Below are positions 1 through 64,000 of a DNA stretch of 64,000 nt, piece after piece (the first letter of the stretch is position 1; every line of letters starts with the position of its first letter). Position numbers and translations under genes: made by a program. The DNA is taken from positions 5,562,001 to 5,626,000 of the forward strand of contig NC_015914.1 in assembly GCF_000222485.1 (NCBI RefSeq). The letters run 5' to 3'. Source of the stretch: Cyclobacterium marinum DSM 745. Its GTDB lineage: Bacteria; Bacteroidota; Bacteroidia; Cytophagales; Cyclobacteriaceae. The notes under the pieces were generated by a model. That model did not search any database. It was not told the origin of the DNA and was given only the letters and a program-made list of their open reading frames with translations.

Positions 1-991
1 GCAATGTAGCTTCTACCGTACCGGATGCAAACATTTCAGGTTTTAGCTGATTGTCTTTATTGGGCACTTCTACCCGGGCCTTGGCTACCCGGGTTTTTGG
101 ATTAATTACCGGATCTAAAAAGCTTATCTTGCTTTCAAACGTTTGGCCCGGGAGTGATTGAACTGTAAACCGCACCTGGTCTCCCTTATTTATCCAGGGC
201 ATATCCGACTCATACACATCAAACAGCACCCATACGCGTGATAAATTTGCAATCTCATAAATAGGTTCCCCTCGCTTGATGTAGTCACCCACATTAACAT
301 TTTTGCTCAACACATAGCCTGAAATGTCTGCCGTAATTGGAAATTCATCGGAAGGGGTACCACTTTCTAATATTTTATCTATCTGACCGTCTGAAAGCTT
401 CCAGTTTTTGAGTTTTGCCCGGGCTGATTTAAATAATTGTGGTTGTGTATCTTTGATTTTTTGCGCTTCAAACAATTCCTCCTGAGCAGTAACTAAATCA
501 GGCGAATAGATATAGGCAATTACCTGTCCCCTGCGCACATATTCACCTGTGAAGTTAACATTCAGTCGTTCAATTCTACCTGGAATGTGACTGGATTGAG
601 AGGAAACAAGCCGCTCATCTTCCTGTACCTTCCCGTTTAATCTAACTGTTTTCACTGGATCCATGGTACCCACAGTGGCAGTTCTAATATCAGCTAGTTG
701 CATGGCGGTAGGCGACATACTTACTGCCATTGGGTCAAGTACTTCATCCTGATCATCCTCCAAAGGAATGAGGTCCATTCCACAAATAGGACAGTCTCCG
801 GGTTCACTCTGACGGATCTGTGGGTGCATAGAGCAGGTCCATACGGTCTCTCCGGCTATTTCTGTCGTGTGCTGGTGCTCATCATCCATTTTACTCTCAG
901 ATGATGAACCACCAAAAATCAACCAACCCAGCAATAACCCTATTGCCAGTGTTGACAGTGCTATGATTATTATTTTTTTATTCGTATTCAT
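1..991 (-). CDS. cusB: Heavy-metal efflux RND periplasmic adaptor (CusB/CzcB type), partial
   Basis: The reading frame starts at the ATG at 991 on the minus strand and stays open to the window edge, so the C-terminus is missing. An N-terminal membrane segment (about residues 6-26) is followed by a metal-binding module at about residues 51-74, with C53, M55, H56, C67, C70 and M72 visible. This module is typical of adaptors for copper or silver pumps. The rest matches membrane-fusion-protein barrel-sandwich and beta-barrel sequence. In the family this protein links the inner-membrane RND pump to the TolC-type outer-membrane channel and passes on metal. It follows the TolC gene by 1 bp, last in the visible operon. 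Copper or silver as substrate is inferred from the metal-binding module. Confidence 0.9.
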   Translation of the reverse strand, partial: MNTNKKIIIIALSTLAIGLLLGWLIFGGSSSESKMDDEHQHTTEIAGETVWTCSMHPQIRQSEPGDCPICGMDLIPLEDDQDEVLDPMAVSMSPTAMQLADIRTATVGTMDPVKTVRLNGKVQEDERLVSSQSSHIPGRIERLNVNFTGEYVRRGQVIAYIYSPDLVTAQEELFEAQKIKDTQPQLFKSARAKLKNWKLSDGQIDKILESGTPSDEFPITADISGYVLSKNVNVGDYIKRGEPIYEIANLSRVWVLFDVYESDMPWINKGDQVRFTVQSLPGQTFESKISFLDPVINPKTRVAKARVEVPNKDNQLKPEMFASGTVEATL

Positions 992-992
992 C

Positions 993-2240
993 TTAATATG
1001 TTTTTGCAGTTAAGTAATTGAGTCTGGCCAGGGCAATTTGATACTGTGTTTCGGCCGTTGCCTTCATCTTTTCATATTTTAGTAACTGTTGCTGCATACG
1101 CAGCACTTCTTCAAACTCCTTTCCCGAATTGCCATATGCAGTAAAAAGCAGGTTAAGTGCTTGATTGGATTCCTGAATTTGCTGATCATACAGCTCAAGC
1201 AACTCTTGCTGTTGTTGAATTTCAAACCAAGACATTTCATAGTTTGACGTAAGGGTATTGGCAAAATCCTCTTTTTGGAGCGCAAAGCTTTCCTGCATGA
1301 GCTGTGCTTCTTTTACAGCCGCTTTATATTTGCTTCGGAAAATGGGAATGCTGACAGAAACCATCGGCATCAAGGCATTTTTACCATTGTCTTGGGGAGC
1401 TGCCATATCAGAAGCCAGATCTGTACGTTCTCCGACCATTACATAATCCAGCCCTACTCCAAACTTTGGAAGCCCTTGCTTATAGGCTACCTCCTCACTT
1501 GCCTCACTGGAGGCTATTTTTAAGTCCAATTCTTCCAACATAGGGTTGTTCGTAAGCAAAGAGTCCTTTCTAAAATTATCAGGCAAGGCTTGAGCAAAGA
1601 GAGAGTCCTCTACAATTACCAATGCGTCTTCCTCTCTGTTGAGCAGTTTATTAAACCGGGTCAGCAGAGGAACTTCCTTATCGTTCAGAATGGAAAGGTT
1701 GGTTTTGGCATCTTTCAACATAATATCAACACGCAAGAAGTCAACCATAGTACCCGCTCCATTTTCAAACTTCTTATTGGTAATGGTTTTATAAGACTCC
1801 AGTATTTCAATATTCTCCCGCTCAATCTCTTTCCATTGATTGAGCTCATAAAGCGGATAGTATGCTGCTGCGACCTGATAATACAAGCGGTTCCTGGCAT
1901 CCAGAAAAGACTGGTATTTAGCTTCAGCCATCAAAGCCGCAGCATCACCCTGTGCTTTCAAGGTACCAAACCAGGGAAACATCTGTGTTAAAGAAAACCT
2001 GGCCCGTTGCGGTCCCACCCTCGTTTCTACCGGTGAAATGAAATAGCCAAAAGAGAAATTAGGATCCGGCAAAGTATTTACCTGTTCCACTTTCTGAATA
2101 GCCGCTTCAAATTCCCGGTATTTCGCTTGTAGACCGGGATTGTTTTCTGCTGCTATTTTTAAATAGTCATCCAGGGTCTGCGCTTCACTCACGCTGGTTC
2201 CGAAAAAAACAAGTATTATGATATTTACAATGATCTTCAT
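993..2240 (-). CDS. TolC-family outer-membrane efflux protein
   Basis: This 415-residue protein has a signal peptide at about residues 1-20 (ending SEAQT) and two long alpha-helical halves rich in Gln, Glu and Ala, the pattern of the outer membrane efflux protein family. Trimers form the outer-membrane channel and periplasmic tunnel of tripartite pumps. The start ATG at 2240 overlaps the stop of the upstream pump gene (ATGA overlap, 2237-2240), which implies translational coupling. The adaptor gene follows after 1 bp. It should work with the CusA-like pump in export of monovalent metals. The family is clear; the substrate is inferred from the neighbours. Confidence 0.93.
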   Translation of the reverse strand: MKIIVNIIILVFFGTSVSEAQTLDDYLKIAAENNPGLQAKYREFEAAIQKVEQVNTLPDPNFSFGYFISPVETRVGPQRARFSLTQMFPWFGTLKAQGDAAALMAEAKYQSFLDARNRLYYQVAAAYYPLYELNQWKEIERENIEILESYKTITNKKFENGAGTMVDFLRVDIMLKDAKTNLSILNDKEVPLLTRFNKLLNREEDALVIVEDSLFAQALPDNFRKDSLLTNNPMLEELDLKIASSEASEEVAYKQGLPKFGVGLDYVMVGERTDLASDMAAPQDNGKNALMPMVSVSIPIFRSKYKAAVKEAQLMQESFALQKEDFANTLTSNYEMSWFEIQQQQELLELYDQQIQESNQALNLLFTAYGNSGKEFEEVLRMQQQLLKYEKMKATAETQYQIALARLNYLTAKTY

Positions 2241-5200
2241 GATTGTATCTTATTAAGTTTTCTTTCCTCTCTCATACAGTATAAAACCGGCACTATAAAG
2301 TAGGTGACCGCAGCGAAGAACATACCTCCAAATGCGGGAATAGCCATCGGGATCATGATGTCCGCACCACGTCCTGTTGAGGTTAGTATAGGAAGCAAAG
2401 CAATGATGGTTGTGGCAGACGTCATCACAGCTGGTTTTATTCTTCGTTGACCAGCTTCCACTGTTGCCGCTCTTATTCCTTTCAGATTATCTGTTTTATT
2501 TCTATCAAAACTTTGATCTAAATAAGTTGCCATTAACACACCATCATCTGTAGCAATGCCAAACAAGGCAATAAAGCCTACCCAAACAGCCACGCTCAAA
2601 TTGATAGTGTGTATCTGGAACAGGTCACGGAAATTGGTGCCGAATATGGAGAAGTCCGCAAACCAGGTCTGGCCATACAGCCATAACATGATAAAGCCCC
2701 CGCTAAATGCCATGGCAATACCAGTAAATACCATCAATGAAGTGGCTACAGATTTGAATTGGAAGTAGAGAATAAGGAACACAATACCTAGAACGAGCGG
2801 TACTATAATAGTCAGCCTTTTCTCTGCCCGCACCTGATTTTCATAGCTCCCAGAGAACTTATAGCTGATCCCGGCAGGAACAATTAATTCCCCTGAATCT
2901 ATCTTGGCCTGGATAGCCGCTTGCGCGTCATTGACTACCCCAACTTCAGAGTATCCATCCCTTTTATCAAACAGTACATAGCCTACCAAAAAGGTTTCCT
3001 CACTTTTGATCGCCTGTGGCCCCCTCACATACTCAAAGTCCACTACCTGGCTGATCGGTATTTGTGCTCCTGTAGGTGTAGGCAGCAGGATTTTACCTAA
3101 TGACTCAGGGTCGTCCCTGAGTTCACGGGGGTAGCGTACCCTCACTGGAAAACGCTCGCGTCCTTCCACGGTAGAAGTAATCTTCATTCCTCCGATAGCA
3201 GTTTCAATGGTTTGCTGTACATCTTCCACATTCAATCCATAGCGAGATATTTCATCACGGTTAATATTCAAATGAAGGTAGGGTTTACCTACAATCCGGT
3301 CGGCAAATACGGCCTCTGCTTTTACCGAAGGAACATTCTTAAGTACTTCTTCCAGTTGTAGCCCGAAATCTTCAATGGTTTTCAGGTCAGGGCCGTACAC
3401 TTTGATTCCCATTGGGGCTCTCATACCTGTTTGAAGCATGACCAGTCGGGTTTCAATAGGCTGCAGCTTAGGTGCTGAAGTTACTCCCGGTATTTTGGTG
3501 ACCTTCACGATTTCATTCCAGATATCATCCGGGGACTTTATCTGTGGCCGCCAGTTGCGGAAATAATTCCCGTTATCATCAGGTATGAGTTCCTCCAAGA
3601 TAACCCCTCGGTTAATGGCTTCCTCATTAGAAAGACTATCACCGCTGTTTAGTATGAAGCGATCTTCCTTATCAACTTTAAACCTTACCCGATGCCCTTT
3701 TTCACTGAGCATGTACTCCGGTTTATAGTTGATAATATTTTCATACATGGAAATGGGTGCCGGATCCAAAGCAGATTCTACACGTCCAAGTTTTCCCACC
3801 GTGAGATCTACCTCGGGAATATTAGTCAGTAACATATCAAGTTGTCCAACCACTTTGCGGTTATACTCAATGCCGGAATGAGGCATGGAGGTAGGCATAA
3901 GTAGGAAACTCCCTTCATCAAGGGAAGGCATAAATTCTTTGCCCACACCCGGGAAGGTATGGGTCAGGCCAGACCAGACTGTAGTAGTCTGAAGATCCCA
4001 GCCGAGCTTATCAAACGCTTTAGGTATAAACCCAAAAACAGTATTAAAACCCAACCAGACATTAGCGCCAAGCAAAATCAAGAAAGTAGGTATTAATAGA
4101 AACTTAACTTTATTATCCAGGCACCATTTTAATATAGATTTATAATAATACTCTAAAAGCGTAAACGACCCCAGGATAAATCCTACCAACAAGGTCACAA
4201 ATATAAAGTTGAGTAATAGAGACTTTGAGGCTCCTAGTGGTAGCCAATATTTGGCTAAAAGCCATGTTGCACCAATGAGTACAATGATCAGCTCGGCATA
4301 ATTGTAGAGAAATAATACAGGTTTAGAAAAGTTTGCTTTTTTAGTGTCAAAAATATTCTTTAAAATTCCGATTGTACCAAATAGTACCAGCAATACGCCA
4401 CCCCATATCTGACCGATAACAAGTCCTATAATTCCCAGTACTACTAAAGCGTAGCCGCCATATTTCTTTACAAATTTATTATTGATTTTGAACCCAAAGA
4501 ACCAATGTGCCAAAGTAGGCATGATCAATAGACTCACCAACAGGGCAGCTATCAAGGCAAAGGTTTTAGTGAATGCCAAAGGCCCAAAGAGCTTTCCTTC
4601 GGCAGCTTGCATGGTAAAGACCGGAATGAAGCTGACAATGGTGGTAGAAACAGCAGTGAGAATAGCAGTACCCACTTCTGAAGCTCCATTGTAAATGGTT
4701 TCTATCAGTCTTTGACCGGGAGGAGCTTCATCTATATGCTTGATAATATTTTCGGAAAGTATAACGCCCAAGTCCACCATTGTACCAATTGCAATGGCAA
4801 TTCCTGACAAGGCCACTATATTGGCATCCACGCCAAAGTAGCGCATTGCTATAAACACCATCAAGACCGCGATAGGCAAGATACTTGAAATGAGAAATGA
4901 AGCCCTGAGATTATACACCATCACGATCACTACCAAAATGGTAATGAGCACTTGAAGCGAAATAGCTTCTTCCAGGGTTCCCAATGTTTCATAAATGAGT
5001 TCGGAGCGGTCATAAAATGGAACGATAGTCAACTGGCTTTCCCTTCCATTTTCCAACGTTTTTTTAGGCAGGCCTGGGGCAATTTCTTTAATCTTATCCT
5101 TGACGTTGTTAATGACCTGTAAGGGGTTAGCACCATAGCGGGCCACCACTACTCCACCTACCACTTCAGCACCATCTTTATCCAGCAGTCCTCTTCGGGT

Positions 5201-6076
5201 GGATGGGCCCAGGGTAACTACACCAATGTCTTTAATACGGACGGGAACATTTTCCTGAACAGCAACTACGGCCTTTTCAATGTCTTCCACTTTTTTGATG
5301 TAACCCAAACCACGCACCAGGTATTCTGCCTGGTTGATCTCAATGGTTTTAGCCCCTACGTCTTTATTTGATTTCTGTACTGCCTGCATTACTTTATGCA
5401 AGGGGATATCATAAGCTTTTAGGGCATCGGGATTAACATCAATCTGATATTCCTGTACAAAGCCTCCTATGGAAGCTACTTCCGAAACGCCTTCCGTTGC
5501 ATTTAGTCCATATTTGACGTAGAAGTCCTGTACGGTACGGATTTCGTGCAAATCCCAACCCCCAGTAGGGTTTCCATCTTTATCTCTGCCCTCAATGGTA
5601 TACCAATACACCTGGCCCAGGGCAGTGGCATCAGGCCCGAGTGCCGGCTGTACCCCTTCCGGCAATAAGCCTGAAGGCAAGGAACTGAGTTTCTCAAGGA
5701 TACGGGAGCGAGACCAGTAAAACTCTACATCTTCACTGAAAATGATGAAGATACTGGAGAAGCCAAATATGGAAGAACTCCTTATAGATTTTACGCCCGG
5801 TATACCCAATAGATATGTAGTCAATGGATAAGAAATCTGATCCTCAATATCCTGTGGAGACCGGCCTTGCCATTGGGTAAATACAATTTGCTGATTCTCC
5901 CCAATATCTGGTATGGCATCCACGGGGACGGGGTCGGAAGGCAATGCCCCTATTTGCCAGCCGAAAGGGGCGGTAACAATGCCCCAGGCAATAAAGCCAA
6001 TTAATATGAGAACGGTAACCAACTTGTTCTCAAGAAAATATCTTATAATTTTATTAAGCATATTATTTACATTCAA
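2237..6076 (-). CDS. cusA: CusA/CzcA-family heavy-metal efflux RND permease
   Basis: This 1279-residue inner-membrane proton/metal antiporter subunit opens with the RND N-terminus (PVDAIPDIGENQ) and has the HME-RND TM4 motif with acidic residues (TMVDLGVILSENI). Porter-domain segments such as EFMPSLDEGSFLLMP are present, and the C-terminal half carries ATDDGVLMATY. CusA-type pumps are commonly about 1040-1050 residues. The excess here is largely an inserted hydrophobic region at about residues 530-660 with several predicted extra membrane helices. The start could also be the second Met (6061). It is the first pump gene of the operon, followed by TolC with a 4-bp overlap, and a copper-associated HYC_CC_PP gene lies upstream. 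Confidence 0.94.
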   Translation of the reverse strand: MNVNNMLNKIIRYFLENKLVTVLILIGFIAWGIVTAPFGWQIGALPSDPVPVDAIPDIGENQQIVFTQWQGRSPQDIEDQISYPLTTYLLGIPGVKSIRSSSIFGFSSIFIIFSEDVEFYWSRSRILEKLSSLPSGLLPEGVQPALGPDATALGQVYWYTIEGRDKDGNPTGGWDLHEIRTVQDFYVKYGLNATEGVSEVASIGGFVQEYQIDVNPDALKAYDIPLHKVMQAVQKSNKDVGAKTIEINQAEYLVRGLGYIKKVEDIEKAVVAVQENVPVRIKDIGVVTLGPSTRRGLLDKDGAEVVGGVVVARYGANPLQVINNVKDKIKEIAPGLPKKTLENGRESQLTIVPFYDRSELIYETLGTLEEAISLQVLITILVVIVMVYNLRASFLISSILPIAVLMVFIAMRYFGVDANIVALSGIAIAIGTMVDLGVILSENIIKHIDEAPPGQRLIETIYNGASEVGTAILTAVSTTIVSFIPVFTMQAAEGKLFGPLAFTKTFALIAALLVSLLIMPTLAHWFFGFKINNKFVKKYGGYALVVLGIIGLVIGQIWGGVLLVLFGTIGILKNIFDTKKANFSKPVLFLYNYAELIIVLIGATWLLAKYWLPLGASKSLLLNFIFVTLLVGFILGSFTLLEYYYKSILKWCLDNKVKFLLIPTFLILLGANVWLGFNTVFGFIPKAFDKLGWDLQTTTVWSGLTHTFPGVGKEFMPSLDEGSFLLMPTSMPHSGIEYNRKVVGQLDMLLTNIPEVDLTVGKLGRVESALDPAPISMYENIINYKPEYMLSEKGHRVRFKVDKEDRFILNSGDSLSNEEAINRGVILEELIPDDNGNYFRNWRPQIKSPDDIWNEIVKVTKIPGVTSAPKLQPIETRLVMLQTGMRAPMGIKVYGPDLKTIEDFGLQLEEVLKNVPSVKAEAVFADRIVGKPYLHLNINRDEISRYGLNVEDVQQTIETAIGGMKITSTVEGRERFPVRVRYPRELRDDPESLGKILLPTPTGAQIPISQVVDFEYVRGPQAIKSEETFLVGYVLFDKRDGYSEVGVVNDAQAAIQAKIDSGELIVPAGISYKFSGSYENQVRAEKRLTIIVPLVLGIVFLILYFQFKSVATSLMVFTGIAMAFSGGFIMLWLYGQTWFADFSIFGTNFRDLFQIHTINLSVAVWVGFIALFGIATDDGVLMATYLDQSFDRNKTDNLKGIRAATVEAGQRRIKPAVMTSATTIIALLPILTSTGRGADIMIPMAIPAFGGMFFAAVTYFIVPVLYCMREERKLNKIQS

Positions 6077-6163
6077 TTTTTAAATTGATTTAAAAGGCAT
6101 AGAAATAATGCCTCCAGGCCTTAGCGAGCTATGCCCTTGATCACGATTAATTGAATGAAATGC

Positions 6164-6583
6164 TTAAATAAGGAAGGACTGAACGAGTATAGGTATATCG
6201 CGTTCAATCAAAGGAGGGGAATAGTTTTTATATTCTGTTTTGTCTGCTTCAGAAGAATATGTTATGCCGATAAAGGTTGCAAAAAATGCGGCTACAAATT
6301 CTAAGCTTAACGAACTACCAATAACCTGAGCTTGAAATTCATCTTCTACCTCAAGAGATTGATACTCATTTTCACAGCAGGGTTTTTTCTTGAATTGATT
6401 TTCTTTTGACGTTTCGGTTTCACAACCGCTTTCCATATCGGACATACCACAATGTAATTCTGTATGGCCAACTACTATTTGCGTTTCCATTGCCATTCCT
6501 CCACAATAGTGTGTTACCATTGCAAAGCCGGAATTGCCAGCCAGAAAAATTAAAAGTAGCGATATGGAAATTATTCTTTTCAA
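6164..6583 (-). CDS. HYC_CC_PP family small secreted protein
   Basis: This 139-residue protein has an N-terminal signal peptide (about 1-20), then HYCGG near residue 26, a cysteine- and methionine-rich stretch, KPCCEN near residue 93, a hydrophobic segment near residues 108-120 and YSPPL near the C-terminus. These are the three motifs that name the HYC_CC_PP family of Bacteroidota. Such genes lie next to copper/silver efflux genes. A periplasmic metal-sensing or metal-binding role is inferred from the Cys/His/Met content and position, not proven. It is 87 bp upstream of the CusA gene on the same strand and is probably the first gene of the metal operon. Confidence 0.8.
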   Translation of the reverse strand: MKRIISISLLLIFLAGNSGFAMVTHYCGGMAMETQIVVGHTELHCGMSDMESGCETETSKENQFKKKPCCENEYQSLEVEDEFQAQVIGSSLSLEFVAAFFATFIGITYSSEADKTEYKNYSPPLIERDIPILVQSFLI

Positions 6584-6734
6584 GAAATTATCTTCTTTAG
6601 TAATTTTGATATACGCAAAGTAAACCTAAATGATTCATGTTCCTGTTCAATATCTTGTTTTAAATGTATGAAATTTCGACTACCTAAAGTATTCAAATAA
6701 AAGGCACTCACTAAATTAAAACTAATCATTAAAC

Positions 6735-6917
6735 TTACAAGTACTGTGTTTTTTGCAATTTGAGATGGAAATCCACTGAAACTGCGACTTTTACTTTTAC
6801 TGCTCCAAACATTTTATGAGGAGGTTGCAGTCCAAAATCGGAAAAATAAAACATACTTGAACCTTTCAAATGTTTATAATAGCTACAAGTAGAATAAACA
6901 CCATTAGTTTTTATTGA
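6735..6917 (-). pseudogene. YceI-family C-terminal remnant
   Basis: In the 470-bp gap between the HYC_CC_PP gene and the porin gene, one minus-strand frame bounded by stops encodes about 60 residues. These include GSSMFYFSDFGLQPPHKMFG and then VKVK and DFHLKLQ. This is the normal C-terminal strand pattern of YceI-domain proteins, comparable to DPPKAMFGTIKTGDKL in the intact YceI gene at 8342-8902. No start codon or N-terminal YceI part is found in frame upstream, so it looks like the decayed 3' end of a second yceI gene. The rest of the gap shows nothing I recognise. Confidence 0.55.
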
Positions 6918-7056
6918 TTAAACTGTTTCCTTTCTTAATAGTGCTTTGTCAAAACTCACTTTTTTAAGAATAACTTTACAATATTCAAGCTTATCCATAA
7001 TTTAAATCAGCATTGAGAAAAGTGCAGGAAATAATATCCGGCACCTATTCTCCTGT

Positions 7057-8328
7057 TTAAAAACTTATTACTGCTTCTATGTTTATGCCATCAAATTCAC
7101 CTCCATTGTATTTGGTGCCTGTCCAGCCTTCTCCTTCGTAATTTTGATTTACATATTCCAGCTTTGTCATTACATTTTTAGTAATGAACCAACCACCGCC
7201 TATATTAAGCCTGTTAATTTTCTGTGTAAGTGCATTTTCAACCATCTCTCCTGAAACAGTATTGTATCTTCCTCCTAAATAAAACTGTTTTGTGCTACCA
7301 AAACGATAAAGAAGCTCACTGGCTAGTTGAGTAAAAACCCCTCCTCCTTGATCGTCACTGTTTGAGGCAACTTCGTAAATCCCGAAAAACTCCAACCCTT
7401 TATAATTTATAAATGGATTGACCTGAATAGCTGTTAATTTCTTAAACCTTGGATTGAATCGACCCTCGAACGCATTCACTCCCTCCCCATCTAATGTTTG
7501 CATAACATTATAATACCGGGAACCTGCACGATCACCACCATAGATCCAAGTACCTGTAGTTGTACCTTTGTTAATGTACCAAGAGCTTGTCAAACGCAAT
7601 CTAAAATCCTCAGTTAATTGATTATCATAACCGATTTTCCCAAAAAAGGAAGGCTTGTTGTCAGTATTCTCATTGATCACCACATTCTGGTTGAGCTTAC
7701 CGTTAGTAATGCCTATTACACCCAAAAATCCATTTTTCATTACGGTAACCTCTCCGAAAGCTTCTGTTGAAAACGAATCCATGATGTAGTTTCCTACAAA
7801 TGGGTTAAAAATGGCACGTGCATTATCACTTCTTCTAAAGTGGGCATCTCCATAATTGAATTCATCTAATCCTATAGTTACACGAGCCACGTCCATAAAA
7901 TTCTGCAGGAAACCTGGCTTTATGAAGTCCAATTTGTCAATTTGAAGATATCCTCCTTTGACCCAGGTTTCCTGATGATTTTTCGATGAAAGATAAGTTC
8001 TCAGGTGCATTCTTAGCCCATCGTATAGCTGAACGTCTACATTAAGATTAGCCGCAGGAAGATTGAAATTTGAACCCAGGTCTACCAAATTATTCAGTGA
8101 ATTGGTTTGATTGATACTTTGGAACTGCATGGCAAAATCACCTCCCACACGTACTTTGACCCCATCAAAATTTGAAGTGTCCTGTTTTGAAGACTCAAAC
8201 ACATTAAGACCAACTTTGTTATTGGGCCTGAAATATTGTAAGGCAGGTTGCTGCGCATACACTGCCCCTGAAATTAGAAAGGTCAGCGAAAGTAGGGTGG
8301 TTTTATACCAATTATTATTAGTTTTCAT
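7057..8328 (-). CDS. Outer-membrane beta-barrel porin-like protein
   Basis: This 423-residue protein has a signal peptide ending near residue 25 (AVYAQQ). It then has alternating amphipathic strands with many aromatic residues and a terminal phenylalanine (EAVISF), as expected for an outer-membrane beta-barrel. Length and pattern resemble the porin families of Bacteroidota (phosphate-selective-porin-like), but no substrate motif is visible. It lies 13 bp downstream of the YceI gene on the same strand, so the two are probably co-transcribed. Function beyond 'porin-like barrel' is not assigned. Confidence 0.75.
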   Translation of the reverse strand: MKTNNNWYKTTLLSLTFLISGAVYAQQPALQYFRPNNKVGLNVFESSKQDTSNFDGVKVRVGGDFAMQFQSINQTNSLNNLVDLGSNFNLPAANLNVDVQLYDGLRMHLRTYLSSKNHQETWVKGGYLQIDKLDFIKPGFLQNFMDVARVTIGLDEFNYGDAHFRRSDNARAIFNPFVGNYIMDSFSTEAFGEVTVMKNGFLGVIGITNGKLNQNVVINENTDNKPSFFGKIGYDNQLTEDFRLRLTSSWYINKGTTTGTWIYGGDRAGSRYYNVMQTLDGEGVNAFEGRFNPRFKKLTAIQVNPFINYKGLEFFGIYEVASNSDDQGGGVFTQLASELLYRFGSTKQFYLGGRYNTVSGEMVENALTQKINRLNIGGGWFITKNVMTKLEYVNQNYEGEGWTGTKYNGGEFDGINIEAVISF

Positions 8329-8341
8329 AATTATCTGAATT

Positions 8342-8902
8342 CTATTTTATTAACTTAAAAATTGTTTCAAAGGAAATTTGTAGTTTATCTCCCGTTTTAA
8401 TAGTGCCAAACATTGCTTTTGGAGGATCCATTTTAAATTGCGTAAAATTGACAGGAAATGATCCTATAAATTGTATAGTATCTCCACTAATTTCATAATC
8501 CACTTTAAATGACATAAGGTGTGTATTACCTGCAATAGTAAGGTTTGCCATTGCCTGTAAGGACTGGTCTGTTAATGCCTTTACTTCTACAAGGCTGAAT
8601 TGTATTTCGGGAAATTCCTTTGTATTGAGTGCTTCGTAAGCATTGTTATCCATGCTGCCTTTTCCACTTTTTAATGAAGTCGCTGGCAAATTGATAACCA
8701 TTGAATTGATGCCTGTAATCTTATTCCCCTTTAATTCAATCTCAGCACTACCTTTAGCTTTATCCGATATCATTTCCCAATCATGGATAGTGGAAGTACC
8801 TTCCACTTTTAACTCCTGATCAGTCGAGAGCGTAAAGGAATTCTGTGCGACTGTTTCTACACCAGCCACTATAAATACAGCCAATAAAAGAGTCCACTTC
8901 AT
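8342..8902 (-). CDS. YceI family periplasmic protein
   Basis: The chosen start is the Met at 8902, which gives a clean signal peptide (MKWTLLLAVF, ending VAQN). An upstream in-frame ATG at 8938 would add 12 basic residues in front of it. The mature part is a YceI lipocalin-like fold: EGTSTIHDWEM near the N-terminus, then alternating strands, then DPPKAMFGTIKTGDKLQISF at the C-terminus. YceI proteins bind isoprenoid or other lipidic ligands in the periplasm; the ligand here is unknown. It is first in a two-gene unit with the porin. A TACATTTG box lies upstream at 8964-8971. Confidence 0.85.
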   Translation of the reverse strand: MKWTLLLAVFIVAGVETVAQNSFTLSTDQELKVEGTSTIHDWEMISDKAKGSAEIELKGNKITGINSMVINLPATSLKSGKGSMDNNAYEALNTKEFPEIQFSLVEVKALTDQSLQAMANLTIAGNTHLMSFKVDYEISGDTIQFIGSFPVNFTQFKMDPPKAMFGTIKTGDKLQISFETIFKLIK

Positions 8903-8963
8903 TTGAATTTTATGTTTTAACCGCCTCTTTAAATGCATATTTTCTCTTGCTTTAAATTATTTA

Positions 8964-8971
8964 CAAATGTA
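8964..8971 (-). promoter_or_regulatory. Bacteroidota -7 promoter box upstream of the YceI gene
   Basis: On the minus strand this reads TACATTTG, an exact TAnnTTTG match, 26 bp before the longer ORF start and 62 bp before the chosen YceI start. No TTTG -33 element is seen at the usual spacing, so the call rests on the -7 box alone. The rest of the interval 8939-9630 holds nothing I can assign. Confidence 0.45.
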
Positions 8972-9630
8972 TTGAGGCCTACTGAGGAGATCAGTACATT
9001 ATTATGGCTATTATGTATGAGTTTATGGTAAGAATATAGCTTAAACTTTATTTTCAGTGTTGATTTAAAATAGTAACCGGGAAAGGAATGGGAAAAGTAG
9101 GCTGTTGTATTCTTCCTAATAATACAAGTTGGGGCTTTAGTAAAAACTGGACATCAACGAATTGCAACAGCAATAATTAAATTAATTAATTTGAATTGGT
9201 CCTTTTCACATTTCAAACCAAGTAATTTCTTTTCATCACAATGGTTTTATAAAAAGTAAATCTTCCTGAAAGAAAGCCCTTATCAATTTAATATACTTAA
9301 TAGGTTGCAATCGGATCGCAAACGAAGAAATTAGCTACAATACTCATGCATGGCAAGGGCTCAAAAGGTTCTCTTTTCAAATAATCATAATTTAGAAACT
9401 ATAAAATTTTGTGTAATTGAAATGCCTGTTATCGAGATAAAGTAAAATCCTATCATCAAAACTGCCTCAGAAAACTTCGATAGGCTATATGCACCACCTC
9501 CCGAATCTTTCCTTTACAATTATTCAGCCTACCTCTATTCCATCAACTTTCTATTAATAAATGACATACGAGCCATCTATATTTACCTAAATGTAGAAAG
9601 TACTGCAATTTGGAATCGTAGAATCCGAGC

Positions 9631-10557
9631 CTATTTCAAGCCGACTTCGCATCCTCTGGTAATCTTATTCAACAAATCAAACTTGTTATTACTTTCTGCC
9701 TTTTTGAAAATATTCTGCATATGTTTATTCACAGTTCTTTCGGAGATAAACAAAGTATCAGCGATATCCTTGTATATATGACCTTCCCGGACCAATTCGC
9801 AGACTTCAATTTCCCGTTTTGTCAGGCCAAACTTGGTACAGCGAATGGTAAAAATTTCATCTTCATTTTTGGTTTGCAGAAGATTCAGCGTTTCCAAATC
9901 TTTTCTATTTTCCTCGACCATGTTCCGGATATACAGGACTGTGATTATCAGAAAGCCTCCATTTGTCAATAAAACTTCAGTAAGCTGTGTTACTTCCAAA
10001 TAGGCCAACAAGGGCATCAATGTCCAGGGAGCTACAGCAACATAAGATAGAATAGCGTCGAAGGAGGCTTTACTTTTTTTGTAGCGTTGGCGAATTCCCC
10101 AAAGGATGTTGTATACCATGTAAAAAGCATAGGCAAACGGGATGATCATTCCCACGTAGATCACCGTCATTAGATCCAATCCTAAAGGATATAATATGCA
10201 AAAGAAAAGTACAAACGGTAAGATTAAAAATATTAGCACCCCGTATTTGGCATGAAATTCCAAATGGGTAATATTGAATGCCCTGTAAAAATAATAAGGG
10301 AAATAAGCTCCCATACCGAAACCGGCACCATAGGCAAGAATGTATTGTAATGTTACCGACAGAGATAAATCTTCATCTGGAAAAAGTCCTCCGGCCAAAT
10401 TGTAAACAATCAGAAGAAAAAGCAAAATCAGGTAATATTTTCTCTTCTTCTCATTGGGTTTTTGGAGGTAAAAAACCAGTTGATGGGAAAACATCATCAC
10501 CTCCAACAAAACAAATACTAAGGTTACAATGTGGATTTCGGTATTCAGAACAGTCAT
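9631..10557 (-). CDS. Membrane-anchored LuxR-family transcriptional regulator
   Basis: This 308-residue protein has about seven hydrophobic segments across residues 5-220 and then a C-terminal LuxR-type helix-turn-helix (LTKREIEVCELVREGHIYKD, then TVNKHMQNIFKKA) at about residues 240-300. This is the 7TM-plus-LuxR layout seen in Bacteroidota one-component regulators, where the membrane part is presumed to sense a signal and the DNA-binding domain stays tethered in the cytoplasm. The acetyltransferase gene ends 6 bp upstream on the same strand, so the two probably share a transcript. Ligand and target genes are unknown. Confidence 0.85.
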   Translation of the reverse strand: MTVLNTEIHIVTLVFVLLEVMMFSHQLVFYLQKPNEKKRKYYLILLFLLIVYNLAGGLFPDEDLSLSVTLQYILAYGAGFGMGAYFPYYFYRAFNITHLEFHAKYGVLIFLILPFVLFFCILYPLGLDLMTVIYVGMIIPFAYAFYMVYNILWGIRQRYKKSKASFDAILSYVAVAPWTLMPLLAYLEVTQLTEVLLTNGGFLIITVLYIRNMVEENRKDLETLNLLQTKNEDEIFTIRCTKFGLTKREIEVCELVREGHIYKDIADTLFISERTVNKHMQNIFKKAESNNKFDLLNKITRGCEVGLK

Positions 10558-10563
10558 AGCGTT

Positions 10564-11127
10564 TTAGGCAGTTTTCAGGAAGTAAAAGGGAAACCCAAAC
10601 TTTTCGGAAACGGTATAAATCTCCAAACCGTGTTTTCGATACCAGGGGAGGTTGCTCTCCGTAGATGTTTCCAGGTAAACAGGTCGGTCAAGTGTTTTGG
10701 AATAATCCAATACATGCCTCAGAATCTTAGTTCCAAAACCATTCTTTTGCTTTTCCGGGCTGACCCCAACAAACCATAAATAGGTGAAAGGCTCTTTGGG
10801 ATAATGTTTTTTGATAAAGGATTCCCTGGACAGGGCTTTGGGAATATTTCCCAACCCAATGGTTTTTAAGATTAACTGTATATCCAGATAAGTACTTTTC
10901 CAAGAGAACTTTTTCTTATCCTGAAACTGGATCATCGCACAAGCATTGCCATCCTCCGAAATAAAAACTTCACCCATATCAATGCAGTTTTCAAAAGAAT
11001 ACTCCATCAAATAGCGAATTTTCTCTTCTTCTTTACCAGCGATGTAGTTGACACTTTTGTTTTTTTTGAATGCTTTCAACAGGATGGTCACGACCTTTTC
11101 CCTGTCATTTTGGGTTGCTTTTTTCAT
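10564..11127 (-). CDS. GNAT family N-acetyltransferase
   Basis: This 187-residue protein has the GNAT acetyl-CoA-binding core: the beta-4 strand YLWFVGVSPEKQKNGFGTKI carries the Q/RxxGxG/A-like pyrophosphate loop, followed by PVYLETSTESNLPWYRKHGL typical of the C-terminal half. It would transfer an acetyl group from acetyl-CoA to an amine; the substrate is not predictable. It precedes the membrane LuxR regulator by 6 bp, suggesting a two-gene operon in which acetylation and the regulator are linked. Start ATG at 11127. Confidence 0.82.
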   Translation of the reverse strand: MKKATQNDREKVVTILLKAFKKNKSVNYIAGKEEEKIRYLMEYSFENCIDMGEVFISEDGNACAMIQFQDKKKFSWKSTYLDIQLILKTIGLGNIPKALSRESFIKKHYPKEPFTYLWFVGVSPEKQKNGFGTKILRHVLDYSKTLDRPVYLETSTESNLPWYRKHGLEIYTVSEKFGFPFYFLKTA

Positions 11128-11189
11128 TTGATATTTTTTTTAAATCCGAGTTGCGAGGATTTTTCTTCTCCACTCCACATTACCCAACT

Positions 11190-11330
11190 GTCAAACAGGA
11201 AGGGAAATGGGAGGGGCAAGTTCGTTTTTGGCAGAAAAAAACCCAGTGGTTTTTGTCGGACAAAGACACAACTTGCAAGGACCGTGCACAGCGGAATTCT
11301 AGTGGCACCAGAGGAATAGTTTAACTCTGG
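11190..11330. other. Hairpin-rich intergenic block, candidate oriT remnant
   Basis: Between the GNAT gene and the primase-like gene is a non-coding block with clustered small inverted repeats: AAAAACC-cagt-GGTTTTT at 11237-11254 and TTGT-cgg-ACAA at 11253-11263, followed by AACTTGCAAGG. It is much less AT-rich than the following 300 bp. Position beside genes of a mobilizable island suggests a transfer-origin remnant, but no relaxase gene is present, and the assignment is inference only. Confidence 0.25.
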
Positions 11331-11339
11331 TTGGTAAAA

Positions 11340-11640
11340 TAAAGAACTGTTTTAATATAAATTAATAACTAAATATTACTAATAATATTGCTCAACTTAT
11401 GTTTTTATCTAAATATATGCAAATAATTATTATATTTTATTGAGATATATGGATTACCACATATATGGTCATATGCGTATTGGGATTCCTGTATATGCAT
11501 TTATTATTGGAACTCAACATTCCATATTTCCAAATAAAATCCCCTCCCTTTCAGCACATATCTATGTATAGAGTTATTTAAATAGGAGTGTTCACAGGTA
11601 TTGGTATATCGGCATATCCGTATATTCAACAATTTGTAAG
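11340..11640. other. AT-rich non-coding region with short ATATG-type repeats
   Basis: This stretch downstream of the primase-like gene is extremely AT-rich and contains ATATATGG twice (around 11445-11470) and several close variants (CATATG, TATATGC, GGTATATCGG). No open reading frame of note is present. It may be part of the island's former replication or transfer region, or simply decayed sequence. Confidence 0.3.
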
Positions 11641-11720
11641 GCAAAGCCTTAAGTCTCCTCCAATCCACTAAACATTTTCTTCGTATTTCTGTAGTATCCT
11701 AAAAATCTTAATTTGTTCGG

Positions 11721-12596
11721 TTACCTTTTTACGCCTAAATTTTCCCTACTCATCCAATACTCGTTTAGATCTTTATGCGGATGGAATAATTCTGACTCGT
11801 CTCGGCAATGGGGTAGGCTATCCAATAATTTTCTGGCCGCCTCTTTTCCAGCCTTATCCCTGTCCAGAAATAATTTCACACGGCTGTACTTATTTATTTT
11901 CGAATAGAATCCCTGTAAATTGGCCAAAGAATTAAGCACCATAAAGTCCTCTCGGTAATGGTCCCCTTTTCTCATCTCCCTATAACTCAGCAGGTCAAAT
12001 ATTCCTTCAAAAAGGCAAAGATCAGCTGAATTGTTACAGTAGGTAGACACCCCCTGGGCAGTGCAGCCTTTCCAATATTTGTTACGAATTGCCCAACCAT
12101 TTTCATGAGGATTGCCTAGACCAAAATACCTATTGTCACCAATGCGGTAATAGACTTCGCAGCAAAATTCTTTAGCTGTATCCAGAAGGATTCGCCTGGA
12201 TTGAAGATAATCCGAAATGGCGCTATTGCTTCCAAGTGGTTTGGTTTTTATAATTTTGATTCCTTCAGCTGTCTCTTCGGATGGGTCCGGTCGGGGAATA
12301 GCAGGCTGATGAAGAAAAAAAGAAGATCCATTTACCGTTTCGATTTCCCTAATGGCATCAGGAACAGTATAAGCAGGATTCATTTTAAGAACCAGGTCAA
12401 TCAGCGTCCCACCAGCATTTCCATCTCCAAAATCTACCCATAGATTTTTGCTCGGGCTTACCTTAAAAGAAGGGGTTGATTCCTCCCGGTAGGGAGAATA
12501 ATAAAAGCAATAACCTGCTTTAACTTTACTTGGTCTGATTCCCATCTGGTCCAGATAGGTTATTATGGATATTTTATTTGCCTCTTTTGCATTCAT
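11721..12596 (-). CDS. Toprim/CHC2-like primase protein of a mobilizable element
   Basis: This 291-residue protein has an N-terminal primase zinc-finger-like region (YYSPYREESTPSFKVSPSKN, then VDFGDGNAGGTLIDLV, about residues 30-75) in which the usual Cys/His zinc ligands are replaced. A C-terminal toprim domain follows, with the conserved acidic residue in CLFEGIFDLLSY and the DxD pair in LFLDRDKAGKEAA. Proteins of this layout occur in Bacteroidota mobilizable islands downstream of a VapE helicase and prime element replication. Here it follows the VapE gene with a 208-bp repeat-bearing spacer. The usual mobilization genes that would come next are absent. Confidence 0.8.
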   Translation of the reverse strand: MNAKEANKISIITYLDQMGIRPSKVKAGYCFYYSPYREESTPSFKVSPSKNLWVDFGDGNAGGTLIDLVLKMNPAYTVPDAIREIETVNGSSFFLHQPAIPRPDPSEETAEGIKIIKTKPLGSNSAISDYLQSRRILLDTAKEFCCEVYYRIGDNRYFGLGNPHENGWAIRNKYWKGCTAQGVSTYCNNSADLCLFEGIFDLLSYREMRKGDHYREDFMVLNSLANLQGFYSKINKYSRVKLFLDRDKAGKEAARKLLDSLPHCRDESELFHPHKDLNEYWMSRENLGVKR

Positions 12597-12627
12597 TGTT
12601 CTTAAGTTTAATTTTTCTGAAAAACCA

Positions 12628-12818
12628 CTTACTACAGCTACTACCTTACTACATTTCTATTTTAGTTTGTTGATTTTTAATACCTTATGACTTAAAGGAA
12701 ATTGAATCCGTCTTACTACAAAACTTTTATTGTAGTGGGATGTAGTATTCTGATTTATCCCATCTTACTACCTATTAAAGCACTGTATTTCATTTATTTA
12801 CAGCTTATTTGTAGTAAG
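12628..12818. repeat. Iteron-like CTTACTAC repeats
   Basis: The octamer CTTACTAC occurs at 12628-12635, 12645-12652, 12712-12719 and 12764-12771 on the plus strand, and inverted (GTAGTAAG) at 12811-12818, inside the last codons of the VapE gene. A related TGTAGT-ggga-TGTAGT lies near 12731-12746. Five exact copies of an 8-mer in under 200 bp, between a helicase and a primase gene, resemble binding sites for an initiator at an element's replication origin. A regulatory role is the alternative. Confidence 0.5.
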
Positions 12819-14040
12819 TAGTAGCTTGGTTTTGTTTTATGTAATATCCTTTTTCAGGGAAGTTTTGACCTTCGTTTCTCCGCACCTGGGACTGAACATG
12901 GCCAAGCAGTTTCAATGCTTTTCCTATTTCCACAGGGCTAATTCTGAGATTGCCAGAAATATTTAAAGCCAGCTGATGGCAGATGTCGGTAGCAGTCATG
13001 AATTTGTCATGGTCCTCCTTAGTGCCGGGTGAAAAGAACTTTTGCACCAGCTCAACCTCTGGAGAAATGGTTTTGTACTGGTTGTTCATGATTTCATTTT
13101 CCCGGATTTCCTTCGCTGTCATTTCATAATGAAAATTCGTCAGGTATAGCTGATAAGCCTGTGCCCAAACCCTATCGATTTCAATTTCCTTTATGTAATT
13201 CCAATTAATTTCCCTTACCGTAAAGCAGAGCCAACGCACACTACCTGTTACATCCGTGAGAAACTCAGCCTTATTAGTGGATCCCCAAATGGAAGCCCTT
13301 CTCGGTTCCATTTTAGGCTTCTTATCATAAGGATGCCTAACTTTGACTTGTGATTTACTCATCAGCGTTTTCTGTGCGTTGATCTCTGTTTTGGAAAGTG
13401 TGGAAAGCTCATCCTGAATGATTCCGAAATTCTGACTCAAGGCGATTAGACTGTCCTTGTCCACAGAAATATTTTCAGCTTGGTAAGTCTTCAGCTGATC
13501 TGGAATCAGGAAACGTGTTAGTGTGGTTTTACCACTATTCTGTTGCTCCTGTACAAAGATCAAAGCTTGCTTATTGAAAAAGTCATCGCGGAGACAACAG
13601 GCCACACAGCGCACCAGCCATTTTTTAAACTGGACCTCAAAACGTTCTTGTCCTTGTACCTGAATATATCGAGTGAATTTGCGGATATAATCTCCATGGT
13701 TGACTTCACTCCAGGTCTCCCGTACCTGTTTAAAGTAATTCACGAAAGGGTTTGTTTTTGGGATAAAATCTGAAGACAGAAAGGTATTGATCTCTGCCAC
13801 CGAGGTACGGTATCCCTCTTGTCGGCACTCTATGTAAAGCGTGTGGGGATTGACTGGGTGGTATTTCTTTCCATCTTTTTCTTTTGCAAAGACCTCGTTG
13901 AGTACCATGTTATTTTTAAACTCATATTTTGACATCAGGAATCTGATCATTCGAATGGTCGCACTCGAAGATTTCTCATCAATCTTTTTGATAGGGGTTT
14001 CATCGTCCATATTTCTGTAGATTTGGGTTGATATTTCCAT
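12805..14040 (-). CDS. VapE-like superfamily III helicase/primase-helicase of an integrated element
   Basis: This 411-residue protein contains the VapE domain. A Walker A-like loop is visible in FVQEQQNSGKTTLTRFLIP (about residues 170-188), a Walker B-like acidic pair in FGIIQDELSTL, and the sensor region ASIWGSTNKAEFLTDVTGS before RWLCFTV. It would unwind or help initiate replication of a mobile island. The start at 14040 is the first ATG; Met11 at 14010 is an alternative. It lies between an excisionase-like HTH gene and the primase-like gene, the standard order in Bacteroidota mobilizable islands. The C-terminal end overlaps the last iteron-like repeat. Confidence 0.82.
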   Translation of the reverse strand: MEISTQIYRNMDDETPIKKIDEKSSSATIRMIRFLMSKYEFKNNMVLNEVFAKEKDGKKYHPVNPHTLYIECRQEGYRTSVAEINTFLSSDFIPKTNPFVNYFKQVRETWSEVNHGDYIRKFTRYIQVQGQERFEVQFKKWLVRCVACCLRDDFFNKQALIFVQEQQNSGKTTLTRFLIPDQLKTYQAENISVDKDSLIALSQNFGIIQDELSTLSKTEINAQKTLMSKSQVKVRHPYDKKPKMEPRRASIWGSTNKAEFLTDVTGSVRWLCFTVREINWNYIKEIEIDRVWAQAYQLYLTNFHYEMTAKEIRENEIMNNQYKTISPEVELVQKFFSPGTKEDHDKFMTATDICHQLALNISGNLRISPVEIGKALKLLGHVQSQVRRNEGQNFPEKGYYIKQNQATTYYK

Positions 14041-14124
14041 ACAGAAATGGTATATTTATCTCACTAAAAACGGGATACCATTTCCTAATGAAATTAATTA
14101 AGGCGGATCGGGTATGATCCGCTT

Positions 14125-14406
14125 TTATTTTTTCCGGCCGTTTTTCTGATGACCGGCATTGAGTATATCCGACTTTTTGAAATACACCCTGGTGTTAATC
14201 ACCTGTTCCTTCAGGAAGCCTTCCCTCCTCCAGTTGTTGATCGTTGTGCGGGAGCGCCCAAGCAGTTTCATAGCTTCTGGGATCTGTATCAATTCATCGT
14301 CAGGAGTAGCTGGCTGCAACTCTGGGATTATCCTTGAAGCTACTTCTTCAGCTATCTCCTGGATAAGTTGTCTTTTGTCAATTGGTGAAAAGATCATGTC
14401 ATTCAT
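14125..14406 (-). CDS. Excisionase-like helix-turn-helix protein
   Basis: About 93 residues from the ATG at 14406; a longer GTG-started form from 14445 is possible. The C-terminal half carries a MerR/excisionase-type winged helix-turn-helix (LIQIPEAMKLLGRSRTTINN, then WRREGFLKEQ), and the N-terminal half is a short helical region. In Bacteroidota islands such proteins sit at the head of the VapE-primase gene string and act as recombination directionality factors or regulators. A palindrome at 14468-14480 lies just upstream and could be its operator. No integrase gene accompanies it here. Confidence 0.78.
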   Translation of the reverse strand: MNDMIFSPIDKRQLIQEIAEEVASRIIPELQPATPDDELIQIPEAMKLLGRSRTTINNWRREGFLKEQVINTRVYFKKSDILNAGHQKNGRKK

Positions 14407-14467
14407 ATTCAGTTTTCGTTTGGTTTGTTGGCCGAATATGGTCACAAGTTGGCAGGGGTAGTTAGCT

Positions 14468-14480
14468 GGGGTAGTACCCC
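14468..14480. promoter_or_regulatory. Palindrome upstream of the HTH gene (candidate operator)
   Basis: GGGGTA-G-TACCCC is a perfect 6-bp dyad about a central G, 61 bp upstream of the HTH gene start. A second GGGGTAGTTAG half-like copy precedes it at about 14456-14466. A binding site for the HTH protein or a recombination protein is plausible but inferred. Confidence 0.35.
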
Positions 14481-14551
14481 AAGTTTATGGAAACAGGTAT
14501 TTGTGGCTGGAATGGAGGGTTTTGAAGGAAAAAAAATTGCATGAAGGCAAG

Positions 14552-14779
14552 ATGCTTATTGAACTGATAAGAAGGATCCTTCAAGCCATTGAAAGAGATG
14601 ACTTCATTCTTGCACAGAACCATATCAAAAATTTGGAAATTGTAAGTTTGAAACTGGCCGTTGGAGGACATGGAGGAAACTGTACCCAATTTGAGCTTTG
14701 CAAAAGAGAAAAAATAACCGGTCCAACATTTCCTTTAATCGGTGACTTCTTTATTGCATTTTCATCAGGCAAAAAGTAA
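14552..14779 (+). CDS. Hypothetical small protein
   Basis: This 75-residue frame starts at the ATG at 14552; a TTG-started form from 14501 is possible. The sequence has an amphipathic helical N-terminus (LIELIRRILQAIERDDF) and a glycine-rich middle (VGGHGGNC). Codon use looks like coding sequence and a purine-rich stretch precedes the ATG. It occupies the place between the excisionase-like gene and tRNA-Ser where an integrase would be expected. I do not recognise the family; it may be a cargo gene of the island or a chance frame. Confidence 0.3.
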   Translation: MLIELIRRILQAIERDDFILAQNHIKNLEIVSLKLAVGGHGGNCTQFELCKREKITGPTFPLIGDFFIAFSSGKK

Positions 14780-14959
14780 ATGGTAAATTTAAAAATTACG
14801 TCCATTTCAATTTCCAGGTCACTCCACCCAATTGTTGTAATGAAAAAATATTTGATGTTGGAAACTATTAGGTCTCATTAAAAAAATTCGGCAAATTCTA
14901 GAAAATGACAAAACAGGAATACTTAATTTGAATTAAGCGGTTAGAGTGAAAATCAGGAT

Positions 14960-14983
14960 AATTCGCCCCTGAATTCGCCCCTG
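14960..14983. repeat. Two tandem copies of a 12-mer
   Basis: AATTCGCCCCTG is repeated head to tail at 14960-14971 and 14972-14983, just beyond the terminator of tRNA-Ser. It may be a leftover of recombination at the island end, or simple slippage. Confidence 0.5.
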
Positions 14984-14990
14984 ATTAAAA

Positions 14991-15033
14991 AGAAAAAACC
15001 CTAACCTATTGAGTATCAATAAGCTAGGGTTTT
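14991..15033 (-). terminator. Terminator of tRNA-Ser
   Basis: Reading on the minus strand, AAACCCTA is paired with TAGGGTTT, with an inner TATTGA/TCAATA stem, and a run of T follows. It sits 7 bp beyond the 3' end of tRNA-Ser and would stop transcription before the island remnant. Confidence 0.8.
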
Positions 15034-15039
15034 GTTCAG

Positions 15040-15128
15040 TAGAGAGTGGGGGATTCGAACCCCCGGTACGCTATTAGGCGTACGACAGTTTAGCAAACTG
15101 CTGGTTTAAGCCACTCACCCAACTCTCT
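15040..15128 (-). tRNA. tRNA-Ser (anticodon GCT)
   Basis: A complete class II tRNA of about 89 nt. The acceptor stem is AGAGAGT/ACTCTCT, the anticodon loop TTTGCTAAA lies between CAG and CTG stems, the variable arm is long (GTACGC/GCGTAC) and the T arm is GGGGGTTCGAATCCCCC. CCA is not encoded. The base after the acceptor stem (position 73) reads A, where tRNA-Ser normally has G, and the first pair is A-U rather than G-C. The 3' end faces the island remnant, the usual arrangement for tRNA-targeted integration. Confidence 0.93.
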
Positions 15129-15476
15129 AAGTATTGGTGAAGCATGTAAACAAATTAATCTTGATTTTTTAAAGCCTGCTTATTGTATAAAACAATCAAC
15201 AAAAAATGCTTTCTCAAATCCACAACTAAATGTCAATTCCGACCGCTTCCCGATCAGTGATGCAAATATAAACCAATATTCTTCAATTTAACAAAACCAA
15301 AACAAGAAAAAAGGGGACTTTTTTATCGCTTTAGCCGGAAACGAGGGCTAATTGATTTTAAGCCAGTAGGATAAATTCTAAAACAATTTCTAAACTTTTC
15401 CCCGATTAAATAAAGCCTCTTTTAAAATCGACCTAGAATTCCTTTCTTTGCAAGCCATACTATTATTTCTTTGAAG

Positions 15477-16088
15477 ATGAAATTAATTGCCATAGGCCGA
15501 AATTATGCGGCACATATAGAAGAACTTAACAACGAAAGACCTGATTCACCTGTTGTATTTATGAAACCGGACACGGCTTTGCTAAAAGACAATGCCCCTT
15601 TTTATCATCCGGAATATTCCGACAATATTCATCATGAAGTGGAATTGGTCCTAAAAATAAATAAGGAAGGCAAATACATTCAACAGCAGTTTGCCCACAA
15701 GTATTACAACGAAATTGGAATTGGCATAGACTTTACTGCCAGAGATTTGCAGCAAAAGTGCAAAGAAAAAGGCCTTCCATGGGAAATTGCCAAGGCTTTT
15801 AATGGCTCTGCCCCATTAGGTCAGTTTAAACCGATCAGCGATTTTCCAGATATTTCCAATATCAACTTTCACCTTGACATCAACGGGGAACGTCGCCAAA
15901 CTGGTAACACTTCCCTTCTACTCTTTTCTTTTGATGTAATTATCGCTTATATATCCCAATTTTTCACCCTTAAAACCGGTGACTTGATCTATACCGGTAC
16001 ACCTGCAGGTGTGGGCAAAGTTAATATTGGTGACAGGTTGGAGGCTTATGTGGAAGATGAAAAATTGCTGGATTTTGAAATTAAATAA
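15477..16088 (+). CDS. Fumarylacetoacetate hydrolase family protein
   Basis: This 203-residue protein starts at the ATG at 15477 (MKLIAIGRNYAAH); an upstream TTG in frame is less likely. It has the FAH-fold motifs: the early HIEELN region, KPDTALL, the metal-binding EVELVLKI, GIDFTARDLQ, and YTGTPAGVGKV near the C-terminus. Family members are Mg/Mn-dependent hydrolases, isomerases or decarboxylases acting on 2-oxo or acylpyruvate compounds; an acylpyruvase-like role is most common for this short form. The coding end overlaps the next gene by 32 bp. No legible function follows from its neighbours. Confidence 0.88.
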   Translation: MKLIAIGRNYAAHIEELNNERPDSPVVFMKPDTALLKDNAPFYHPEYSDNIHHEVELVLKINKEGKYIQQQFAHKYYNEIGIGIDFTARDLQQKCKEKGLPWEIAKAFNGSAPLGQFKPISDFPDISNINFHLDINGERRQTGNTSLLLFSFDVIIAYISQFFTLKTGDLIYTGTPAGVGKVNIGDRLEAYVEDEKLLDFEIK

Positions 16089-17943
16089 AGGCCTATACAC
16101 TTTACTATTCGTATGCATTGCCCTTGTCTTTCTCTCTCAAACTCAGAAAGAATATTACCTATTTCCCATCAAACCCGGCCAGCAAAACTTCCTTGCTGGC
16201 AATATGAGCGAAATAAGGAGCAATCATTTTCATACCGGACTTGACATCAAAACGGAAGGCAGACAAGGGTTACCTGTGCACGCTTCAGCCGATGGATATG
16301 TTGCTAAAATCAAGGTCTCCTCTTTTGGCTATGGCAACGTACTTTACCTCAAACACCCCAACGGTACAAGCACCGTTTATGCCCACCTGAAAGATTTTGC
16401 CTCTCCGATCGCGGAATTCATGCAACAGAAAATCTATGAAGCCCGAGAAAATGAATTGGAATACAATCCTAAACCTGGCGACTTGCCCATATCCCAAGGG
16501 GACACCATTGCTTATTCCGGAAATACAGGATCTTCAGGTGGACCACACCTGCATTTTGAAATCCGCGATTCCCTCAATCGGGCCATTGACCCTTTACACG
16601 CCGGATTCAGGGAAATCGTGGATAACACCTCCCCCATCGTACGAAGGGTGGCCATCAGTCCTTTGACTCCCGAAAGTAGAGTAAATGGCATGTATCGCAG
16701 GCAAGAATTCTCTTTGATTTACAGTTCCGGTGCTTTTCAAGTACAACCAACCATTAACATTTCCGGAAAGGTGGGCATAGAAATCCTTGCATATGACCAG
16801 TTGGATGAGATGTACAATAGAAACGGTTTCCCAATCTTTGAAATCTATGATGCTGAAAACAGAATATTTAGAGCCGAAGTGAATGAAATAGATTTCAACA
16901 TAGGACGACATATTCTATTGCATACCTACCGGAACCGATATACTCGATTGTACAAAAAACCCAACAACAAGTTTTCATTTTATGAACCGGACAGTGTATT
17001 AAGTGGGGCTATTTCCGCTTTACCGGGAGAAGAGAAGTCTATTACGGTCCAACTTCTGGATGCCTATGCCAATGCATCCAAACTTAAAATTGATTTTTTA
17101 GGAGAATTGGCACCCACAACCCTGGATGGTACGAATTATACTTCCGGTAATCAACAAATAGAATATTTAGAGAATGTTTTAGTAATAAACAGCAGTGAAG
17201 CAAGTGCCGGTGATCTGGCTCAAGTTCATGTTCATGGGCTAAGTATGGAATTACCTTATGCTTATGCAGGGAAAAATAAACGAACTTACCTTTGGGACAT
17301 GGCCTTGGGTATTCCCGACTCCATTAACCTATGTTCCGAAACCATTTTCCCGAAAGTAATAGCCAAAATTCCTGCGGAAAAAGAAACGCTTATTGACAAT
17401 GGAATGGTGAAAATTCTTTTTGAAGAAGAAAGCCTTCTTGAAGACTTGTATTTAAGGGTCAATACTTTTGAAGACAAAGGGATGAAAGGCTTGAGTTTAA
17501 ACGATCAGTTTGATTACCTTTGGCAATCGATTTCTGTGAAAGCAAATATGGGTGATTTTATGGGAGACCAATCAAAAACCCATATGTACCAATTGTATAG
17601 AAATGGACACCGAAACTTTCTAGGTGGAAAATGGGAAGGGCCTTTTATCAATTTCAACACCCGGGTTTTGGGTGATTTTGTATTGGCTACCGATTCTATT
17701 CCACCTTCTATTCGTCCCACTCGGATCAATGGAAGAGAAATAAGGTTTGTAATAAAGGACAATTTATCGGGAATTAAGGATTTTGAAGCTTGGGTAGATG
17801 GAAGATGGACTCAGATGAAGTACGAACACAAACAAGCAGTAATTTGGTCTGCACCACTCCCCGGAACCACTTTAAAAGGTGAAGTAGTCCTAAAAGTAAG
17901 AGATCGAGCAAATAACGAGGCCATTTATAATGGAAAGATTTAA
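16057..17943 (+). CDS. M23 family (LytM-type) metallopeptidase
   Basis: The start at 16057 gives MKNCWILKLNKG and a hydrophobic signal segment (TLLFVCIALVFLSQ). The frame extends upstream to a GTG at 16009, but that would lie deep inside the FAH gene. The peptidase domain has the zinc ligands HFHTGLDI (HxxxD) and GPHLHFEIRD (HxH). A long C-terminal part (about residues 200-628) with beta-rich, Ig-like sequence follows. Such enzymes cut peptidoglycan cross-bridges or activate amidases in the periplasm. The 32-bp overlap with the FAH gene suggests co-translation. Confidence 0.88.
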   Translation: MKNCWILKLNKGLYTLLFVCIALVFLSQTQKEYYLFPIKPGQQNFLAGNMSEIRSNHFHTGLDIKTEGRQGLPVHASADGYVAKIKVSSFGYGNVLYLKHPNGTSTVYAHLKDFASPIAEFMQQKIYEARENELEYNPKPGDLPISQGDTIAYSGNTGSSGGPHLHFEIRDSLNRAIDPLHAGFREIVDNTSPIVRRVAISPLTPESRVNGMYRRQEFSLIYSSGAFQVQPTINISGKVGIEILAYDQLDEMYNRNGFPIFEIYDAENRIFRAEVNEIDFNIGRHILLHTYRNRYTRLYKKPNNKFSFYEPDSVLSGAISALPGEEKSITVQLLDAYANASKLKIDFLGELAPTTLDGTNYTSGNQQIEYLENVLVINSSEASAGDLAQVHVHGLSMELPYAYAGKNKRTYLWDMALGIPDSINLCSETIFPKVIAKIPAEKETLIDNGMVKILFEEESLLEDLYLRVNTFEDKGMKGLSLNDQFDYLWQSISVKANMGDFMGDQSKTHMYQLYRNGHRNFLGGKWEGPFINFNTRVLGDFVLATDSIPPSIRPTRINGREIRFVIKDNLSGIKDFEAWVDGRWTQMKYEHKQAVIWSAPLPGTTLKGEVVLKVRDRANNEAIYNGKI

Positions 17944-17997
17944 TTTATTCCGATATTTAAGCCCTTAAATTAATAATCAAACAATAAAGCCACAACT

Positions 17998-18447
17998 ATG
18001 TCATTAGAAGTAGGCCAAACGGCACCTGAATTTGAGTCCAAGGACCAAGATGGGAACCCTATCAAGTTGTCCGATTTTAGAGGTAAAAAAGTTGTTTTAT
18101 ACTTTTATCCCAAAGACAACACCCCTGGATGCACAGCCCAGGCCTGTAACTTGAGAGACAATTATGAAAGTCTTCAAAAAGCTGGCTATGTAGTGCTAGG
18201 AATAAGCTCAGATGCAGAAAAATCTCACAAAAAGTTTATTGAGAAATTCGATTTACCATTTCCATTGATCGCGGATGAGGACAAAAGCGTCCATGAAAAG
18301 TATGGTACTTGGGTGGAGAAAAACATGTATGGTAGGAAATACATGGGAACCGCCAGAACCACATTCATTATTGATGAGAAGGGAGTAATTGAAGAAATTA
18401 TTTCCAAAGTAAAAACAAAGGAACACACCAATCAAATTATTAAATAA
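17998..18447 (+). CDS. bcp: Thioredoxin-dependent peroxiredoxin (BCP/PrxQ type)
   Basis: This 149-residue protein has peroxidatic Cys45 in the motif FYPKDNTPGCTAQAC and resolving Cys50 five residues later, the arrangement of atypical 2-Cys PrxQ/BCP enzymes. It reduces hydrogen peroxide and organic hydroperoxides in the cytoplasm with thioredoxin. Length is normal for the family. It lies 54 bp after the M23 gene and 10 bp before the transketolase pair, so it may share their transcript. Confidence 0.95.
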   Translation: MSLEVGQTAPEFESKDQDGNPIKLSDFRGKKVVLYFYPKDNTPGCTAQACNLRDNYESLQKAGYVVLGISSDAEKSHKKFIEKFDLPFPLIADEDKSVHEKYGTWVEKNMYGRKYMGTARTTFIIDEKGVIEEIISKVKTKEHTNQIIK

Positions 18448-18457
18448 TTCCAAATCA

Positions 18458-19309
18458 ATGGAAAAAAAATCAACTGAACAATTAGAAGCAATTGGCTCCC
18501 AGGTAAGAAGAGATATTTTACGAATGGTGCATGCCTGTCAGTCAGGTCATCCGGGAGCATCTTTGGGCTGTACTGAGTTTTTCGTCGCCCTGTATTTTGA
18601 CCAAATGACCAACAATCCGGATTTTGACCTTGATGGAACCGGTGAAGATCTATTTTTCCTATCAAATGGACACATTTCCCCAGTATGGTACAGTGTTTTA
18701 GCCAGAAGCGGTTATTTCAATACAAGTGAACTGAAGACTTTCAGGAAATTAAATAGCAGGTTGCAAGGTCACCCGGCTACAGAAGAAGGCTTACCTGGTA
18801 TCCGAGTAGCTTCAGGTTCGTTGGGGCAAGGTTTATCAGTTGCCATTGGGGCAGCCTTGGCCAAAAAAATCAACAAAGATGACAAAAATGTCTATGTCCT
18901 TATGGGCGATGGTGAGCAACAAGAAGGGCAGATTTGGGAAGCTGCATTAAGTGCTCCTCATCATAAGTTGGACAATATCATTGCAACCATAGACCTTAAT
19001 GGTCAGCAAATAGATGGCCCAACCAAGGACATCATGAATTTAGGAGATCTAAAAGCCAAATGGGAAGCTTTCGGTTGGGAGGTCATCGTAACCGAGAAAG
19101 GAAACGATATGGCAAGTGTGATCGAAGGACTGGAAAAAGCCAAAAGTTTGCTAGGTAATGGCAAACCTGTGTTAAACCTATTGCACACCGATATGGGCTA
19201 CGGGGTAGATTTCATGGCCGGAACCCATAAATGGCATGGTGTAGCTCCGAATGATGAGCAGCTTGAAAATGCCCTTGGCCAGTTGAAAGAAACACTAGGA
19301 GATTATTGA
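18458..19309 (+). CDS. Transketolase, N-terminal subunit
   Basis: This 283-residue protein corresponds to the thiamine-diphosphate-binding half of transketolase. It has GHPGASLGCTE near the N-terminus, the HATEG-like HPATEEGLPG, GSLGQGLS, and the ThDP/Mg motif GDGEQQEGQIWEAA ending in DLN. It works with the C-terminal subunit encoded 33 bp downstream to move two-carbon units in the non-oxidative pentose phosphate pathway. Split transketolases are common in Bacteroidota, archaea and some Firmicutes. Confidence 0.95.
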   Translation: MEKKSTEQLEAIGSQVRRDILRMVHACQSGHPGASLGCTEFFVALYFDQMTNNPDFDLDGTGEDLFFLSNGHISPVWYSVLARSGYFNTSELKTFRKLNSRLQGHPATEEGLPGIRVASGSLGQGLSVAIGAALAKKINKDDKNVYVLMGDGEQQEGQIWEAALSAPHHKLDNIIATIDLNGQQIDGPTKDIMNLGDLKAKWEAFGWEVIVTEKGNDMASVIEGLEKAKSLLGNGKPVLNLLHTDMGYGVDFMAGTHKWHGVAPNDEQLENALGQLKETLGDY

Positions 19310-19342
19310 TTTCGGTGATAACAGATCTATAAATTTTGAATA

Positions 19343-20311
19343 ATGGAAAATAAATTGGATACAAAATATACTTACACCGAAAAAAAGGACACCAGATCCG
19401 GATTTGGTGATGGCCTACTTGAGGCCGGTAAAAGAAATGAAAATGTAGTTGCACTTTGTGCAGACCTTATTGGCTCATTGAAAATGGGGGCTTTCCAAAA
19501 GGAATTCCCTGAACGATTCTTTCAAATGGGTATTTCAGAAGCCAACATGATTGGTGCCGCTGCAGGACTAACTATAGGAGGAAAAATCCCTTTTACCGGA
19601 ACATTTGCCAACTTTTCCACGGGACGTGTTTATGATCAAATCAGACAGTCTGTGGCATATTCCGATAAAAATGTAAAGATCTGTGCTTCTCATGCCGGTC
19701 TTACACTTGGTGAAGATGGAGCAACCCACCAAATCTTGGAAGATGTGGGCATGATGAAAATGCTTCCCCATATGACTGTCATCAACCCTTGTGATTACAA
19801 CCAAACCAAAGCAGCAACCATCGCCATAGCTGAACATGAAGGCCCTGTCTATTTGAGATTTGGGAGGCCAAAATGGCCAATTTTTACCCCTGAAGATCAG
19901 GAATTTGAAATTGGAAAAGCCTGGAAAATGATTGAAGGTACAGATGTAACCATCTTTGCTACCGGACATCTTGTTTGGGAGGCAGTGGAAGCAGAAGCTA
20001 TACTTAGAGCTGAAGGCATCTCAGTGGAACTTATCAACATCCACACCATCAAACCTTTGGACACAGAAGCTATTTTGGCTTCCGTAGCGAAAACAGGTTG
20101 TGCAGTGAGTGCAGAAGAACATCAATTCAACGGTGGTTTGAATGACAGTATTGCCCAAACCCTTGTTAGAAATCAACCTGCTCCATTAGAGTTCATAGGT
20201 GTAGACGATTCTTTTGGTGAGTCAGGAAAGCCTGAAGAATTATTAGAAAAATATGGATTGAATGCCAAGAATATTGTTGAAGCAGCAAAAAGAGCTATTT
20301 CAAGAAAATAA
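19343..20311 (+). CDS. Transketolase, C-terminal subunit
   Basis: This 322-residue protein covers the pyrimidine-binding and C-terminal domains of transketolase/DXS: FFQMGISEANMIGAAAGL, FANFSTGRVYDQIRQS and SHAGLTLGEDGATHQ are the pyrimidine-domain motifs, and EEHQFNGGLND lies in the C-terminal domain. It pairs with the preceding N-terminal subunit to form the active heterotetramer. A strong rho-independent terminator follows at 20331-20367, closing the unit. Confidence 0.95.
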   Translation: MENKLDTKYTYTEKKDTRSGFGDGLLEAGKRNENVVALCADLIGSLKMGAFQKEFPERFFQMGISEANMIGAAAGLTIGGKIPFTGTFANFSTGRVYDQIRQSVAYSDKNVKICASHAGLTLGEDGATHQILEDVGMMKMLPHMTVINPCDYNQTKAATIAIAEHEGPVYLRFGRPKWPIFTPEDQEFEIGKAWKMIEGTDVTIFATGHLVWEAVEAEAILRAEGISVELINIHTIKPLDTEAILASVAKTGCAVSAEEHQFNGGLNDSIAQTLVRNQPAPLEFIGVDDSFGESGKPEELLEKYGLNAKNIVEAAKRAISRK

Positions 20312-20330
20312 ATTGTTCTTACAAAATTGA

Positions 20331-20367
20331 AGCGGGGAAAACTTGGAACTTTCCCCGCTTTTTTTGT
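20331..20367 (+). terminator. Rho-independent terminator after transketolase genes
   Basis: AGCGGGGAAA is paired with TTTCCCCGCT across a short loop and followed by a run of T. It lies 20 bp after the stop codon. The remaining 290 bp up to the next gene show no recognisable feature. Confidence 0.9.
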
Positions 20368-20660
20368 TTAAGCTGAACTGATTGCTTCAAAAGGTGAATG
20401 CCCTATTGGAAAACATTCAAACCGCTAACATTCAGATAGAAAAACTAAAGCACCAATGCATGTCTTGAGCTTGTTAAGGGAATGTTGTTAATGCAGGAAA
20501 ACCAAGCTTTTTAGAGATTTCACCATGTGATAGAAAGCCAATTGTATATTTCGAAACATTCCCCAACAATATAACTTTCTTCAGCCACTTATAAAATAGA
20601 CACTTGGTTAGCCCAAGCTTATCATTTACTTTTATAAACAACTAACCAATTTCTACTCAA

Positions 20661-21608
20661 ATGAAACCCCTATCTTTTAAACCAAGAGCACTTATCCTTT
20701 TAACTACAATATTTGTATTTGCCAAAGTAAACACTGCTTCCGCTCAAATCCTGACTTTTGAAGAAAAAGAGGATGGGGTATTATTGCTTTCAGACGGAAA
20801 ACCTAGGTTGTTTTACCAAAAGGACGTGATTAGCCTAGACGGAGAATATCCAAGGGCCAACTACCTTCACCCTGTCTTTGACACTAAGGGGGAGATTGTA
20901 ACAGAAGACTTCCCTGATGACCATTTACATCACAGAGGAATTTTTTGGACCTGGCACCAACTATGGGTTAATGATTTGAGAATTGGAGATCCCTGGATTA
21001 GTGATGGTGTTGAATGGGTTGTAAAAAAAGTCCACACAGATATTCATCCAAATAATTCAGCCACCATAGCTGTCAAGGTAATATGGAAGGCTAATAAAGT
21101 TTCAAAAAAGAAAATTATTGAAGAAAATACAACCATTACTTACCAGCCTATTGGAAATCAATCTTATAAAATCACTTTTGACATCACCCTAAAACCGCTT
21201 GTTTCCGGTGTACGCATAGGTGGATCAGAGGATGCAAAAGGTTATGGAGGATTCTCTCCCAGATTAAAATTATCAGAAACGGTAGGTTTTTATGATGAAA
21301 ATGGTGAGGTAACTCCGAACAATTTACCCGTCTCTGCAGGTGACTGGATCAATATCACATCAAAAGAACCTAATGACCCTGGAGTGGTGATCATGGGTGA
21401 ACCCGATAAACTCCCCTCCTATCAAGGTTGGATTCTTAGAAAAAGAAACAGCATGCAGAACATGGCTTTTCCAGGTAGAGAGCCTCTTTTACTAAATAAA
21501 AAAGAACCCTTGCACTTCAGAAACCAATTACTTGTTCACCAAGGGATGTCTATTAGGGAAATTAACAATCAGTACAGAATATTTAGAAACCAAAACACGG
21601 GTAATTAA
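20661..21608 (+). CDS. Secreted DUF6807 (PmoA-like) protein
   Basis: This 315-residue protein has a signal peptide (about 1-29, ending ASAQI). The body matches the DUF6807/'PmoA-like' family of Bacteroidota and Planctomycetes, with DHLHHRGIFWTWHQLWVND near residue 95 and GGSEDAKGYGGFSPRL near residue 190, then a C-terminal GREPLLLNKKEPLHFRN. The family name comes from annotation history and does not mean methane oxidation. These proteins occur with carbohydrate catabolism genes; the activity is not established. It has no clear operon partners here. Confidence 0.75.
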   Translation: MKPLSFKPRALILLTTIFVFAKVNTASAQILTFEEKEDGVLLLSDGKPRLFYQKDVISLDGEYPRANYLHPVFDTKGEIVTEDFPDDHLHHRGIFWTWHQLWVNDLRIGDPWISDGVEWVVKKVHTDIHPNNSATIAVKVIWKANKVSKKKIIEENTTITYQPIGNQSYKITFDITLKPLVSGVRIGGSEDAKGYGGFSPRLKLSETVGFYDENGEVTPNNLPVSAGDWINITSKEPNDPGVVIMGEPDKLPSYQGWILRKRNSMQNMAFPGREPLLLNKKEPLHFRNQLLVHQGMSIREINNQYRIFRNQNTGN

Positions 21609-21643
21609 GTAAGGAGATATTGGTTAACTATAGGAGAAATTAA

Positions 21644-21672
21644 AAAAGCAGAAGTCAATGACCTCTGCTTTT
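21644..21672. terminator. Bidirectional terminator
   Basis: A near-perfect hairpin (AAAGCAGAAGTC-aat-GACCTCTGCTTT, one mismatch) has A and T runs on the two sides. It lies between convergent genes ending at 21608 (+) and 21713 (-) and can serve both. Confidence 0.8.
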
Positions 21673-21712
21673 ATTGTAATTAGGTTAGATATAATTGATT
21701 TTTTTTAAATCA

Positions 21713-22048
21713 TTACTTGTTGACCGGTTCCAATGGGGCTTTCATTTTTAATATTTCCTTACCCATAGCATCAAATTTCTTTTTGATCTCTTCACCGGGT
21801 GTAGTGGATTCAAATTTCACCAGATAATTAACACTACCCTCTTCTGTCACTTGATGCGCTTCTGAAATTTTCAGGTCTTTCAACTCAAGATCATTTTGAA
21901 TGGCCTCCTTAACTTTATCAGGAAGACTTTCAGGATCGATTTTGGTTGTCTCTTGGTACCATTCTTGCGAAACCGGAACTATGGCTGTACCGGCATTAGC
22001 AAAAGCAAAAACAGTCATTGCGGCGATACTTAAAATTAACTTTTTCAT
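21713..22048 (-). CDS. Small secreted protein, PepSY-like
   Basis: This 111-residue protein has a clear signal peptide (1-20, ending ANAGT). The mature part has the alternating pattern of PepSY-like small periplasmic proteins (LPDKVKEAIQNDLELKDLKI, then SVNYLVKFE). No catalytic residues are visible. It stands alone, with 394 bp of featureless AT-rich sequence upstream (22049-22443). Function unknown; a structural or inhibitor-type fold is inferred. Confidence 0.65.
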   Translation of the reverse strand: MKKLILSIAAMTVFAFANAGTAIVPVSQEWYQETTKIDPESLPDKVKEAIQNDLELKDLKISEAHQVTEEGSVNYLVKFESTTPGEEIKKKFDAMGKEILKMKAPLEPVNK

Positions 22049-22443
22049 AATTTGGATATTTATGGTTTATAATAATAGTTAAATAAACAATACTATTCAT
22101 GTATCATTTACAACTATTCTTAGCCAAAACTAATGCCAAATAAATATTATAAGATCATATTTTATTTAAAACCCACGTTAAAGTTGAAATAAGCCATATT
22201 TTTTAAAAAATAACTGAAACGATTTTTAAATGAATCTTATGGAATATGTAGAGCCAAAACCACAAACTGTAAATAACATTAACAATTTACACACAATTAC
22301 ACAAAAGGTTGTTTTATTATATAAAAAGTATATTTTTAATTTGAATAGTGTAAATAATTCTGTTATTATCGGAAATAAGCTGAAAAATGATATAAAAATT
22401 GAGAATAAAAGGGTTTATGATTGTTCGCATAAGTTTAACAGCT

Positions 22444-23160
22444 TCAATTACTATTTCCTTTGACCTGATTTGCTGTTTTTAATTCTTTCATCAAGTCCTC
22501 TAAATAATCCATTTGCACTTCCTGGACTTCAAGCATTTTCTTATTTTGATGAACCAATAGATGATCAATTTTCTCATTCAGCAGTTGGATTTCAAGTTCG
22601 GACTTAAGGTTGATTTTGTAATCAAGCTCAGCCCTCTGCCTGTCCTTATGTCCCTGCCGGTTTTGGCTCATCATAATAATCGGGGCCTGTATAGCAGCAA
22701 TACAGGAAAGCATTAAATTCAACAATATAAATGGATAGGGATCAAAAGTATTGCTGGCTAGCAACCAAATGTTTGCAACGATCCACAGAGTCAGGAATGA
22801 AAAGAAAGCAATAATAAAGGTCCAACTCCCTCCGAAAGAAGCGATTTTATCCGCCATCCTTTGACCTAAAGTTACAGCGGTATCGATGCCATCTTGTAAG
22901 TTTTCAGAAAGTATGGAATTGTTACGAACAGCATCCATAATATCCTTATCAATAGCCGCTAAATCACCTTTTTCTTGCTCGATCAGTTTGGTTAAATACA
23001 ACCGCCGGTATTTATTTAGCTCTCCAATTGAAATATTGCTTTCTCTGGAAAAATCAGGGTATTGAGATTTAATAAATTCAAAAATTCCGTCTCGGATTTC
23101 ATTTCCATTGACTACTTCCCCTCTATTGATTTCTTTTTTTGATAAATGGCTTTTGTTCAT
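22444..23160 (-). CDS. DUF1003 domain membrane protein
   Basis: This 238-residue protein has two closely spaced membrane helices in the centre (about residues 110-165: FIIAFFSFLTLWIVANIWLL and PFILLNLMLSCIAAIQAPII) followed by MMSQNRQGHKDRQRAELDY, the DUF1003 signature. A basic/acidic helical C-terminus of about 60 residues follows. The family is widespread and its function is unclear. The gene is isolated, with 250 bp of featureless sequence upstream. Confidence 0.88.
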   Translation of the reverse strand: MNKSHLSKKEINRGEVVNGNEIRDGIFEFIKSQYPDFSRESNISIGELNKYRRLYLTKLIEQEKGDLAAIDKDIMDAVRNNSILSENLQDGIDTAVTLGQRMADKIASFGGSWTFIIAFFSFLTLWIVANIWLLASNTFDPYPFILLNLMLSCIAAIQAPIIMMSQNRQGHKDRQRAELDYKINLKSELEIQLLNEKIDHLLVHQNKKMLEVQEVQMDYLEDLMKELKTANQVKGNSN

Positions 23161-23411
23161 TTTAGTATAGGTTTATAAAACCCTCGTTACGCCATATTTT
23201 AACCCTGATGCATAATACGAGTTTAAAATCAATTTATGGATTTCCATCAATAGACCAAAATAAGCATTGGTAAATTTATAATAACAGTCTATTTCTATCT
23301 TGGAGTAAATGCCATTGTTCCTTCCTTCATAGGATTATGAACACAATAAGACCTTTCCCAAAAAGGAAAATGCTACTTTCGCTAAACTAAAGGCTTGCTA
23401 TATTCCTCGAA

Positions 23412-24074
23412 TTAAAAATAATACCTTACGGCAAGGCTTGGCTGGTCCAGAAAACCATCCACTTCAAAACCCCACCCATTGTTCTGATAGTTATTGGTAT
23501 TTTGAGCGCTAACGTTACTCTTATTATAAAAGCTAAAAAATTGCCCCTCTATAAATATTAATTCAAAGCTAAATTTTTCACTTGGGAAATAGGCCAATCC
23601 CAAGTTCCCAAAAAGGCCCAGTTGATTTATTTTTTGTTGGGAAGAATATAACCACTCTTCATTGGGAACAACTGATTCGACTAAATTATCAGTCCATAAA
23701 TACTCTAATCCATAAGTAGCTAGCATAAATAATTTGGGGCTGATTTCAATGTATTTTCTCACCCCTACAAAAACCTCCAATTCTTTTCTTTCCCATCCAG
23801 AAGAATTGGGATTTTGGTTGATCCTTTTATTATTCCTTTTATAAAAGCTCCCACCACCTATGACACTGAGTCGATCTTTTATAAAATAGGAATAACTAGG
23901 CATTAAAATAAAGTAATTATCCTGTTGAGTCCCTTCATCAAATAAATCTACGGACCTATCACTCCATCCAAATTCCAAGCCCACAGATTGATTTCCTTGC
24001 GAAATCTGAGCATTTACCTCTTGACACACGGAATAAATCCCCAAACAAACAAAAAGGATTAAGAACTTTTTCAT
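23412..24074 (-). CDS. Outer-membrane beta-barrel protein
   Basis: This 220-residue protein has a signal peptide (ending NAQISQ) and amphipathic beta-strands rich in Tyr, Phe and Trp, ending in RYYF with a terminal Phe. It is a small (8-strand OmpX/OmpW-like) barrel of the kind abundant in Bacteroidota. It overlaps the upstream barrel gene by 4 bp (23412-24074 and 24071-24676), and both share signal-peptide style and the phrase GxxSVGLEFGW/GGDFGFS near the start, suggesting a duplicated pair. No ligand is predicted. Confidence 0.75.
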   Translation of the reverse strand: MKKFLILFVCLGIYSVCQEVNAQISQGNQSVGLEFGWSDRSVDLFDEGTQQDNYFILMPSYSYFIKDRLSVIGGGSFYKRNNKRINQNPNSSGWERKELEVFVGVRKYIEISPKLFMLATYGLEYLWTDNLVESVVPNEEWLYSSQQKINQLGLFGNLGLAYFPSEKFSFELIFIEGQFFSFYNKSNVSAQNTNNYQNNGWGFEVDGFLDQPSLAVRYYF

Positions 24075-24676
24075 TGGTCTTTTTGATTAATGAAATAAAC
24101 GATCCCTATACTATTGGAGGTGATTAAATCAAAGGCAAATCGGGAATCATCATAACGCTGATTTGCCCCTGAAGAATTATAAGACTTATGATAAACCAGC
24201 CCTCCCAAAGCAGCTTCTACCATCCATTTGGGGCTAATTTTATAGGATGCGCCTGGGGATAGAGACAATCCAAATGATCTGGGCTTACTTTCCTCTTCAA
24301 AGGATGAATTATAGGTGGCTTTGGGTTCTAAAAAAAAGTAAAAATTATCAACCACCGGAAAATATCTTCTGAAAAACAAGCCTATACCTCCTGAAACTGT
24401 ATTAGAACTGATTTTTTCGTTATTTGATGTAATGTTTTTATTCCAATAAAAATTAACCTGAGGATTGATACCTAGGACAGATAAGTCACTAATAAAGTAA
24501 CCCAAATTTGGACTGAGGTTTATAGCAAGATAGGTGGAACGGCCTGGGTTTGAGTTTTCACTGGTATTGATGGAGAAACCAAAATCCCCCCCAACATACC
24601 GATCTCCTTTTTCAAATTGCGCAAAAGCAGTAGAAATCCCGGAAATAAAAAAGAGCAATAAGAGACTGTGTTTCAT
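24071..24676 (-). CDS. Outer-membrane beta-barrel protein
   Basis: This 201-residue protein has a signal peptide (ending AFAQFEKG), then YVGGDFGFS and repeated amphipathic strands consistent with a small outer-membrane barrel. The stop codon overlaps the start of the next barrel gene by 4 bp, so the two are translationally coupled. About 430 bp of non-coding sequence separates it from the divergent argS gene; the only legible element there is the argS promoter box. Confidence 0.72.
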   Translation of the reverse strand: MKHSLLLLFFISGISTAFAQFEKGDRYVGGDFGFSINTSENSNPGRSTYLAINLSPNLGYFISDLSVLGINPQVNFYWNKNITSNNEKISSNTVSGGIGLFFRRYFPVVDNFYFFLEPKATYNSSFEEESKPRSFGLSLSPGASYKISPKWMVEAALGGLVYHKSYNSSGANQRYDDSRFAFDLITSNSIGIVYFINQKDQ

Positions 24677-25066
24677 ATAAAAGACCTATGTTAAACTTTA
24701 TGAATTTTATTACTTATTTAGTTAGGTAAAGGTAATCGCATTGTATTACGAAATACTTAGTCTAATAGTTGTGGGTTGTTACTAATAATTTATTTTTCAC
24801 CCACATAATTCTTAAGAAGTGCTTAGTAAATCCTATTTCAAGTCTCATAATCCAATAAAATGAATTAGCATCACTTAGAAAATAAACACATTAGGAAGAA
24901 TCGATTTGGGAATCTGCTGGTTATCAGATACATGGACTTTAGGTAAAAGAAATAACATTTCCTCCACTTACACTATTGTTTCATTTCCGTTAATACAAGA
25001 AGCTACTGTCCAAGCTCCTTCCCATATAATTTAGGCCTAGCTCTCTCCTCTTTGAAAGGAAAACCT

Positions 25067-25074
25067 TATATTTG
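25067..25074 (+). promoter_or_regulatory. -7 promoter box of argS
   Basis: TATATTTG is an exact TAnnTTTG match, 30 bp before the argS start. The flanking text CCTTATATTTGCGC is also found before tyrS (50403-50416). No TTTG is at the usual -33 distance. Confidence 0.65.
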
Positions 25075-25104
25075 CGCCTCTATAATTAGGAAGTAATTGA
25101 CAAT

Positions 25105-26895
25105 ATGGATATTCAAGAAAGCATTTTAAAGACAATAGCAGAGGCCTTTGAACAACTATTTAATCATAAGGTAGAAAGTGAAAACCTAAGCCTTCAAGCT
25201 ACCAGAAAAGAATTTGAAGGTAGTTATACTTTTGTGCTTTTCCCTTTCCTGAGAGTCACCAAAAGTTCTCCGGAACAATCCGGAGAAAAAATCGGTAATT
25301 TTTTAAAAGATAACCACCCATCGGTTGCTGATTTTAATGTTGTAAAAGGCTTTCTAAATATCAGTCTTTCATCTGCTTTCTGGATAGAACTCTTGTCTAA
25401 ATTGATGGAAGAAAAGACTCCCGGCCATTTTGAGCCAAGAAATCAGAAGGTAATGGTAGAATACAGTTCGCCCAATACCAACAAGCCACTTCATTTAGGA
25501 CATTTAAGAAATAATTTTCTAGGTTTTTCTGTTTCTAACATCCTCAGTGCATATGGATATGAGGTAATCAAGACCAACCTGGTAAATGACCGAGGCATTC
25601 ATATCTGTAAATCCATGGTGGCTTACCAAAAATTAGGCAATGAAGAAACCCCGGAGATGGCCGGAATGAAAGGTGATCACTTGGTAGGCAAATACTATGT
25701 ATTGTTTGACAAAGCCTATAAAAAGCAAATGGAAGAGCTTGTGGCAAAGGGAATGACAGCTGATGAAGCCAAAAAAGAAGCCCCTTGGATGAAAGAAGCG
25801 CAGGATTTGTTGGTCAAATGGGAACAGGGAGATGAAGAAACAGTCAACCTTTGGAAAAAATTAAACAATTGGGTTTATGATGGTTTTAATGAAACTTACA
25901 AAAAAATGCAAGTGTCTTTTGACCAATATTATTATGAATCCGACACTTACTTACTTGGAAAAGATATTGTATCCGAAGGTTTAGAGAAAAAAGTTTTCTT
26001 CAAAAAAGAAAACGGGTCTGTATGGGCTGATTTGAGCGATCAAGGTTTAGATGAAAAACTGGTATTAAGAGCTGACGGAACTTCAGTATACATGACTCAA
26101 GACATGGGAACTGCAGACCTTAAGTTCAAGGATCATGGTATAGACAAATCTGTATATGTAGTTGGCAATGAACAAGATTATCATTTTGAAGTTTTGTTTA
26201 AAATCATGCAGTTATTAGAGCGTCCGTATGCCAACAACTTACACCACCTTTCCTATGGCATGGTAGATTTACCTTCCGGAAAGATGAAGTCCAGAGAAGG
26301 GACAGTTGTAGATGCTGATGATTTGATCCAGGAAATGGTGGATACTGCTCGAACGCATACTCAAGAGCTAGGAAAAATAGATGGATTCTCGAAGGAGGAG
26401 GCTGAAAAGCTATATGAAATGCTAGGCCTTGGCGCCATCAAATACTTTTTATTAAAAGTGGATCCCAAAAAGAGAATGCTATTTAACCCTCAAGAATCCA
26501 TAGAATTTCAAGGAAATACCGGGCCATTCATTCAATATACCCATGCCAGAATAGCAGCCATATTGAGAAAAGCAGACCAAATTGGGTTGGATTACAAAAG
26601 CAATAATTTTGAGGGTCTGAAAACCCTAGAAGCGGTAGAAAATCAATTGGTATATATGCTTTCAGACTATTCAAAGAAAATTGCTTTGGCAGCAGAGGAG
26701 TTGTCACCTGCTGTAATTGCCCAGTATTTATTTGATTTAGCCAAAGAATACAACAGATTTTATGCAGAACTACCTATATTTAGTGAAACAAAAAATGAAG
26801 TACAGGCCTTTAGGGTATCCTTGTCTGCACAAGTTGCAAAAACAATTAGTGCAGGAATGAAGTTATTAGGCATTGATGTTCCACAAAAAATGTAA
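25105..26895 (+). CDS. argS: Arginine--tRNA ligase
   Basis: This 596-residue class I aminoacyl-tRNA synthetase charges tRNA-Arg. It has the N-terminal Arg-tRNA synthetase domain, the HIGH-type motif PNTNKPLHLGHLRN near residue 125, the KMSKS equivalent GKMKSREGT near residue 393, and the DALR anticodon-binding domain at the C-terminus (NTGPFIQYTHARI onward). Length is normal. It starts an apparent plus-strand run with gpx (3-bp gap) and menA. The promoter box is at 25067-25074. Confidence 0.97.
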   Translation: MDIQESILKTIAEAFEQLFNHKVESENLSLQATRKEFEGSYTFVLFPFLRVTKSSPEQSGEKIGNFLKDNHPSVADFNVVKGFLNISLSSAFWIELLSKLMEEKTPGHFEPRNQKVMVEYSSPNTNKPLHLGHLRNNFLGFSVSNILSAYGYEVIKTNLVNDRGIHICKSMVAYQKLGNEETPEMAGMKGDHLVGKYYVLFDKAYKKQMEELVAKGMTADEAKKEAPWMKEAQDLLVKWEQGDEETVNLWKKLNNWVYDGFNETYKKMQVSFDQYYYESDTYLLGKDIVSEGLEKKVFFKKENGSVWADLSDQGLDEKLVLRADGTSVYMTQDMGTADLKFKDHGIDKSVYVVGNEQDYHFEVLFKIMQLLERPYANNLHHLSYGMVDLPSGKMKSREGTVVDADDLIQEMVDTARTHTQELGKIDGFSKEEAEKLYEMLGLGAIKYFLLKVDPKKRMLFNPQESIEFQGNTGPFIQYTHARIAAILRKADQIGLDYKSNNFEGLKTLEAVENQLVYMLSDYSKKIALAAEELSPAVIAQYLFDLAKEYNRFYAELPIFSETKNEVQAFRVSLSAQVAKTISAGMKLLGIDVPQKM

Positions 26896-26897
26896 CG

Positions 26898-27512
26898 ATG
26901 AAATCAGTTTTCTTAGCCTTCGCTATTTCAGTGATTGCCTTTCCCTTTCCAATGGGAAATACAAGACCATGCCTTTCCGTAAAAGCAAACAATGTGAAAA
27001 ATTACAGCTTAGGATCTGTGGCGGAGAACAATAGTATCTATGATTTTACACTAAATGATATTGACGGTAAACCTGTAAAGCTTTCTACCTATAAAGGGAA
27101 AAAATTGTTGATTGTAAATGTAGCATCTAAATGTGGTTATACCCCTCAATACGCAGCCTTACAGGACTTGTATGAAACCTATAAAGACAAAATCACTATT
27201 TTAGCTTTTCCGGCAAATAACTTTGGAGGCCAAGAACCCGGCACAAGTGCAGATATCAAATCTTTCTGTTCAGAAAATTATGGCATCTCATTTCCCATAT
27301 TTGAAAAAATTTCTGTTAAAGGAGTAGACAAACATCCTCTGTACAGGTGGCTTTCAGACAAAAAATTAAATGGTTGGAACAATGAAGAGCCTTCTTGGAA
27401 TTTTTGCAAATACTTTATCAATGAAAATGGAGAATTGGTAAAGTTCTTTCCTTCAAAAGTTAAGCCAATGGATAAGGAGATCATTGAATTAATTGAAGCA
27501 GAAGACTCTTGA
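26898..27512 (+). CDS. Glutathione peroxidase family protein, secreted
   Basis: This 204-residue protein has an N-terminal hydrophobic signal region (about 1-20). The peroxidase core has the catalytic Cys79 in NVASKCGYTPQYAALQ, then FPANNFGGQEPG, and the catalytic Trp/Asn in SWNFCKYF. The active residue is cysteine, not selenocysteine. Such enzymes usually use thioredoxin as reductant in bacteria. It starts 3 bp after argS, so translation is probably coupled. Confidence 0.9.
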   Translation: MKSVFLAFAISVIAFPFPMGNTRPCLSVKANNVKNYSLGSVAENNSIYDFTLNDIDGKPVKLSTYKGKKLLIVNVASKCGYTPQYAALQDLYETYKDKITILAFPANNFGGQEPGTSADIKSFCSENYGISFPIFEKISVKGVDKHPLYRWLSDKKLNGWNNEEPSWNFCKYFINENGELVKFFPSKVKPMDKEIIELIEAEDS

Positions 27513-27603
27513 ATACTCCATATATTCGTTATCATTGAAAACATCCAGATAAGTTGCTAAGAAACTTGATTGGATCCTTTACTATAGCCAAAACCAATTA
27601 AAA

Positions 27604-28509
27604 TTGACCATTTTCACCAAAAAGCAAGCTTGGATTCACGCCCTTAGACTGAGAACACTTCCTTTAGCATTATCGAGTATATTTATGGGAAGTTTTATCG
27701 CATACCAGAAGTCCGGGTTTAGATGGTCGGTATTGATCATGGCAGCTATTACCACCACTCTTTTACAAATCTTGTCTAACCTGGCCAATGACTATGGTGA
27801 CAGTATCAATGGCGCAGACCATGAAGGCAGGCAGGGTCCTATTAGAGCTGTGCAATCCGGGCTTATCAAACCGGTTGAAATGAAAGTAGCGGTTATCCTA
27901 TTTTCTATTCTTTCTTTATTTAGTGGGTTGTTTCTCTTGTACCTTGCCTTAGAAGATATTTATTTATTTTTACTTTTTTTAGGTATAGGAATTTCAGCCA
28001 TTATTGCTGCCATAGCCTATACATCCGGTAAAAGGCCTTATGGGTATGCAGGATTAGGAGACATTTCAGTGTTCTTGTTTTTTGGTTGTGTGGGTGTCAT
28101 GGGGACCTATTATTTACACACCCTTAGTTTTGACCCAACTTTATGGTTGCCTGCAGCGGCTATAGGCTTATTGAGTACAGCCGTATTAAACATCAACAAT
28201 ATTAGAGACATCCAATCAGATAAAGCTGCAGGAAAGCTATCCATACCTGTTAGAATTGGTAAAAAAGCAGCAGAAAACTATCACTGGGGATTAATCATTA
28301 GTGCCTTGGTTTTATTGCTGCTTTTTGTAATCATAGAACATGCCTATGGAGCTTTGGCTTATCTATTGATGGCACCTTCCATATTAAAAACCGGATGGGC
28401 AGTGGCTAAATTTGAAGCTCCTGAAAAACTAGATCCTTATTTAAAAGTCATGGCAATGTCCACTTTATTTTGTGTTTTGTTTTTTGGTATTGGTTGGCTG
28501 ATTTTTTAG
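27604..28509 (+). CDS. menA: 1,4-dihydroxy-2-naphthoate polyprenyltransferase
   Basis: This 301-residue UbiA-family integral membrane prenyltransferase has about eight helices. The first aspartate-rich motif is in NLANDYGDSINGADHEGRQG (residues about 60-80), the second in NINNIRDIQSDKAAGK (about 198-213). It attaches the prenyl chain in menaquinone synthesis. The reading frame begins at TTG (27604); the first in-frame ATG would cut into the conserved N-terminal helix, so TTG is preferred. It sits 91 bp after gpx. Confidence 0.9.
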   Translation: MTIFTKKQAWIHALRLRTLPLALSSIFMGSFIAYQKSGFRWSVLIMAAITTTLLQILSNLANDYGDSINGADHEGRQGPIRAVQSGLIKPVEMKVAVILFSILSLFSGLFLLYLALEDIYLFLLFLGIGISAIIAAIAYTSGKRPYGYAGLGDISVFLFFGCVGVMGTYYLHTLSFDPTLWLPAAAIGLLSTAVLNINNIRDIQSDKAAGKLSIPVRIGKKAAENYHWGLIISALVLLLLFVIIEHAYGALAYLLMAPSILKTGWAVAKFEAPEKLDPYLKVMAMSTLFCVLFFGIGWLIF

Positions 28510-28582
28510 TTCATCGATCTTTTTTGTCCTCATAATTGTTTACTTTTATATAGTTTAATTGTTTCTTAATTTAAACAGCATC

Positions 28583-29440
28583 ATGTCTATGAAAAGTATC
28601 TTAGTACCTTATGATTTTTCAGAAGAGGCTAATTATGCCTTTGAACTTGCACAAGAAATAGCTACCAAAGCTGCTTGCAATCTCAAGCTTATACATATTC
28701 TAGAAATTCCAACTTCTCAGAATTTCAATACAATGGGTGAAGTAACCATGGGAGAAAACTTTATGGATAAAGTTTATATGGTTGATTTAACCAATAAAAG
28801 AAAAGAACAATTTAAGAAGTTGGAACAAGAACATGCCGGAAAGCCCTACCAATTCAGCACAAATTTGACTTTTGGAAATCCTTATGCCGGAATAGCCGGA
28901 GAAATAGCTGAGGTAAAAGCAGATTTGGTAATCATGGGTTCTAAGGGGTCAAGCGGTCTGGAAGAATTATTGATTGGATCAAATACAGAGAAGGTGGTTA
29001 GGCACTCAAATTGCCCTGTCATTACAGTAAAAGGGAAAGTCAGTGCTGATGACATCAAGAGGATTGTGTTCGCAAGTGATTTCAGCGACAATAGCAAAAA
29101 GGTAATCAAAAAACTGAAATATTTGCAAGAATTATTAGGTGCCCAAATTAGGCTTGTAAAAATCAATACACCTAATTCTTTTGAAAAAACCATTGTTTCA
29201 ATGAATAACATCAATGAATTTATCAAAGAAAACAAGCTGGAAAATGCAGAAATAGATATTTTCAATGGAGATAGCGAAGAAGAAGGTATCAATGAATTTG
29301 CAGATTTTGTAAATGCAGACATGATTGCAATGGCTACACATGGTAGAACAGGTTTTTTACATCTTTTGGGAGGAAGTATAGCCGAGGATGTGGTCAACAG
29401 TTCAAAAAAGCCGGTTTGGACAATGAAATTCAAAAAATAA
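28583..29440 (+). CDS. Universal stress protein, two-domain
   Basis: The start is taken at 28583 (MSMKSILVPYDFSE); the upstream frame to a TTG at 28559 is likely not used, and 28589 is an alternative. It is a tandem of two UspA domains: VPYDFSEEANYAFELAQ with GSKGSSGLEELLIGSNTEKV in the first, FASDFSDNSKKV with ATHGRTGFLHLLGGSIAEDV in the second. The G-2x-G-9x-G(S/T) nucleotide-binding pattern is visible in both. Such proteins bind ATP and respond to stress. The SUI1 gene follows after 11 bp. Confidence 0.88.
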   Translation: MSMKSILVPYDFSEEANYAFELAQEIATKAACNLKLIHILEIPTSQNFNTMGEVTMGENFMDKVYMVDLTNKRKEQFKKLEQEHAGKPYQFSTNLTFGNPYAGIAGEIAEVKADLVIMGSKGSSGLEELLIGSNTEKVVRHSNCPVITVKGKVSADDIKRIVFASDFSDNSKKVIKKLKYLQELLGAQIRLVKINTPNSFEKTIVSMNNINEFIKENKLENAEIDIFNGDSEEEGINEFADFVNADMIAMATHGRTGFLHLLGGSIAEDVVNSSKKPVWTMKFKK

Positions 29441-29451
29441 ATTGACATTAA

Positions 29452-29808
29452 ATGGGTAGAAAAAAAAGTAATGATTGGAAAAAAAGAGATGGAGTAGTTT
29501 ATTCTACCGCTGACAACTTTGATTTTGATCTGGAAAACGACGGGGATGAAACTACTCTTCCACCCAAGCAGCAAAATTTGAAAGTAATGTTGGATAAAAA
29601 GTCCAGAGGTGGAAAGCAAGTAACCCTTGTAGCTGGATTTATAGGTCAGGAAGAAGATTTAAAATCTTTGGGTAAAGAATTAAAAGCCAAATGTGGCGTT
29701 GGAGGAAATACCAAAGATGGCGAAATCCTTATTCAAGGGGATCAAAGGGATAAAGTAATTGATTATTTGATTGGTATGGGCTATAAAGCCAAAAAGTCCG
29801 GAGGATAA
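29452..29808 (+). CDS. SUI1/YciH family translation initiation factor
   Basis: This 118-residue protein resembles eIF1/SUI1, with the conserved KSRGGKQVTLVAGFIGQEED, LKAKCGVGGNTKDGEI, and QGDQRDKVIDYL. Bacterial members bind the ribosome and improve start-site fidelity in vitro; the physiological role is less clear. It follows the Usp gene by 11 bp. A terminator overlaps its stop codon region (29797-29827). Confidence 0.9.
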   Translation: MGRKKSNDWKKRDGVVYSTADNFDFDLENDGDETTLPPKQQNLKVMLDKKSRGGKQVTLVAGFIGQEEDLKSLGKELKAKCGVGGNTKDGEILIQGDQRDKVIDYLIGMGYKAKKSGG

Positions 29809-29827
29809 TTCCGGATTTTTTTTTTTT
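29797..29827 (+). terminator. Terminator after the SUI1 gene
   Basis: TCCGGA at 29797-29802 pairs with TCCGGA at 29810-29815, followed by about 12 T residues. The stop codon lies inside the loop. Confidence 0.8.
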
Positions 29828-29941
29828 AAATCGTGGTTCCTTAAAGCATTTCCACAAAATATTTCACCGACGAAATTGACAATTTAACCGACAATGTTTC
29901 TAGGTTAATCGACTATTTATTAGTCGCTTCTATATAATTTT

Positions 29942-29949
29942 TACATTTG
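29942..29949 (+). promoter_or_regulatory. -7 promoter box before the GluTR-like gene
   Basis: TACATTTG is an exact TAnnTTTG match located 84 bp before the gene start. No clear TTTG at -33 is present. Confidence 0.45.
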
Positions 29950-30033
29950 AGTACAAACTTTTATTAGCCGGTAAATCCGGTGAATGTTAGAATTCGTAAG
30001 TTTTTTAACATTAAACAATAAATATAGAAAGGC

Positions 30034-31278
30034 ATGATGGGACAGTTTAGATTAATGAGCTTTAGTACAAATTTATACAATTTAAAAAGCGACGCGTTTT
30101 ATTTAGACTTCGAGGAAACAAAACAGTTGATGCTGGAGCTGAAGTCATGGCCAGAAATTCAAGAATCTTTTATTTTATCACTCCCCGAAAGGATAGAAAT
30201 TTTATACTACAGTAATTTTGATTTGGAGGACAAAATTTTTGAAGCAGTAGCTGACTGTAAGGGGGTTAATGTACTACCCATCAAAAGTGAATTCAACCAG
30301 ACATCAGATGAAGAAAAATTATTTATTCATCTATCCGAATTGTGTTTTGGGGTACAGGCATCAAACTATGGCACCACACCCCTATTTCCCCAATTTTCCA
30401 AAGCCTATGATTTTGCTGCTGAAAGTGGAATGATCGGTGAATATTTGGAGCAATGGTGGGATAACCTAATTAGTACCGATAAGCTCCTTAAAGAACAAGC
30501 GGATTATCAATTACCCAATTTTTCCATCTCCTATATTGTTTCCGATTTACTGACTGAATTGGTAAATAACGTAAGGGGACCTAAAATTGCAATAATTGGA
30601 TTCAACGCATTGAGCAAAAGAATATACCGAAACCTTTCCAACCAAGGCTATGGGAACATCACAATAGTAGACAAAAGCATAACTTCATGCCTTAATTTTA
30701 AAGGAAAAGAATTGAACAATTTTACTTTTGAACCTTTGAATAAAGTTGAAAATGTAATAGGTGAGAATGATATTCTAATTTCTACTTTAGAGGATGCAGA
30801 TCGATTTTTGCCATCATATTATTTTAAACATGATTTTCTTGACACCAAGATTTTTATTGATTTATCTATTAAGAGCACTATAACATCAGTTTTAAGTGAT
30901 TATAACCAAGTTATACCATTTAACCTTACTGACATTTATAAAATTATTGAGCAAAAGATGGAAATCAATAAAAAATGGTTGAAAAAAGCCAAACCTCTAG
31001 TTATTAAAAAGAATCAAAAATTCTTTGACTGGATCGATAATAAGAAAGCGCAAAAAATGTTGGGGCTGATAAAATCATATCTTAAAGAAAACGTAAACCA
31101 AATTGAATATTCAAAGGTTTTAACTTCTAATGAGCCCTTATCAAATTTTGATTTGGTCCATCATAAAAGAAATAAAATTTTACTAAAAAAATCCATTGAA
31201 AAAATCAAACGGAATACTCAATACAAGGATATCATCAACTACGATAAAATTGTCAACGAGTTTTATCAATATAATTAG
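30034..31278 (+). CDS. Glutamyl-tRNA reductase-like protein lacking the catalytic cysteine
   Basis: This 414-residue protein follows the HemA (GluTR) layout: N-terminal domain (residues about 8-160), then the linker FSISYIVSDLL matching the family's SVSYAAVEL, a nucleotide-binding domain (IAIIGFNALSKRIYRNL, then NITIVDKS, ILISTLED, IFIDLSIKS) and a helical C-terminus. The canonical catalytic motif STCNRTE is replaced by SLPERIE at residues 49-55, so the nucleophilic Cys is absent, and the GLDSxVxGE stretch is lost (GVQASNYG). It is probably a pseudo-enzyme paralog. The stop TAG is formed at the junction with an insertion sequence, but the native TAA would give the same protein end. Confidence 0.72.
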   Translation: MMGQFRLMSFSTNLYNLKSDAFYLDFEETKQLMLELKSWPEIQESFILSLPERIEILYYSNFDLEDKIFEAVADCKGVNVLPIKSEFNQTSDEEKLFIHLSELCFGVQASNYGTTPLFPQFSKAYDFAAESGMIGEYLEQWWDNLISTDKLLKEQADYQLPNFSISYIVSDLLTELVNNVRGPKIAIIGFNALSKRIYRNLSNQGYGNITIVDKSITSCLNFKGKELNNFTFEPLNKVENVIGENDILISTLEDADRFLPSYYFKHDFLDTKIFIDLSIKSTITSVLSDYNQVIPFNLTDIYKIIEQKMEINKKWLKKAKPLVIKKNQKFFDWIDNKKAQKMLGLIKSYLKENVNQIEYSKVLTSNEPLSNFDLVHHKRNKILLKKSIEKIKRNTQYKDIINYDKIVNEFYQYN

Positions 31279-31341
31279 GGCTTCTTGCTGATTTATTAAT
31301 TGCTTGATAACCAGTAGAATAAATAACAAAAATATAACATA

Positions 31342-31383
31342 AAAACCCCGAATTTGGCTGTTTAAAGCTTTTTTCGGGGTTTT
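31342..31383. terminator. Hairpin at the left end of IS copy 1 (transcription insulator)
   Basis: AAAACCCCGAA (31342-31352) pairs with TTCGGGGTTTT (31373-31383), an 11-bp perfect stem with a 20-nt loop, T-rich on the downstream side. It lies between the IS end and the transposase start (31419) and would block read-through transcription into the transposase. Confidence 0.7.
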
Positions 31384-31418
31384 CTTTTTTGTATTTTAAG
31401 GTTGCAGAATAAAATACT

Positions 31419-32771
31419 ATGAAAGATACAGCGCAACTACAGATTTTCAAAGACTTCGACGGATATTCTCCAAAATATCATTTTTTTAAGAATTCGTTGT
31501 TTGGCCAGATAAAAGATTCCATCCCCTGGGATGAGCTCGCAGGATGTCTTCCGGCAGAGAATACAGGTCCGGGCGCTCCCAGGTGGTTTGATGCCAAGGG
31601 AATGTTTGGCATGATGTTCCTCAAAGCCTACCTCAATGTCAGCGACAGACAGCTCATCGAAAGGTTCAATACAGATTACAGTTTGCAGCTGTTCTGCGGC
31701 AAACTTCTGGCCGAGGACAAACAGATCAGGGATTATACCCTTATGACAGGGATAAGGGCCTATATTGAAGATCACTGTGAATGGGAACAGGTTCAGTCAG
31801 TACTGCTCAACCACTGGAAAAAGGATGTGAACAATTCCCATGTACTTCTCATGGATGCCACCTGCTACGAGAGCTATATCCGCTTTCCTACCGATGTGAA
31901 ACTTTTGTGGGAGTGCTGTGAATGGGTGTTTGAAAAGCAACTTTTCAGGTTGTGCAAGATCCTGAAGACCAAAAGGCCGCGTTCTAAATACCGGGAACAG
32001 AAGATTAAGCAGCTTGTCTATTTCAGGAAAAGGAGGAATACCCATAAAGAGACGCTTCGCAGAAGGAAATCGCTGGTCTACCTGTTGGAAAAAGGAATCG
32101 AGCAACTTCAGCAAATAATGGATATGTTCAGGGGAGAATGTATGAGGCCGGAAGATTTTGCCTGTTTGAGAACCATCAAGAAAATTCTGGTACAGCAGAC
32201 ATTTTTGTTGACCCACAAACCATCTGAGCTCAAAGACAGGATCGTTTCCCTTCACAAACCCTATGTCAGGCCAATAGTAAGGGGAAAAGAAAACAAACCC
32301 GTGGAGTTCGGAATGAAGGTACACATGCTGCAGGTCGACGGGCTCTCTTTTATAGATAAGATGAGTTTCAGAAACTTCAATGAATGTAAAAGGCTGAAAA
32401 TCTCCGTGGTGAAACACAAAACAGTTTTCAAGGGAACAACACAGCTTGGCGCAGACCGAATATATGCCACCAACGAAAACAGAAGATACTGTACCGGAAA
32501 CAGCATATTCACCTGCTTCCCCAAAAAGGGTCCTAAAAACCACTCCAAAGCTGAAAAAATACTCAGCAGCGAAATATCAAAGCAAAGGGCAACGGTAACG
32601 GAAGGTATTTTCGGAACCCACAAAGATCATTACGGGCTTAGAAAAATTAAAGTCCGGGGAGAAAAACGGGAGAAGCTGATGGTGCTTTTTGCAACCATGG
32701 CGGCCAACGCGGTAAAAATCGCAAAGAAAAGAAACCAGGAGGAGCCTGCACCAAGAGAGAAGGCAGCCTAA
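31419..32771 (+). CDS. IS transposase (DDE type), copy 1
   Basis: This 450-residue transposase has an N-terminal DUF772-like domain (DAKGMFGMMFLKAYLNVSDR). DDE catalytic residues are likely in LLMDATCYES (first Asp), LGADRIYAT (second Asp) and TEGIFGTHKDHYGLRK (Glu). A basic stretch lies between the first two (TKRPRSKYREQK). Together these are the features of IS1182/IS5-superfamily transposases. The protein is the same as that of copy 2 at every position, so both copies are recent and probably functional. Long open frames on the opposite strand are shadows. Confidence 0.9.
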   Translation: MKDTAQLQIFKDFDGYSPKYHFFKNSLFGQIKDSIPWDELAGCLPAENTGPGAPRWFDAKGMFGMMFLKAYLNVSDRQLIERFNTDYSLQLFCGKLLAEDKQIRDYTLMTGIRAYIEDHCEWEQVQSVLLNHWKKDVNNSHVLLMDATCYESYIRFPTDVKLLWECCEWVFEKQLFRLCKILKTKRPRSKYREQKIKQLVYFRKRRNTHKETLRRRKSLVYLLEKGIEQLQQIMDMFRGECMRPEDFACLRTIKKILVQQTFLLTHKPSELKDRIVSLHKPYVRPIVRGKENKPVEFGMKVHMLQVDGLSFIDKMSFRNFNECKRLKISVVKHKTVFKGTTQLGADRIYATNENRRYCTGNSIFTCFPKKGPKNHSKAEKILSSEISKQRATVTEGIFGTHKDHYGLRKIKVRGEKREKLMVLFATMAANAVKIAKKRNQEEPAPREKAA

Positions 32772-33092
32772 AGAGAAAAACGATCAAAAAATCTTTATCG
32801 TGGGATACCTATGCCCATTGGATAAAAGGTCAAAGAAAACCTACCCAATGCTCCACCAAATTGCACTTTACCGTAGTCGAATTGTACTGCTGATCAGAAG
32901 ACAAACACACAAACTAACCACGAAGAGATTAGTTTATCCTTACGTGGTCAAATTTTATCGAATTTTCCAACAAGCCCTAATTAATCCTTTTTAAATAATT
33001 TTTGGGCTTTGTAATTAAAGCTTTCGGCAATAATTCAAAAGAAATTTTCAACTTTTCACTGGTTAAGCCAAAACATAAATATTACTTTTTAC

Positions 33093-33117
33093 CACGGGTT
33101 TATCCCGTGTTTTTTTT
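33093..33117 (+). terminator. Terminator downstream of the GluTR-like gene, now beyond the IS
   Basis: CACGGG-tttat-CCCGTG followed by eight T. It is the first terminator after the GluTR-like gene once IS copy 1 is removed, which supports simple insertion of the IS between a gene and its own terminator. Confidence 0.75.
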
Positions 33118-33378
33118 GAATTAAGCGCCAAGCTGCTTTGTCAATTAGCTTTCAAATTGGAAATGCTCGCCCTACTATCTCTGAAAAACCTATGCATTTT
33201 TTCATCTTATAACTTAAAAATCTTAAGTAAAGTAAAGCATCCTTAAGCAGGTTGGATAAAAGTTACGACAAATCTTTCTGTATTGGATCAAATTGGAAGC
33301 TTAAAGTAAGACTTTACTTTCCTCCTTACTAAACTTCTCAAAAAGAGGCTTTTTTTATCGCAGTAATCACCATATTTT

Positions 33379-33409
33379 TTTGCAAGTTTGCAATAGCTGA
33401 CTAAATTTG
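33379..33409 (+). promoter_or_regulatory. Promoter of the his operon
   Basis: TTTG at 33379-33382, a 19-nt spacer, then TAAATTTG at 33402-33409. This is the full Bacteroidota housekeeping promoter consensus (TTTG-N19-TAnnTTTG). The expected start of transcription is at about 33415-33418, that is, at or just before the leader peptide ATG at 33417. Confidence 0.75.
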
Positions 33410-33416
33410 CAATACT

Positions 33417-33506
33417 ATGATGACATCAGGAAGTTTCTTCAATAACACAATATTTTTATCTCCGGCGAATGCAATTATGCATCATGCAGGTCATCATTGC
33501 TCCTAA
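33417..33506 (+). CDS. hisL: his operon leader peptide (His-rich)
   Basis: This 29-codon frame begins ATGATG and ends MHHAGHHCS. It has four His codons (CAT) in six positions near the end, with Phe- and Asn-rich text before (FFNNTIF). It sits between a consensus promoter and hisG. In known amino-acid operons, ribosome stalling at such a run when charged tRNA-His is scarce changes downstream RNA structure. The first eight bases (ATGATGAC) can pair with GTCATCAT at 33490-33497, inside the His codons. A short form starting at 33477 is possible. It is below the usual size limit for gene calling. Confidence 0.72.
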   Translation: MMTSGSFFNNTIFLSPANAIMHHAGHHCS

Positions 33507-33512
33507 TAGCAA

Positions 33513-33546
33513 TTCCCCCTCCTTTTCATCCCTTACCCAGGGGGAA
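33513..33546 (+). promoter_or_regulatory. Attenuator-like hairpin after the his leader
   Basis: TTCCCCCT (33513-33520) pairs with AGGGGGAA (33539-33546), an 8-bp perfect stem with an 18-nt loop, beginning 7 nt after the leader peptide stop. No T-run follows, so it is not a standard rho-independent terminator. It may act by another route, or as one of two alternative structures. The hisG ATG is 46 bp downstream. Confidence 0.6.
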
Positions 33547-33592
33547 ATAATCAAACGAAATATATTCTAGTATTTATTGTATACATTATTCC

Positions 33593-34453
33593 ATGGAAAA
33601 CATTATCAGGATTGCCGTTCAAAAAAGTGGTCGCCTAAGTGACGATTCTCTTAAACTTATAAAAGAGTGTGGCATTAAATTTCATAACGGCACAGGTAAA
33701 TTAAAGTCTTCATCCACCAACTTTCCGATTGAATTTTTGTTCCTAAGAGATGACGACATCCCAGGATACGTAGCAGATGGCATTGCTGATTTGGGTATAG
33801 TAGGCGAAAATGAGCTGGTAGAGAAAGATAAAAATGTCAATGTGTTAAAGAAGTTAGGCTTTTCAAAATGTAGACTGTCATTGGCAATTCCAAAAGGAGA
33901 AGAATACTCGGGAATTAATTATTTTGAGGGTAAAAACATTGCCACCTCCTACCCTAAAATCCTTGAAAATTATTTGAAAAAGGTAAACATAAATGCTGAC
34001 ATCCATGAAATCAGTGGTTCTGTTGAAATCGCACCTAGCATAGGTCTTGCTGAAGGGATATGTGACATTGTGAGTTCAGGGTCCACTTTAATGATGAATG
34101 GCCTTAAAGAAGTAGAGGAAATTTTTCAATCTGAGGCTGTTCTTATTAGCAATAAAGATATCACTACTGAAAAACAAGCTACAGTTGAGAAATTACTCTT
34201 TAGGATGGGGGCTGTCCAAGAAGGCAAAAAGAACAAGTATGTTTTACTAAATGCGCCGAACGATTCTTTGGATAAAATTTTATCTCTAATCCCCGGAATG
34301 AGAAGTCCTACCATATTGCCTTTGGCTGAAGCCGGTTGGTCTTCTGTTCATTCGGTCATTAGTGAAGATCAATTTTGGGAGAATATTGAAGAATTAAGAA
34401 ATGCAGGAGCCCAGGGTATATTGGTTGTTCCCATTGAGAAAATGCTAATATAG
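33593..34453 (+). CDS. hisG: ATP phosphoribosyltransferase (long form)
   Basis: This 286-residue HisG catalyses the first step of histidine synthesis (ATP + PRPP to phosphoribosyl-ATP). The substrate-binding periplasmic-protein-like fold is seen in IRIAVQKSGRLSDDSLKLI, GIADLGIVGENEL and the PRPP loop GLAEGICDIVSSGSTL. The C-terminal ACT-like regulatory domain (about residues 205-286) places it in the long, histidine-inhibited, HisZ-independent class. It is the first structural gene after the leader. Confidence 0.97.
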   Translation: MENIIRIAVQKSGRLSDDSLKLIKECGIKFHNGTGKLKSSSTNFPIEFLFLRDDDIPGYVADGIADLGIVGENELVEKDKNVNVLKKLGFSKCRLSLAIPKGEEYSGINYFEGKNIATSYPKILENYLKKVNINADIHEISGSVEIAPSIGLAEGICDIVSSGSTLMMNGLKEVEEIFQSEAVLISNKDITTEKQATVEKLLFRMGAVQEGKKNKYVLLNAPNDSLDKILSLIPGMRSPTILPLAEAGWSSVHSVISEDQFWENIEELRNAGAQGILVVPIEKMLI

Positions 34454-34542
34454 GAATCGATTGTAAACTGATAAACAAATCTCTTCCCATACAATATACA
34501 ATACCTAGGAAGAACTTGTTCCCATTACAAATTTCAAAGCGT

Positions 34543-35835
34543 ATGAAAATCCTGGTAAATCCTAGCAAGAAAAGCTGGAAAAAAGAACTGGCAAGGCCTG
34601 TTCAAAAAACAAAGGACATAGAAAAGATCGTGAAACCGATCATGAAAAAAGTAAAGCGGCAAGGAGACAAAGCCTTACGTAAATTTGCTTTCGAGTATGA
34701 TCATGTGGAAATAGAATCGATAGTAGTAGATCCTTCGGAAATAGAAAATTCAGGAAAGCATGTCGACAAAACACTAAAGAGTGCCATAAAGACGGCTAAA
34801 TCCAATATTGAAAAATTTCACAAGCTTCAGGAAACTCCGGACTTGAGTACTGAAATAATGGATGGGGTCACCTGTATGCGTAGAAGTGTTGCCATACAAA
34901 AAGTAGGCTTATATGTACCCGGAGGAACGGCTCCATTGTTTTCTACAGTATTGATGCTTGGCATACCTGCAAAACTGGCAGGATGTCAAGAGATTGTACT
35001 TTGTACACCTCCCGGCCCAAAAGGGCAAGTTCACCCGGCTATTTTATATGCTGCCAAACTGATTGGCATTACTAAGGTAATCAAAGCCGGGGGTGCTCAG
35101 GCCATTGCTGCACTAGCATATGGCACAGAATCCGTTCCCAATGTTGACAAAATATTTGGCCCCGGAAACCAGTATGTTACAGCGGCAAAACAATTGGCGG
35201 CCAAAAAGGGAGTAGCCATTGATATGCCTGCAGGCCCTTCCGAAGTGCTGGTTTATGCAGATAAAACTGCCATTCCAGCATTCGTTGCAGCAGATTTGCT
35301 TTCGCAAGCTGAGCACGGTGCAGACAGTCAAGTAGTGTTGGTTTGTCCTTCTGAGACCATTGTAAATAAAGTAATGGAACAGGTAGACCAACAGCTGAAG
35401 GAACTTCCAAGACAAAAAACTGCTGAAAAAGCATTGAAAAACAGCTTAGCGGTTGTCATTGATAAGATGGAAACAGCATTGGAGCTAATCAACGAATATG
35501 CTCCCGAACACTTAATTATCAATGTTGAAAATGAAGACAAAGCAGTGGCAGGAATTGTTAATGCCGGTTCTGTGTTTATAGGCAATTACACCCCTGAGTC
35601 TGCCGGAGATTATGCATCAGGCACCAACCACACCTTACCCACCAATGGCTACGCGAGAAGCTTTTCAGGAGTTTCCCTAGACAGTTTTGTAAAGAAGATT
35701 ACCTATCAAAAAATCACCGAGCAAGGGTTAAAAGAATTGGGGCCTGTTATAGAAGTCATGGCTGAAAACGAACAACTTATGGCGCACAAACAAGCAGTAA
35801 GCATCCGTTTGAATTACCGAAAAAAAGACAAGTAA
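34543..35835 (+). CDS. hisD: Histidinol dehydrogenase
   Basis: 430 residues from the ATG at 34543 (MKILVNPSKKSW); the frame extends to a TTG at 34516 that is probably not used. HisD motifs: VGLYVPGGTAPLFSTVLMLG, GGAQAIAALAYG, KIFGPGNQYVTAAKQL, DMPAGPSEVLVYAD, and the zinc ligands in AEHGADSQ and GDYASGTNHTLPT. It oxidises L-histidinol to L-histidine in two NAD-dependent steps. It starts 89 bp after hisG, and hisC follows after 3 bp. Confidence 0.97.
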   Translation: MKILVNPSKKSWKKELARPVQKTKDIEKIVKPIMKKVKRQGDKALRKFAFEYDHVEIESIVVDPSEIENSGKHVDKTLKSAIKTAKSNIEKFHKLQETPDLSTEIMDGVTCMRRSVAIQKVGLYVPGGTAPLFSTVLMLGIPAKLAGCQEIVLCTPPGPKGQVHPAILYAAKLIGITKVIKAGGAQAIAALAYGTESVPNVDKIFGPGNQYVTAAKQLAAKKGVAIDMPAGPSEVLVYADKTAIPAFVAADLLSQAEHGADSQVVLVCPSETIVNKVMEQVDQQLKELPRQKTAEKALKNSLAVVIDKMETALELINEYAPEHLIINVENEDKAVAGIVNAGSVFIGNYTPESAGDYASGTNHTLPTNGYARSFSGVSLDSFVKKITYQKITEQGLKELGPVIEVMAENEQLMAHKQAVSIRLNYRKKDK

Positions 35836-35838
35836 GAA

Positions 35839-36909
35839 ATGGCATTTGATCTTCAGAAATTGCTAAGGCCACACATTGCTGCATTGAAGCCATATTCCTC
35901 CGCCAGAGATGAATATACAGGTAAAGAAGGGATATTTCTTGATGCCAATGAAAATGCGATAGGCTCAGTATCTGAGCAAGCATTTAACCGATACCCTGAT
36001 CCTTATCAGTCAGAATTAAAGAAAAAAATAGGTGAGCTAAAACAAGTACTTCCGACCAATATATTTCTTGGTAATGGAAGTGACGAAGCAATAGATTTGC
36101 TATTTAGGGCTTTTTGCAGACCTGGATTAGATAATGTGATAATCATGCCCCCTACTTATGGGATGTATGAAGTAAGTGCAGGTATAAACGATATAGCAAC
36201 TAAAAAAGTACCTCTTTCCACTTCTTTCGAGATTGAGGTGGGAGAGGTTTTGGCAGCTGTAGATGAATGCACGAAAATTATTTTTATCTGCTCCCCAAAT
36301 AATCCTAGTGGAAATAAAATTTCCCGCCAATCCATCTATCAAATCTTGACCAATTTTGATGGTTTGGTAGTGATTGACGAAGCATATATTGATTTTAGTG
36401 ATGAACCTAGTTTCAGTTTAGAGCTAAACCATTATCCAAACATGCTTGTCATGCAAACACTTTCCAAAGCGTGGGGATTGGCAGCATTACGTTTGGGAAT
36501 GGCTTATGCCTCGAAGGAGATAATTGGTATTCTGAATAAAATAAAGCCTCCTTATAATATTAGTGGATTGACACAAGAAACGGTGCTAAATGCCTTGAGT
36601 AACACAAAGCTGTTGGAAGACATGGTGAAGGAAATCTTGGTTCAAAAGGAGAAATTAATTTTGGCTTTGGAAGAGATTCCTGAAGTTGAAAAAGTTTATC
36701 CTTCAGCAGCTAATTTTCTTTTGGCAAAAGTACCCCATGCCAGCCAAGTATATCAAAAATTGATCGAAGAAAAGATTATTGTAAGGGACCGATCAAAGGT
36801 TCAACGCTGTGAGGATTGTTTGCGTATAACGGTAGGAAATGAGGAGGAAAACAAGCAATTTATTCAGGCCTTAAAAGAGGTCCTACAAGTCCATACGAAA
36901 ACCACTTGA
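35839..36909 (+). CDS. hisC: Histidinol-phosphate aminotransferase
   Basis: This 356-residue PLP-dependent class I/II aminotransferase has FLDANENAIGS near the N-terminus, FLGNGSDEAIDLLFRAF, CSPNNPSGN, VVIDEAYIDF, and the PLP-binding lysine in QTLSKAWGLAALRLGMA. It converts imidazole acetol phosphate to histidinol phosphate. It is 3 bp after hisD and 12 bp before hisB, in a tight operon. Confidence 0.96.
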   Translation: MAFDLQKLLRPHIAALKPYSSARDEYTGKEGIFLDANENAIGSVSEQAFNRYPDPYQSELKKKIGELKQVLPTNIFLGNGSDEAIDLLFRAFCRPGLDNVIIMPPTYGMYEVSAGINDIATKKVPLSTSFEIEVGEVLAAVDECTKIIFICSPNNPSGNKISRQSIYQILTNFDGLVVIDEAYIDFSDEPSFSLELNHYPNMLVMQTLSKAWGLAALRLGMAYASKEIIGILNKIKPPYNISGLTQETVLNALSNTKLLEDMVKEILVQKEKLILALEEIPEVEKVYPSAANFLLAKVPHASQVYQKLIEEKIIVRDRSKVQRCEDCLRITVGNEEENKQFIQALKEVLQVHTKTT

Positions 36910-36921
36910 ACAAATTAAAGC

Positions 36922-38022
36922 ATGAAAAAAAAGCTATTATTTATAGATAGGGATGGTACCATTATTAAAGAACCACCTACTGATTTTCAGGTAGACAGTC
37001 TGGAAAAACTTGAATTTATCCCTAGGGCAATCAGCAACTTGGTTAAAATTGCAGAAGATCTAGAATTTGAATTAATTTTGGTAACCAACCAAGATGGTTT
37101 GGGGACAGATTCATTTCCGGAAGAGACTTTCTGGCCGGCCCAGTTCAAAATGCTTAAAACACTAGAACAAGAGGGTGTGTTTTTCAAAGACATTCATATA
37201 GACAAGACTTTTGAGCATGAAAATGCCCCTACTAGAAAACCAGGGACTGCTTTACTTACTGCTTATCTTAACGGGGATTATGATTTGGAGAATTCCTTTG
37301 TAATTGGAGACCGAGAGACCGATGTAACCTTAGCCAAAAATCTAGGTACAAAATCTATCTTTTTTGGTAAAGAAGCGGTGAAAGCTGCGGATATATCGGT
37401 GGACAATTGGGATAAGATTTATGAATTCTTGAAGCTTCCTCCCCGGAAAGCAGAGGTGGTGAGAAAAACAGCCGAAACCAATATAGACATTAAATTGAAC
37501 CTCGATGGCACAGGAAACAGCAGTATTAGTACCGGTCTACCATTTTTTGACCATATGCTGGATCAACTCGCCAAGCACGGAGGTTGTGACCTAGAGATAA
37601 AGGTAGAGGGAGACTTACATATAGATGAACACCATACCATAGAAGATACAGGATTGGCTCTTGGCGAAGCTTATCTGAAAGCAATGGGAGATAAAAAAGG
37701 CATCTATAGATATGGGTTTTTACTCCCTATGGATGATTGTCTGGCTCAAGTTGCTGTTGACTTTGGAGGGCGTCCTTGGATTGTTTGGGAAGCCGAATTT
37801 AAGCGTGAAAAAATTGGTGATATGCCTACCGAAATGTTCTATCATTTCTTCAAGTCTTTTAGTGATACTTCTAAATGTAATTTGAATATAAAGGCTGAAG
37901 GTGACAATGAACACCATAAAATAGAAGCCATATTTAAAGGCCTGGCAAGGGCAATTAAAATGGCAGTAAAGAAAGACCTTGATGCTTTGGATCAACTTCC
38001 AAGTACCAAAGGCACTTTATAA
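36922..38022 (+). CDS. hisB: Bifunctional histidinol-phosphatase / imidazoleglycerol-phosphate dehydratase
   Basis: 366 residues. The N-terminal HAD phosphatase ([12 protein letters not shown], with Asp9 and Asp11, and a zinc-loop region around [19 protein letters not shown]) is fused to a C-terminal IGP dehydratase (residues about 180-366) with [25 protein letters not shown] and [23 protein letters not shown]. The zinc loop lacks the usual cysteine set seen in the E. coli enzyme. IS copy 2 is inserted at its TAA stop codon. The remaining his genes (hisHAFI) are not found in the window. Confidence 0.95.
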
Positions 38023-38231
38023 TTAGGGCTTGTTGGAAAATTCGATAAAATTTGACCACGTAAGGATAAACTAATCTCTTCGTGGTTAGTTTGTGTGTTT
38101 GTCTTCTGATCAGCAGTACAATTCGACTACGGTAAAGTGCAATTTGGTGGAGCATTGGGTAGGTTTTCTTTGACCTTTTATCCAATGGGCATAGGTATCC
38201 CACGATAAAGATTTTTTGATCGTTTTTCTCT

Positions 38232-39584
38232 TTAGGCTGCCTTCTCTCTTGGTGCAGGCTCCTCCTGGTTTCTTTTCTTTGCGATTTTTACCGCGTTGGC
38301 CGCCATGGTTGCAAAAAGCACCATCAGCTTCTCCCGTTTTTCTCCCCGGACTTTAATTTTTCTAAGCCCGTAATGATCTTTGTGGGTTCCGAAAATACCT
38401 TCCGTTACCGTTGCCCTTTGCTTTGATATTTCGCTGCTGAGTATTTTTTCAGCTTTGGAGTGGTTTTTAGGACCCTTTTTGGGGAAGCAGGTGAATATGC
38501 TGTTTCCGGTACAGTATCTTCTGTTTTCGTTGGTGGCATATATTCGGTCTGCGCCAAGCTGTGTTGTTCCCTTGAAAACTGTTTTGTGTTTCACCACGGA
38601 GATTTTCAGCCTTTTACATTCATTGAAGTTTCTGAAACTCATCTTATCTATAAAAGAGAGCCCGTCGACCTGCAGCATGTGTACCTTCATTCCGAACTCC
38701 ACGGGTTTGTTTTCTTTTCCCCTTACTATTGGCCTGACATAGGGTTTGTGAAGGGAAACGATCCTGTCTTTGAGCTCAGATGGTTTGTGGGTCAACAAAA
38801 ATGTCTGCTGTACCAGAATTTTCTTGATGGTTCTCAAACAGGCAAAATCTTCCGGCCTCATACATTCTCCCCTGAACATATCCATTATTTGCTGAAGTTG
38901 CTCGATTCCTTTTTCCAACAGGTAGACCAGCGATTTCCTTCTGCGAAGCGTCTCTTTATGGGTATTCCTCCTTTTCCTGAAATAGACAAGCTGCTTAATC
39001 TTCTGTTCCCGGTATTTAGAACGCGGCCTTTTGGTCTTCAGGATCTTGCACAACCTGAAAAGTTGCTTTTCAAACACCCATTCACAGCACTCCCACAAAA
39101 GTTTCACATCGGTAGGAAAGCGGATATAGCTCTCGTAGCAGGTGGCATCCATGAGAAGTACATGGGAATTGTTCACATCCTTTTTCCAGTGGTTGAGCAG
39201 TACTGACTGAACCTGTTCCCATTCACAGTGATCTTCAATATAGGCCCTTATCCCTGTCATAAGGGTATAATCCCTGATCTGTTTGTCCTCGGCCAGAAGT
39301 TTGCCGCAGAACAGCTGCAAACTGTAATCTGTATTGAACCTTTCGATGAGCTGTCTGTCGCTGACATTGAGGTAGGCTTTGAGGAACATCATGCCAAACA
39401 TTCCCTTGGCATCAAACCACCTGGGAGCGCCCGGACCTGTATTCTCTGCCGGAAGACATCCTGCGAGCTCATCCCAGGGGATGGAATCTTTTATCTGGCC
39501 AAACAACGAATTCTTAAAAAAATGATATTTTGGAGAATATCCGTCGAAGTCTTTGAAAATCTGTAGTTGCGCTGTATCTTTCAT
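38232..39584 (-). CDS. IS transposase (DDE type), copy 2
   Basis: The 450-residue protein equals the copy 1 transposase over its full length, including the likely DDE residues in LLMDATCYES, LGADRIYAT and TEGIFGTHKD. It is transcribed on the minus strand toward hisB. An insulating hairpin upstream at 39620-39661 mirrors that of copy 1. Confidence 0.9.
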   Translation of the reverse strand: MKDTAQLQIFKDFDGYSPKYHFFKNSLFGQIKDSIPWDELAGCLPAENTGPGAPRWFDAKGMFGMMFLKAYLNVSDRQLIERFNTDYSLQLFCGKLLAEDKQIRDYTLMTGIRAYIEDHCEWEQVQSVLLNHWKKDVNNSHVLLMDATCYESYIRFPTDVKLLWECCEWVFEKQLFRLCKILKTKRPRSKYREQKIKQLVYFRKRRNTHKETLRRRKSLVYLLEKGIEQLQQIMDMFRGECMRPEDFACLRTIKKILVQQTFLLTHKPSELKDRIVSLHKPYVRPIVRGKENKPVEFGMKVHMLQVDGLSFIDKMSFRNFNECKRLKISVVKHKTVFKGTTQLGADRIYATNENRRYCTGNSIFTCFPKKGPKNHSKAEKILSSEISKQRATVTEGIFGTHKDHYGLRKIKVRGEKREKLMVLFATMAANAVKIAKKRNQEEPAPREKAA

Positions 39585-39619
39585 AGTATTTTATTCTGCA
39601 ACCTTAAAATACAAAAAAG

Positions 39620-39661
39620 AAAACCCCGAAAAAAGCTTTAAACAGCCAAATTCGGGGTTTT
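39620..39661. terminator. Hairpin at the transposase-proximal end of IS copy 2
   Basis: AAAACCCCGAA at 39620-39630 pairs with TTCGGGGTTTT at 39651-39661, the exact mirror of the hairpin in copy 1, upstream of the minus-strand transposase. Confidence 0.7.
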
Positions 39662-39754
39662 TATGTTATATTTTTGTTATTTATTCTACTGGTTATCAAG
39701 CAATTAATAAATCAGCAAGAAGCCCTAATTACACTTTCCATTCTCAGTTAATAC

Positions 39755-39794
39755 AAAAGCGGAAGGCCTCATGAAATTGGGGCCTTCTGCTTTT
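39755..39794. terminator. Bidirectional terminator
   Basis: AAAAGCGGAAGGCC (39755-39768) pairs with GGCCTTCTGCTTTT (39781-39794), with one G-T pair. It ends the his side on the plus strand and the minus-strand lipoprotein gene ending at 39817. Confidence 0.85.
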
Positions 39795-39816
39795 TAAATG
39801 AATACCTTTCCGATCA

Positions 39817-42800
39817 TCAATTAAAGTCCTCTTCCAAAGTCACCAAGAAACTAACCAAATCTCTGATTTCTCTTCTGCTTAAAAACTGTTTCATATCAGG
39901 CATACTGGAAGGCACGTCTTTTCTCTCCAATATCTGATTTTTCATAATAAGAGTGTCAGGCTGATTTCCCATTTTCAAGGTTATGCTTTGCTCAGTTTCA
40001 TCCATTTTTATTCCTGCAACCTTTTTATCGTTATCTAAAGAAAGTGTAACCACCCCAAAACCCGGTGCAAGCCTTTTACTTGGATCAATCAATGCTTCAA
40101 GTAATTGTTCTCTGGTAAGTCTTGCCCCTACACCATTTAATTTAGGCCCTGCATTTCCACCAAAATCATCATAAGCATGACATTTGATACACTGCGCAGT
40201 GGCATGTTGAAAGAAAATTTTTCTCCCTTTCACAAGGTCTCCACCATACAAGCTTCCACTATATGAAGCCAATAAATCATCTTGAGACATGTTCTCATGC
40301 ACTTTATTGTACCTCTCCTTCAATTGGGCATCTTCTCTGGTTTCCATGGCTTCAAAAAACTCCAACTCTATGGCTTGAGGCAATTTATTCGATTCATATT
40401 GAGTCAATAATTTTTCGAAAATATCTTTGGTACTTTTTTGATCAAGTCTGGACAATGTGTTAACTGCCGCCTGTTGCTCTTCAACCGTCCTTTTCTGTAT
40501 TACTTCGTCCAATAGGGCCGCTTTTCTTTCATCCGGAATGGTCAATTCTTCCAATAAATCTAAACCAGCTACCCTCACACTTCTTTGGCTATCAGAAAGC
40601 GCCTTTTCCACGGCCTTGTCCATGGGTGAACCGGGGATTTTGGCCAAAGCCCGTAAACTCTCTGCTCTTACAGCTGCATCATTGTCATTTGATAATACGG
40701 TAAGTAAATGCTGGTTGGCAGCTTCAATCTTTAATTCCCCTAAGGCCAGAACTGCACCTTCCCTAATTTCCCTGCTTCCGTCTTTGCTCAGGTCCATCAA
40801 AATTTCAGCAGCTGAGGTTTGGAAAGCCATTATGTCTCTAGTGATTTCTCCTCTATACCATCCATCAACTCTATCAAGCACAGATGGCGAGGTCCAAGTG
40901 CTTAAGGCGGCTATGGCTTCCACACGCATGGCTTCAGGAGCATGAGATGAATTTGCATAGCTCAATAAGTTGTTGAAGCCTTCCTCTGTTCCCCATCTCA
41001 AATTGGCATTAATAGCTCTTCTTAATAAAGGCTCAGAAGAAAAGTGAGTAGTGTTTAATATTTTTCCTAATTCCGGAATGGCTGCTTCAATCGAGAAATC
41101 ATCATTGATTGCTCTGGCTACTTCTGCTACAATATATTCATTTTCGTCCTGTAAAAATGAGGTAATTTCCGGATCGCCCAATCTTCTTAGCGCAATAACA
41201 GCTCCTAGACGAACAGCCTCAGACGGATGCTTGGACAAATCAGCAATTGTAGAAGCTTCAGCCAATCTGGAAAGCGCCAGACTTGCTGCATGTCTAATAT
41301 ATAAATCTTCATTGTCATTGTCCTGTAACAATTTCACCATTGGTTCAAATGCTGCTTGATGCTTCAATTTCCCTAATGCTTCCGCAGCAAAAAATTGAAC
41401 CCTCGGCGCCTCAGAATCAAGCAATGGCAGAATATTTCCTGCCGCTTTTGTATATTTTAAATCTCCAAGCCATTTGCAAGCTTGGGCTATTATTTCAGGA
41501 TCTTTGTCTGTCAAGTAAGGGATCAATGCCTCTGCATAACCAGAATTATCTCGGGCTAGTTGAGAAATGCCCCAAATGGAATGCACCCTAGCCAACTGAT
41601 TGCCTGTATGGGCCAACACTGCCTTAAATACTTCCATTCCTTCAGCACCTCTTTTGGCCAATTCAAATTGTGCTTTTTGCCTTACTCGTTGGTCTTCAAA
41701 GCCCAGCAAATCTTTTAATTCTTCAATCGATAATTCAGAATAGTTTTTACTTAAATGGGTTTCAGTTAGTTTTCTAATGGCTGAATTAGAAGTTTCATCT
41801 GTAAATTTCCAAATTCTTCCATACCCCTTATTCACCCAACCATCAATCCAATCTGAAAAATACAAGGCTCCGTCCGGAGCAAAGTCCATACCTGTGGCCA
41901 AAATCCCTGTTAATATCTGTTGGGTCTCTCCCATCTCAAATCCGGCACCTTTTGGTTTCAGGTCAAAAGCATGGATTCCTGACCTGGCAGCATTCCCTCC
42001 AAACTCAGCAACGAAAAACTTATTTTTCCACTGTTCTCCTAAACCGGTACCGGGGTTATGTTGGAAACCGGTAGGTCCATTGATATAATTAGCGATGGTT
42101 GGAATAAAATAGGCCGCTTGATCTTCATTTCTTGGCAAGTGCATTTTCTCATCCATCCACACTTTATACCCGTTATTTTTTGGATCACGGTATTTACCAA
42201 ACTGCCAATTAATTCGCCAGCCAGTGTCTGAGCCCTCTACCAAATAAACAATGCGTTCACTTTCGCCTTTATGGTCACCATCATTGTCTACACTGATAAG
42301 GTTTCCGTATTCATCAAAATCAAATTCATGGGTATTTCTCACCCCATAAGCGAAAATTTCAAAATCTGATCCATCAGGATTTGCACGTGCGATCACTCCG
42401 CAATTGGGATAATCCAGAAGCTTCCCGTTATCATCTTTACCACTAAAACCAATGTCTCCAATTCCCCAATATATTTTACCTTCAGGCCCCACTTTCAGAC
42501 CTGACATATTGTGTCCACCAAAGCCAATATGAACACCAAAACCATGCGCCAATGATTCTTTTTTGTCCATCAATCCATCACCATTGGTATCAGTCATTCT
42601 CCAAAGATCAGGGGCTACACCTACAAATAATGCGTCATCATACTTTAATACTGCCCCGGCAACATCTGAAGTTTCTTCATTAAAATCACTTGCTATTAAA
42701 AGAGACTGATCCGCTTTTCCATCCCCATCGGTATCTTTTACCTCAAACACATTCTCTTTTTCAATGGTAAGGTCCTTCCAGTCATGAGAGCCATCCCCAT

Positions 42801-43254
42801 TGATATCAGGAAGCCATTCATTTTTTTCACTATTCTCAGGAGATAGTTCTTCACGGATAAAAGCTTTACGGTCTGCTACATTTTTAAAACCAATAGAGGC
42901 TATTTCCCAGTCTTGATGACTTCGAATATCAAACTCAGAAATTTTCCTTCTATTCGTCTTAGAATAGATGGCATTACCAAAATCATCGATCTGCAAAGAA
43001 ATCGGATCTGCCACCAAAGAATCAACTGCCCATAAATCCAATTTTAGGTCTTGGTGAAATTCGGGATTTACCAAAGCTTCAATGGCTTTGGCTTGTTGAT
43101 TTACCTCAGCTTTCGATAGTGATTTTACTTGTAGTGGAACCGCTTTTTCATCTGATTTACATGCGGTAAAGTATAAACCTATAATAAAACATAAAGGAAA
43201 AAAATTAAAAATTTTATAAGGCTTTTTCAATTTAATATTTCTCAACATGGACAT
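39817..43254 (-). CDS. Lipoprotein with beta-propeller, HEAT repeats and cytochrome c domain (DUF7133 type)
   Basis: This 1145-residue protein starts at 43254, or at Met3 (43248). A lipobox-like FTACKS follows the signal segment. The N-terminal half is a glucose/sorbosone-dehydrogenase-like beta-propeller with Ca-binding-like loops (DINGDGSHD, DTDGDGKAD, DTNGDGLMD), then repeated HEAT helices (about residues 510-960). A C-terminal cytochrome c domain has CIKCH at about residue 1022 and the Met-ligand region SSMPDMK. Such proteins (PVC-type CxxCH) are thought to be periplasmic oxidoreductases; the substrate is unknown. It follows its paralog by 50 bp. Confidence 0.85.
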   Translation of the reverse strand: MSMLRNIKLKKPYKIFNFFPLCFIIGLYFTACKSDEKAVPLQVKSLSKAEVNQQAKAIEALVNPEFHQDLKLDLWAVDSLVADPISLQIDDFGNAIYSKTNRRKISEFDIRSHQDWEIASIGFKNVADRKAFIREELSPENSEKNEWLPDINGDGSHDWKDLTIEKENVFEVKDTDGDGKADQSLLIASDFNEETSDVAGAVLKYDDALFVGVAPDLWRMTDTNGDGLMDKKESLAHGFGVHIGFGGHNMSGLKVGPEGKIYWGIGDIGFSGKDDNGKLLDYPNCGVIARANPDGSDFEIFAYGVRNTHEFDFDEYGNLISVDNDGDHKGESERIVYLVEGSDTGWRINWQFGKYRDPKNNGYKVWMDEKMHLPRNEDQAAYFIPTIANYINGPTGFQHNPGTGLGEQWKNKFFVAEFGGNAARSGIHAFDLKPKGAGFEMGETQQILTGILATGMDFAPDGALYFSDWIDGWVNKGYGRIWKFTDETSNSAIRKLTETHLSKNYSELSIEELKDLLGFEDQRVRQKAQFELAKRGAEGMEVFKAVLAHTGNQLARVHSIWGISQLARDNSGYAEALIPYLTDKDPEIIAQACKWLGDLKYTKAAGNILPLLDSEAPRVQFFAAEALGKLKHQAAFEPMVKLLQDNDNEDLYIRHAASLALSRLAEASTIADLSKHPSEAVRLGAVIALRRLGDPEITSFLQDENEYIVAEVARAINDDFSIEAAIPELGKILNTTHFSSEPLLRRAINANLRWGTEEGFNNLLSYANSSHAPEAMRVEAIAALSTWTSPSVLDRVDGWYRGEITRDIMAFQTSAAEILMDLSKDGSREIREGAVLALGELKIEAANQHLLTVLSNDNDAAVRAESLRALAKIPGSPMDKAVEKALSDSQRSVRVAGLDLLEELTIPDERKAALLDEVIQKRTVEEQQAAVNTLSRLDQKSTKDIFEKLLTQYESNKLPQAIELEFFEAMETREDAQLKERYNKVHENMSQDDLLASYSGSLYGGDLVKGRKIFFQHATAQCIKCHAYDDFGGNAGPKLNGVGARLTREQLLEALIDPSKRLAPGFGVVTLSLDNDKKVAGIKMDETEQSITLKMGNQPDTLIMKNQILERKDVPSSMPDMKQFLSRREIRDLVSFLVTLEEDFN

Positions 43255-43304
43255 TCATTATATATTAAGACGGGTATAGTTTTACTAATCGTGGCTGAAA
43301 TAGG

Positions 43305-46300
43305 CTAGTGATCTTCTTTATCCAAAGTAACCAAAAAGCTAATTAAATCACGAATCTCTCGTTTGGTCAATAGCGCCTTCATATCCGGCATGGAAGACAA
43401 GGCATTGGTACGTTCTTTTATATTATCTTTGGATATTTTCTTTTCAGGTTCATTGCCTATTTTTAAAATAATATCGTTTTCACTTTCCTTGACTACTATA
43501 CCTGAAACGCTTTTACCATCATTTAGTTTTAAGCTAACAGCACCATAACCATCGGCTATTTTGTTACTTGGAGCCACAAGAGCCTCCAATAATTCTTTTC
43601 TACTCAATCTTTTTGCGACACCATTTAATCGAGGCCCGGCACTACCTCCAAAATCATCGTAAGAATGACATCGCATGCATTGAGCACTCTGGTTTTGAAA
43701 GAAAATCTTTCTACCTTCTATTTTATCTCCTCCAAATAGACTACTATTATAACTTGCCATTACATCACCTTCGTACATTTCCGAGATAATGGAATTGTAT
43801 TTTGTCAACAAAGCTTCATTCCCTAATGTCTCAAGTGCTTCACTTAATTCCAATTCAACGGCAGAAGGCAAACTTTTATTTTTCATGGCCTCTAGCAATC
43901 GGATAAAAACTGGAACAGCATAAGTTGAATCTACTTTTCCTAAAGCTGTTATAGCTGCTTGCCGTTCTTCTAATGTTTGGTTCAATGTAACTTTTTCCAA
44001 CAAGTTGGCTGCAGTATTTCCGGAAAGGTCCAGCTCTCCCAAAATAGCCAAGCCGGCTATCCTAACACTTTTGTCTTGGTCTGTAGTTGCCAATTCCAAT
44101 GCAACTTCTATTTCATCAGAATCAATATTGGACAAAGCCTTGATAGCAGCTTCTCGGACCGCAGCTACCTTGTCTGTTTTTAATAGACTTAACAATTTAT
44201 CTGAAGCATCTGAAATTTTTAAGCTTCCGATAGCAGCCACTGCTGATTTTCGTATTTCAGAATTGGTATGGGCTGTTAATTTCATTAATGGATCGGAGGC
44301 CATAGCGCTAATGCCTTGAAGGTCTCGCTTCATTTCACCTCTAAACCTTCCCGTAACCCTGTCAAGCAATGAAGGGCTGTCCCAAGTTGATAAAGCTTCG
44401 ATGGCTTCAATCCTCATTTCTTCGGGAGCAGATTCCAAACCTATGAAATCTAATACTAAGCCTAAGGATTTTGCATTACCAACCCTCAAATTGGCATTGA
44501 TTGCTCTTCGGAGTAATGGTTCAGAACTTAATCCTCTCCTATTTAAAATTTCCCCTAAATTAGGCAAAGCTTCTTCGATAGAAAAGTCATCATTAATTGC
44601 TCTGGCTGCTTCAGCCAATATGTATTCTTCCTGATCATCTAAAAATAATGCTACCTCCGGAGCTTGCATCCGTCGCAAAGCTACTACCGCAGCCACCCTC
44701 ACAGCCCTAGAAGGGTGATTGTGCAAGGCTGCAATTGCTGAAAGATCTCCTATTCTTGCCAGGGCCAAGCTTCCGGCATGCCGAATATAAACATCTTCAT
44801 CATTGTTGTTGGCTAAAAGACCTATGATTGGTTGAACAGCAGCTTGAGCTTTGATTCTTCCCAAAGCTTCCGCTGCAAAAAATTGTACACGTGGAGCCTT
44901 GTCTTTAAGAAGTGGAATTAATGCGTTTGTTGCAAGAGTATATCTTATGTCCCCTAACCATCTTGCCGCTTGTGCTCTGATTTCTGAGTCCGAATCTTCC
45001 AGTAAAGGAAGTAATAAATCGCCGGCATTTTCTTCCCCCGATCGAGCCAACTGAGCAATTCCCCAGATGGCATGAATTCTAGCTAACTCCTCATTATTTG
45101 CGGCTAGTTTTTCCTTAAAAATTTCCAACCCTTCGCTGCCCCTTTTGGCCAATTCGAACTGGGCTTTTTGGCGCACACGCTGATCAGGGTGGCCCAACCA
45201 ATTCCCAAGGTCTTCCTTATCTTTATTTTTAAAATCAGCCTTGATCAAAATTTCTGTATCTTTCCTTATTTGGCTATTTACTCCTATTGAATCTTCAAGC
45301 TTCCATACTCTTCCATTGTCTTTGGTACCCCAACCATCAATCCAATCGGCAAAATAAAGGGCACCGTTCGGGCCAAAATCCATTCCGGTAGGCAGTAGTC
45401 CTCCTAAGATTTTTTTAGACTCCGTCATTTCAAAACCTGCCCCTTTGGGATTTAACTTAAATGCATAAATACCAGATCTAGCCGGATTACCTGAAAAACC
45501 GGCTACAAAAAAAGTATTCTTCCACCTTTCTCCTAATGCAGTTCCGGGATTGTATAACATACCTGTAGGACCATTGATATAGTTTTTTATGGGTGGAAGA
45601 AAGTAGGCCGCCTGTCCATCCTGTCTGGGTTTAGCCATATTTTCATCCATCCAAACCTTATACCCATTGTTTTTTGGATCTCTGTACTTACCAAATTGCC
45701 AATTGATCCTCCAGCCGGTATCAGAGCCTTCAACCAAATAAACAAGCCGTTCACTTTCACCACGATGGTCACCATCATTGTCAACACTGATAAGGTTTCC
45801 ATAGTCATCAAAAACGAACTCATGGGTATTTCTGACACCCATTGCAAAAATTTCGAAATCACTCCCGTCAGGATTAGAACGAGCGATTACTCCCCTATTC
45901 GGATACTTATGCTCAATCCCATTTTGATCCACTCCATTGAAACCTATATCCCCAATACCCCAATAAACTCTACCGTCAGGTCCCATTTCCAAACCTGACA
46001 TTCCATGTCCTCCAAAACCAATATGAAGTCCATAGCCATGAGAAATAGAAACTTTCTTGGATGCCAATCCTGTCTTTGGATCCTCACTCACCCGCCACAT
46101 GTCAGGAGCAGCCCCTACAAATAATTCATCACCATGCTTCATTACTGCACCTGCCACATCTGTCACTTCCTCATATAACTCATCAAATACCAACTGATAT
46201 TCATCTGCCAAACCATCTCCATCTGTATCTTCAACACGATAAATATGGTCTCTTTCCACAGCCATGTCTTTCCAGTCGTGAAATCCATCCCCATTGACAT

Positions 46301-46727
46301 CTTTTAACCATTCATTTTTATGACTGTTCTCTGGGGACAATTCATCTCGGAGAAATGCACGCTTTTCTTCTATGGTTTGTAATCCGATGGACCTTATTTC
46401 CCAATCTTGATGTCTTCTAATATCATGCTCTGAATTTTTCTGTCTATTGGTTCGGCTGTAATACAACCTTCCTTGTTCATCGAAATCAATTGAAATGGGA
46501 TCAAAAATCATGGAGTCTGATGCCCAAACCTTCACAAACAAACCTGAATCTATTTCAGGCTTCAATTGCTCTTCCAATTCTGCAGCCCACGTTTGGGTTT
46601 CTAAAGCGTTAAATTTGGTTATTTTTAGGTCTTGTTCTTCCTTTGAGCCACAACCAAGAAAAATAAAAAAACATCCTATGGAAAAGAAACGCAAAAAAAG
46701 AGGGTATTTAACTGTCAATTGCTTCAT
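43305..46727 (-). CDS. Lipoprotein with beta-propeller, HEAT repeats and cytochrome c domain, paralog
   Basis: This 1140-residue protein has the same layout as the next gene. A lipobox (IFLGCGS) follows the signal segment, then DVNGDGFHD and DTDGDGLAD loops, the shared stretch EGSDTGWRINWQFGKYRD, HEAT repeats, and a heme c site CMRCH at about residue 1019 with a matching SSMPDMK. The two are clearly tandem duplicates, similar across the full length. Transcribed first, it is likely co-transcribed with the downstream copy. Function is inferred as in the paralog. Confidence 0.85.
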   Translation of the reverse strand: MKQLTVKYPLFLRFFSIGCFFIFLGCGSKEEQDLKITKFNALETQTWAAELEEQLKPEIDSGLFVKVWASDSMIFDPISIDFDEQGRLYYSRTNRQKNSEHDIRRHQDWEIRSIGLQTIEEKRAFLRDELSPENSHKNEWLKDVNGDGFHDWKDMAVERDHIYRVEDTDGDGLADEYQLVFDELYEEVTDVAGAVMKHGDELFVGAAPDMWRVSEDPKTGLASKKVSISHGYGLHIGFGGHGMSGLEMGPDGRVYWGIGDIGFNGVDQNGIEHKYPNRGVIARSNPDGSDFEIFAMGVRNTHEFVFDDYGNLISVDNDGDHRGESERLVYLVEGSDTGWRINWQFGKYRDPKNNGYKVWMDENMAKPRQDGQAAYFLPPIKNYINGPTGMLYNPGTALGERWKNTFFVAGFSGNPARSGIYAFKLNPKGAGFEMTESKKILGGLLPTGMDFGPNGALYFADWIDGWGTKDNGRVWKLEDSIGVNSQIRKDTEILIKADFKNKDKEDLGNWLGHPDQRVRQKAQFELAKRGSEGLEIFKEKLAANNEELARIHAIWGIAQLARSGEENAGDLLLPLLEDSDSEIRAQAARWLGDIRYTLATNALIPLLKDKAPRVQFFAAEALGRIKAQAAVQPIIGLLANNNDEDVYIRHAGSLALARIGDLSAIAALHNHPSRAVRVAAVVALRRMQAPEVALFLDDQEEYILAEAARAINDDFSIEEALPNLGEILNRRGLSSEPLLRRAINANLRVGNAKSLGLVLDFIGLESAPEEMRIEAIEALSTWDSPSLLDRVTGRFRGEMKRDLQGISAMASDPLMKLTAHTNSEIRKSAVAAIGSLKISDASDKLLSLLKTDKVAAVREAAIKALSNIDSDEIEVALELATTDQDKSVRIAGLAILGELDLSGNTAANLLEKVTLNQTLEERQAAITALGKVDSTYAVPVFIRLLEAMKNKSLPSAVELELSEALETLGNEALLTKYNSIISEMYEGDVMASYNSSLFGGDKIEGRKIFFQNQSAQCMRCHSYDDFGGSAGPRLNGVAKRLSRKELLEALVAPSNKIADGYGAVSLKLNDGKSVSGIVVKESENDIILKIGNEPEKKISKDNIKERTNALSSMPDMKALLTKREIRDLISFLVTLDKEDH

Positions 46728-46942
46728 GGTTTACAATTAATAATTTAGGAAGTCTGCTTTTACTACAATAGAAAAAAACAGAAGGTAAAGGAAAACTATC
46801 TTCAAAAATTAAGAATTAGGTCTCCTTTGTTAAGGCATATATCCGATACTATTTTGCAATATATCTTTATATACCAGTCCAGAAATATAAGGAAAAGATT
46901 ATAAGTGAAAAATTAAATTTTTACAAAGATTAGAATCTACTG

Positions 46943-48325
46943 TTAATGTCCATTCCTACCCTTTTTAATGGTCAAAGCAAGGTGTGAGGGGTCTCTGAGT
47001 TTCTGTTCACAATTATTTAAGGCCCTAAAGTTGTGATAAGCGGTTTTCCAAATTTGTCCCTTCCTAGCATTTTTTAAATCCGGTTGCTTATCTAAGCCAC
47101 CGGGAAACCATTCTCCATTCTCATGGTCAATTAAATACCGCTGTATGTAACCCCATTGGATTTGGAATTTTTCAAAATAGTTCAATGAATCATCCGGGTA
47201 AAGGTCTGCCATAATCAAAAGGCTGTTTAGGCCTTCAGCTTGTGCCCACCAATTCTTTGTATCCTTCATCACTTCAGGCTTCGATTCACCGGGAAAATAA
47301 TAACCTCCATCGTAAAAACCTCCCACTTCATTATCCCAACCATACCTGAGAGAATGATCTACCATTTTCTTTCCAATCTCCCAAGTTTCATAGTCCTCTT
47401 CCAGTCCTAAAACATGAGAGGCTTCCATCATCAAATAAGCCGTTTCTACATCATGTCCATAAGATACATGGTCTATGGAATGATGCTTTTCTATGACATC
47501 TCTTCCTTTATCTCTAAAACTTACCGGCTTCCAATCTGGAAATAAAAACAGTTGTAAATACCCCTCTTTTTGTACGATTTTATCCCTAATAATGGCAAGT
47601 AATTCTTTAGTTCTCTGTTTTAACAAGGGGTCTTTCCAAACTCCATACAATTCAGTAAAAGCTTCCAATAAATGAATACTACTGTTTTGATCCTTGTACC
47701 CAATAGTAGCGGTAGAGGCTGTGTAACTGTCTCGCTTCAAAACTGTACCGTCCAAAGCCAAGGATTGGAAATAACCTCCAAATTGTGGATCATAACTGTG
47801 CTCCTCTAGCCAATAAAAGGCCTTCTTAGCCAGTTCTAGTACCTCAGGGTTTGAAGTAACCTTATAATAAGCTGCCAATCCATATATGCCAAAGGCATTG
47901 CCATAGGCTGTTTTGGGACCAATTCCACTTGATTTCACTTTTCCTTCCCGACTAAGTAATGTATGAAAACCGCCATTTTCCTTGTCCCAAAACATATCCC
48001 TCAAAAACGTAAATCCAAGCTTTGCACCTTCATAATAATGTTTTGTATCGGGACTTCTTTCTATCATTTTAGACAAAGTCCACAAATGTCTGGCTTGTGA
48101 AACAATCATCTTGTCCTGATCTTCAGTAGGATTAAATGCAGCATCAAAAGAGCTAATATAACCTCCATATTGGGTATCATAGGCCTTGGGGTACCAGTGA
48201 TTGATTAATTCATTATTGATGGAGTAAGCCATTTCATCTGCCAATTTAATTCTTTCGGATTTTTGGCCAAGAATTGGTTGTACAAGACAGGTAATCACAA
48301 TAACTACAAGGGAGAGAAACTTCAT
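46943..48325 (-). CDS. AGE family epimerase/isomerase, secreted
   Basis: This 460-residue protein has a signal peptide (about 1-20, ending ILGQKS). It matches the N-acylglucosamine 2-epimerase/cellobiose 2-epimerase (alpha/alpha6-barrel) family, with motifs RHLWTLSKM, KTAYGNAFGIYGLAAYYK, SYGHDVETAYLMMEAS and KNWWAQAEGLNSLL, and catalytic His candidates in SYGHDVE and in AYHNFRAL at the C-terminus. It would epimerise or isomerise sugars at C2, probably a disaccharide such as cellobiose or mannobiose, in the periplasm. The gene stands alone, divergent from blaI. Confidence 0.86.
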   Translation of the reverse strand: MKFLSLVVIVITCLVQPILGQKSERIKLADEMAYSINNELINHWYPKAYDTQYGGYISSFDAAFNPTEDQDKMIVSQARHLWTLSKMIERSPDTKHYYEGAKLGFTFLRDMFWDKENGGFHTLLSREGKVKSSGIGPKTAYGNAFGIYGLAAYYKVTSNPEVLELAKKAFYWLEEHSYDPQFGGYFQSLALDGTVLKRDSYTASTATIGYKDQNSSIHLLEAFTELYGVWKDPLLKQRTKELLAIIRDKIVQKEGYLQLFLFPDWKPVSFRDKGRDVIEKHHSIDHVSYGHDVETAYLMMEASHVLGLEEDYETWEIGKKMVDHSLRYGWDNEVGGFYDGGYYFPGESKPEVMKDTKNWWAQAEGLNSLLIMADLYPDDSLNYFEKFQIQWGYIQRYLIDHENGEWFPGGLDKQPDLKNARKGQIWKTAYHNFRALNNCEQKLRDPSHLALTIKKGRNGH

Positions 48326-48456
48326 GAAATTTTGGGTTTAAATAATTACTTAAATTTAATTTCATTCTTTGGGATTTCCAACAAAGTAAATTTTAAGGCG
48401 ATAAAGGAAATAAATCTAAAATGGAAAGCCTATTTCAAAACAGTTCAAAGTTGAAT

Positions 48457-48523
48457 AACTGGTTTTTATTTAACTATTTAGTTATTAAACTGGTAAAACA
48501 ATTGGTAAACTGAAAAACCAGTT
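48457..48523. promoter_or_regulatory. Inverted-repeat operator region upstream of the BlaI-type regulator
   Basis: AACTGGTTTTT at 48457-48467 and AAAAACCAGTT at 48513-48523 form a perfect 11-bp dyad 45 bp apart. Between them are AACTGGTAAAA and ATTGGTAAACTG. The ACTGGT/ACCAGT half-site recurs several times. It lies just before the blaI start and is a good candidate for the BlaI operator (autoregulation). Confidence 0.55.
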
Positions 48524-48556
48524 GTATATTTATATAAATTTATAATTCGAATCAGT

Positions 48557-48913
48557 ATGGAAAAGTTAACCAAAAAAGAAGAAGAGCTAATGCAAATCCT
48601 TTGGCAACTTAAAAAAGCTTTTGTAAAAGACATTGTAGCCAAATACCCGGATCCTAAGCCACATTACAACACCGTTTCATCTCTTATAAGGGTCTTGCAG
48701 GAAAAAGGAATCGTTGGATTCAATGCCTATGGAAATACCTACGAATATTATCCTTTACTTAAGAAAGAAGCCTACCGTAAAATTTACATGAAAGAAATTG
48801 TTAGCCAATACTTTGACAATTCTTTTCCCAGTGCTGTTGCAGCCTTTGTGAAAGAGGAAGAGTTGGATGAAAAAGAAGTTGAAGAATTGATCAAATTAAT
48901 ACAATCTAAATAA
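48557..48913 (+). CDS. BlaI/MecI/CopY family transcriptional regulator
   Basis: This 118-residue protein has a winged helix N-terminus (LTKKEEELMQILWQLKKAFV, then NTVSSLIRVLQEKGIVGF) and a dimerisation C-terminus. It is a repressor which in the classic system is inactivated by its partner metallopeptidase. It is 3 bp upstream of the M56 peptidase gene. The inverted repeats at 48457-48523 are a likely operator. What signal it responds to in this organism is unknown. Confidence 0.93.
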   Translation: MEKLTKKEEELMQILWQLKKAFVKDIVAKYPDPKPHYNTVSSLIRVLQEKGIVGFNAYGNTYEYYPLLKKEAYRKIYMKEIVSQYFDNSFPSAVAAFVKEEELDEKEVEELIKLIQSK

Positions 48914-48916
48914 GTT

Positions 48917-50263
48917 ATGGAGGCTCTTTTTATATATTTATTGAAGGTATCGATCTCTACCATTGTAATGTACCTCTCCTACCATTTTTTGCTAAAGAGG
49001 TATAAACAATTTTCATTTAACCGCATTTACCTGCTACTTGTTCTCCCATTGTCACATATCATCCCATTGATACAAATACCTGTCAAGGAAGATTTTTCAA
49101 CAAGCACTGTGCATATCAGCGGAATCAATTCAATTACTTCAAGTTCAAGTGAAATAATTCAGCAAACGAGTCATGATGAAACCTTTAATTGGCTTTTCCT
49201 ATTGACTTTAATTTATAGTATTGGAATAATAATTGGTCTTGCAAGATTTGTTATAAGCTACTTTCAAGCATATAAGATTTACAAAGCAGCAGAAAGAAAC
49301 CAAATAGAAGGTCAAACGGTCTATTTATCCGAAAAAAACATTCGCGCTTTTACCTTCATTAATAAGATCATTATTGGGAAAAACATCCTTCATCACCCTG
49401 ACTTAAAAATGGTAATAGACCATGAAAAGGTGCACCTCAGGGAGAAACATTTCATTGATTTATTTATGATTGAATTGTTATCAGCCTTCCATTGGTATAA
49501 TCCTGCAACCTATATGCTCAATAAAGCAACTAGATTAAACCTCGAATACCAAGTTGATGCCAAAGTAGTGGAAAAATCGAATATGAGGAAATACCAAATG
49601 GCATTGATTTCTATGGTCAGTGATCGAATGGCCTTACCTCAATTCACAGAACTCAATTCTAATAACCTCAAAAACCGTATACTAATGATGAAATCTCCAA
49701 ACACATCGAAATTTTCAAAATTAAGGAAAATAGGGCTGCTACCTATCTTTCTAATCTTGTTGGCAGGCTTATCTGAAAAAACACCTACAATCGAAGAAAG
49801 TGATAGTCTGGAAAAAGAATTAATGGCAACAGAAATCCCATTAGTCAAAGGAAAATCAACTAATAATGAGATTACTACTATAGATGAAATGACTAGGTAT
49901 TTTTCCAAATCACTAAGGTACCCCGAAGAGGCGAGAAAATTTGGGCAGGTTGGATCGGTGACTTTATATTTTAAAATAAATAACAATGGTAAATTGACAG
50001 GAGTTTATAAAGCGCAACCTTCCGGAGAGGTTTATTATTATCCCAATGGAAGCCTTAAACGTGACCCTTTTAAATATAAAGACATTGTAATCGTCGGCTT
50101 TGTGAGCAATCCATTAGAAAAACCCATACTAATTAATGAATCAAACCAGCATCCAAGATTGTATGAGGAATGCAAAAGGGTAATTAAGGATCTTCCGATC
50201 CTCAATATTGAAGAACTTAAAGGCAAAACGGTTGAAATTGAATTTAGATTTAAATTGAAATAA
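48917..50263 (+). CDS. M56 family metallopeptidase (BlaR1-like) with TonB C-terminal domain
   Basis: This 448-residue protein has four hydrophobic segments in the first 300 residues or so, the zinc motif HEKVH near residue 169 with the downstream EYQVDAKV element, and a C-terminal TonB-C-like domain (about residues 330-448). It pairs with the BlaI regulator. In BlaR1/MecR1 the peptidase cuts the repressor. The sensor of this protein is not a penicillin-binding domain, so the inducer may be a different envelope signal. Confidence 0.88.
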   Translation: MEALFIYLLKVSISTIVMYLSYHFLLKRYKQFSFNRIYLLLVLPLSHIIPLIQIPVKEDFSTSTVHISGINSITSSSSEIIQQTSHDETFNWLFLLTLIYSIGIIIGLARFVISYFQAYKIYKAAERNQIEGQTVYLSEKNIRAFTFINKIIIGKNILHHPDLKMVIDHEKVHLREKHFIDLFMIELLSAFHWYNPATYMLNKATRLNLEYQVDAKVVEKSNMRKYQMALISMVSDRMALPQFTELNSNNLKNRILMMKSPNTSKFSKLRKIGLLPIFLILLAGLSEKTPTIEESDSLEKELMATEIPLVKGKSTNNEITTIDEMTRYFSKSLRYPEEARKFGQVGSVTLYFKINNNGKLTGVYKAQPSGEVYYYPNGSLKRDPFKYKDIVIVGFVSNPLEKPILINESNQHPRLYEECKRVIKDLPILNIEELKGKTVEIEFRFKLK

Positions 50264-50404
50264 GATAGTTTATAAAAGATAATTTATCTATCCTCTTCCA
50301 AATCAACCAAAAGCATTTTCCTCGATTTTTGAACTTTATGTTAAAAAAAAACCTGCAAACAAATTAATAAACCCTTTTCATTCCTTCCTTTTATCAGGAT
50401 GCCT

Positions 50405-50412
50405 TATATTTG
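50405..50412 (+). promoter_or_regulatory. -7 promoter box of tyrS
   Basis: TATATTTG within CCTTATATTTGCGC, 28 bp before the tyrS ATG. The same 14-mer is found before argS, which suggests one class of housekeeping promoter. Confidence 0.65.
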
Positions 50413-50439
50413 CGCACGCATAATAAAAAGCCAAGTAGA

Positions 50440-51729
50440 ATGAATGATTTTATAGCTGAATTAAAGTGGCGGGGCATGATACAGGACATGACCGCAGGAT
50501 TGGAAGAACATATACAAAAAGGAACAGCAGCAGCCTATCTTGGTTTCGACCCCACTGCCGATTCACTTCATATAGGCCATTTGGTTGGGGTAATGACTTT
50601 ACTCCATTTTCAGCGTTCAGGACATCAACCCGTTGCGCTTATAGGTGGTGCTACAGGTATGATTGGAGATCCATCCTTTAAATCAGCTGAAAGAAACCTA
50701 TTGGACAAGGCTACCCTGGATCAAAACATTGCCGGGATCCGTAAGCAATTAGAGAAATTTTTAGATTTTGATGCAGAGGCATCAAATAAAGCCCTCTTGG
50801 TAAACAACTATGACTGGATGTCTGAATTTTCATTTTTGGAATTCATCCGGGATGTTGGTAAGTACATTACCGTCAATTATATGATGGCAAAAGATTCTGT
50901 AAAAAGACGGCTTGAAGATGGCAATGGATTGTCATTTACAGAGTTTACCTACCAACTGATTCAAGGGTATGATTTTTATTACCTATGGAAAAACAAAGGA
51001 TGCAGCATACAGTTAGGCGGTTCTGATCAGTGGGGAAACATTGTGACAGGTACTGAATTGATTAGAAAAAAAGAAGGTGGAGAGGCTTATGCACTTACCG
51101 TTCCTCTGATTACGAAAGCTGATGGCACCAAATTTGGGAAAACTGAAGGTGGAAGTGTTTGGTTAGACCCAGAAAAAACTTCCCCTTATGCATTTTACCA
51201 GTTCTGGCTTAATGTTTCTGATGAAGACGCATCCAAGTACATCCGGATTTTCACCACCTTGGACCAAAAAACTGTTGAGGATTTAGAGAAAGAGCACCAA
51301 GAAGCGCCCCATCTTCGGGCTTTACAAAAAGCCTTGGCAAAAGACATCACCATTCTGGTTCACAGTGAAAAAGAATACGAGGTGGCCCTTAAAGCTTCTG
51401 GAATTCTTTTCGGAAAATCATCGCTCGAAGATTTGGCTACCTTAGATGAGCGTACTTTTCTTCAGGTTTTTGATGGTGTAGATGTGATTGAAATGGATCA
51501 AGCTACCTATGAAAATGCAGAAAGCGTTCTTGATTTATTGACCACGGACCAAACAATTTTTAAATCTAAAGGTGAAGCCCGGAAAATGATTCAAGGAGGA
51601 GGAGTATCTCTTAACAAGCAGAAAATAGAGGATCCAAACAATAAGGTGGAGACGACTTTACTCCAAGATAAATACCTTTTGGTACAAAAAGGAAAGAAAA
51701 ATTATTATATAATCAAGGTGCTTTCATAA
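50440..51729 (+). CDS. tyrS: Tyrosine--tRNA ligase
   Basis: 429 residues from the ATG at 50440; an upstream in-frame codon at 50410 lies inside the promoter and is not used. The HIGH-type motif is in [16 protein letters not shown], the tyrosine-binding [11 protein letters not shown] and GGSDQWGNI are clear, the KMSKS equivalent is KFGKTEGG, and an S4 RNA-binding domain lies at the C-terminus ([16 protein letters not shown]). It charges tRNA-Tyr. It starts a plus-strand group followed by a TetR regulator after 43 bp. Confidence 0.97.
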
Positions 51730-51772
51730 AAGTTAAAATAGGGATTGACGATTAATAGGCATAAAATAGCAT

Positions 51773-52471
51773 ATGGGCGTTTACGAAAGACAGCAAAAAG
51801 AGAAAAAAATCCTTGAATCCGCCATCGTTTTGTTTGGTGAAAAAGGTCTCCATGCCACCAAAGTAGAAGACGTAGCTAAAAAGGCTAAAATTAGTAAAGG
51901 TCTTGTTTATTTTTATTATAAAAGTAAGGAAGACCTTTACATGGCTATCACTAAAAAAGGGATCGAGGAATTAAAAGAGGTCTTCAATAAATCTTTCGGC
52001 AAAGGAAAAGACAAGACAGGCATAGAAGTAATGACTGACTTGGTCAATGGCTATTTTCTTTTTGTTCAAGAAAAGAAAGTATTTCATGATGCCATTCTCT
52101 ACTTCCTATCAGTTTTGGAATTGTATCAGCAAGACCAGGATAAAGTAAACCCTTTGCTTTTGGAAAGTCAATATTTTAATAAATTGCTCCAAAGCCATAA
52201 CGATTTGGCAAAAATTGGTATTAAAGCCATTTCACAAGGGATCAAAGATGGAAGTATGCGTCCTGATTTACAAGCAGACAGCACCTTCTATACCATTTGG
52301 AGCATGTTAATTGGGTATTGTAGGTTATCCGGGTCAGTAAATCTTGAACCAAATGACATTAAAATCAACGCAGAAAGTTGGAAAAATGGCTTCAACAAAA
52401 TTCTATTTGAAATTCTGAAAGGAACAAATAGCCCGGTAAAATCTCAACCGGTGCAAGGTAATCTTTTCTAG
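51773..52471 (+). CDS. TetR/AcrR family transcriptional regulator
   Basis: This 232-residue protein has an N-terminal TetR helix-turn-helix (ESAIVLFGEKGLHATKVEDV, then AKISKGLVYFYYKSKEDL) and a ligand-binding helical C-terminus typical of this size. It would repress genes in response to a small molecule; neither ligand nor target can be told from the sequence. It follows tyrS. Confidence 0.9.
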   Translation: MGVYERQQKEKKILESAIVLFGEKGLHATKVEDVAKKAKISKGLVYFYYKSKEDLYMAITKKGIEELKEVFNKSFGKGKDKTGIEVMTDLVNGYFLFVQEKKVFHDAILYFLSVLELYQQDQDKVNPLLLESQYFNKLLQSHNDLAKIGIKAISQGIKDGSMRPDLQADSTFYTIWSMLIGYCRLSGSVNLEPNDIKINAESWKNGFNKILFEILKGTNSPVKSQPVQGNLF

Positions 52472-52572
52472 GGGGGATATATTTTTTTAAGGTTAAAATC
52501 CCATTATCCGACTAATATTTACTTTAGGCATTGTTATTGTTCTATAATGTACAATAAACTAAAGAAAATACT

Positions 52573-52788
52573 ATGGATTTATTAATTGGAGCTTTAACAA
52601 TTGTAGCAATTGTAATTGCAATATTTTTACTTTACAATAAAATTTTCAAAACCAAAAAACTCAATGGTGATGCTGAACAAGAAATTTCAGCCAAAGAGGT
52701 TTTGGGTAAAGAGGTTACTAATATTGAAAAACAACAAGAGGGTGAAAATGTAAAGAGGGACTTGAAAAGCCGGCAAAACGATTCCTAA
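52573..52788 (+). CDS. Small single-pass membrane protein
   Basis: This 71-residue protein has an N-terminal membrane helix (about residues 2-24, LLIGALTIVAIVIAIFLLY) and a charged C-terminal tail (KNEK/Glu-rich). It has no family that I recognise. A purine-rich stretch precedes the ATG. It lies between the TetR regulator and the SDR gene. It is probably real, judging from the helix and charge pattern. Confidence 0.45.
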   Translation: MDLLIGALTIVAIVIAIFLLYNKIFKTKKLNGDAEQEISAKEVLGKEVTNIEKQQEGENVKRDLKSRQNDS

Positions 52789-53053
52789 ATAGGCTTTAAA
52801 TCATTCAATAGGGTATTAAAAACTTTGTCTCTCAATTCAACGCTTTGAGTAAGACTTATTTATATTTCACATTTGTCCGGAGAGACAATAACACAATTGG
52901 TCTGATCTATAAGAAAAATTGAGGATTATTAACTAAAAATCAAGCTCAACTCTCCTTAATAGGAAACTAAGGAAATAAAATTCTGTTGGATAATTCGGCT
53001 TTAAATTTTAAATTTGACTAGACACAGTTTTGACTTCCTAAAACGAAATTTAT

Positions 53054-53821
53054 ATGGATTTAAGCTCACTATTTTCATTACATGGAAAAGTCGCTATAAT
53101 TACGGGCGCAAGTAGTGGAATTGGTTTTTCAATTGCCCATTTTTTTGCTGCGGCAGGAGCCAAAGTGGTGATAAATAGTAGAAACCAAGAACGACTAGAT
53201 GAGGCTATTGGCAAACTAAAGGAAAAGGGATACATAGCCATGGGCGTTGCCAATAACATAGGTTATGAAAATGACCGTAAAAACTTGATCGAAGAGACCG
53301 TAAATAAATATGGTCAGATCGATATACTTGTTAATAATGCAGCTACAAATCCGGTTTATGGGGCTATAGAGGATACAGACTTAGGCGTTTTTGACAAAAT
53401 CTTGGACGTAAACCTTAAAGCACCTTATGAGCTGTCAAAATTAAGTCTTCCCTTTTTGAAACAATCTTCTGCAGCATCAATTATAAATATAAGCTCAATT
53501 AGCGCATTATCTCCAGAGAAAGGCTTAGGCCTTTATAGTGTGAGTAAAATGGCACTGGTATCCTTAACCAAAGCTTTTGCAAAAGAATGGGGAGCTTATA
53601 ATATTCGAGTAAATGCCATCTGCCCGGGCTTGATTAAAACCAAGTTCTCGGAAGTGTTGTGGTCAAATCAAGCCCTTAGAGAAAAATTTCTAAGTGAACT
53701 CCCCCTCAAAAGAATTGGAGAAGAAGACGAAATCGGTTCCATGGCCCTATTTCTGGCCTCTCAAGCTTCTAGTTATACTACAGGAAGTGTATTTACTGTA
53801 GATGGAGGATTTCAAGCGTAA
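53054..53821 (+). CDS. Short-chain dehydrogenase/reductase (SDR) family oxidoreductase
   Basis: This 255-residue classical SDR has the cofactor motif GASSGIGFSIAHFF (residues about 18-31), NNAATNP in place of the usual NNAG, Ser in NISSISAL, and the catalytic YSVSK. The C-terminus has the typical AFLASQASSYTTGSVFTVDGGF. It reduces or oxidises a carbonyl/alcohol with NAD(P)H; the substrate is not predictable. It is an isolated gene closed by a strong hairpin. Confidence 0.9.
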   Translation: MDLSSLFSLHGKVAIITGASSGIGFSIAHFFAAAGAKVVINSRNQERLDEAIGKLKEKGYIAMGVANNIGYENDRKNLIEETVNKYGQIDILVNNAATNPVYGAIEDTDLGVFDKILDVNLKAPYELSKLSLPFLKQSSAASIINISSISALSPEKGLGLYSVSKMALVSLTKAFAKEWGAYNIRVNAICPGLIKTKFSEVLWSNQALREKFLSELPLKRIGEEDEIGSMALFLASQASSYTTGSVFTVDGGFQA

Positions 53822-53891
53822 TTTAATTCTATATAACTCTGCGAGAATATTATTGATCGAAATCTAAAGTACAGATTTCACCAAAGTTTTT

Positions 53892-53933
53892 AAAATTAAA
53901 GCCATAAAATCCTAATTTTATGGCTTTAATTTT
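53892..53933. terminator. Perfect 19-bp hairpin terminator
   Basis: The arms at 53892-53910 and 53915-53933 are exact reverse complements around a CCTA loop, with A-rich and T-rich ends that allow termination on both strands. It follows the SDR stop codon by 70 bp. Confidence 0.8.
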
Positions 53934-53999
53934 ACCTATACCTTTGAGTTTTTACCTGATTAAACCAGGATATTTTAGTAGGATTTCTCCGTCCTGTCA

Positions 54000-54179
54000 A
54001 TGGACATGGGTGATACCTGTCCCGCGTTTACGAGAAGTGTTGCCATCTTGCAACAAGATAAGGCTGTTGGAAAGTTTTGGGATAGCACCGCTATTGTGAA
54101 ATCAAAAGAAGCAACGAAGTGGTTGAATTTGAATCGAATCCAGCACCTAATACATTGTCTAATGCATATTTCGGATTAA
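54000..54179 (+). pseudogene. Short frame, possible gene remnant
   Basis: A 59-codon frame between the SDR terminator and the YihY gene. Its N-terminal text (MDMGDTCPAFTRSVAILQ, then KFWDSTAIVKSKEATKW) looks like folded protein sequence, but no upstream in-frame extension exists and no homolog is recognised. It may be a decayed fragment or chance. Confidence 0.25.
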
Positions 54180-54218
54180 ATCTAGAATTGGACACATCCA
54201 GTATTTCAGTTTTCACTT

Positions 54219-55172
54219 TTATTTCTCAGAGGCTTCATTTTCTTCATCACTTTCTTCTTCTATTTCAATAATTTTGACTTTCACAGCCTCTTTTATGGGT
54301 GTAACATGCCCTCCAATATTTTCAGCAATATAGTAGGTCAATTGGGCCCCAAAAAGAAAAATAAGCACTGAATAATATACCCAAATCAATACCACTACCA
54401 GTGAACCTGCAGTACCGTAGTAACTGCCTACATCTGCATTACCTATGTACAGGCCAATTAAATATTTTCCCAAGCCAAAAAGCAACATCGTCACAAAAGC
54501 ACCTAACCATACATCCTTCCACTTTACTTTGGCGTCGGGGAGGATCTTATACATTAATCCAAACACAAGAACAAATATGGATTGAGTAACTAAAAAATTG
54601 ATTACCGAGGCCCACCTTAAGGTACTATTCTCAAAAATTCCGGAAAAATAATTTAACAAGATAACAATAAATGCATCTGCTAGAAGAGAAACCAATAACA
54701 GAAAGCCTATGGAAGCAACCATTGAAAAACTTAAGAAACGATTCATTAAAAATTTTAAAAATCCCTTTTCCGGTTTTGATCTGATGTGCCAAATATGATT
54801 GATACTATTTTGTAAACTGACAAAAACGGTGGTTGCAGAAAATACAAGAACTCCTATACCTATAATCCGTGCGTACATGGTTTGTCCGGTCACAGATACA
54901 TTGGACATTACATCTTCCAGCGTTGCGGCACTTTCAGAACCCATCATTTTAGAGACCTGAGCCAATAATTCCTCCTTTACTGTCTCTTCATTTAAAATTA
55001 CCGAGGCAATATTTAAAATAATGATCAATAAGGCAGGTAGTGAAAATATTGTATAAAAAGCAGTGGAAGCAGCAAAGGTAAAAGAATCATTTTTACCAAA
55101 ATCTTTTACCCCATCTATTAATATTTCAAATACGGAATACTTTTTCAGCCGTTTTATTTTACTTTTTATCAT
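54219..55172 (-). CDS. YihY/virulence factor BrkB family membrane protein
   Basis: 317 residues from the Met at 55172; a longer form from 55211 is possible. Six membrane helices are visible. The family's conserved start DSFTFAASTAFYTIFSLPALLII and the later GTAGSLVVVLIWVYYSVLIF and LFGAQLTYYIAE are clear. A charged C-terminal tail (DEENEASEK) closes it. YihY/BrkB proteins are inner-membrane proteins of unclear role; the name 'RNase BN' is a historic misassignment. It is a single gene. Confidence 0.9.
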   Translation of the reverse strand: MIKSKIKRLKKYSVFEILIDGVKDFGKNDSFTFAASTAFYTIFSLPALLIIILNIASVILNEETVKEELLAQVSKMMGSESAATLEDVMSNVSVTGQTMYARIIGIGVLVFSATTVFVSLQNSINHIWHIRSKPEKGFLKFLMNRFLSFSMVASIGFLLLVSLLADAFIVILLNYFSGIFENSTLRWASVINFLVTQSIFVLVFGLMYKILPDAKVKWKDVWLGAFVTMLLFGLGKYLIGLYIGNADVGSYYGTAGSLVVVLIWVYYSVLIFLFGAQLTYYIAENIGGHVTPIKEAVKVKIIEIEEESDEENEASEK

Positions 55173-55600
55173 ATAATTATTGCCTACATTTTTTCGTGAG
55201 AATCGTACCAAAAACCATTCCTATTTTCCTACCTAAGCCCAAATAAACGGTAATCTTATTGAGCATACCGGTACATCCCAATGATACATTCACCATTGAC
55301 CCCGAATCATGAAATAGGATTTGGAGTGAACATTTTCATCCAATGAAAATCAGGCCGTTGAGAGGTTTAGAAAAGCTTTTATTACGGTGTAAAAATAAAA
55401 ACCACATAAAAGCTGATTCTGAAGATATTCCAGCACCTAATGGAAGGTTATTCTAAAACAGGTTAGTGAGGAAATGGTTTAACTTGCCAAAAAAAAGGCT
55501 AAAAAGTCGTGAAAGCATATGGTAGTATTAAATAAAACGTAAATCTTCATTTATCCCCCTTCAACAATTCCTGAAAATAAAGGGTAAAGATTGTTTAGGC

Positions 55601-56158
55601 TTACCTAATTCCTTGATCAGGATATTTTCCGGTAATTGTTCTTCCAAAGGCTTTCATTTCCTCCATTTGGTCTTGAAGATTTCCATTTGGTTGAATAACA
55701 GGGCCTATACCGGCTAATTTTCTTTTATAGTCTAAAAAACCAACCACTACAGGTACTTTCGCACCAAGTGCAATATGATAAAACCCGGATTTCCATCTTG
55801 GGGCATAACTCCTAGTACCTTCAGGAGTAACCATCATCACCAATTCATCTGATTCATTAAGCATTTGAATCATGGCCTCGGTATAAGTTTGTTTCCGCTT
55901 TCCAATCACCTTTTTTCTATCAATAGGAATACCTCCCAAAGCTTTGATTAACCAGCCCAAAGGGCCCACCATGATCTCCTTTTTAATGGTAAACTTGACA
56001 GGAACTTCCATCAGATAAAAAGCGGAAAGCGCATAAATTAAATCCCAATTACTTGTATGGGGTATGGCTATCAGGACCGCTTTTTTTAAGCCTTCGGGCC
56101 ATTTTCCAGAGATTTTCCAACCTGAAATCCAAAATATTAATCGGGCAAGTAATTTCAT
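55601..56158 (-). CDS. 1-acyl-sn-glycerol-3-phosphate acyltransferase-like protein
   Basis: This 185-residue protein has the acyltransferase motif HTSNWD (His34, Asp39: HX4D) and the second motif VTPEGTRSYAPRWKSGFYHI with a GTR loop. It is short compared with PlsC (about 240-250 residues). It would acylate a lysophospholipid or a related acceptor. It starts 3 bp after the patatin-like gene, so they are likely co-transcribed. The 390 bp to the YihY gene show no recognisable feature. Confidence 0.85.
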   Translation of the reverse strand: MKLLARLIFWISGWKISGKWPEGLKKAVLIAIPHTSNWDLIYALSAFYLMEVPVKFTIKKEIMVGPLGWLIKALGGIPIDRKKVIGKRKQTYTEAMIQMLNESDELVMMVTPEGTRSYAPRWKSGFYHIALGAKVPVVVGFLDYKRKLAGIGPVIQPNGNLQDQMEEMKAFGRTITGKYPDQGIR

Positions 56159-56161
56159 GAT

Positions 56162-56959
56162 TTATTGATTGTTGCTATCTTGATTTTTTAAATCAAGTAA
56201 AGGTTGATTTTCTTTTAAATAATTTTTACAAAAAAGGTAACCTGTTTCAAAAATCTCTGTAGCTTTTTTCACTTCTAATACCCCAAACTGAGCCAAACCT
56301 GGAGGATCCATAAAGTAATCACATTGATTTTTTCTACTGTAAACATTATAGTTCAAGGACATTATTACCGACCGTTCTATCAGCCCTTTGATATTAGGCT
56401 CCCCTTTTAATATCGTCAAATTATTACAGTTCACACCAATAATGGTATCGCACAAGCCAATAAGTGGTTCTACCGGAAGATTATTAAGTACTCCCCCATC
56501 CACATATAGCATATCGTTGAGTAATATTGGCTCAAACATACCGGGTATACAAGAGGAAGCCATTAAGCGCTTGATCAATGGACCTTCCGAGAAATATTCG
56601 GTTCTACTATTTTGAAAGTTGGTAGCTGTAACAAAAATGGGAATATTTAATGCAGAGAAATCATCCTCCGGTAAATATTTAGCAAATAAATCTGCCAACA
56701 GATCCATTTTCAACAAAGCTTTAAAACTAATGGAAGGTTTAAAGAATTTGAAGTAATTAGTCTGAGTGATAATGTTAAAGATTGTTTCCGGCGGATATCC
56801 ATGCGCATACAAAGCCGCAACAATGGCTCCTGCACTACTTCCTGAAATATAATCGGGAGATATTCCTTCTTCATTGAGCCCTTGCAAGATACCTAGGTGA
56901 GCGATTCCTCTCACCCCACCCCCGGACAAGGCAATGCCTATTTTATTCTTTTTTTTCAA
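56162..56959 (-). CDS. Patatin-like phospholipase
   Basis: This 265-residue protein has an oxyanion loop GGGVRG (residues 13-18), a nucleophile elbow GSSAG (Ser42), and the catalytic Asp in YVDGGVLNN. It hydrolyses acyl esters of phospholipids. It is soluble, with no signal peptide. It lies between accA and the acyltransferase in a minus-strand set suggestive of lipid remodelling: fatty-acid start (accA), removal (patatin) and re-acylation (acyltransferase). Confidence 0.93.
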   Translation of the reverse strand: MKKKNKIGIALSGGGVRGIAHLGILQGLNEEGISPDYISGSSAGAIVAALYAHGYPPETIFNIITQTNYFKFFKPSISFKALLKMDLLADLFAKYLPEDDFSALNIPIFVTATNFQNSRTEYFSEGPLIKRLMASSCIPGMFEPILLNDMLYVDGGVLNNLPVEPLIGLCDTIIGVNCNNLTILKGEPNIKGLIERSVIMSLNYNVYSRKNQCDYFMDPPGLAQFGVLEVKKATEIFETGYLFCKNYLKENQPLLDLKNQDSNNQ

Positions 56960-57020
56960 AATAACAATTAATAGGAAATCAGTTTAAAATACACCCCTAA
57001 TAATCTCTATAACTGATACA

Positions 57021-57968
57021 TTACTCCTGAACGATGCCCATAGCACAAAATTTCTCTATTCTTTTTTCAATTCTTTTGTCCACTTTCATTTTGTCAAGTT
57101 CCACCAGAGCTTCCTTGATCTTGGCTTTAATTCTAGCAGCCATATCAGACATGTTTCGATGTGCCCCACCAAGTGGTTCTTCTATTATGGCATCAACCAA
57201 ACCATTGTTTTTCATGTCAGTACCTGTAAGCTTTAGGGCTTCAGCAGCCTGTTCTTTGTGGTCCCAACTTCTCCAAAGAATTGTGGAGCAGTTTTCGGGA
57301 GAAATAACAGAATACCAAGAGTTTTCAAGCATCATTACTTTGTCTCCTATGGCAATGCCTAAAGCTCCACCAGATGCCCCCTCCCCTATGATGATACAAA
57401 TCACAGGAACTTTTAATTTGAACATTTCCCGAAGATTTTTAGCAATGGCTTCACCCTGCCCTCTTTCTTCTGCTTCAATGCCCGGATAGGCACCGGGAGT
57501 ATCTATTAAAGTAATGATAGGTTTATTAAATTTTTCGGCCATTTTCATAAGCCGCAATGCCTTCCTGTAGCCTTCCGGATTAGCCATCCCAAAATTCCTT
57601 TCCTGACGGAGTTTTGTATTTCTTCCTTTTTGCTGACCAATAAACATGACAGACCTTCCATCAATATCACCAAGGCCACCAATCATTGCTTTGTCATCCT
57701 TTACTGTCCTATCTCCATGCAATTCAATAAAATCATTGGTCATTTCATAGATATAGTCCAAGGCATAAGGTCTATCCGCATGTCGGGAAAGCTGTACTCT
57801 TTGCCAGCGGGTAAGGTTATGAAAAGTTTCTTTCTTTAATAATTGAAGCTTTTCTTCTAAAGATTGAATATCTGAAGACAAGTCTATGTTTTTTTCATTT
57901 GCCAACTGAATCATTTCTTGAAGTTTAAGTTCAAGGTCAGCTATAGGCTTTTCAAATTCTAATACCAT
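57021..57968 (-). CDS. accA: Acetyl-CoA carboxylase carboxyltransferase, alpha subunit
   Basis: This 315-residue protein has the AccA motifs [30 protein letters not shown], the catalytic region [17 protein letters not shown] and [16 protein letters not shown]. With AccD it transfers CO2 from biotin to acetyl-CoA to make malonyl-CoA for fatty acids. It is an essential housekeeping gene of normal length, 61 bp upstream of the patatin gene and 88 bp after lolD. Confidence 0.97.
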
Positions 57969-58056
57969 AAAGTGAAGTTTTGAAGCATCAAAGATAAAAA
58001 TTAATTTTTGATTACCTGACCAACTTTTATCAAAGATGGTTATTAATCATTTTATA

Positions 58057-58710
58057 TCAGGATATGATTTTACCATCTTTCATGGTTAACATGCGGTCTG
58101 ACATCCCCGCCAAAGATTGGTTATGCGTAACAATTACAAAAGACTGCCCCAACTCATCTCTAAGTTTAAAAAACAATTCATGTAAAGATTGGGCATTTTC
58201 TGTATCAAGATTACCGCTAGGTTCATCTGCGAAAATAATATCAGGGTTATTCACCAATGCCCTTGCCACAGCCACTCTTTGCTGCTCTCCTCCGGATAAT
58301 TGAGCAGGCTTATGCCCTAGACGTGAGGAGATTCCCAGTAGTGCTGCCAATTCTTTGGTTCTTTTCCTAAGTTTATCTTCTGATCTTTTACCGATTAGAC
58401 CCGGAATCCAAATATTTTCTTCGGCAGTGAACTCCGGTAGCAGATTATGAAACTGGAAAATAAAACTAATTTTATCATTTCTGAAACTGGCGAGTTTATC
58501 TCCACTTAATTTCAAAACATCAATACCATCTACTGTCAAGGTTCCTTCATCAGGCTTATCCAAGGTTCCTAATATATGCAATAAGGTGCTTTTACCGGCG
58601 CCTGAAGCTCCGACTATGGAAACAATTTCTCCATTTTGAATTGTTACATCTACCCCTTTCAGGACATGAAGGTCTCCATAATATTTTTGAACTGACTGCG
58701 CAACGAACAT
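58057..58710 (-). CDS. lolD: ABC transporter ATP-binding protein, LolD-like
   Basis: This 217-residue ABC ATPase has Walker A GASGAGKST, Q-loop in FIFQFHNLLPEF, signature LSGGEQQRVAVARAL, Walker B IIFADEPSGNLD and H-loop FVIVTHNQSL. Its small size and sequence match the LolD/MacB-type ATPase that releases lipoproteins from the inner membrane to LolA. No permease gene is adjacent, so partnership is inferred. It leads the minus-strand group with accA. Confidence 0.88.
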   Translation of the reverse strand: MFVAQSVQKYYGDLHVLKGVDVTIQNGEIVSIVGASGAGKSTLLHILGTLDKPDEGTLTVDGIDVLKLSGDKLASFRNDKISFIFQFHNLLPEFTAEENIWIPGLIGKRSEDKLRKRTKELAALLGISSRLGHKPAQLSGGEQQRVAVARALVNNPDIIFADEPSGNLDTENAQSLHELFFKLRDELGQSFVIVTHNQSLAGMSDRMLTMKDGKIIS

Positions 58711-58962
58711 ATATTTAAAGGTAATTTATGTGAGTGTTTGGGACAAACATAGGTGTATTTTAAAATTAATCAAAAATAATATTTCTTTGGGAGGTTAAAT
58801 TTACAGCAAGCCTTTAACCCGCTATTGGCTTGATTTTTAATCCTATGAAAAGATAATAATACCATGACAGCAAACAAACATTAAAAGAATCAACAAAAAG
58901 CCTATGATAAATCTTGAATAATCGGACATTTGACATTAACTTCGGGCAAAAATTTGACCATA

Positions 58963-60177
58963 ATGAATATACACGAATATCAAGCTAAAGAAGTATTAAA
59001 ATCTTACGGAGTCAAAATTCAAGAAGGGATTGTCGCTGATAGCCCTGAAGCTGCACTAGAGGCAGCCAAGAAGCTTACAGCAGACACTGGAACTTCTTGG
59101 TATGTACTAAAGGCACAAATACATGCCGGAGGTAGAGGTAAAGGAGAAATTAAAGAAACCGGATCAAGAGGTGTGGTTTTGGCTAAATCGTTAGAAGATG
59201 TTCCTGAAAAAGCCAAAGATATATTGAATGGTACACTTGTGACCATCCAAACAGGTGAGGAAGGAAAATTGGTCAAAAAAATCCTAGTTGCCCAAGATGT
59301 TTACTATCCGGGCAATTCCGAACCAAAAGAATATTACCTTTCTATCCTATTGGACAGAGCCACCGGTAGCAATATTATCATGGCCTCTACAGAAGGTGGA
59401 GTTAATATTGAAGAGATCGCCGAAAGTACTCCTGAAAAGATCATAAAGGAATGGGTAGATCCAATGTTGGGCATTCAGCCTTACCAAGCAAGAAACGTGG
59501 CCTTTAAGTTAGGTTTAGAAGGCAATGCATTCAAAGAAATGGTGAAATTTATCATGGCTTTATATGCTGCTTATGATGCAAGTGATGCTTCTCAATTTGA
59601 GATCAACCCTGTTTTGAAGACATCAGATGATCAAATTTTGGCAGTAGATGCCAAGGTAAATCTAGATGACAATGCACTTTATAGAAACAAAGATCTTGCA
59701 GCCATGAGAGATCTTGATGAAGAGGATCCATTTGAAGTAGAAGCTGCAGAATCAGGCCTTAACTATGTGAAGCTTGACGGTAACGTAGGTTGTATGGTAA
59801 ATGGAGCAGGATTAGCGATGGCCACTATGGACATGATCAAACTTTCCGGTGGAGAGCCTGCTAACTTCCTAGACGTAGGAGGTGGAGCCAATGCACAAAC
59901 CGTTGAAGCAGGTTTTAGAATCATCCTTAAAGATCCTAAAGTAAAAGCTATCCTTATTAATGTTTTTGGAGGAATTGTTAGGTGTGATAGAATTGCATCA
60001 GGAGTAGTTGAAGCCTATAAGTCAATTGGAGACATTAGTGTACCTATCATCGTAAGATTGCAAGGTACAAACGCTGAAGAAGGTGCTAAAATAATCGATG
60101 AATCCGGACTTAAAGTAACTTCTGCTATTACTTTAAAAGAAGCTGCAGAAAAAGTACAAAATGTGCTTAGTGCTTAA
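58963..60177 (+). CDS. sucC: Succinate--CoA ligase (ADP-forming), beta subunit
   Basis: 404 residues from the ATG at 58963 ([13 protein letters not shown]); the frame extends upstream to a TTG at 58930. It has the ATP-grasp domain with [11 protein letters not shown] and the substrate loops [23 protein letters not shown] and [10 protein letters not shown]. It makes ATP and succinate from succinyl-CoA in the TCA cycle, with SucD (not in the window). The gene is followed by tRNA-Arg after 36 bp. Confidence 0.97.
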
Positions 60178-60213
60178 TAAATAAAATTCATTTGCGGCCC
60201 TAGTGGCCTGCAT

Positions 60214-60287
60214 GCACCCGTAGTTCAACTGGATAGAATATCGGATTTCGGCTCCGAGGGTTGAGGGTTCGAATCCTTCCGGGTGTA
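60214..60287 (+). tRNA. tRNA-Arg (anticodon TCG)
   Basis: A 74-nt clover-leaf. The acceptor stem is GCACCCG/CGGGTGT with discriminator A, the anticodon stem TCGGA/TCCGA encloses TTTCGGC, and the T arm is GAGGGTTCGAATCCTTC. CCA is not encoded (the next bases are CAAAA). It reads CGA codons. A 17-bp hairpin follows it. Confidence 0.93.
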
Positions 60288-60288
60288 C

Positions 60289-60328
60289 AAAAAAGCCTTC
60301 TTATGTGGTTCATAAGAAGGCTTTTTTT
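60289..60328. terminator. Strong terminator after tRNA-Arg
   Basis: A 17-bp perfect stem (60289-60305 with 60311-60328, core GCCTTCTTATG) and a TGGTT loop, with T run downstream. It ends tRNA-Arg transcription. The following 410 bp to the next gene hold nothing recognised; a minus-strand frame over the tRNA is a shadow. Confidence 0.92.
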
Positions 60329-60740
60329 GCTTACTATTTTCAGTCAGTTCTAGTGCTCCCATTAACTTTTTCAAGTAGGTGCATTGGGTCTTCTCTCCAT
60401 ATCCTTCGTTCAATACAAATAAAAACCTATCAAATAAGGATAAAATCTTATTTTCAGACAAGAAGCACAGCAAATTAGCAAACCATATTTTATTTTCTAC
60501 ATGGGTGGGAATTACCATTAATGTTATAACAAAAATAAATCAGATAATATATCAACACAATTCCTCCCCTAATCTATGATATAAAAAATAGCACTTGGTA
60601 AGAACCAAGTGCTACATACTTTTATCTAAACAAACAAATAAGTTTGTGCAGAACTAAAAAGATTATATTAATACTAATTTATAAGGAATTATAAAATTAT
60701 CTTTCAGCCCTACCTTCGGGCATCAAATAATCTAATTTCC

Positions 60741-61160
60741 TTATGACTCTTTAATCCATTTGAATAAAGTTTGATAAGTTACTCCTGTATCTTTACTGAA
60801 ATCAGCTTTGGTTTTTCCTTCAGCTTCAGCTTTCTTCCATTCAGCAAGGATGCCTGCTTTTTCTTCAGCAGAATAAGTTCTCCTACCTCTTGTGGCTGGT
60901 TTTTCAGCTTTGGCATCAACCCCATAGATAAACTGTAAGATACCCATTAATTTAGAGGCCTCACCTTTTGAGCTTAAACCTAAACTATCTAAATCAGCAA
61001 TAGCTGAATCTTTTAGATTTTTTGTTACAAAGGGATGTTTCCCCTTTTTGTGTGCTTCGTCAATGGAATGGAAAATATTCCCATCCGCATCTTCCATATA
61101 AACCACAGCGTTGGTTTTAGAAAGATCTGAATACTTGTTTAAAAATTCTTGAATAGACAT
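60741..61160 (-). CDS. Small HTH protein of unknown function
   Basis: 139 residues. The N-terminal part (residues 1-75) is helical with KYSDLSKTNAVVYMEDADGN; the linker KAEKPATRGRRTYS is basic. The C-terminus (about 95-139) is a homeodomain-like helix-turn-helix of the transposase-8 type (AEEKAGILAEWKKAEAEGKT, then GVTYQTLFKWIKES). Such proteins are stable chromosomal DNA-binding proteins in Bacteroidota, or derived from transposase OrfA. No other transposase part is nearby, so I favour a domesticated regulator. Confidence 0.5.
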   Translation of the reverse strand: MSIQEFLNKYSDLSKTNAVVYMEDADGNIFHSIDEAHKKGKHPFVTKNLKDSAIADLDSLGLSSKGEASKLMGILQFIYGVDAKAEKPATRGRRTYSAEEKAGILAEWKKAEAEGKTKADFSKDTGVTYQTLFKWIKES

Positions 61161-61518
61161 AAAATAATTATTTAGATGATAAATTAAGCGAAGTTACGTT
61201 TTATTTCTATTTATTTTACAAAATCCGTACCGTAAAATCTATTTAATTTTTATATACTTAATCAAAACGCATTATAAATATAAATTGTTGTAAAAAATAT
61301 CATAAAAAAGGAAAAAAGATATAACACAAGGCATCTAAAAATTGAAAATTAGAGAAATATCGTCTACGTTAACGCTATACTGATGAAGTTAAAAAAATTT
61401 GTATTATTAAAAGTCAAAAAATAAATGGATTAAAATTTATGATTTAATCATTTAGGTATTTTTCCAAGTTTATTAGGATTTCTGAAACTAAATCGATAAG
61501 TTTAATTGGCTTATTTGA

Positions 61519-61534
61519 GATAATCCAAATTATC
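61519..61534. repeat. Short inverted repeat GATAAT-ccaa-ATTATC
   Basis: A 6-bp perfect stem with a 4-nt loop in the 530-bp gap upstream of the large M56 gene. It is a weak candidate for a regulatory site. The rest of the gap (61161-61694) is AT-rich and shows nothing else. Confidence 0.25.
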
Positions 61535-61694
61535 ACCCTGTTAATGAAATGAATAAGAAGGAAGTTTCATTAAAAATTCATTCTCAAAATTGAAGGAAAT
61601 TTGAGATCCAATTAAGCTGATCACTACAAGAGAATATAATGATTGTAAAAAAACAGAATTAATAATCCAATCTGCAAATTATTAAAAACTGAAT

Positions 61695-64000
61695 ATGGCT
61701 TCAATAATAAACTTCATCTGGCAGAGTATTATTTGCCTCTCTTTTTTCTACATTTTTTATTGGGTTTTCCTTAAAGATGAAAAAACATTTGTGTTTAATA
61801 GAGTTTACCTATTGGTCACTCCCTTCCTTGCTGTTGCATTCTCTTTAATTGAGATTCCTGTTTCCTTTGAAACACCCAGCATTTCGTTAGAAAATACTGC
61901 TTTTTTAAAGGCATTAGAATTGGACAGCCAAAGGGATATTGCAGGGGCTTATGGTCTTCCTGAAGTTACCGTAACGGATAGTAGGCTTCCCACATTATGG
62001 GGTTTTAAAGATTACTTGGTTTTTGGTTATCTTGTAGTTGTCTTGTTATTATTTGCCAGGTTTTACTGGCAATATCTTCAATTAAAAGAGATTCTAAGAA
62101 AAGGATGGTACCAAACTTCTTATATACTTAAGGAAAAATACTTCAAGGTTCCTAATTTTGGTCTAACCCCGGTGTTTTCTTATTTTGATAAAGTTTTTTG
62201 GGATGATTCTCTTCAACTAAGTAATAAAGAAAAAAAACAGATTCTTAATCATGAAATTGAACATGTTAAACAAAAGCATTCATACGATATAATTATCTAT
62301 CAGGTTTTCAGCAATGTATTTTGGTTTAACCCAATCATTCATTTAATGAATCGAGCATTAGTTGACTTACATGAATTTCAAGCCGATGCCCGTGTCATTA
62401 AAGATGAAGAATTGAAGGACTCCTATCCAAAACTTGTTGCAAAAATGGCTTTCCAAGGATTGGATCTTCCGCTAGGTAGTAATTTTGTTAATTCAACAAC
62501 CTTGAGAAGAATTAGGATGATGAAAGCCAACCGAAAAACAAATTGGTTTAAGGTAGCAATGCTGGTACCTTTAACTGTATTGGTTTTTGGCTTGATTTCA
62601 ATGAAAAGTAACAATAGTATTATTTCTTTCAATAATTACTCTACACTTCCGGTTTCATTTCTCAAAAATCAAATAGAGGCGTTTCAAGACTCCATAGAGG
62701 TAGGCATAAAATTAAGGAATATAAAAAACCCTACTCACTATGAAAGCATTGGAAAGCTACATCAAGAGTCATTAAATGTTCAAGTGGGGGAATTATCTTA
62801 TGAATTTACCGGAATTAAAAACCAGCAGGAATACATAAAAGTCCTAAACTTGGTGGAAACATTAAGACCAAATTCCAAACTAAATAAAAAATATGAGAAT
62901 GCATTTTCCTACCAACTTGCAGATCAAAAACCCGAGCCTAAAGTAGGATGGAATGCTTGGGAGGAATATTTAAGATCACAGATTCCCGCAAGACTCATTG
63001 AAGGAATTCATATGGATGGTGACTTAGTGGCCTTGGAATTTGTTATTGACAAAGAGGCAAACGTGGTAAATGCATCCATAAAGAAGAGTCTGGGAGAAGA
63101 GGTGGACCAATTGCTTCTCTCTGCCCTTACCAATGTAAAAAGCCCTACTTGGATACCCGGAAAAAAAGATGGTGAGACGGTAGCGGTAGTAGTAAACACC
63201 AATATTAAATTAAAAAAATCAAACAAGTTTAAAACCACCACCAACCAAGAATCATCGAATCAGCGTCAAACCAACCTTTCTAATGCTTTTCCTGAAAACA
63301 GAGGTTTAGCAGTTAATGATGACTTAAAATCCGGAGCAATAACTTTAGGTCCTGCCTTCAAGACACACTTGCTTGAAAATCTGGTTTTCCCTGAAGACAA
63401 TATTACTAAAGGTATATCCGGAACAACAATTATCAACCTCAAAACAGATTCTTCAGGAAGTATAAAAGGAATTTCTTTTACTCAAAGGATAGATGCCAGT
63501 TTCGAAAAAGAAATCCTTGAAGTCCTGTCAAATGCACCAAACTTAAAACCAATTTTGCAGAAAAATGAATACCAACTGCTTTTGCCTATATCTTTCAAAA
63601 TTACGGGTTCTGATAGTAATAATATAGTTCCAAGTTTGAATAATGATTATGGTGATGTCATTCAAATCAATGGTTACCATGTGCAAAGAGACGCGATAAA
63701 AACAACTATAGAAATCCCTGTTCAGGTTATAAAAGAAGGGTTGATTTCATTCAATGGTGTCATCATGCCCGTCAATTCAGGATTACCGAGATTAATAAAA
63801 GCATATACCAGCTTTCACTCCGTGGATCATCAATCTATTTTAGTTAATTTTTCAGCGGGAAAAGATATAAAAATGGGTGAAGTTCAAAATGTACAAGCTG
63901 CCCTCAGAGATGCCGGTATAACTAAGATTGTTTTTAAAGAAGAAGAAGCAAAAATTCTTAATATAGCTCAATCCCCTATTTATATGATTGATGGAATACT
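61695..64000 (+). CDS. Large M56 family metallopeptidase with TonB-C-like and ExbD-like domains, partial
   Basis: The frame opens with ATG at 61695 (MASIINFIWQSIIC) and runs to the window edge without a stop, giving 768 residues so far. N-terminal membrane segments are followed by the zinc motif HEIEH (near residue 186) and EFQADARV (near 226). After residue 300 come a TonB-C-like region (about 430-512), a second (about 545-640), and a stretch (about 676-755) with ISFNGVIMPVNSG, ILVNFSAGKDIKMGEVQNVQ and AALRDAGITKIVF. That last stretch resembles the periplasmic domain of ExbD/TolR. No BlaI gene is adjacent. Confidence 0.85.
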   Translation, partial: MASIINFIWQSIICLSFFYIFYWVFLKDEKTFVFNRVYLLVTPFLAVAFSLIEIPVSFETPSISLENTAFLKALELDSQRDIAGAYGLPEVTVTDSRLPTLWGFKDYLVFGYLVVVLLLFARFYWQYLQLKEILRKGWYQTSYILKEKYFKVPNFGLTPVFSYFDKVFWDDSLQLSNKEKKQILNHEIEHVKQKHSYDIIIYQVFSNVFWFNPIIHLMNRALVDLHEFQADARVIKDEELKDSYPKLVAKMAFQGLDLPLGSNFVNSTTLRRIRMMKANRKTNWFKVAMLVPLTVLVFGLISMKSNNSIISFNNYSTLPVSFLKNQIEAFQDSIEVGIKLRNIKNPTHYESIGKLHQESLNVQVGELSYEFTGIKNQQEYIKVLNLVETLRPNSKLNKKYENAFSYQLADQKPEPKVGWNAWEEYLRSQIPARLIEGIHMDGDLVALEFVIDKEANVVNASIKKSLGEEVDQLLLSALTNVKSPTWIPGKKDGETVAVVVNTNIKLKKSNKFKTTTNQESSNQRQTNLSNAFPENRGLAVNDDLKSGAITLGPAFKTHLLENLVFPEDNITKGISGTTIINLKTDSSGSIKGISFTQRIDASFEKEILEVLSNAPNLKPILQKNEYQLLLPISFKITGSDSNNIVPSLNNDYGDVIQINGYHVQRDAIKTTIEIPVQVIKEGLISFNGVIMPVNSGLPRLIKAYTSFHSVDHQSILVNFSAGKDIKMGEVQNVQAALRDAGITKIVFKEEEAKILNIAQSPIYMIDGI

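Follow-up and report, generated by a model that had tools for sequence, protein, structure and literature searches.

The element preceding the hisGDCB operon of Cyclobacterium marinum DSM 745 is, judged by its sequence, very probably an attenuator that works through a near-leaderless histidine leader peptide. We can say with good confidence that this leader has no canonical intrinsic terminator in the Cyclobacterium/Algoriphagus/Belliella clade, where none was found before hisG above the shuffled rate among 81 loci. The loss is specific to his and to a clade, since trp and ilv leaders and other genera of the family keep their terminators. It is a little short of an even chance that this clade of Bacteroidota has swapped a his terminator-attenuator for a terminator-less switch, in which a near-leaderless leader places its stop codon in the loop of a hairpin directly behind the control codons and a stalled ribosome would hold that hairpin open and either shield the transcript from Rho or free hisG translation, with trp and ilv keeping canonical terminators; a second family, f23, may have done likewise independently.

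The histidine leader frame and its promoter

The window, that is the whole stretch of 64,000 nucleotides analysed here, carries hisG, hisD, hisC and hisB at 33593-38022 (+ strand, as are the promoter, leader frame and hairpins described below), with the hisG ATG at 33593 and a Pfam HisG match. There is a single copy of hisG in the 6.22-Mb genome, and hisF lies outside hisGDCB at G000:C1:3216524-3217994, with a weaker match adjoining. The HisG proteins of the nearest named relatives (among the best 80 of 127) are from Cyclobacterium species and are 96 and 94% identical. The operon is flanked by two 1712-nt insertion-sequence copies (31272-32983 and 38020-39731), which are inverted, 100% identical and of the DUF772/DDE transposase type; the right copy overlaps the final 3 nt of the hisB frame.

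Two sets of loci were compared. The clade set comprises the window plus the best 80 of its 127 relatives, with 500 nt extracted upstream of hisG in each; the 81 loci are related, and the counts given for them are not independent events and are inflated by relatedness. Short motifs define three groups, A, B and C, with the window among the 17 loci of group C; one Cyclobacterium locus, L015, is counted in group A for the hisG-proximal box and the C-minus-G counts and is absent from alignment A2. For the phylum set, 252 of 296 genomes had hisG and 89 loci picked among the stronger matches were read, distant HisG forms (E ∼1e-40 and weaker) being left out. In this set the short frame richest in His was treated as the leader, and a few assignments may therefore be wrong.

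Upstream of hisGDCB, positions 33417-33506 translate as MMTSGSFFNNTIFLSPANAIMHHAGHHCS*, a frame of 29 codons with the control codons CAT CAT GCA GGT CAT CAT (an HHxxHH run) at 33480-33497. This frame, ending MHHAGHHCS right before hisG, had been picked out in an earlier sequence-only reading of this DNA; its letters are correct, and it stands well above shuffled sequence. When the 300 nt before hisG in the window were dinucleotide shuffled, four His in eight residues arose in 0 of 300 sequences and three in 10 of 300. That reading also looked to an HH-x-x-HH leader in the hisG upstream regions of relatives, and His-rich frames are indeed there. A frame with at least three His in eight residues is found in all 81 clade loci (shuffles, 27/405), and within 300 nt of hisG at least four His are present in 73 of the 81 against 4 of 405 shuffled sequences. 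The usual leader ends in the clade are HHFHHSS*, HHMHHSS* and HHAGHHCS*, and every in-frame gap in alignments A1 and A2 has a length divisible by three. Across the phylum set a His-rich frame precedes hisG in 79/89 loci, with at least four His in 68/89 (shuffles, 13/445 and 3/445), and a His leader is therefore widespread in the sampled Bacteroidota. An alternative ATG at 33477 would give a 9-residue peptide, although its counterpart stands directly before the first HH in just 12 of the 81 clade loci. A further CAYCAYN6CAYCAY match lies elsewhere in the window, at 45758-45775. The leader-peptide attenuator reading follows from the His-rich frames in clade and phylum loci together with the conserved gap between promoter box and ATG described next, and it is highly probable that a functional His leader is present.

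A sigma-A type promoter, TTTG-N19-TAAATTTG, occupies 33379-33409, with TTTG at 33379-33382, 19 nt, and TAAATTTG at 33402-33409; 7 nt further on the leader ATG begins at 33417. Every letter of the full TTTG-N19-TAnnTTTG promoter reported earlier was confirmed, and box and spacing are kept in relatives. TAnnTTTG ends 6–10 nt upstream of the leader ATG in 80 of the 81 clade loci (6 nt in 2, 7 in 15, 8 in 18, 9 in 37 and 10 in 8), the exception being L055, which has TAACTTTA in its place, and a TTG is found 19 nt upstream of the box in 75 of the 80. The promoter-plus-ATG pattern by itself occurs at chance level within the window (1 found, 0.87 expected). A genome-wide search for box plus ATG gave at least 194 matches against 98 with the reversed pattern and was too unspecific to be used.

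In Flavobacterium psychrophilum the promoter box is placed at −12 to −5 in the available text of PMC9723704. From this position, taken over from another genus, transcription is predicted to start at about 33414 (33414-33414), 3 nt before the ATG, giving a 5′ UTR of ∼3 nt; the gap of 6–10 nt in 80/81 loci likewise predicts 5′ UTRs of ∼2–6 nt. The leader ATG, proposed earlier to lie at the expected transcription start, would thus be near-leaderless, and as a prediction from box position we consider this very likely. Such a start is a minority arrangement, as leaderless mRNAs account for 5.5% (PMC9723704, available text) and some 3.7% of 5′ UTRs are shorter than 10 nt in B. thetaiotaomicron (PMC7366714, available text). 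Nor is it universal among the his leaders of the phylum sample: the exact box lies 2–10 nt before the start in 26 of 89 (four of them clade members), 11–20 nt before it in 14 and further away in 16, and is lacking in 33.

Hairpins and terminators of the leader region

The hairpin of 8 bp that had been described after the leader stop is present as P3, UUCCCCCU...AGGGGGAA, at 33513-33546, its stem formed by 33513-33520 and 33539-33546 around an 18-nt loop. No T-run lies behind it, as had also been claimed, and our analysis of sequence and post-stop hairpins extends this lack of a U-tract to the whole clade. A home-made terminator finder, which requires a T-tract behind a hairpin of −5 kcal/mol or better, returned 6 matches in the 81 clade loci and 15 in 243 shuffles, which is the shuffled rate, and in all six clade matches the hairpin is the stop-codon one, with an A+T run behind it. 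Counted over the 8 nt that follow the best post-stop hairpin, the clade has a mean of 2.8 T, where 2.5 are expected, and trp leaders have 6–7. These best hairpins have a mean stability of −8.9 kcal/mol, ranging down to −13.

Terminators are found readily in the comparison leaders. All 11 trp leaders (10 of the genus and one outgroup) have one, at −17.9 to −20.1 kcal/mol, and in the ilv leaders (MLVVVSLVVLIVIII or MFILVSLVVLIVIII) of five Cyclobacterium genomes a hairpin and then a T-run can be seen by eye; no exact box adjoins the start of these ilv leaders. Leaders were assigned in all but 8 of the 89 phylum loci, and terminators were present in 60 of the 81 phylum his leaders searched, or 60 of 77 without the clade members L082-L085. 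Three loci from other genera of the same family (L089, L095 and L098) have canonical his terminators. Outside the window, the C. marinum genome has its own near-leaderless trp leader with a terminator, MKNQNQNWWWLSYFF (L206, ∼1313-1360), and its own ilv leader with a hairpin and T-run, MLVVVSLVVLIVIII (L253, ∼1286-1333).

The leader RNA of the clade has several other features. A T-run at 33453-33457 lies within the frame; runs of at least four T occur in 81/81 clade leaders (codon permutations: mean 41, maximum 52) and of at least five in 73/81 (mean 15, maximum 24). Hairpin P1, AUGCA-AUUA-UGCAU, at 33469-33482, ends at the first His codon, and its pairing is conserved: it is paired in 94.0% of cells in ten Cyclobacterium sequences, and in 76.7% in Algoriphagus, with compensatory changes (at pair 45-58, GC 7, CG 6, UA 6, GU 4, UG 2, AU 1 and unpaired 10).

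Hairpin P2, AUUGCU-CCUAAU-AGCAAU, at 33496-33513, has the stop codon (33504-33506) in its loop. Compared with shuffles its z is −2.27 in the window, where 4 of 100 shuffles are as stable, and −3.0 on average in the clade, with 53/81 loci at ≤0.05 and 28/81 not significant. The equivalent stop-codon hairpin has a mean z of −0.14 in terminator-bearing leaders (7/60 significant) and −0.71 in other terminator-less leaders (5/17). In Belliella and others P2 takes the form UUCCUCC-UAA-GGAGGAA and is paired in 97.7% of cells, with a modest covariation score in group B (0.148; 52 of 500 shuffles score at least as high); in the Cyclobacterium alignment P2 is paired in just 55.0% of cells and P3 in 56.3%. 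As a whole the local fold is ordinary (z −1.01; equal or better stability in 27 of 200 shuffles). A CATATC-like motif near leader nucleotide 20 of group B recurs in the invariant post-stop ATATCGCCC (A1 columns ∼19-24 and 108-116).

The sequence-only reading had further proposed an alternative pairing, AUGAUGAC:GUCAUCAU, between the first bases of the frame and its His codons. Although ATGATGAC at 33417 and GTCATCAT at 33490-33497 are where they were placed, the pairing itself found no support. In ten Cyclobacterium sequences none of its 8 pairs has a compensatory change and its covariation score is 0.039 against 0.049 in shuffles; it is present in one local minimum-energy fold and absent from a longer one, and group A and B leaders lack ATGATG at their start. 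AUG by nature complements CAU, a His codon, and any frame that has both a start codon and His codons therefore offers such pairing. No mutually exclusive antiterminator helix appears in the consensus folds, in which group B yields P2 alone and group A part of P3. A pairing between the P3 loop and the His codons, suggested by visual inspection of some Algoriphagus and Belliella, was rejected, as the loop is lost in L026, L035, L040 and L081, and a possible group B helix, AUAUCGCC:GGC..GGUAU, was noticed by eye in part of the members. A GGAGGA after the stop was considered as a Shine-Dalgarno sequence and dismissed, the window having no GGAGGA there; Bacteroidota ribosomes fail to recognise Shine-Dalgarno sequences, according to the available text of PMC9976891. 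A known riboswitch or leader family (his leader, T-box or others) was rejected as well: with Rfam 15, two tRNAs alone reach the gathering score in the whole window, the leader region searched at E up to 10 gives four matches, all below gathering and implausible, and there is no match in the 18 of 80 relatives examined.

Candidate control steps

The missing T-run had been taken to suggest a control step different from the standard terminator. This stands as far as the U-tract is concerned, which is absent clade-wide; as to which step replaces it, the sequence leaves Rho-dependent termination, control of hisG translation and termination without a U-tract as candidates. Rho is the likeliest single OFF step, at modest odds. 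As in attenuation generally, stalling at control codons would be the signal. A ribosome would initiate at the AUG adjoining the 5′ end of the mRNA and, with ample His-tRNA, complete the leader and depart, upon which P2 would close and Rho would end transcription near P3 before hisG translation begins. When histidine is short the ribosome would stall on the His codons, reach into P2, hold it open and bar Rho, so that the operon is expressed. The footprint of a stalled ribosome should reach P2, so P2 would close only after the ribosome leaves. The complete statement, a leader-peptide attenuator of hisGDCB on a near-leaderless mRNA whose OFF step is Rho and not a canonical terminator, we put forward tentatively, with roughly one chance in three of being right in all its parts.

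The post-stop RNA is C-rich and G-poor, which fits Rho-dependent termination: the unpaired part is 36% C and 2% G in the window, and C minus G averages from 10.7 (group B) to 24.2% in the terminator-less leader groups; his leaders with a terminator average 3.2%, and the sequence ahead of the promoter averages 6.6% over the 81 loci. The bias was rejected as proof of Rho and does not single it out, because the trp leaders of the genus, which do have terminators, score 20.5%.

If the leader instead controlled hisG translation, a stalled ribosome would refold the 86-nt spacer and thereby raise or lower the frequency of hisG initiation, with no premature termination. The best post-stop hairpin does sit at a fairly fixed place, ending 41–60 nt upstream of the hisG ATG in 76 of 81 loci, and leaderless Cys leaders of mycobacteria are said to regulate downstream translation in the available text of PMC9031893. 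However, when 14 of the 81 sequences were folded around a simulated ribosome, the hisG start did not respond in a consistent way; it is 0.51–0.55 unpaired in the window whichever of the four states is taken, with shifts of ∼0.1 in some other sequences. The consensus folds have no helix over this start, and we regard the translational explanation as rather unlikely, at about one chance in four. A slightly smaller share of our belief goes to an intrinsic stop at an unusual site, either P3 with no U-tract or, for some Algoriphagus, P2 with an A+T run behind it. Many loci have a stable P3, to −13 kcal/mol, and a T-rich tract comes after P2 in 14 group A loci (6 reaching −5 kcal/mol and 8 weaker), but the matches at −5 or better occur at the shuffled rate (6/81; 15/243), group C including the window has none from P2, and the trp and ilv leaders of the genus use U-tracts, from which it follows that its polymerase is served by ordinary terminators.

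That the leader is a relic or plays a minor part, control having moved elsewhere, such as to a second promoter at hisG, is very improbable. The box TAnnTTGY, the SM5 promoter box of PMC9723704 (available text), stands exactly 4 nt upstream of the hisG ATG in 44 of the 64 group A and B loci and may act as an internal promoter yielding a leaderless hisG transcript; it is nevertheless absent from all 17 group C loci, window included, and the leader frame is kept in 81/81 loci and the promoter in 80/81. Groups A and B contain two more TAnnTTGY boxes at 3 nt and two sigma-A boxes at 5 nt; an example of the hisG-proximal box is L008 2989-2996.

Known systems and other lineages

The his operon attenuator of E. 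coli and Salmonella is the classical case of ribosome-mediated attenuation. The element described here shares with it a short His-codon leader frame directly before hisG, and differs in having no U-tract terminator, a near-leaderless start as predicted, four His in two pairs and no Rfam match; of the marks of a classical attenuator, a frame rich in codons for the product is thus found before the first gene, and an intrinsic terminator is not. Within the genome, the trp leader MKNQNQNWWWLSYFF also has a run of control codons before its operon and an ATG 9 nt after TATATTTG, but it differs in its textbook terminator, −19.5 kcal/mol and then T7. Of 77 sampled his leaders outside the clade, 60 carry canonical terminators, whereas those of the Cyclobacterium/Algoriphagus/Belliella clade do not.

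In the literature searched, PMC9723704 holds the one statement found on a hisG leader element in Bacteroidota. Its available text describes a structured 5′ element of hisG in F. psychrophilum and reports strong signs of attenuation by leader peptides upstream of amino-acid operons. Both elements are structured, lie upstream of hisG and belong to the same phylum; the F. psychrophilum element is described for Flavobacteriaceae, and the likeness is one of description. Leaderless leader peptides are known from mycobacteria in the available texts of PMC9031893, PMC4633059 and PMC9094748, among them leaderless short frames with poly-cysteine (Canestrari et al. 2020, via PMC9031893 and PMC9094748). 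They too have a leader frame at the mRNA 5′ end, here a predicted one, and amino-acid control codons, although they concern cysteine in another phylum with an experimentally tested mechanism. In the openly accessible literature searched, supplements aside, no his leader of Bacteroidota is described as terminator-less or near-leaderless. What is already in print is the flavobacterial hisG 5′ element with signs of leader-peptide attenuation; what is new is the clade-wide absence of a canonical terminator.

Attenuation is textbook RNA control, yet searchable papers say little of it in Bacteroidota. A comparison within one cell, in which his has no terminator while trp and ilv have theirs, makes the step controlled by the stalled ribosome testable, and the near-leaderless sensor peptide and its wide conservation add to the testability of terminator-less control.

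Other lineages also have his leaders with no terminator. In family f23 it is absent in all 8 loci read (L155, L159, L160, L161, L164, L165, L167 and L168), the exact box lies 4–5 nt before the ATG or GTG of a His-rich frame in 7 of the 8, and a hairpin spanning the stop is significant in 3 (L159, L164 and L168); this family may have lost its his terminator independently. Two loci of family f2, in the same order as C. marinum, have His leaders with no terminator match: L106 ends HHSS and has a significant stop-codon hairpin, and in L119 the stop-codon hairpin is not significant.
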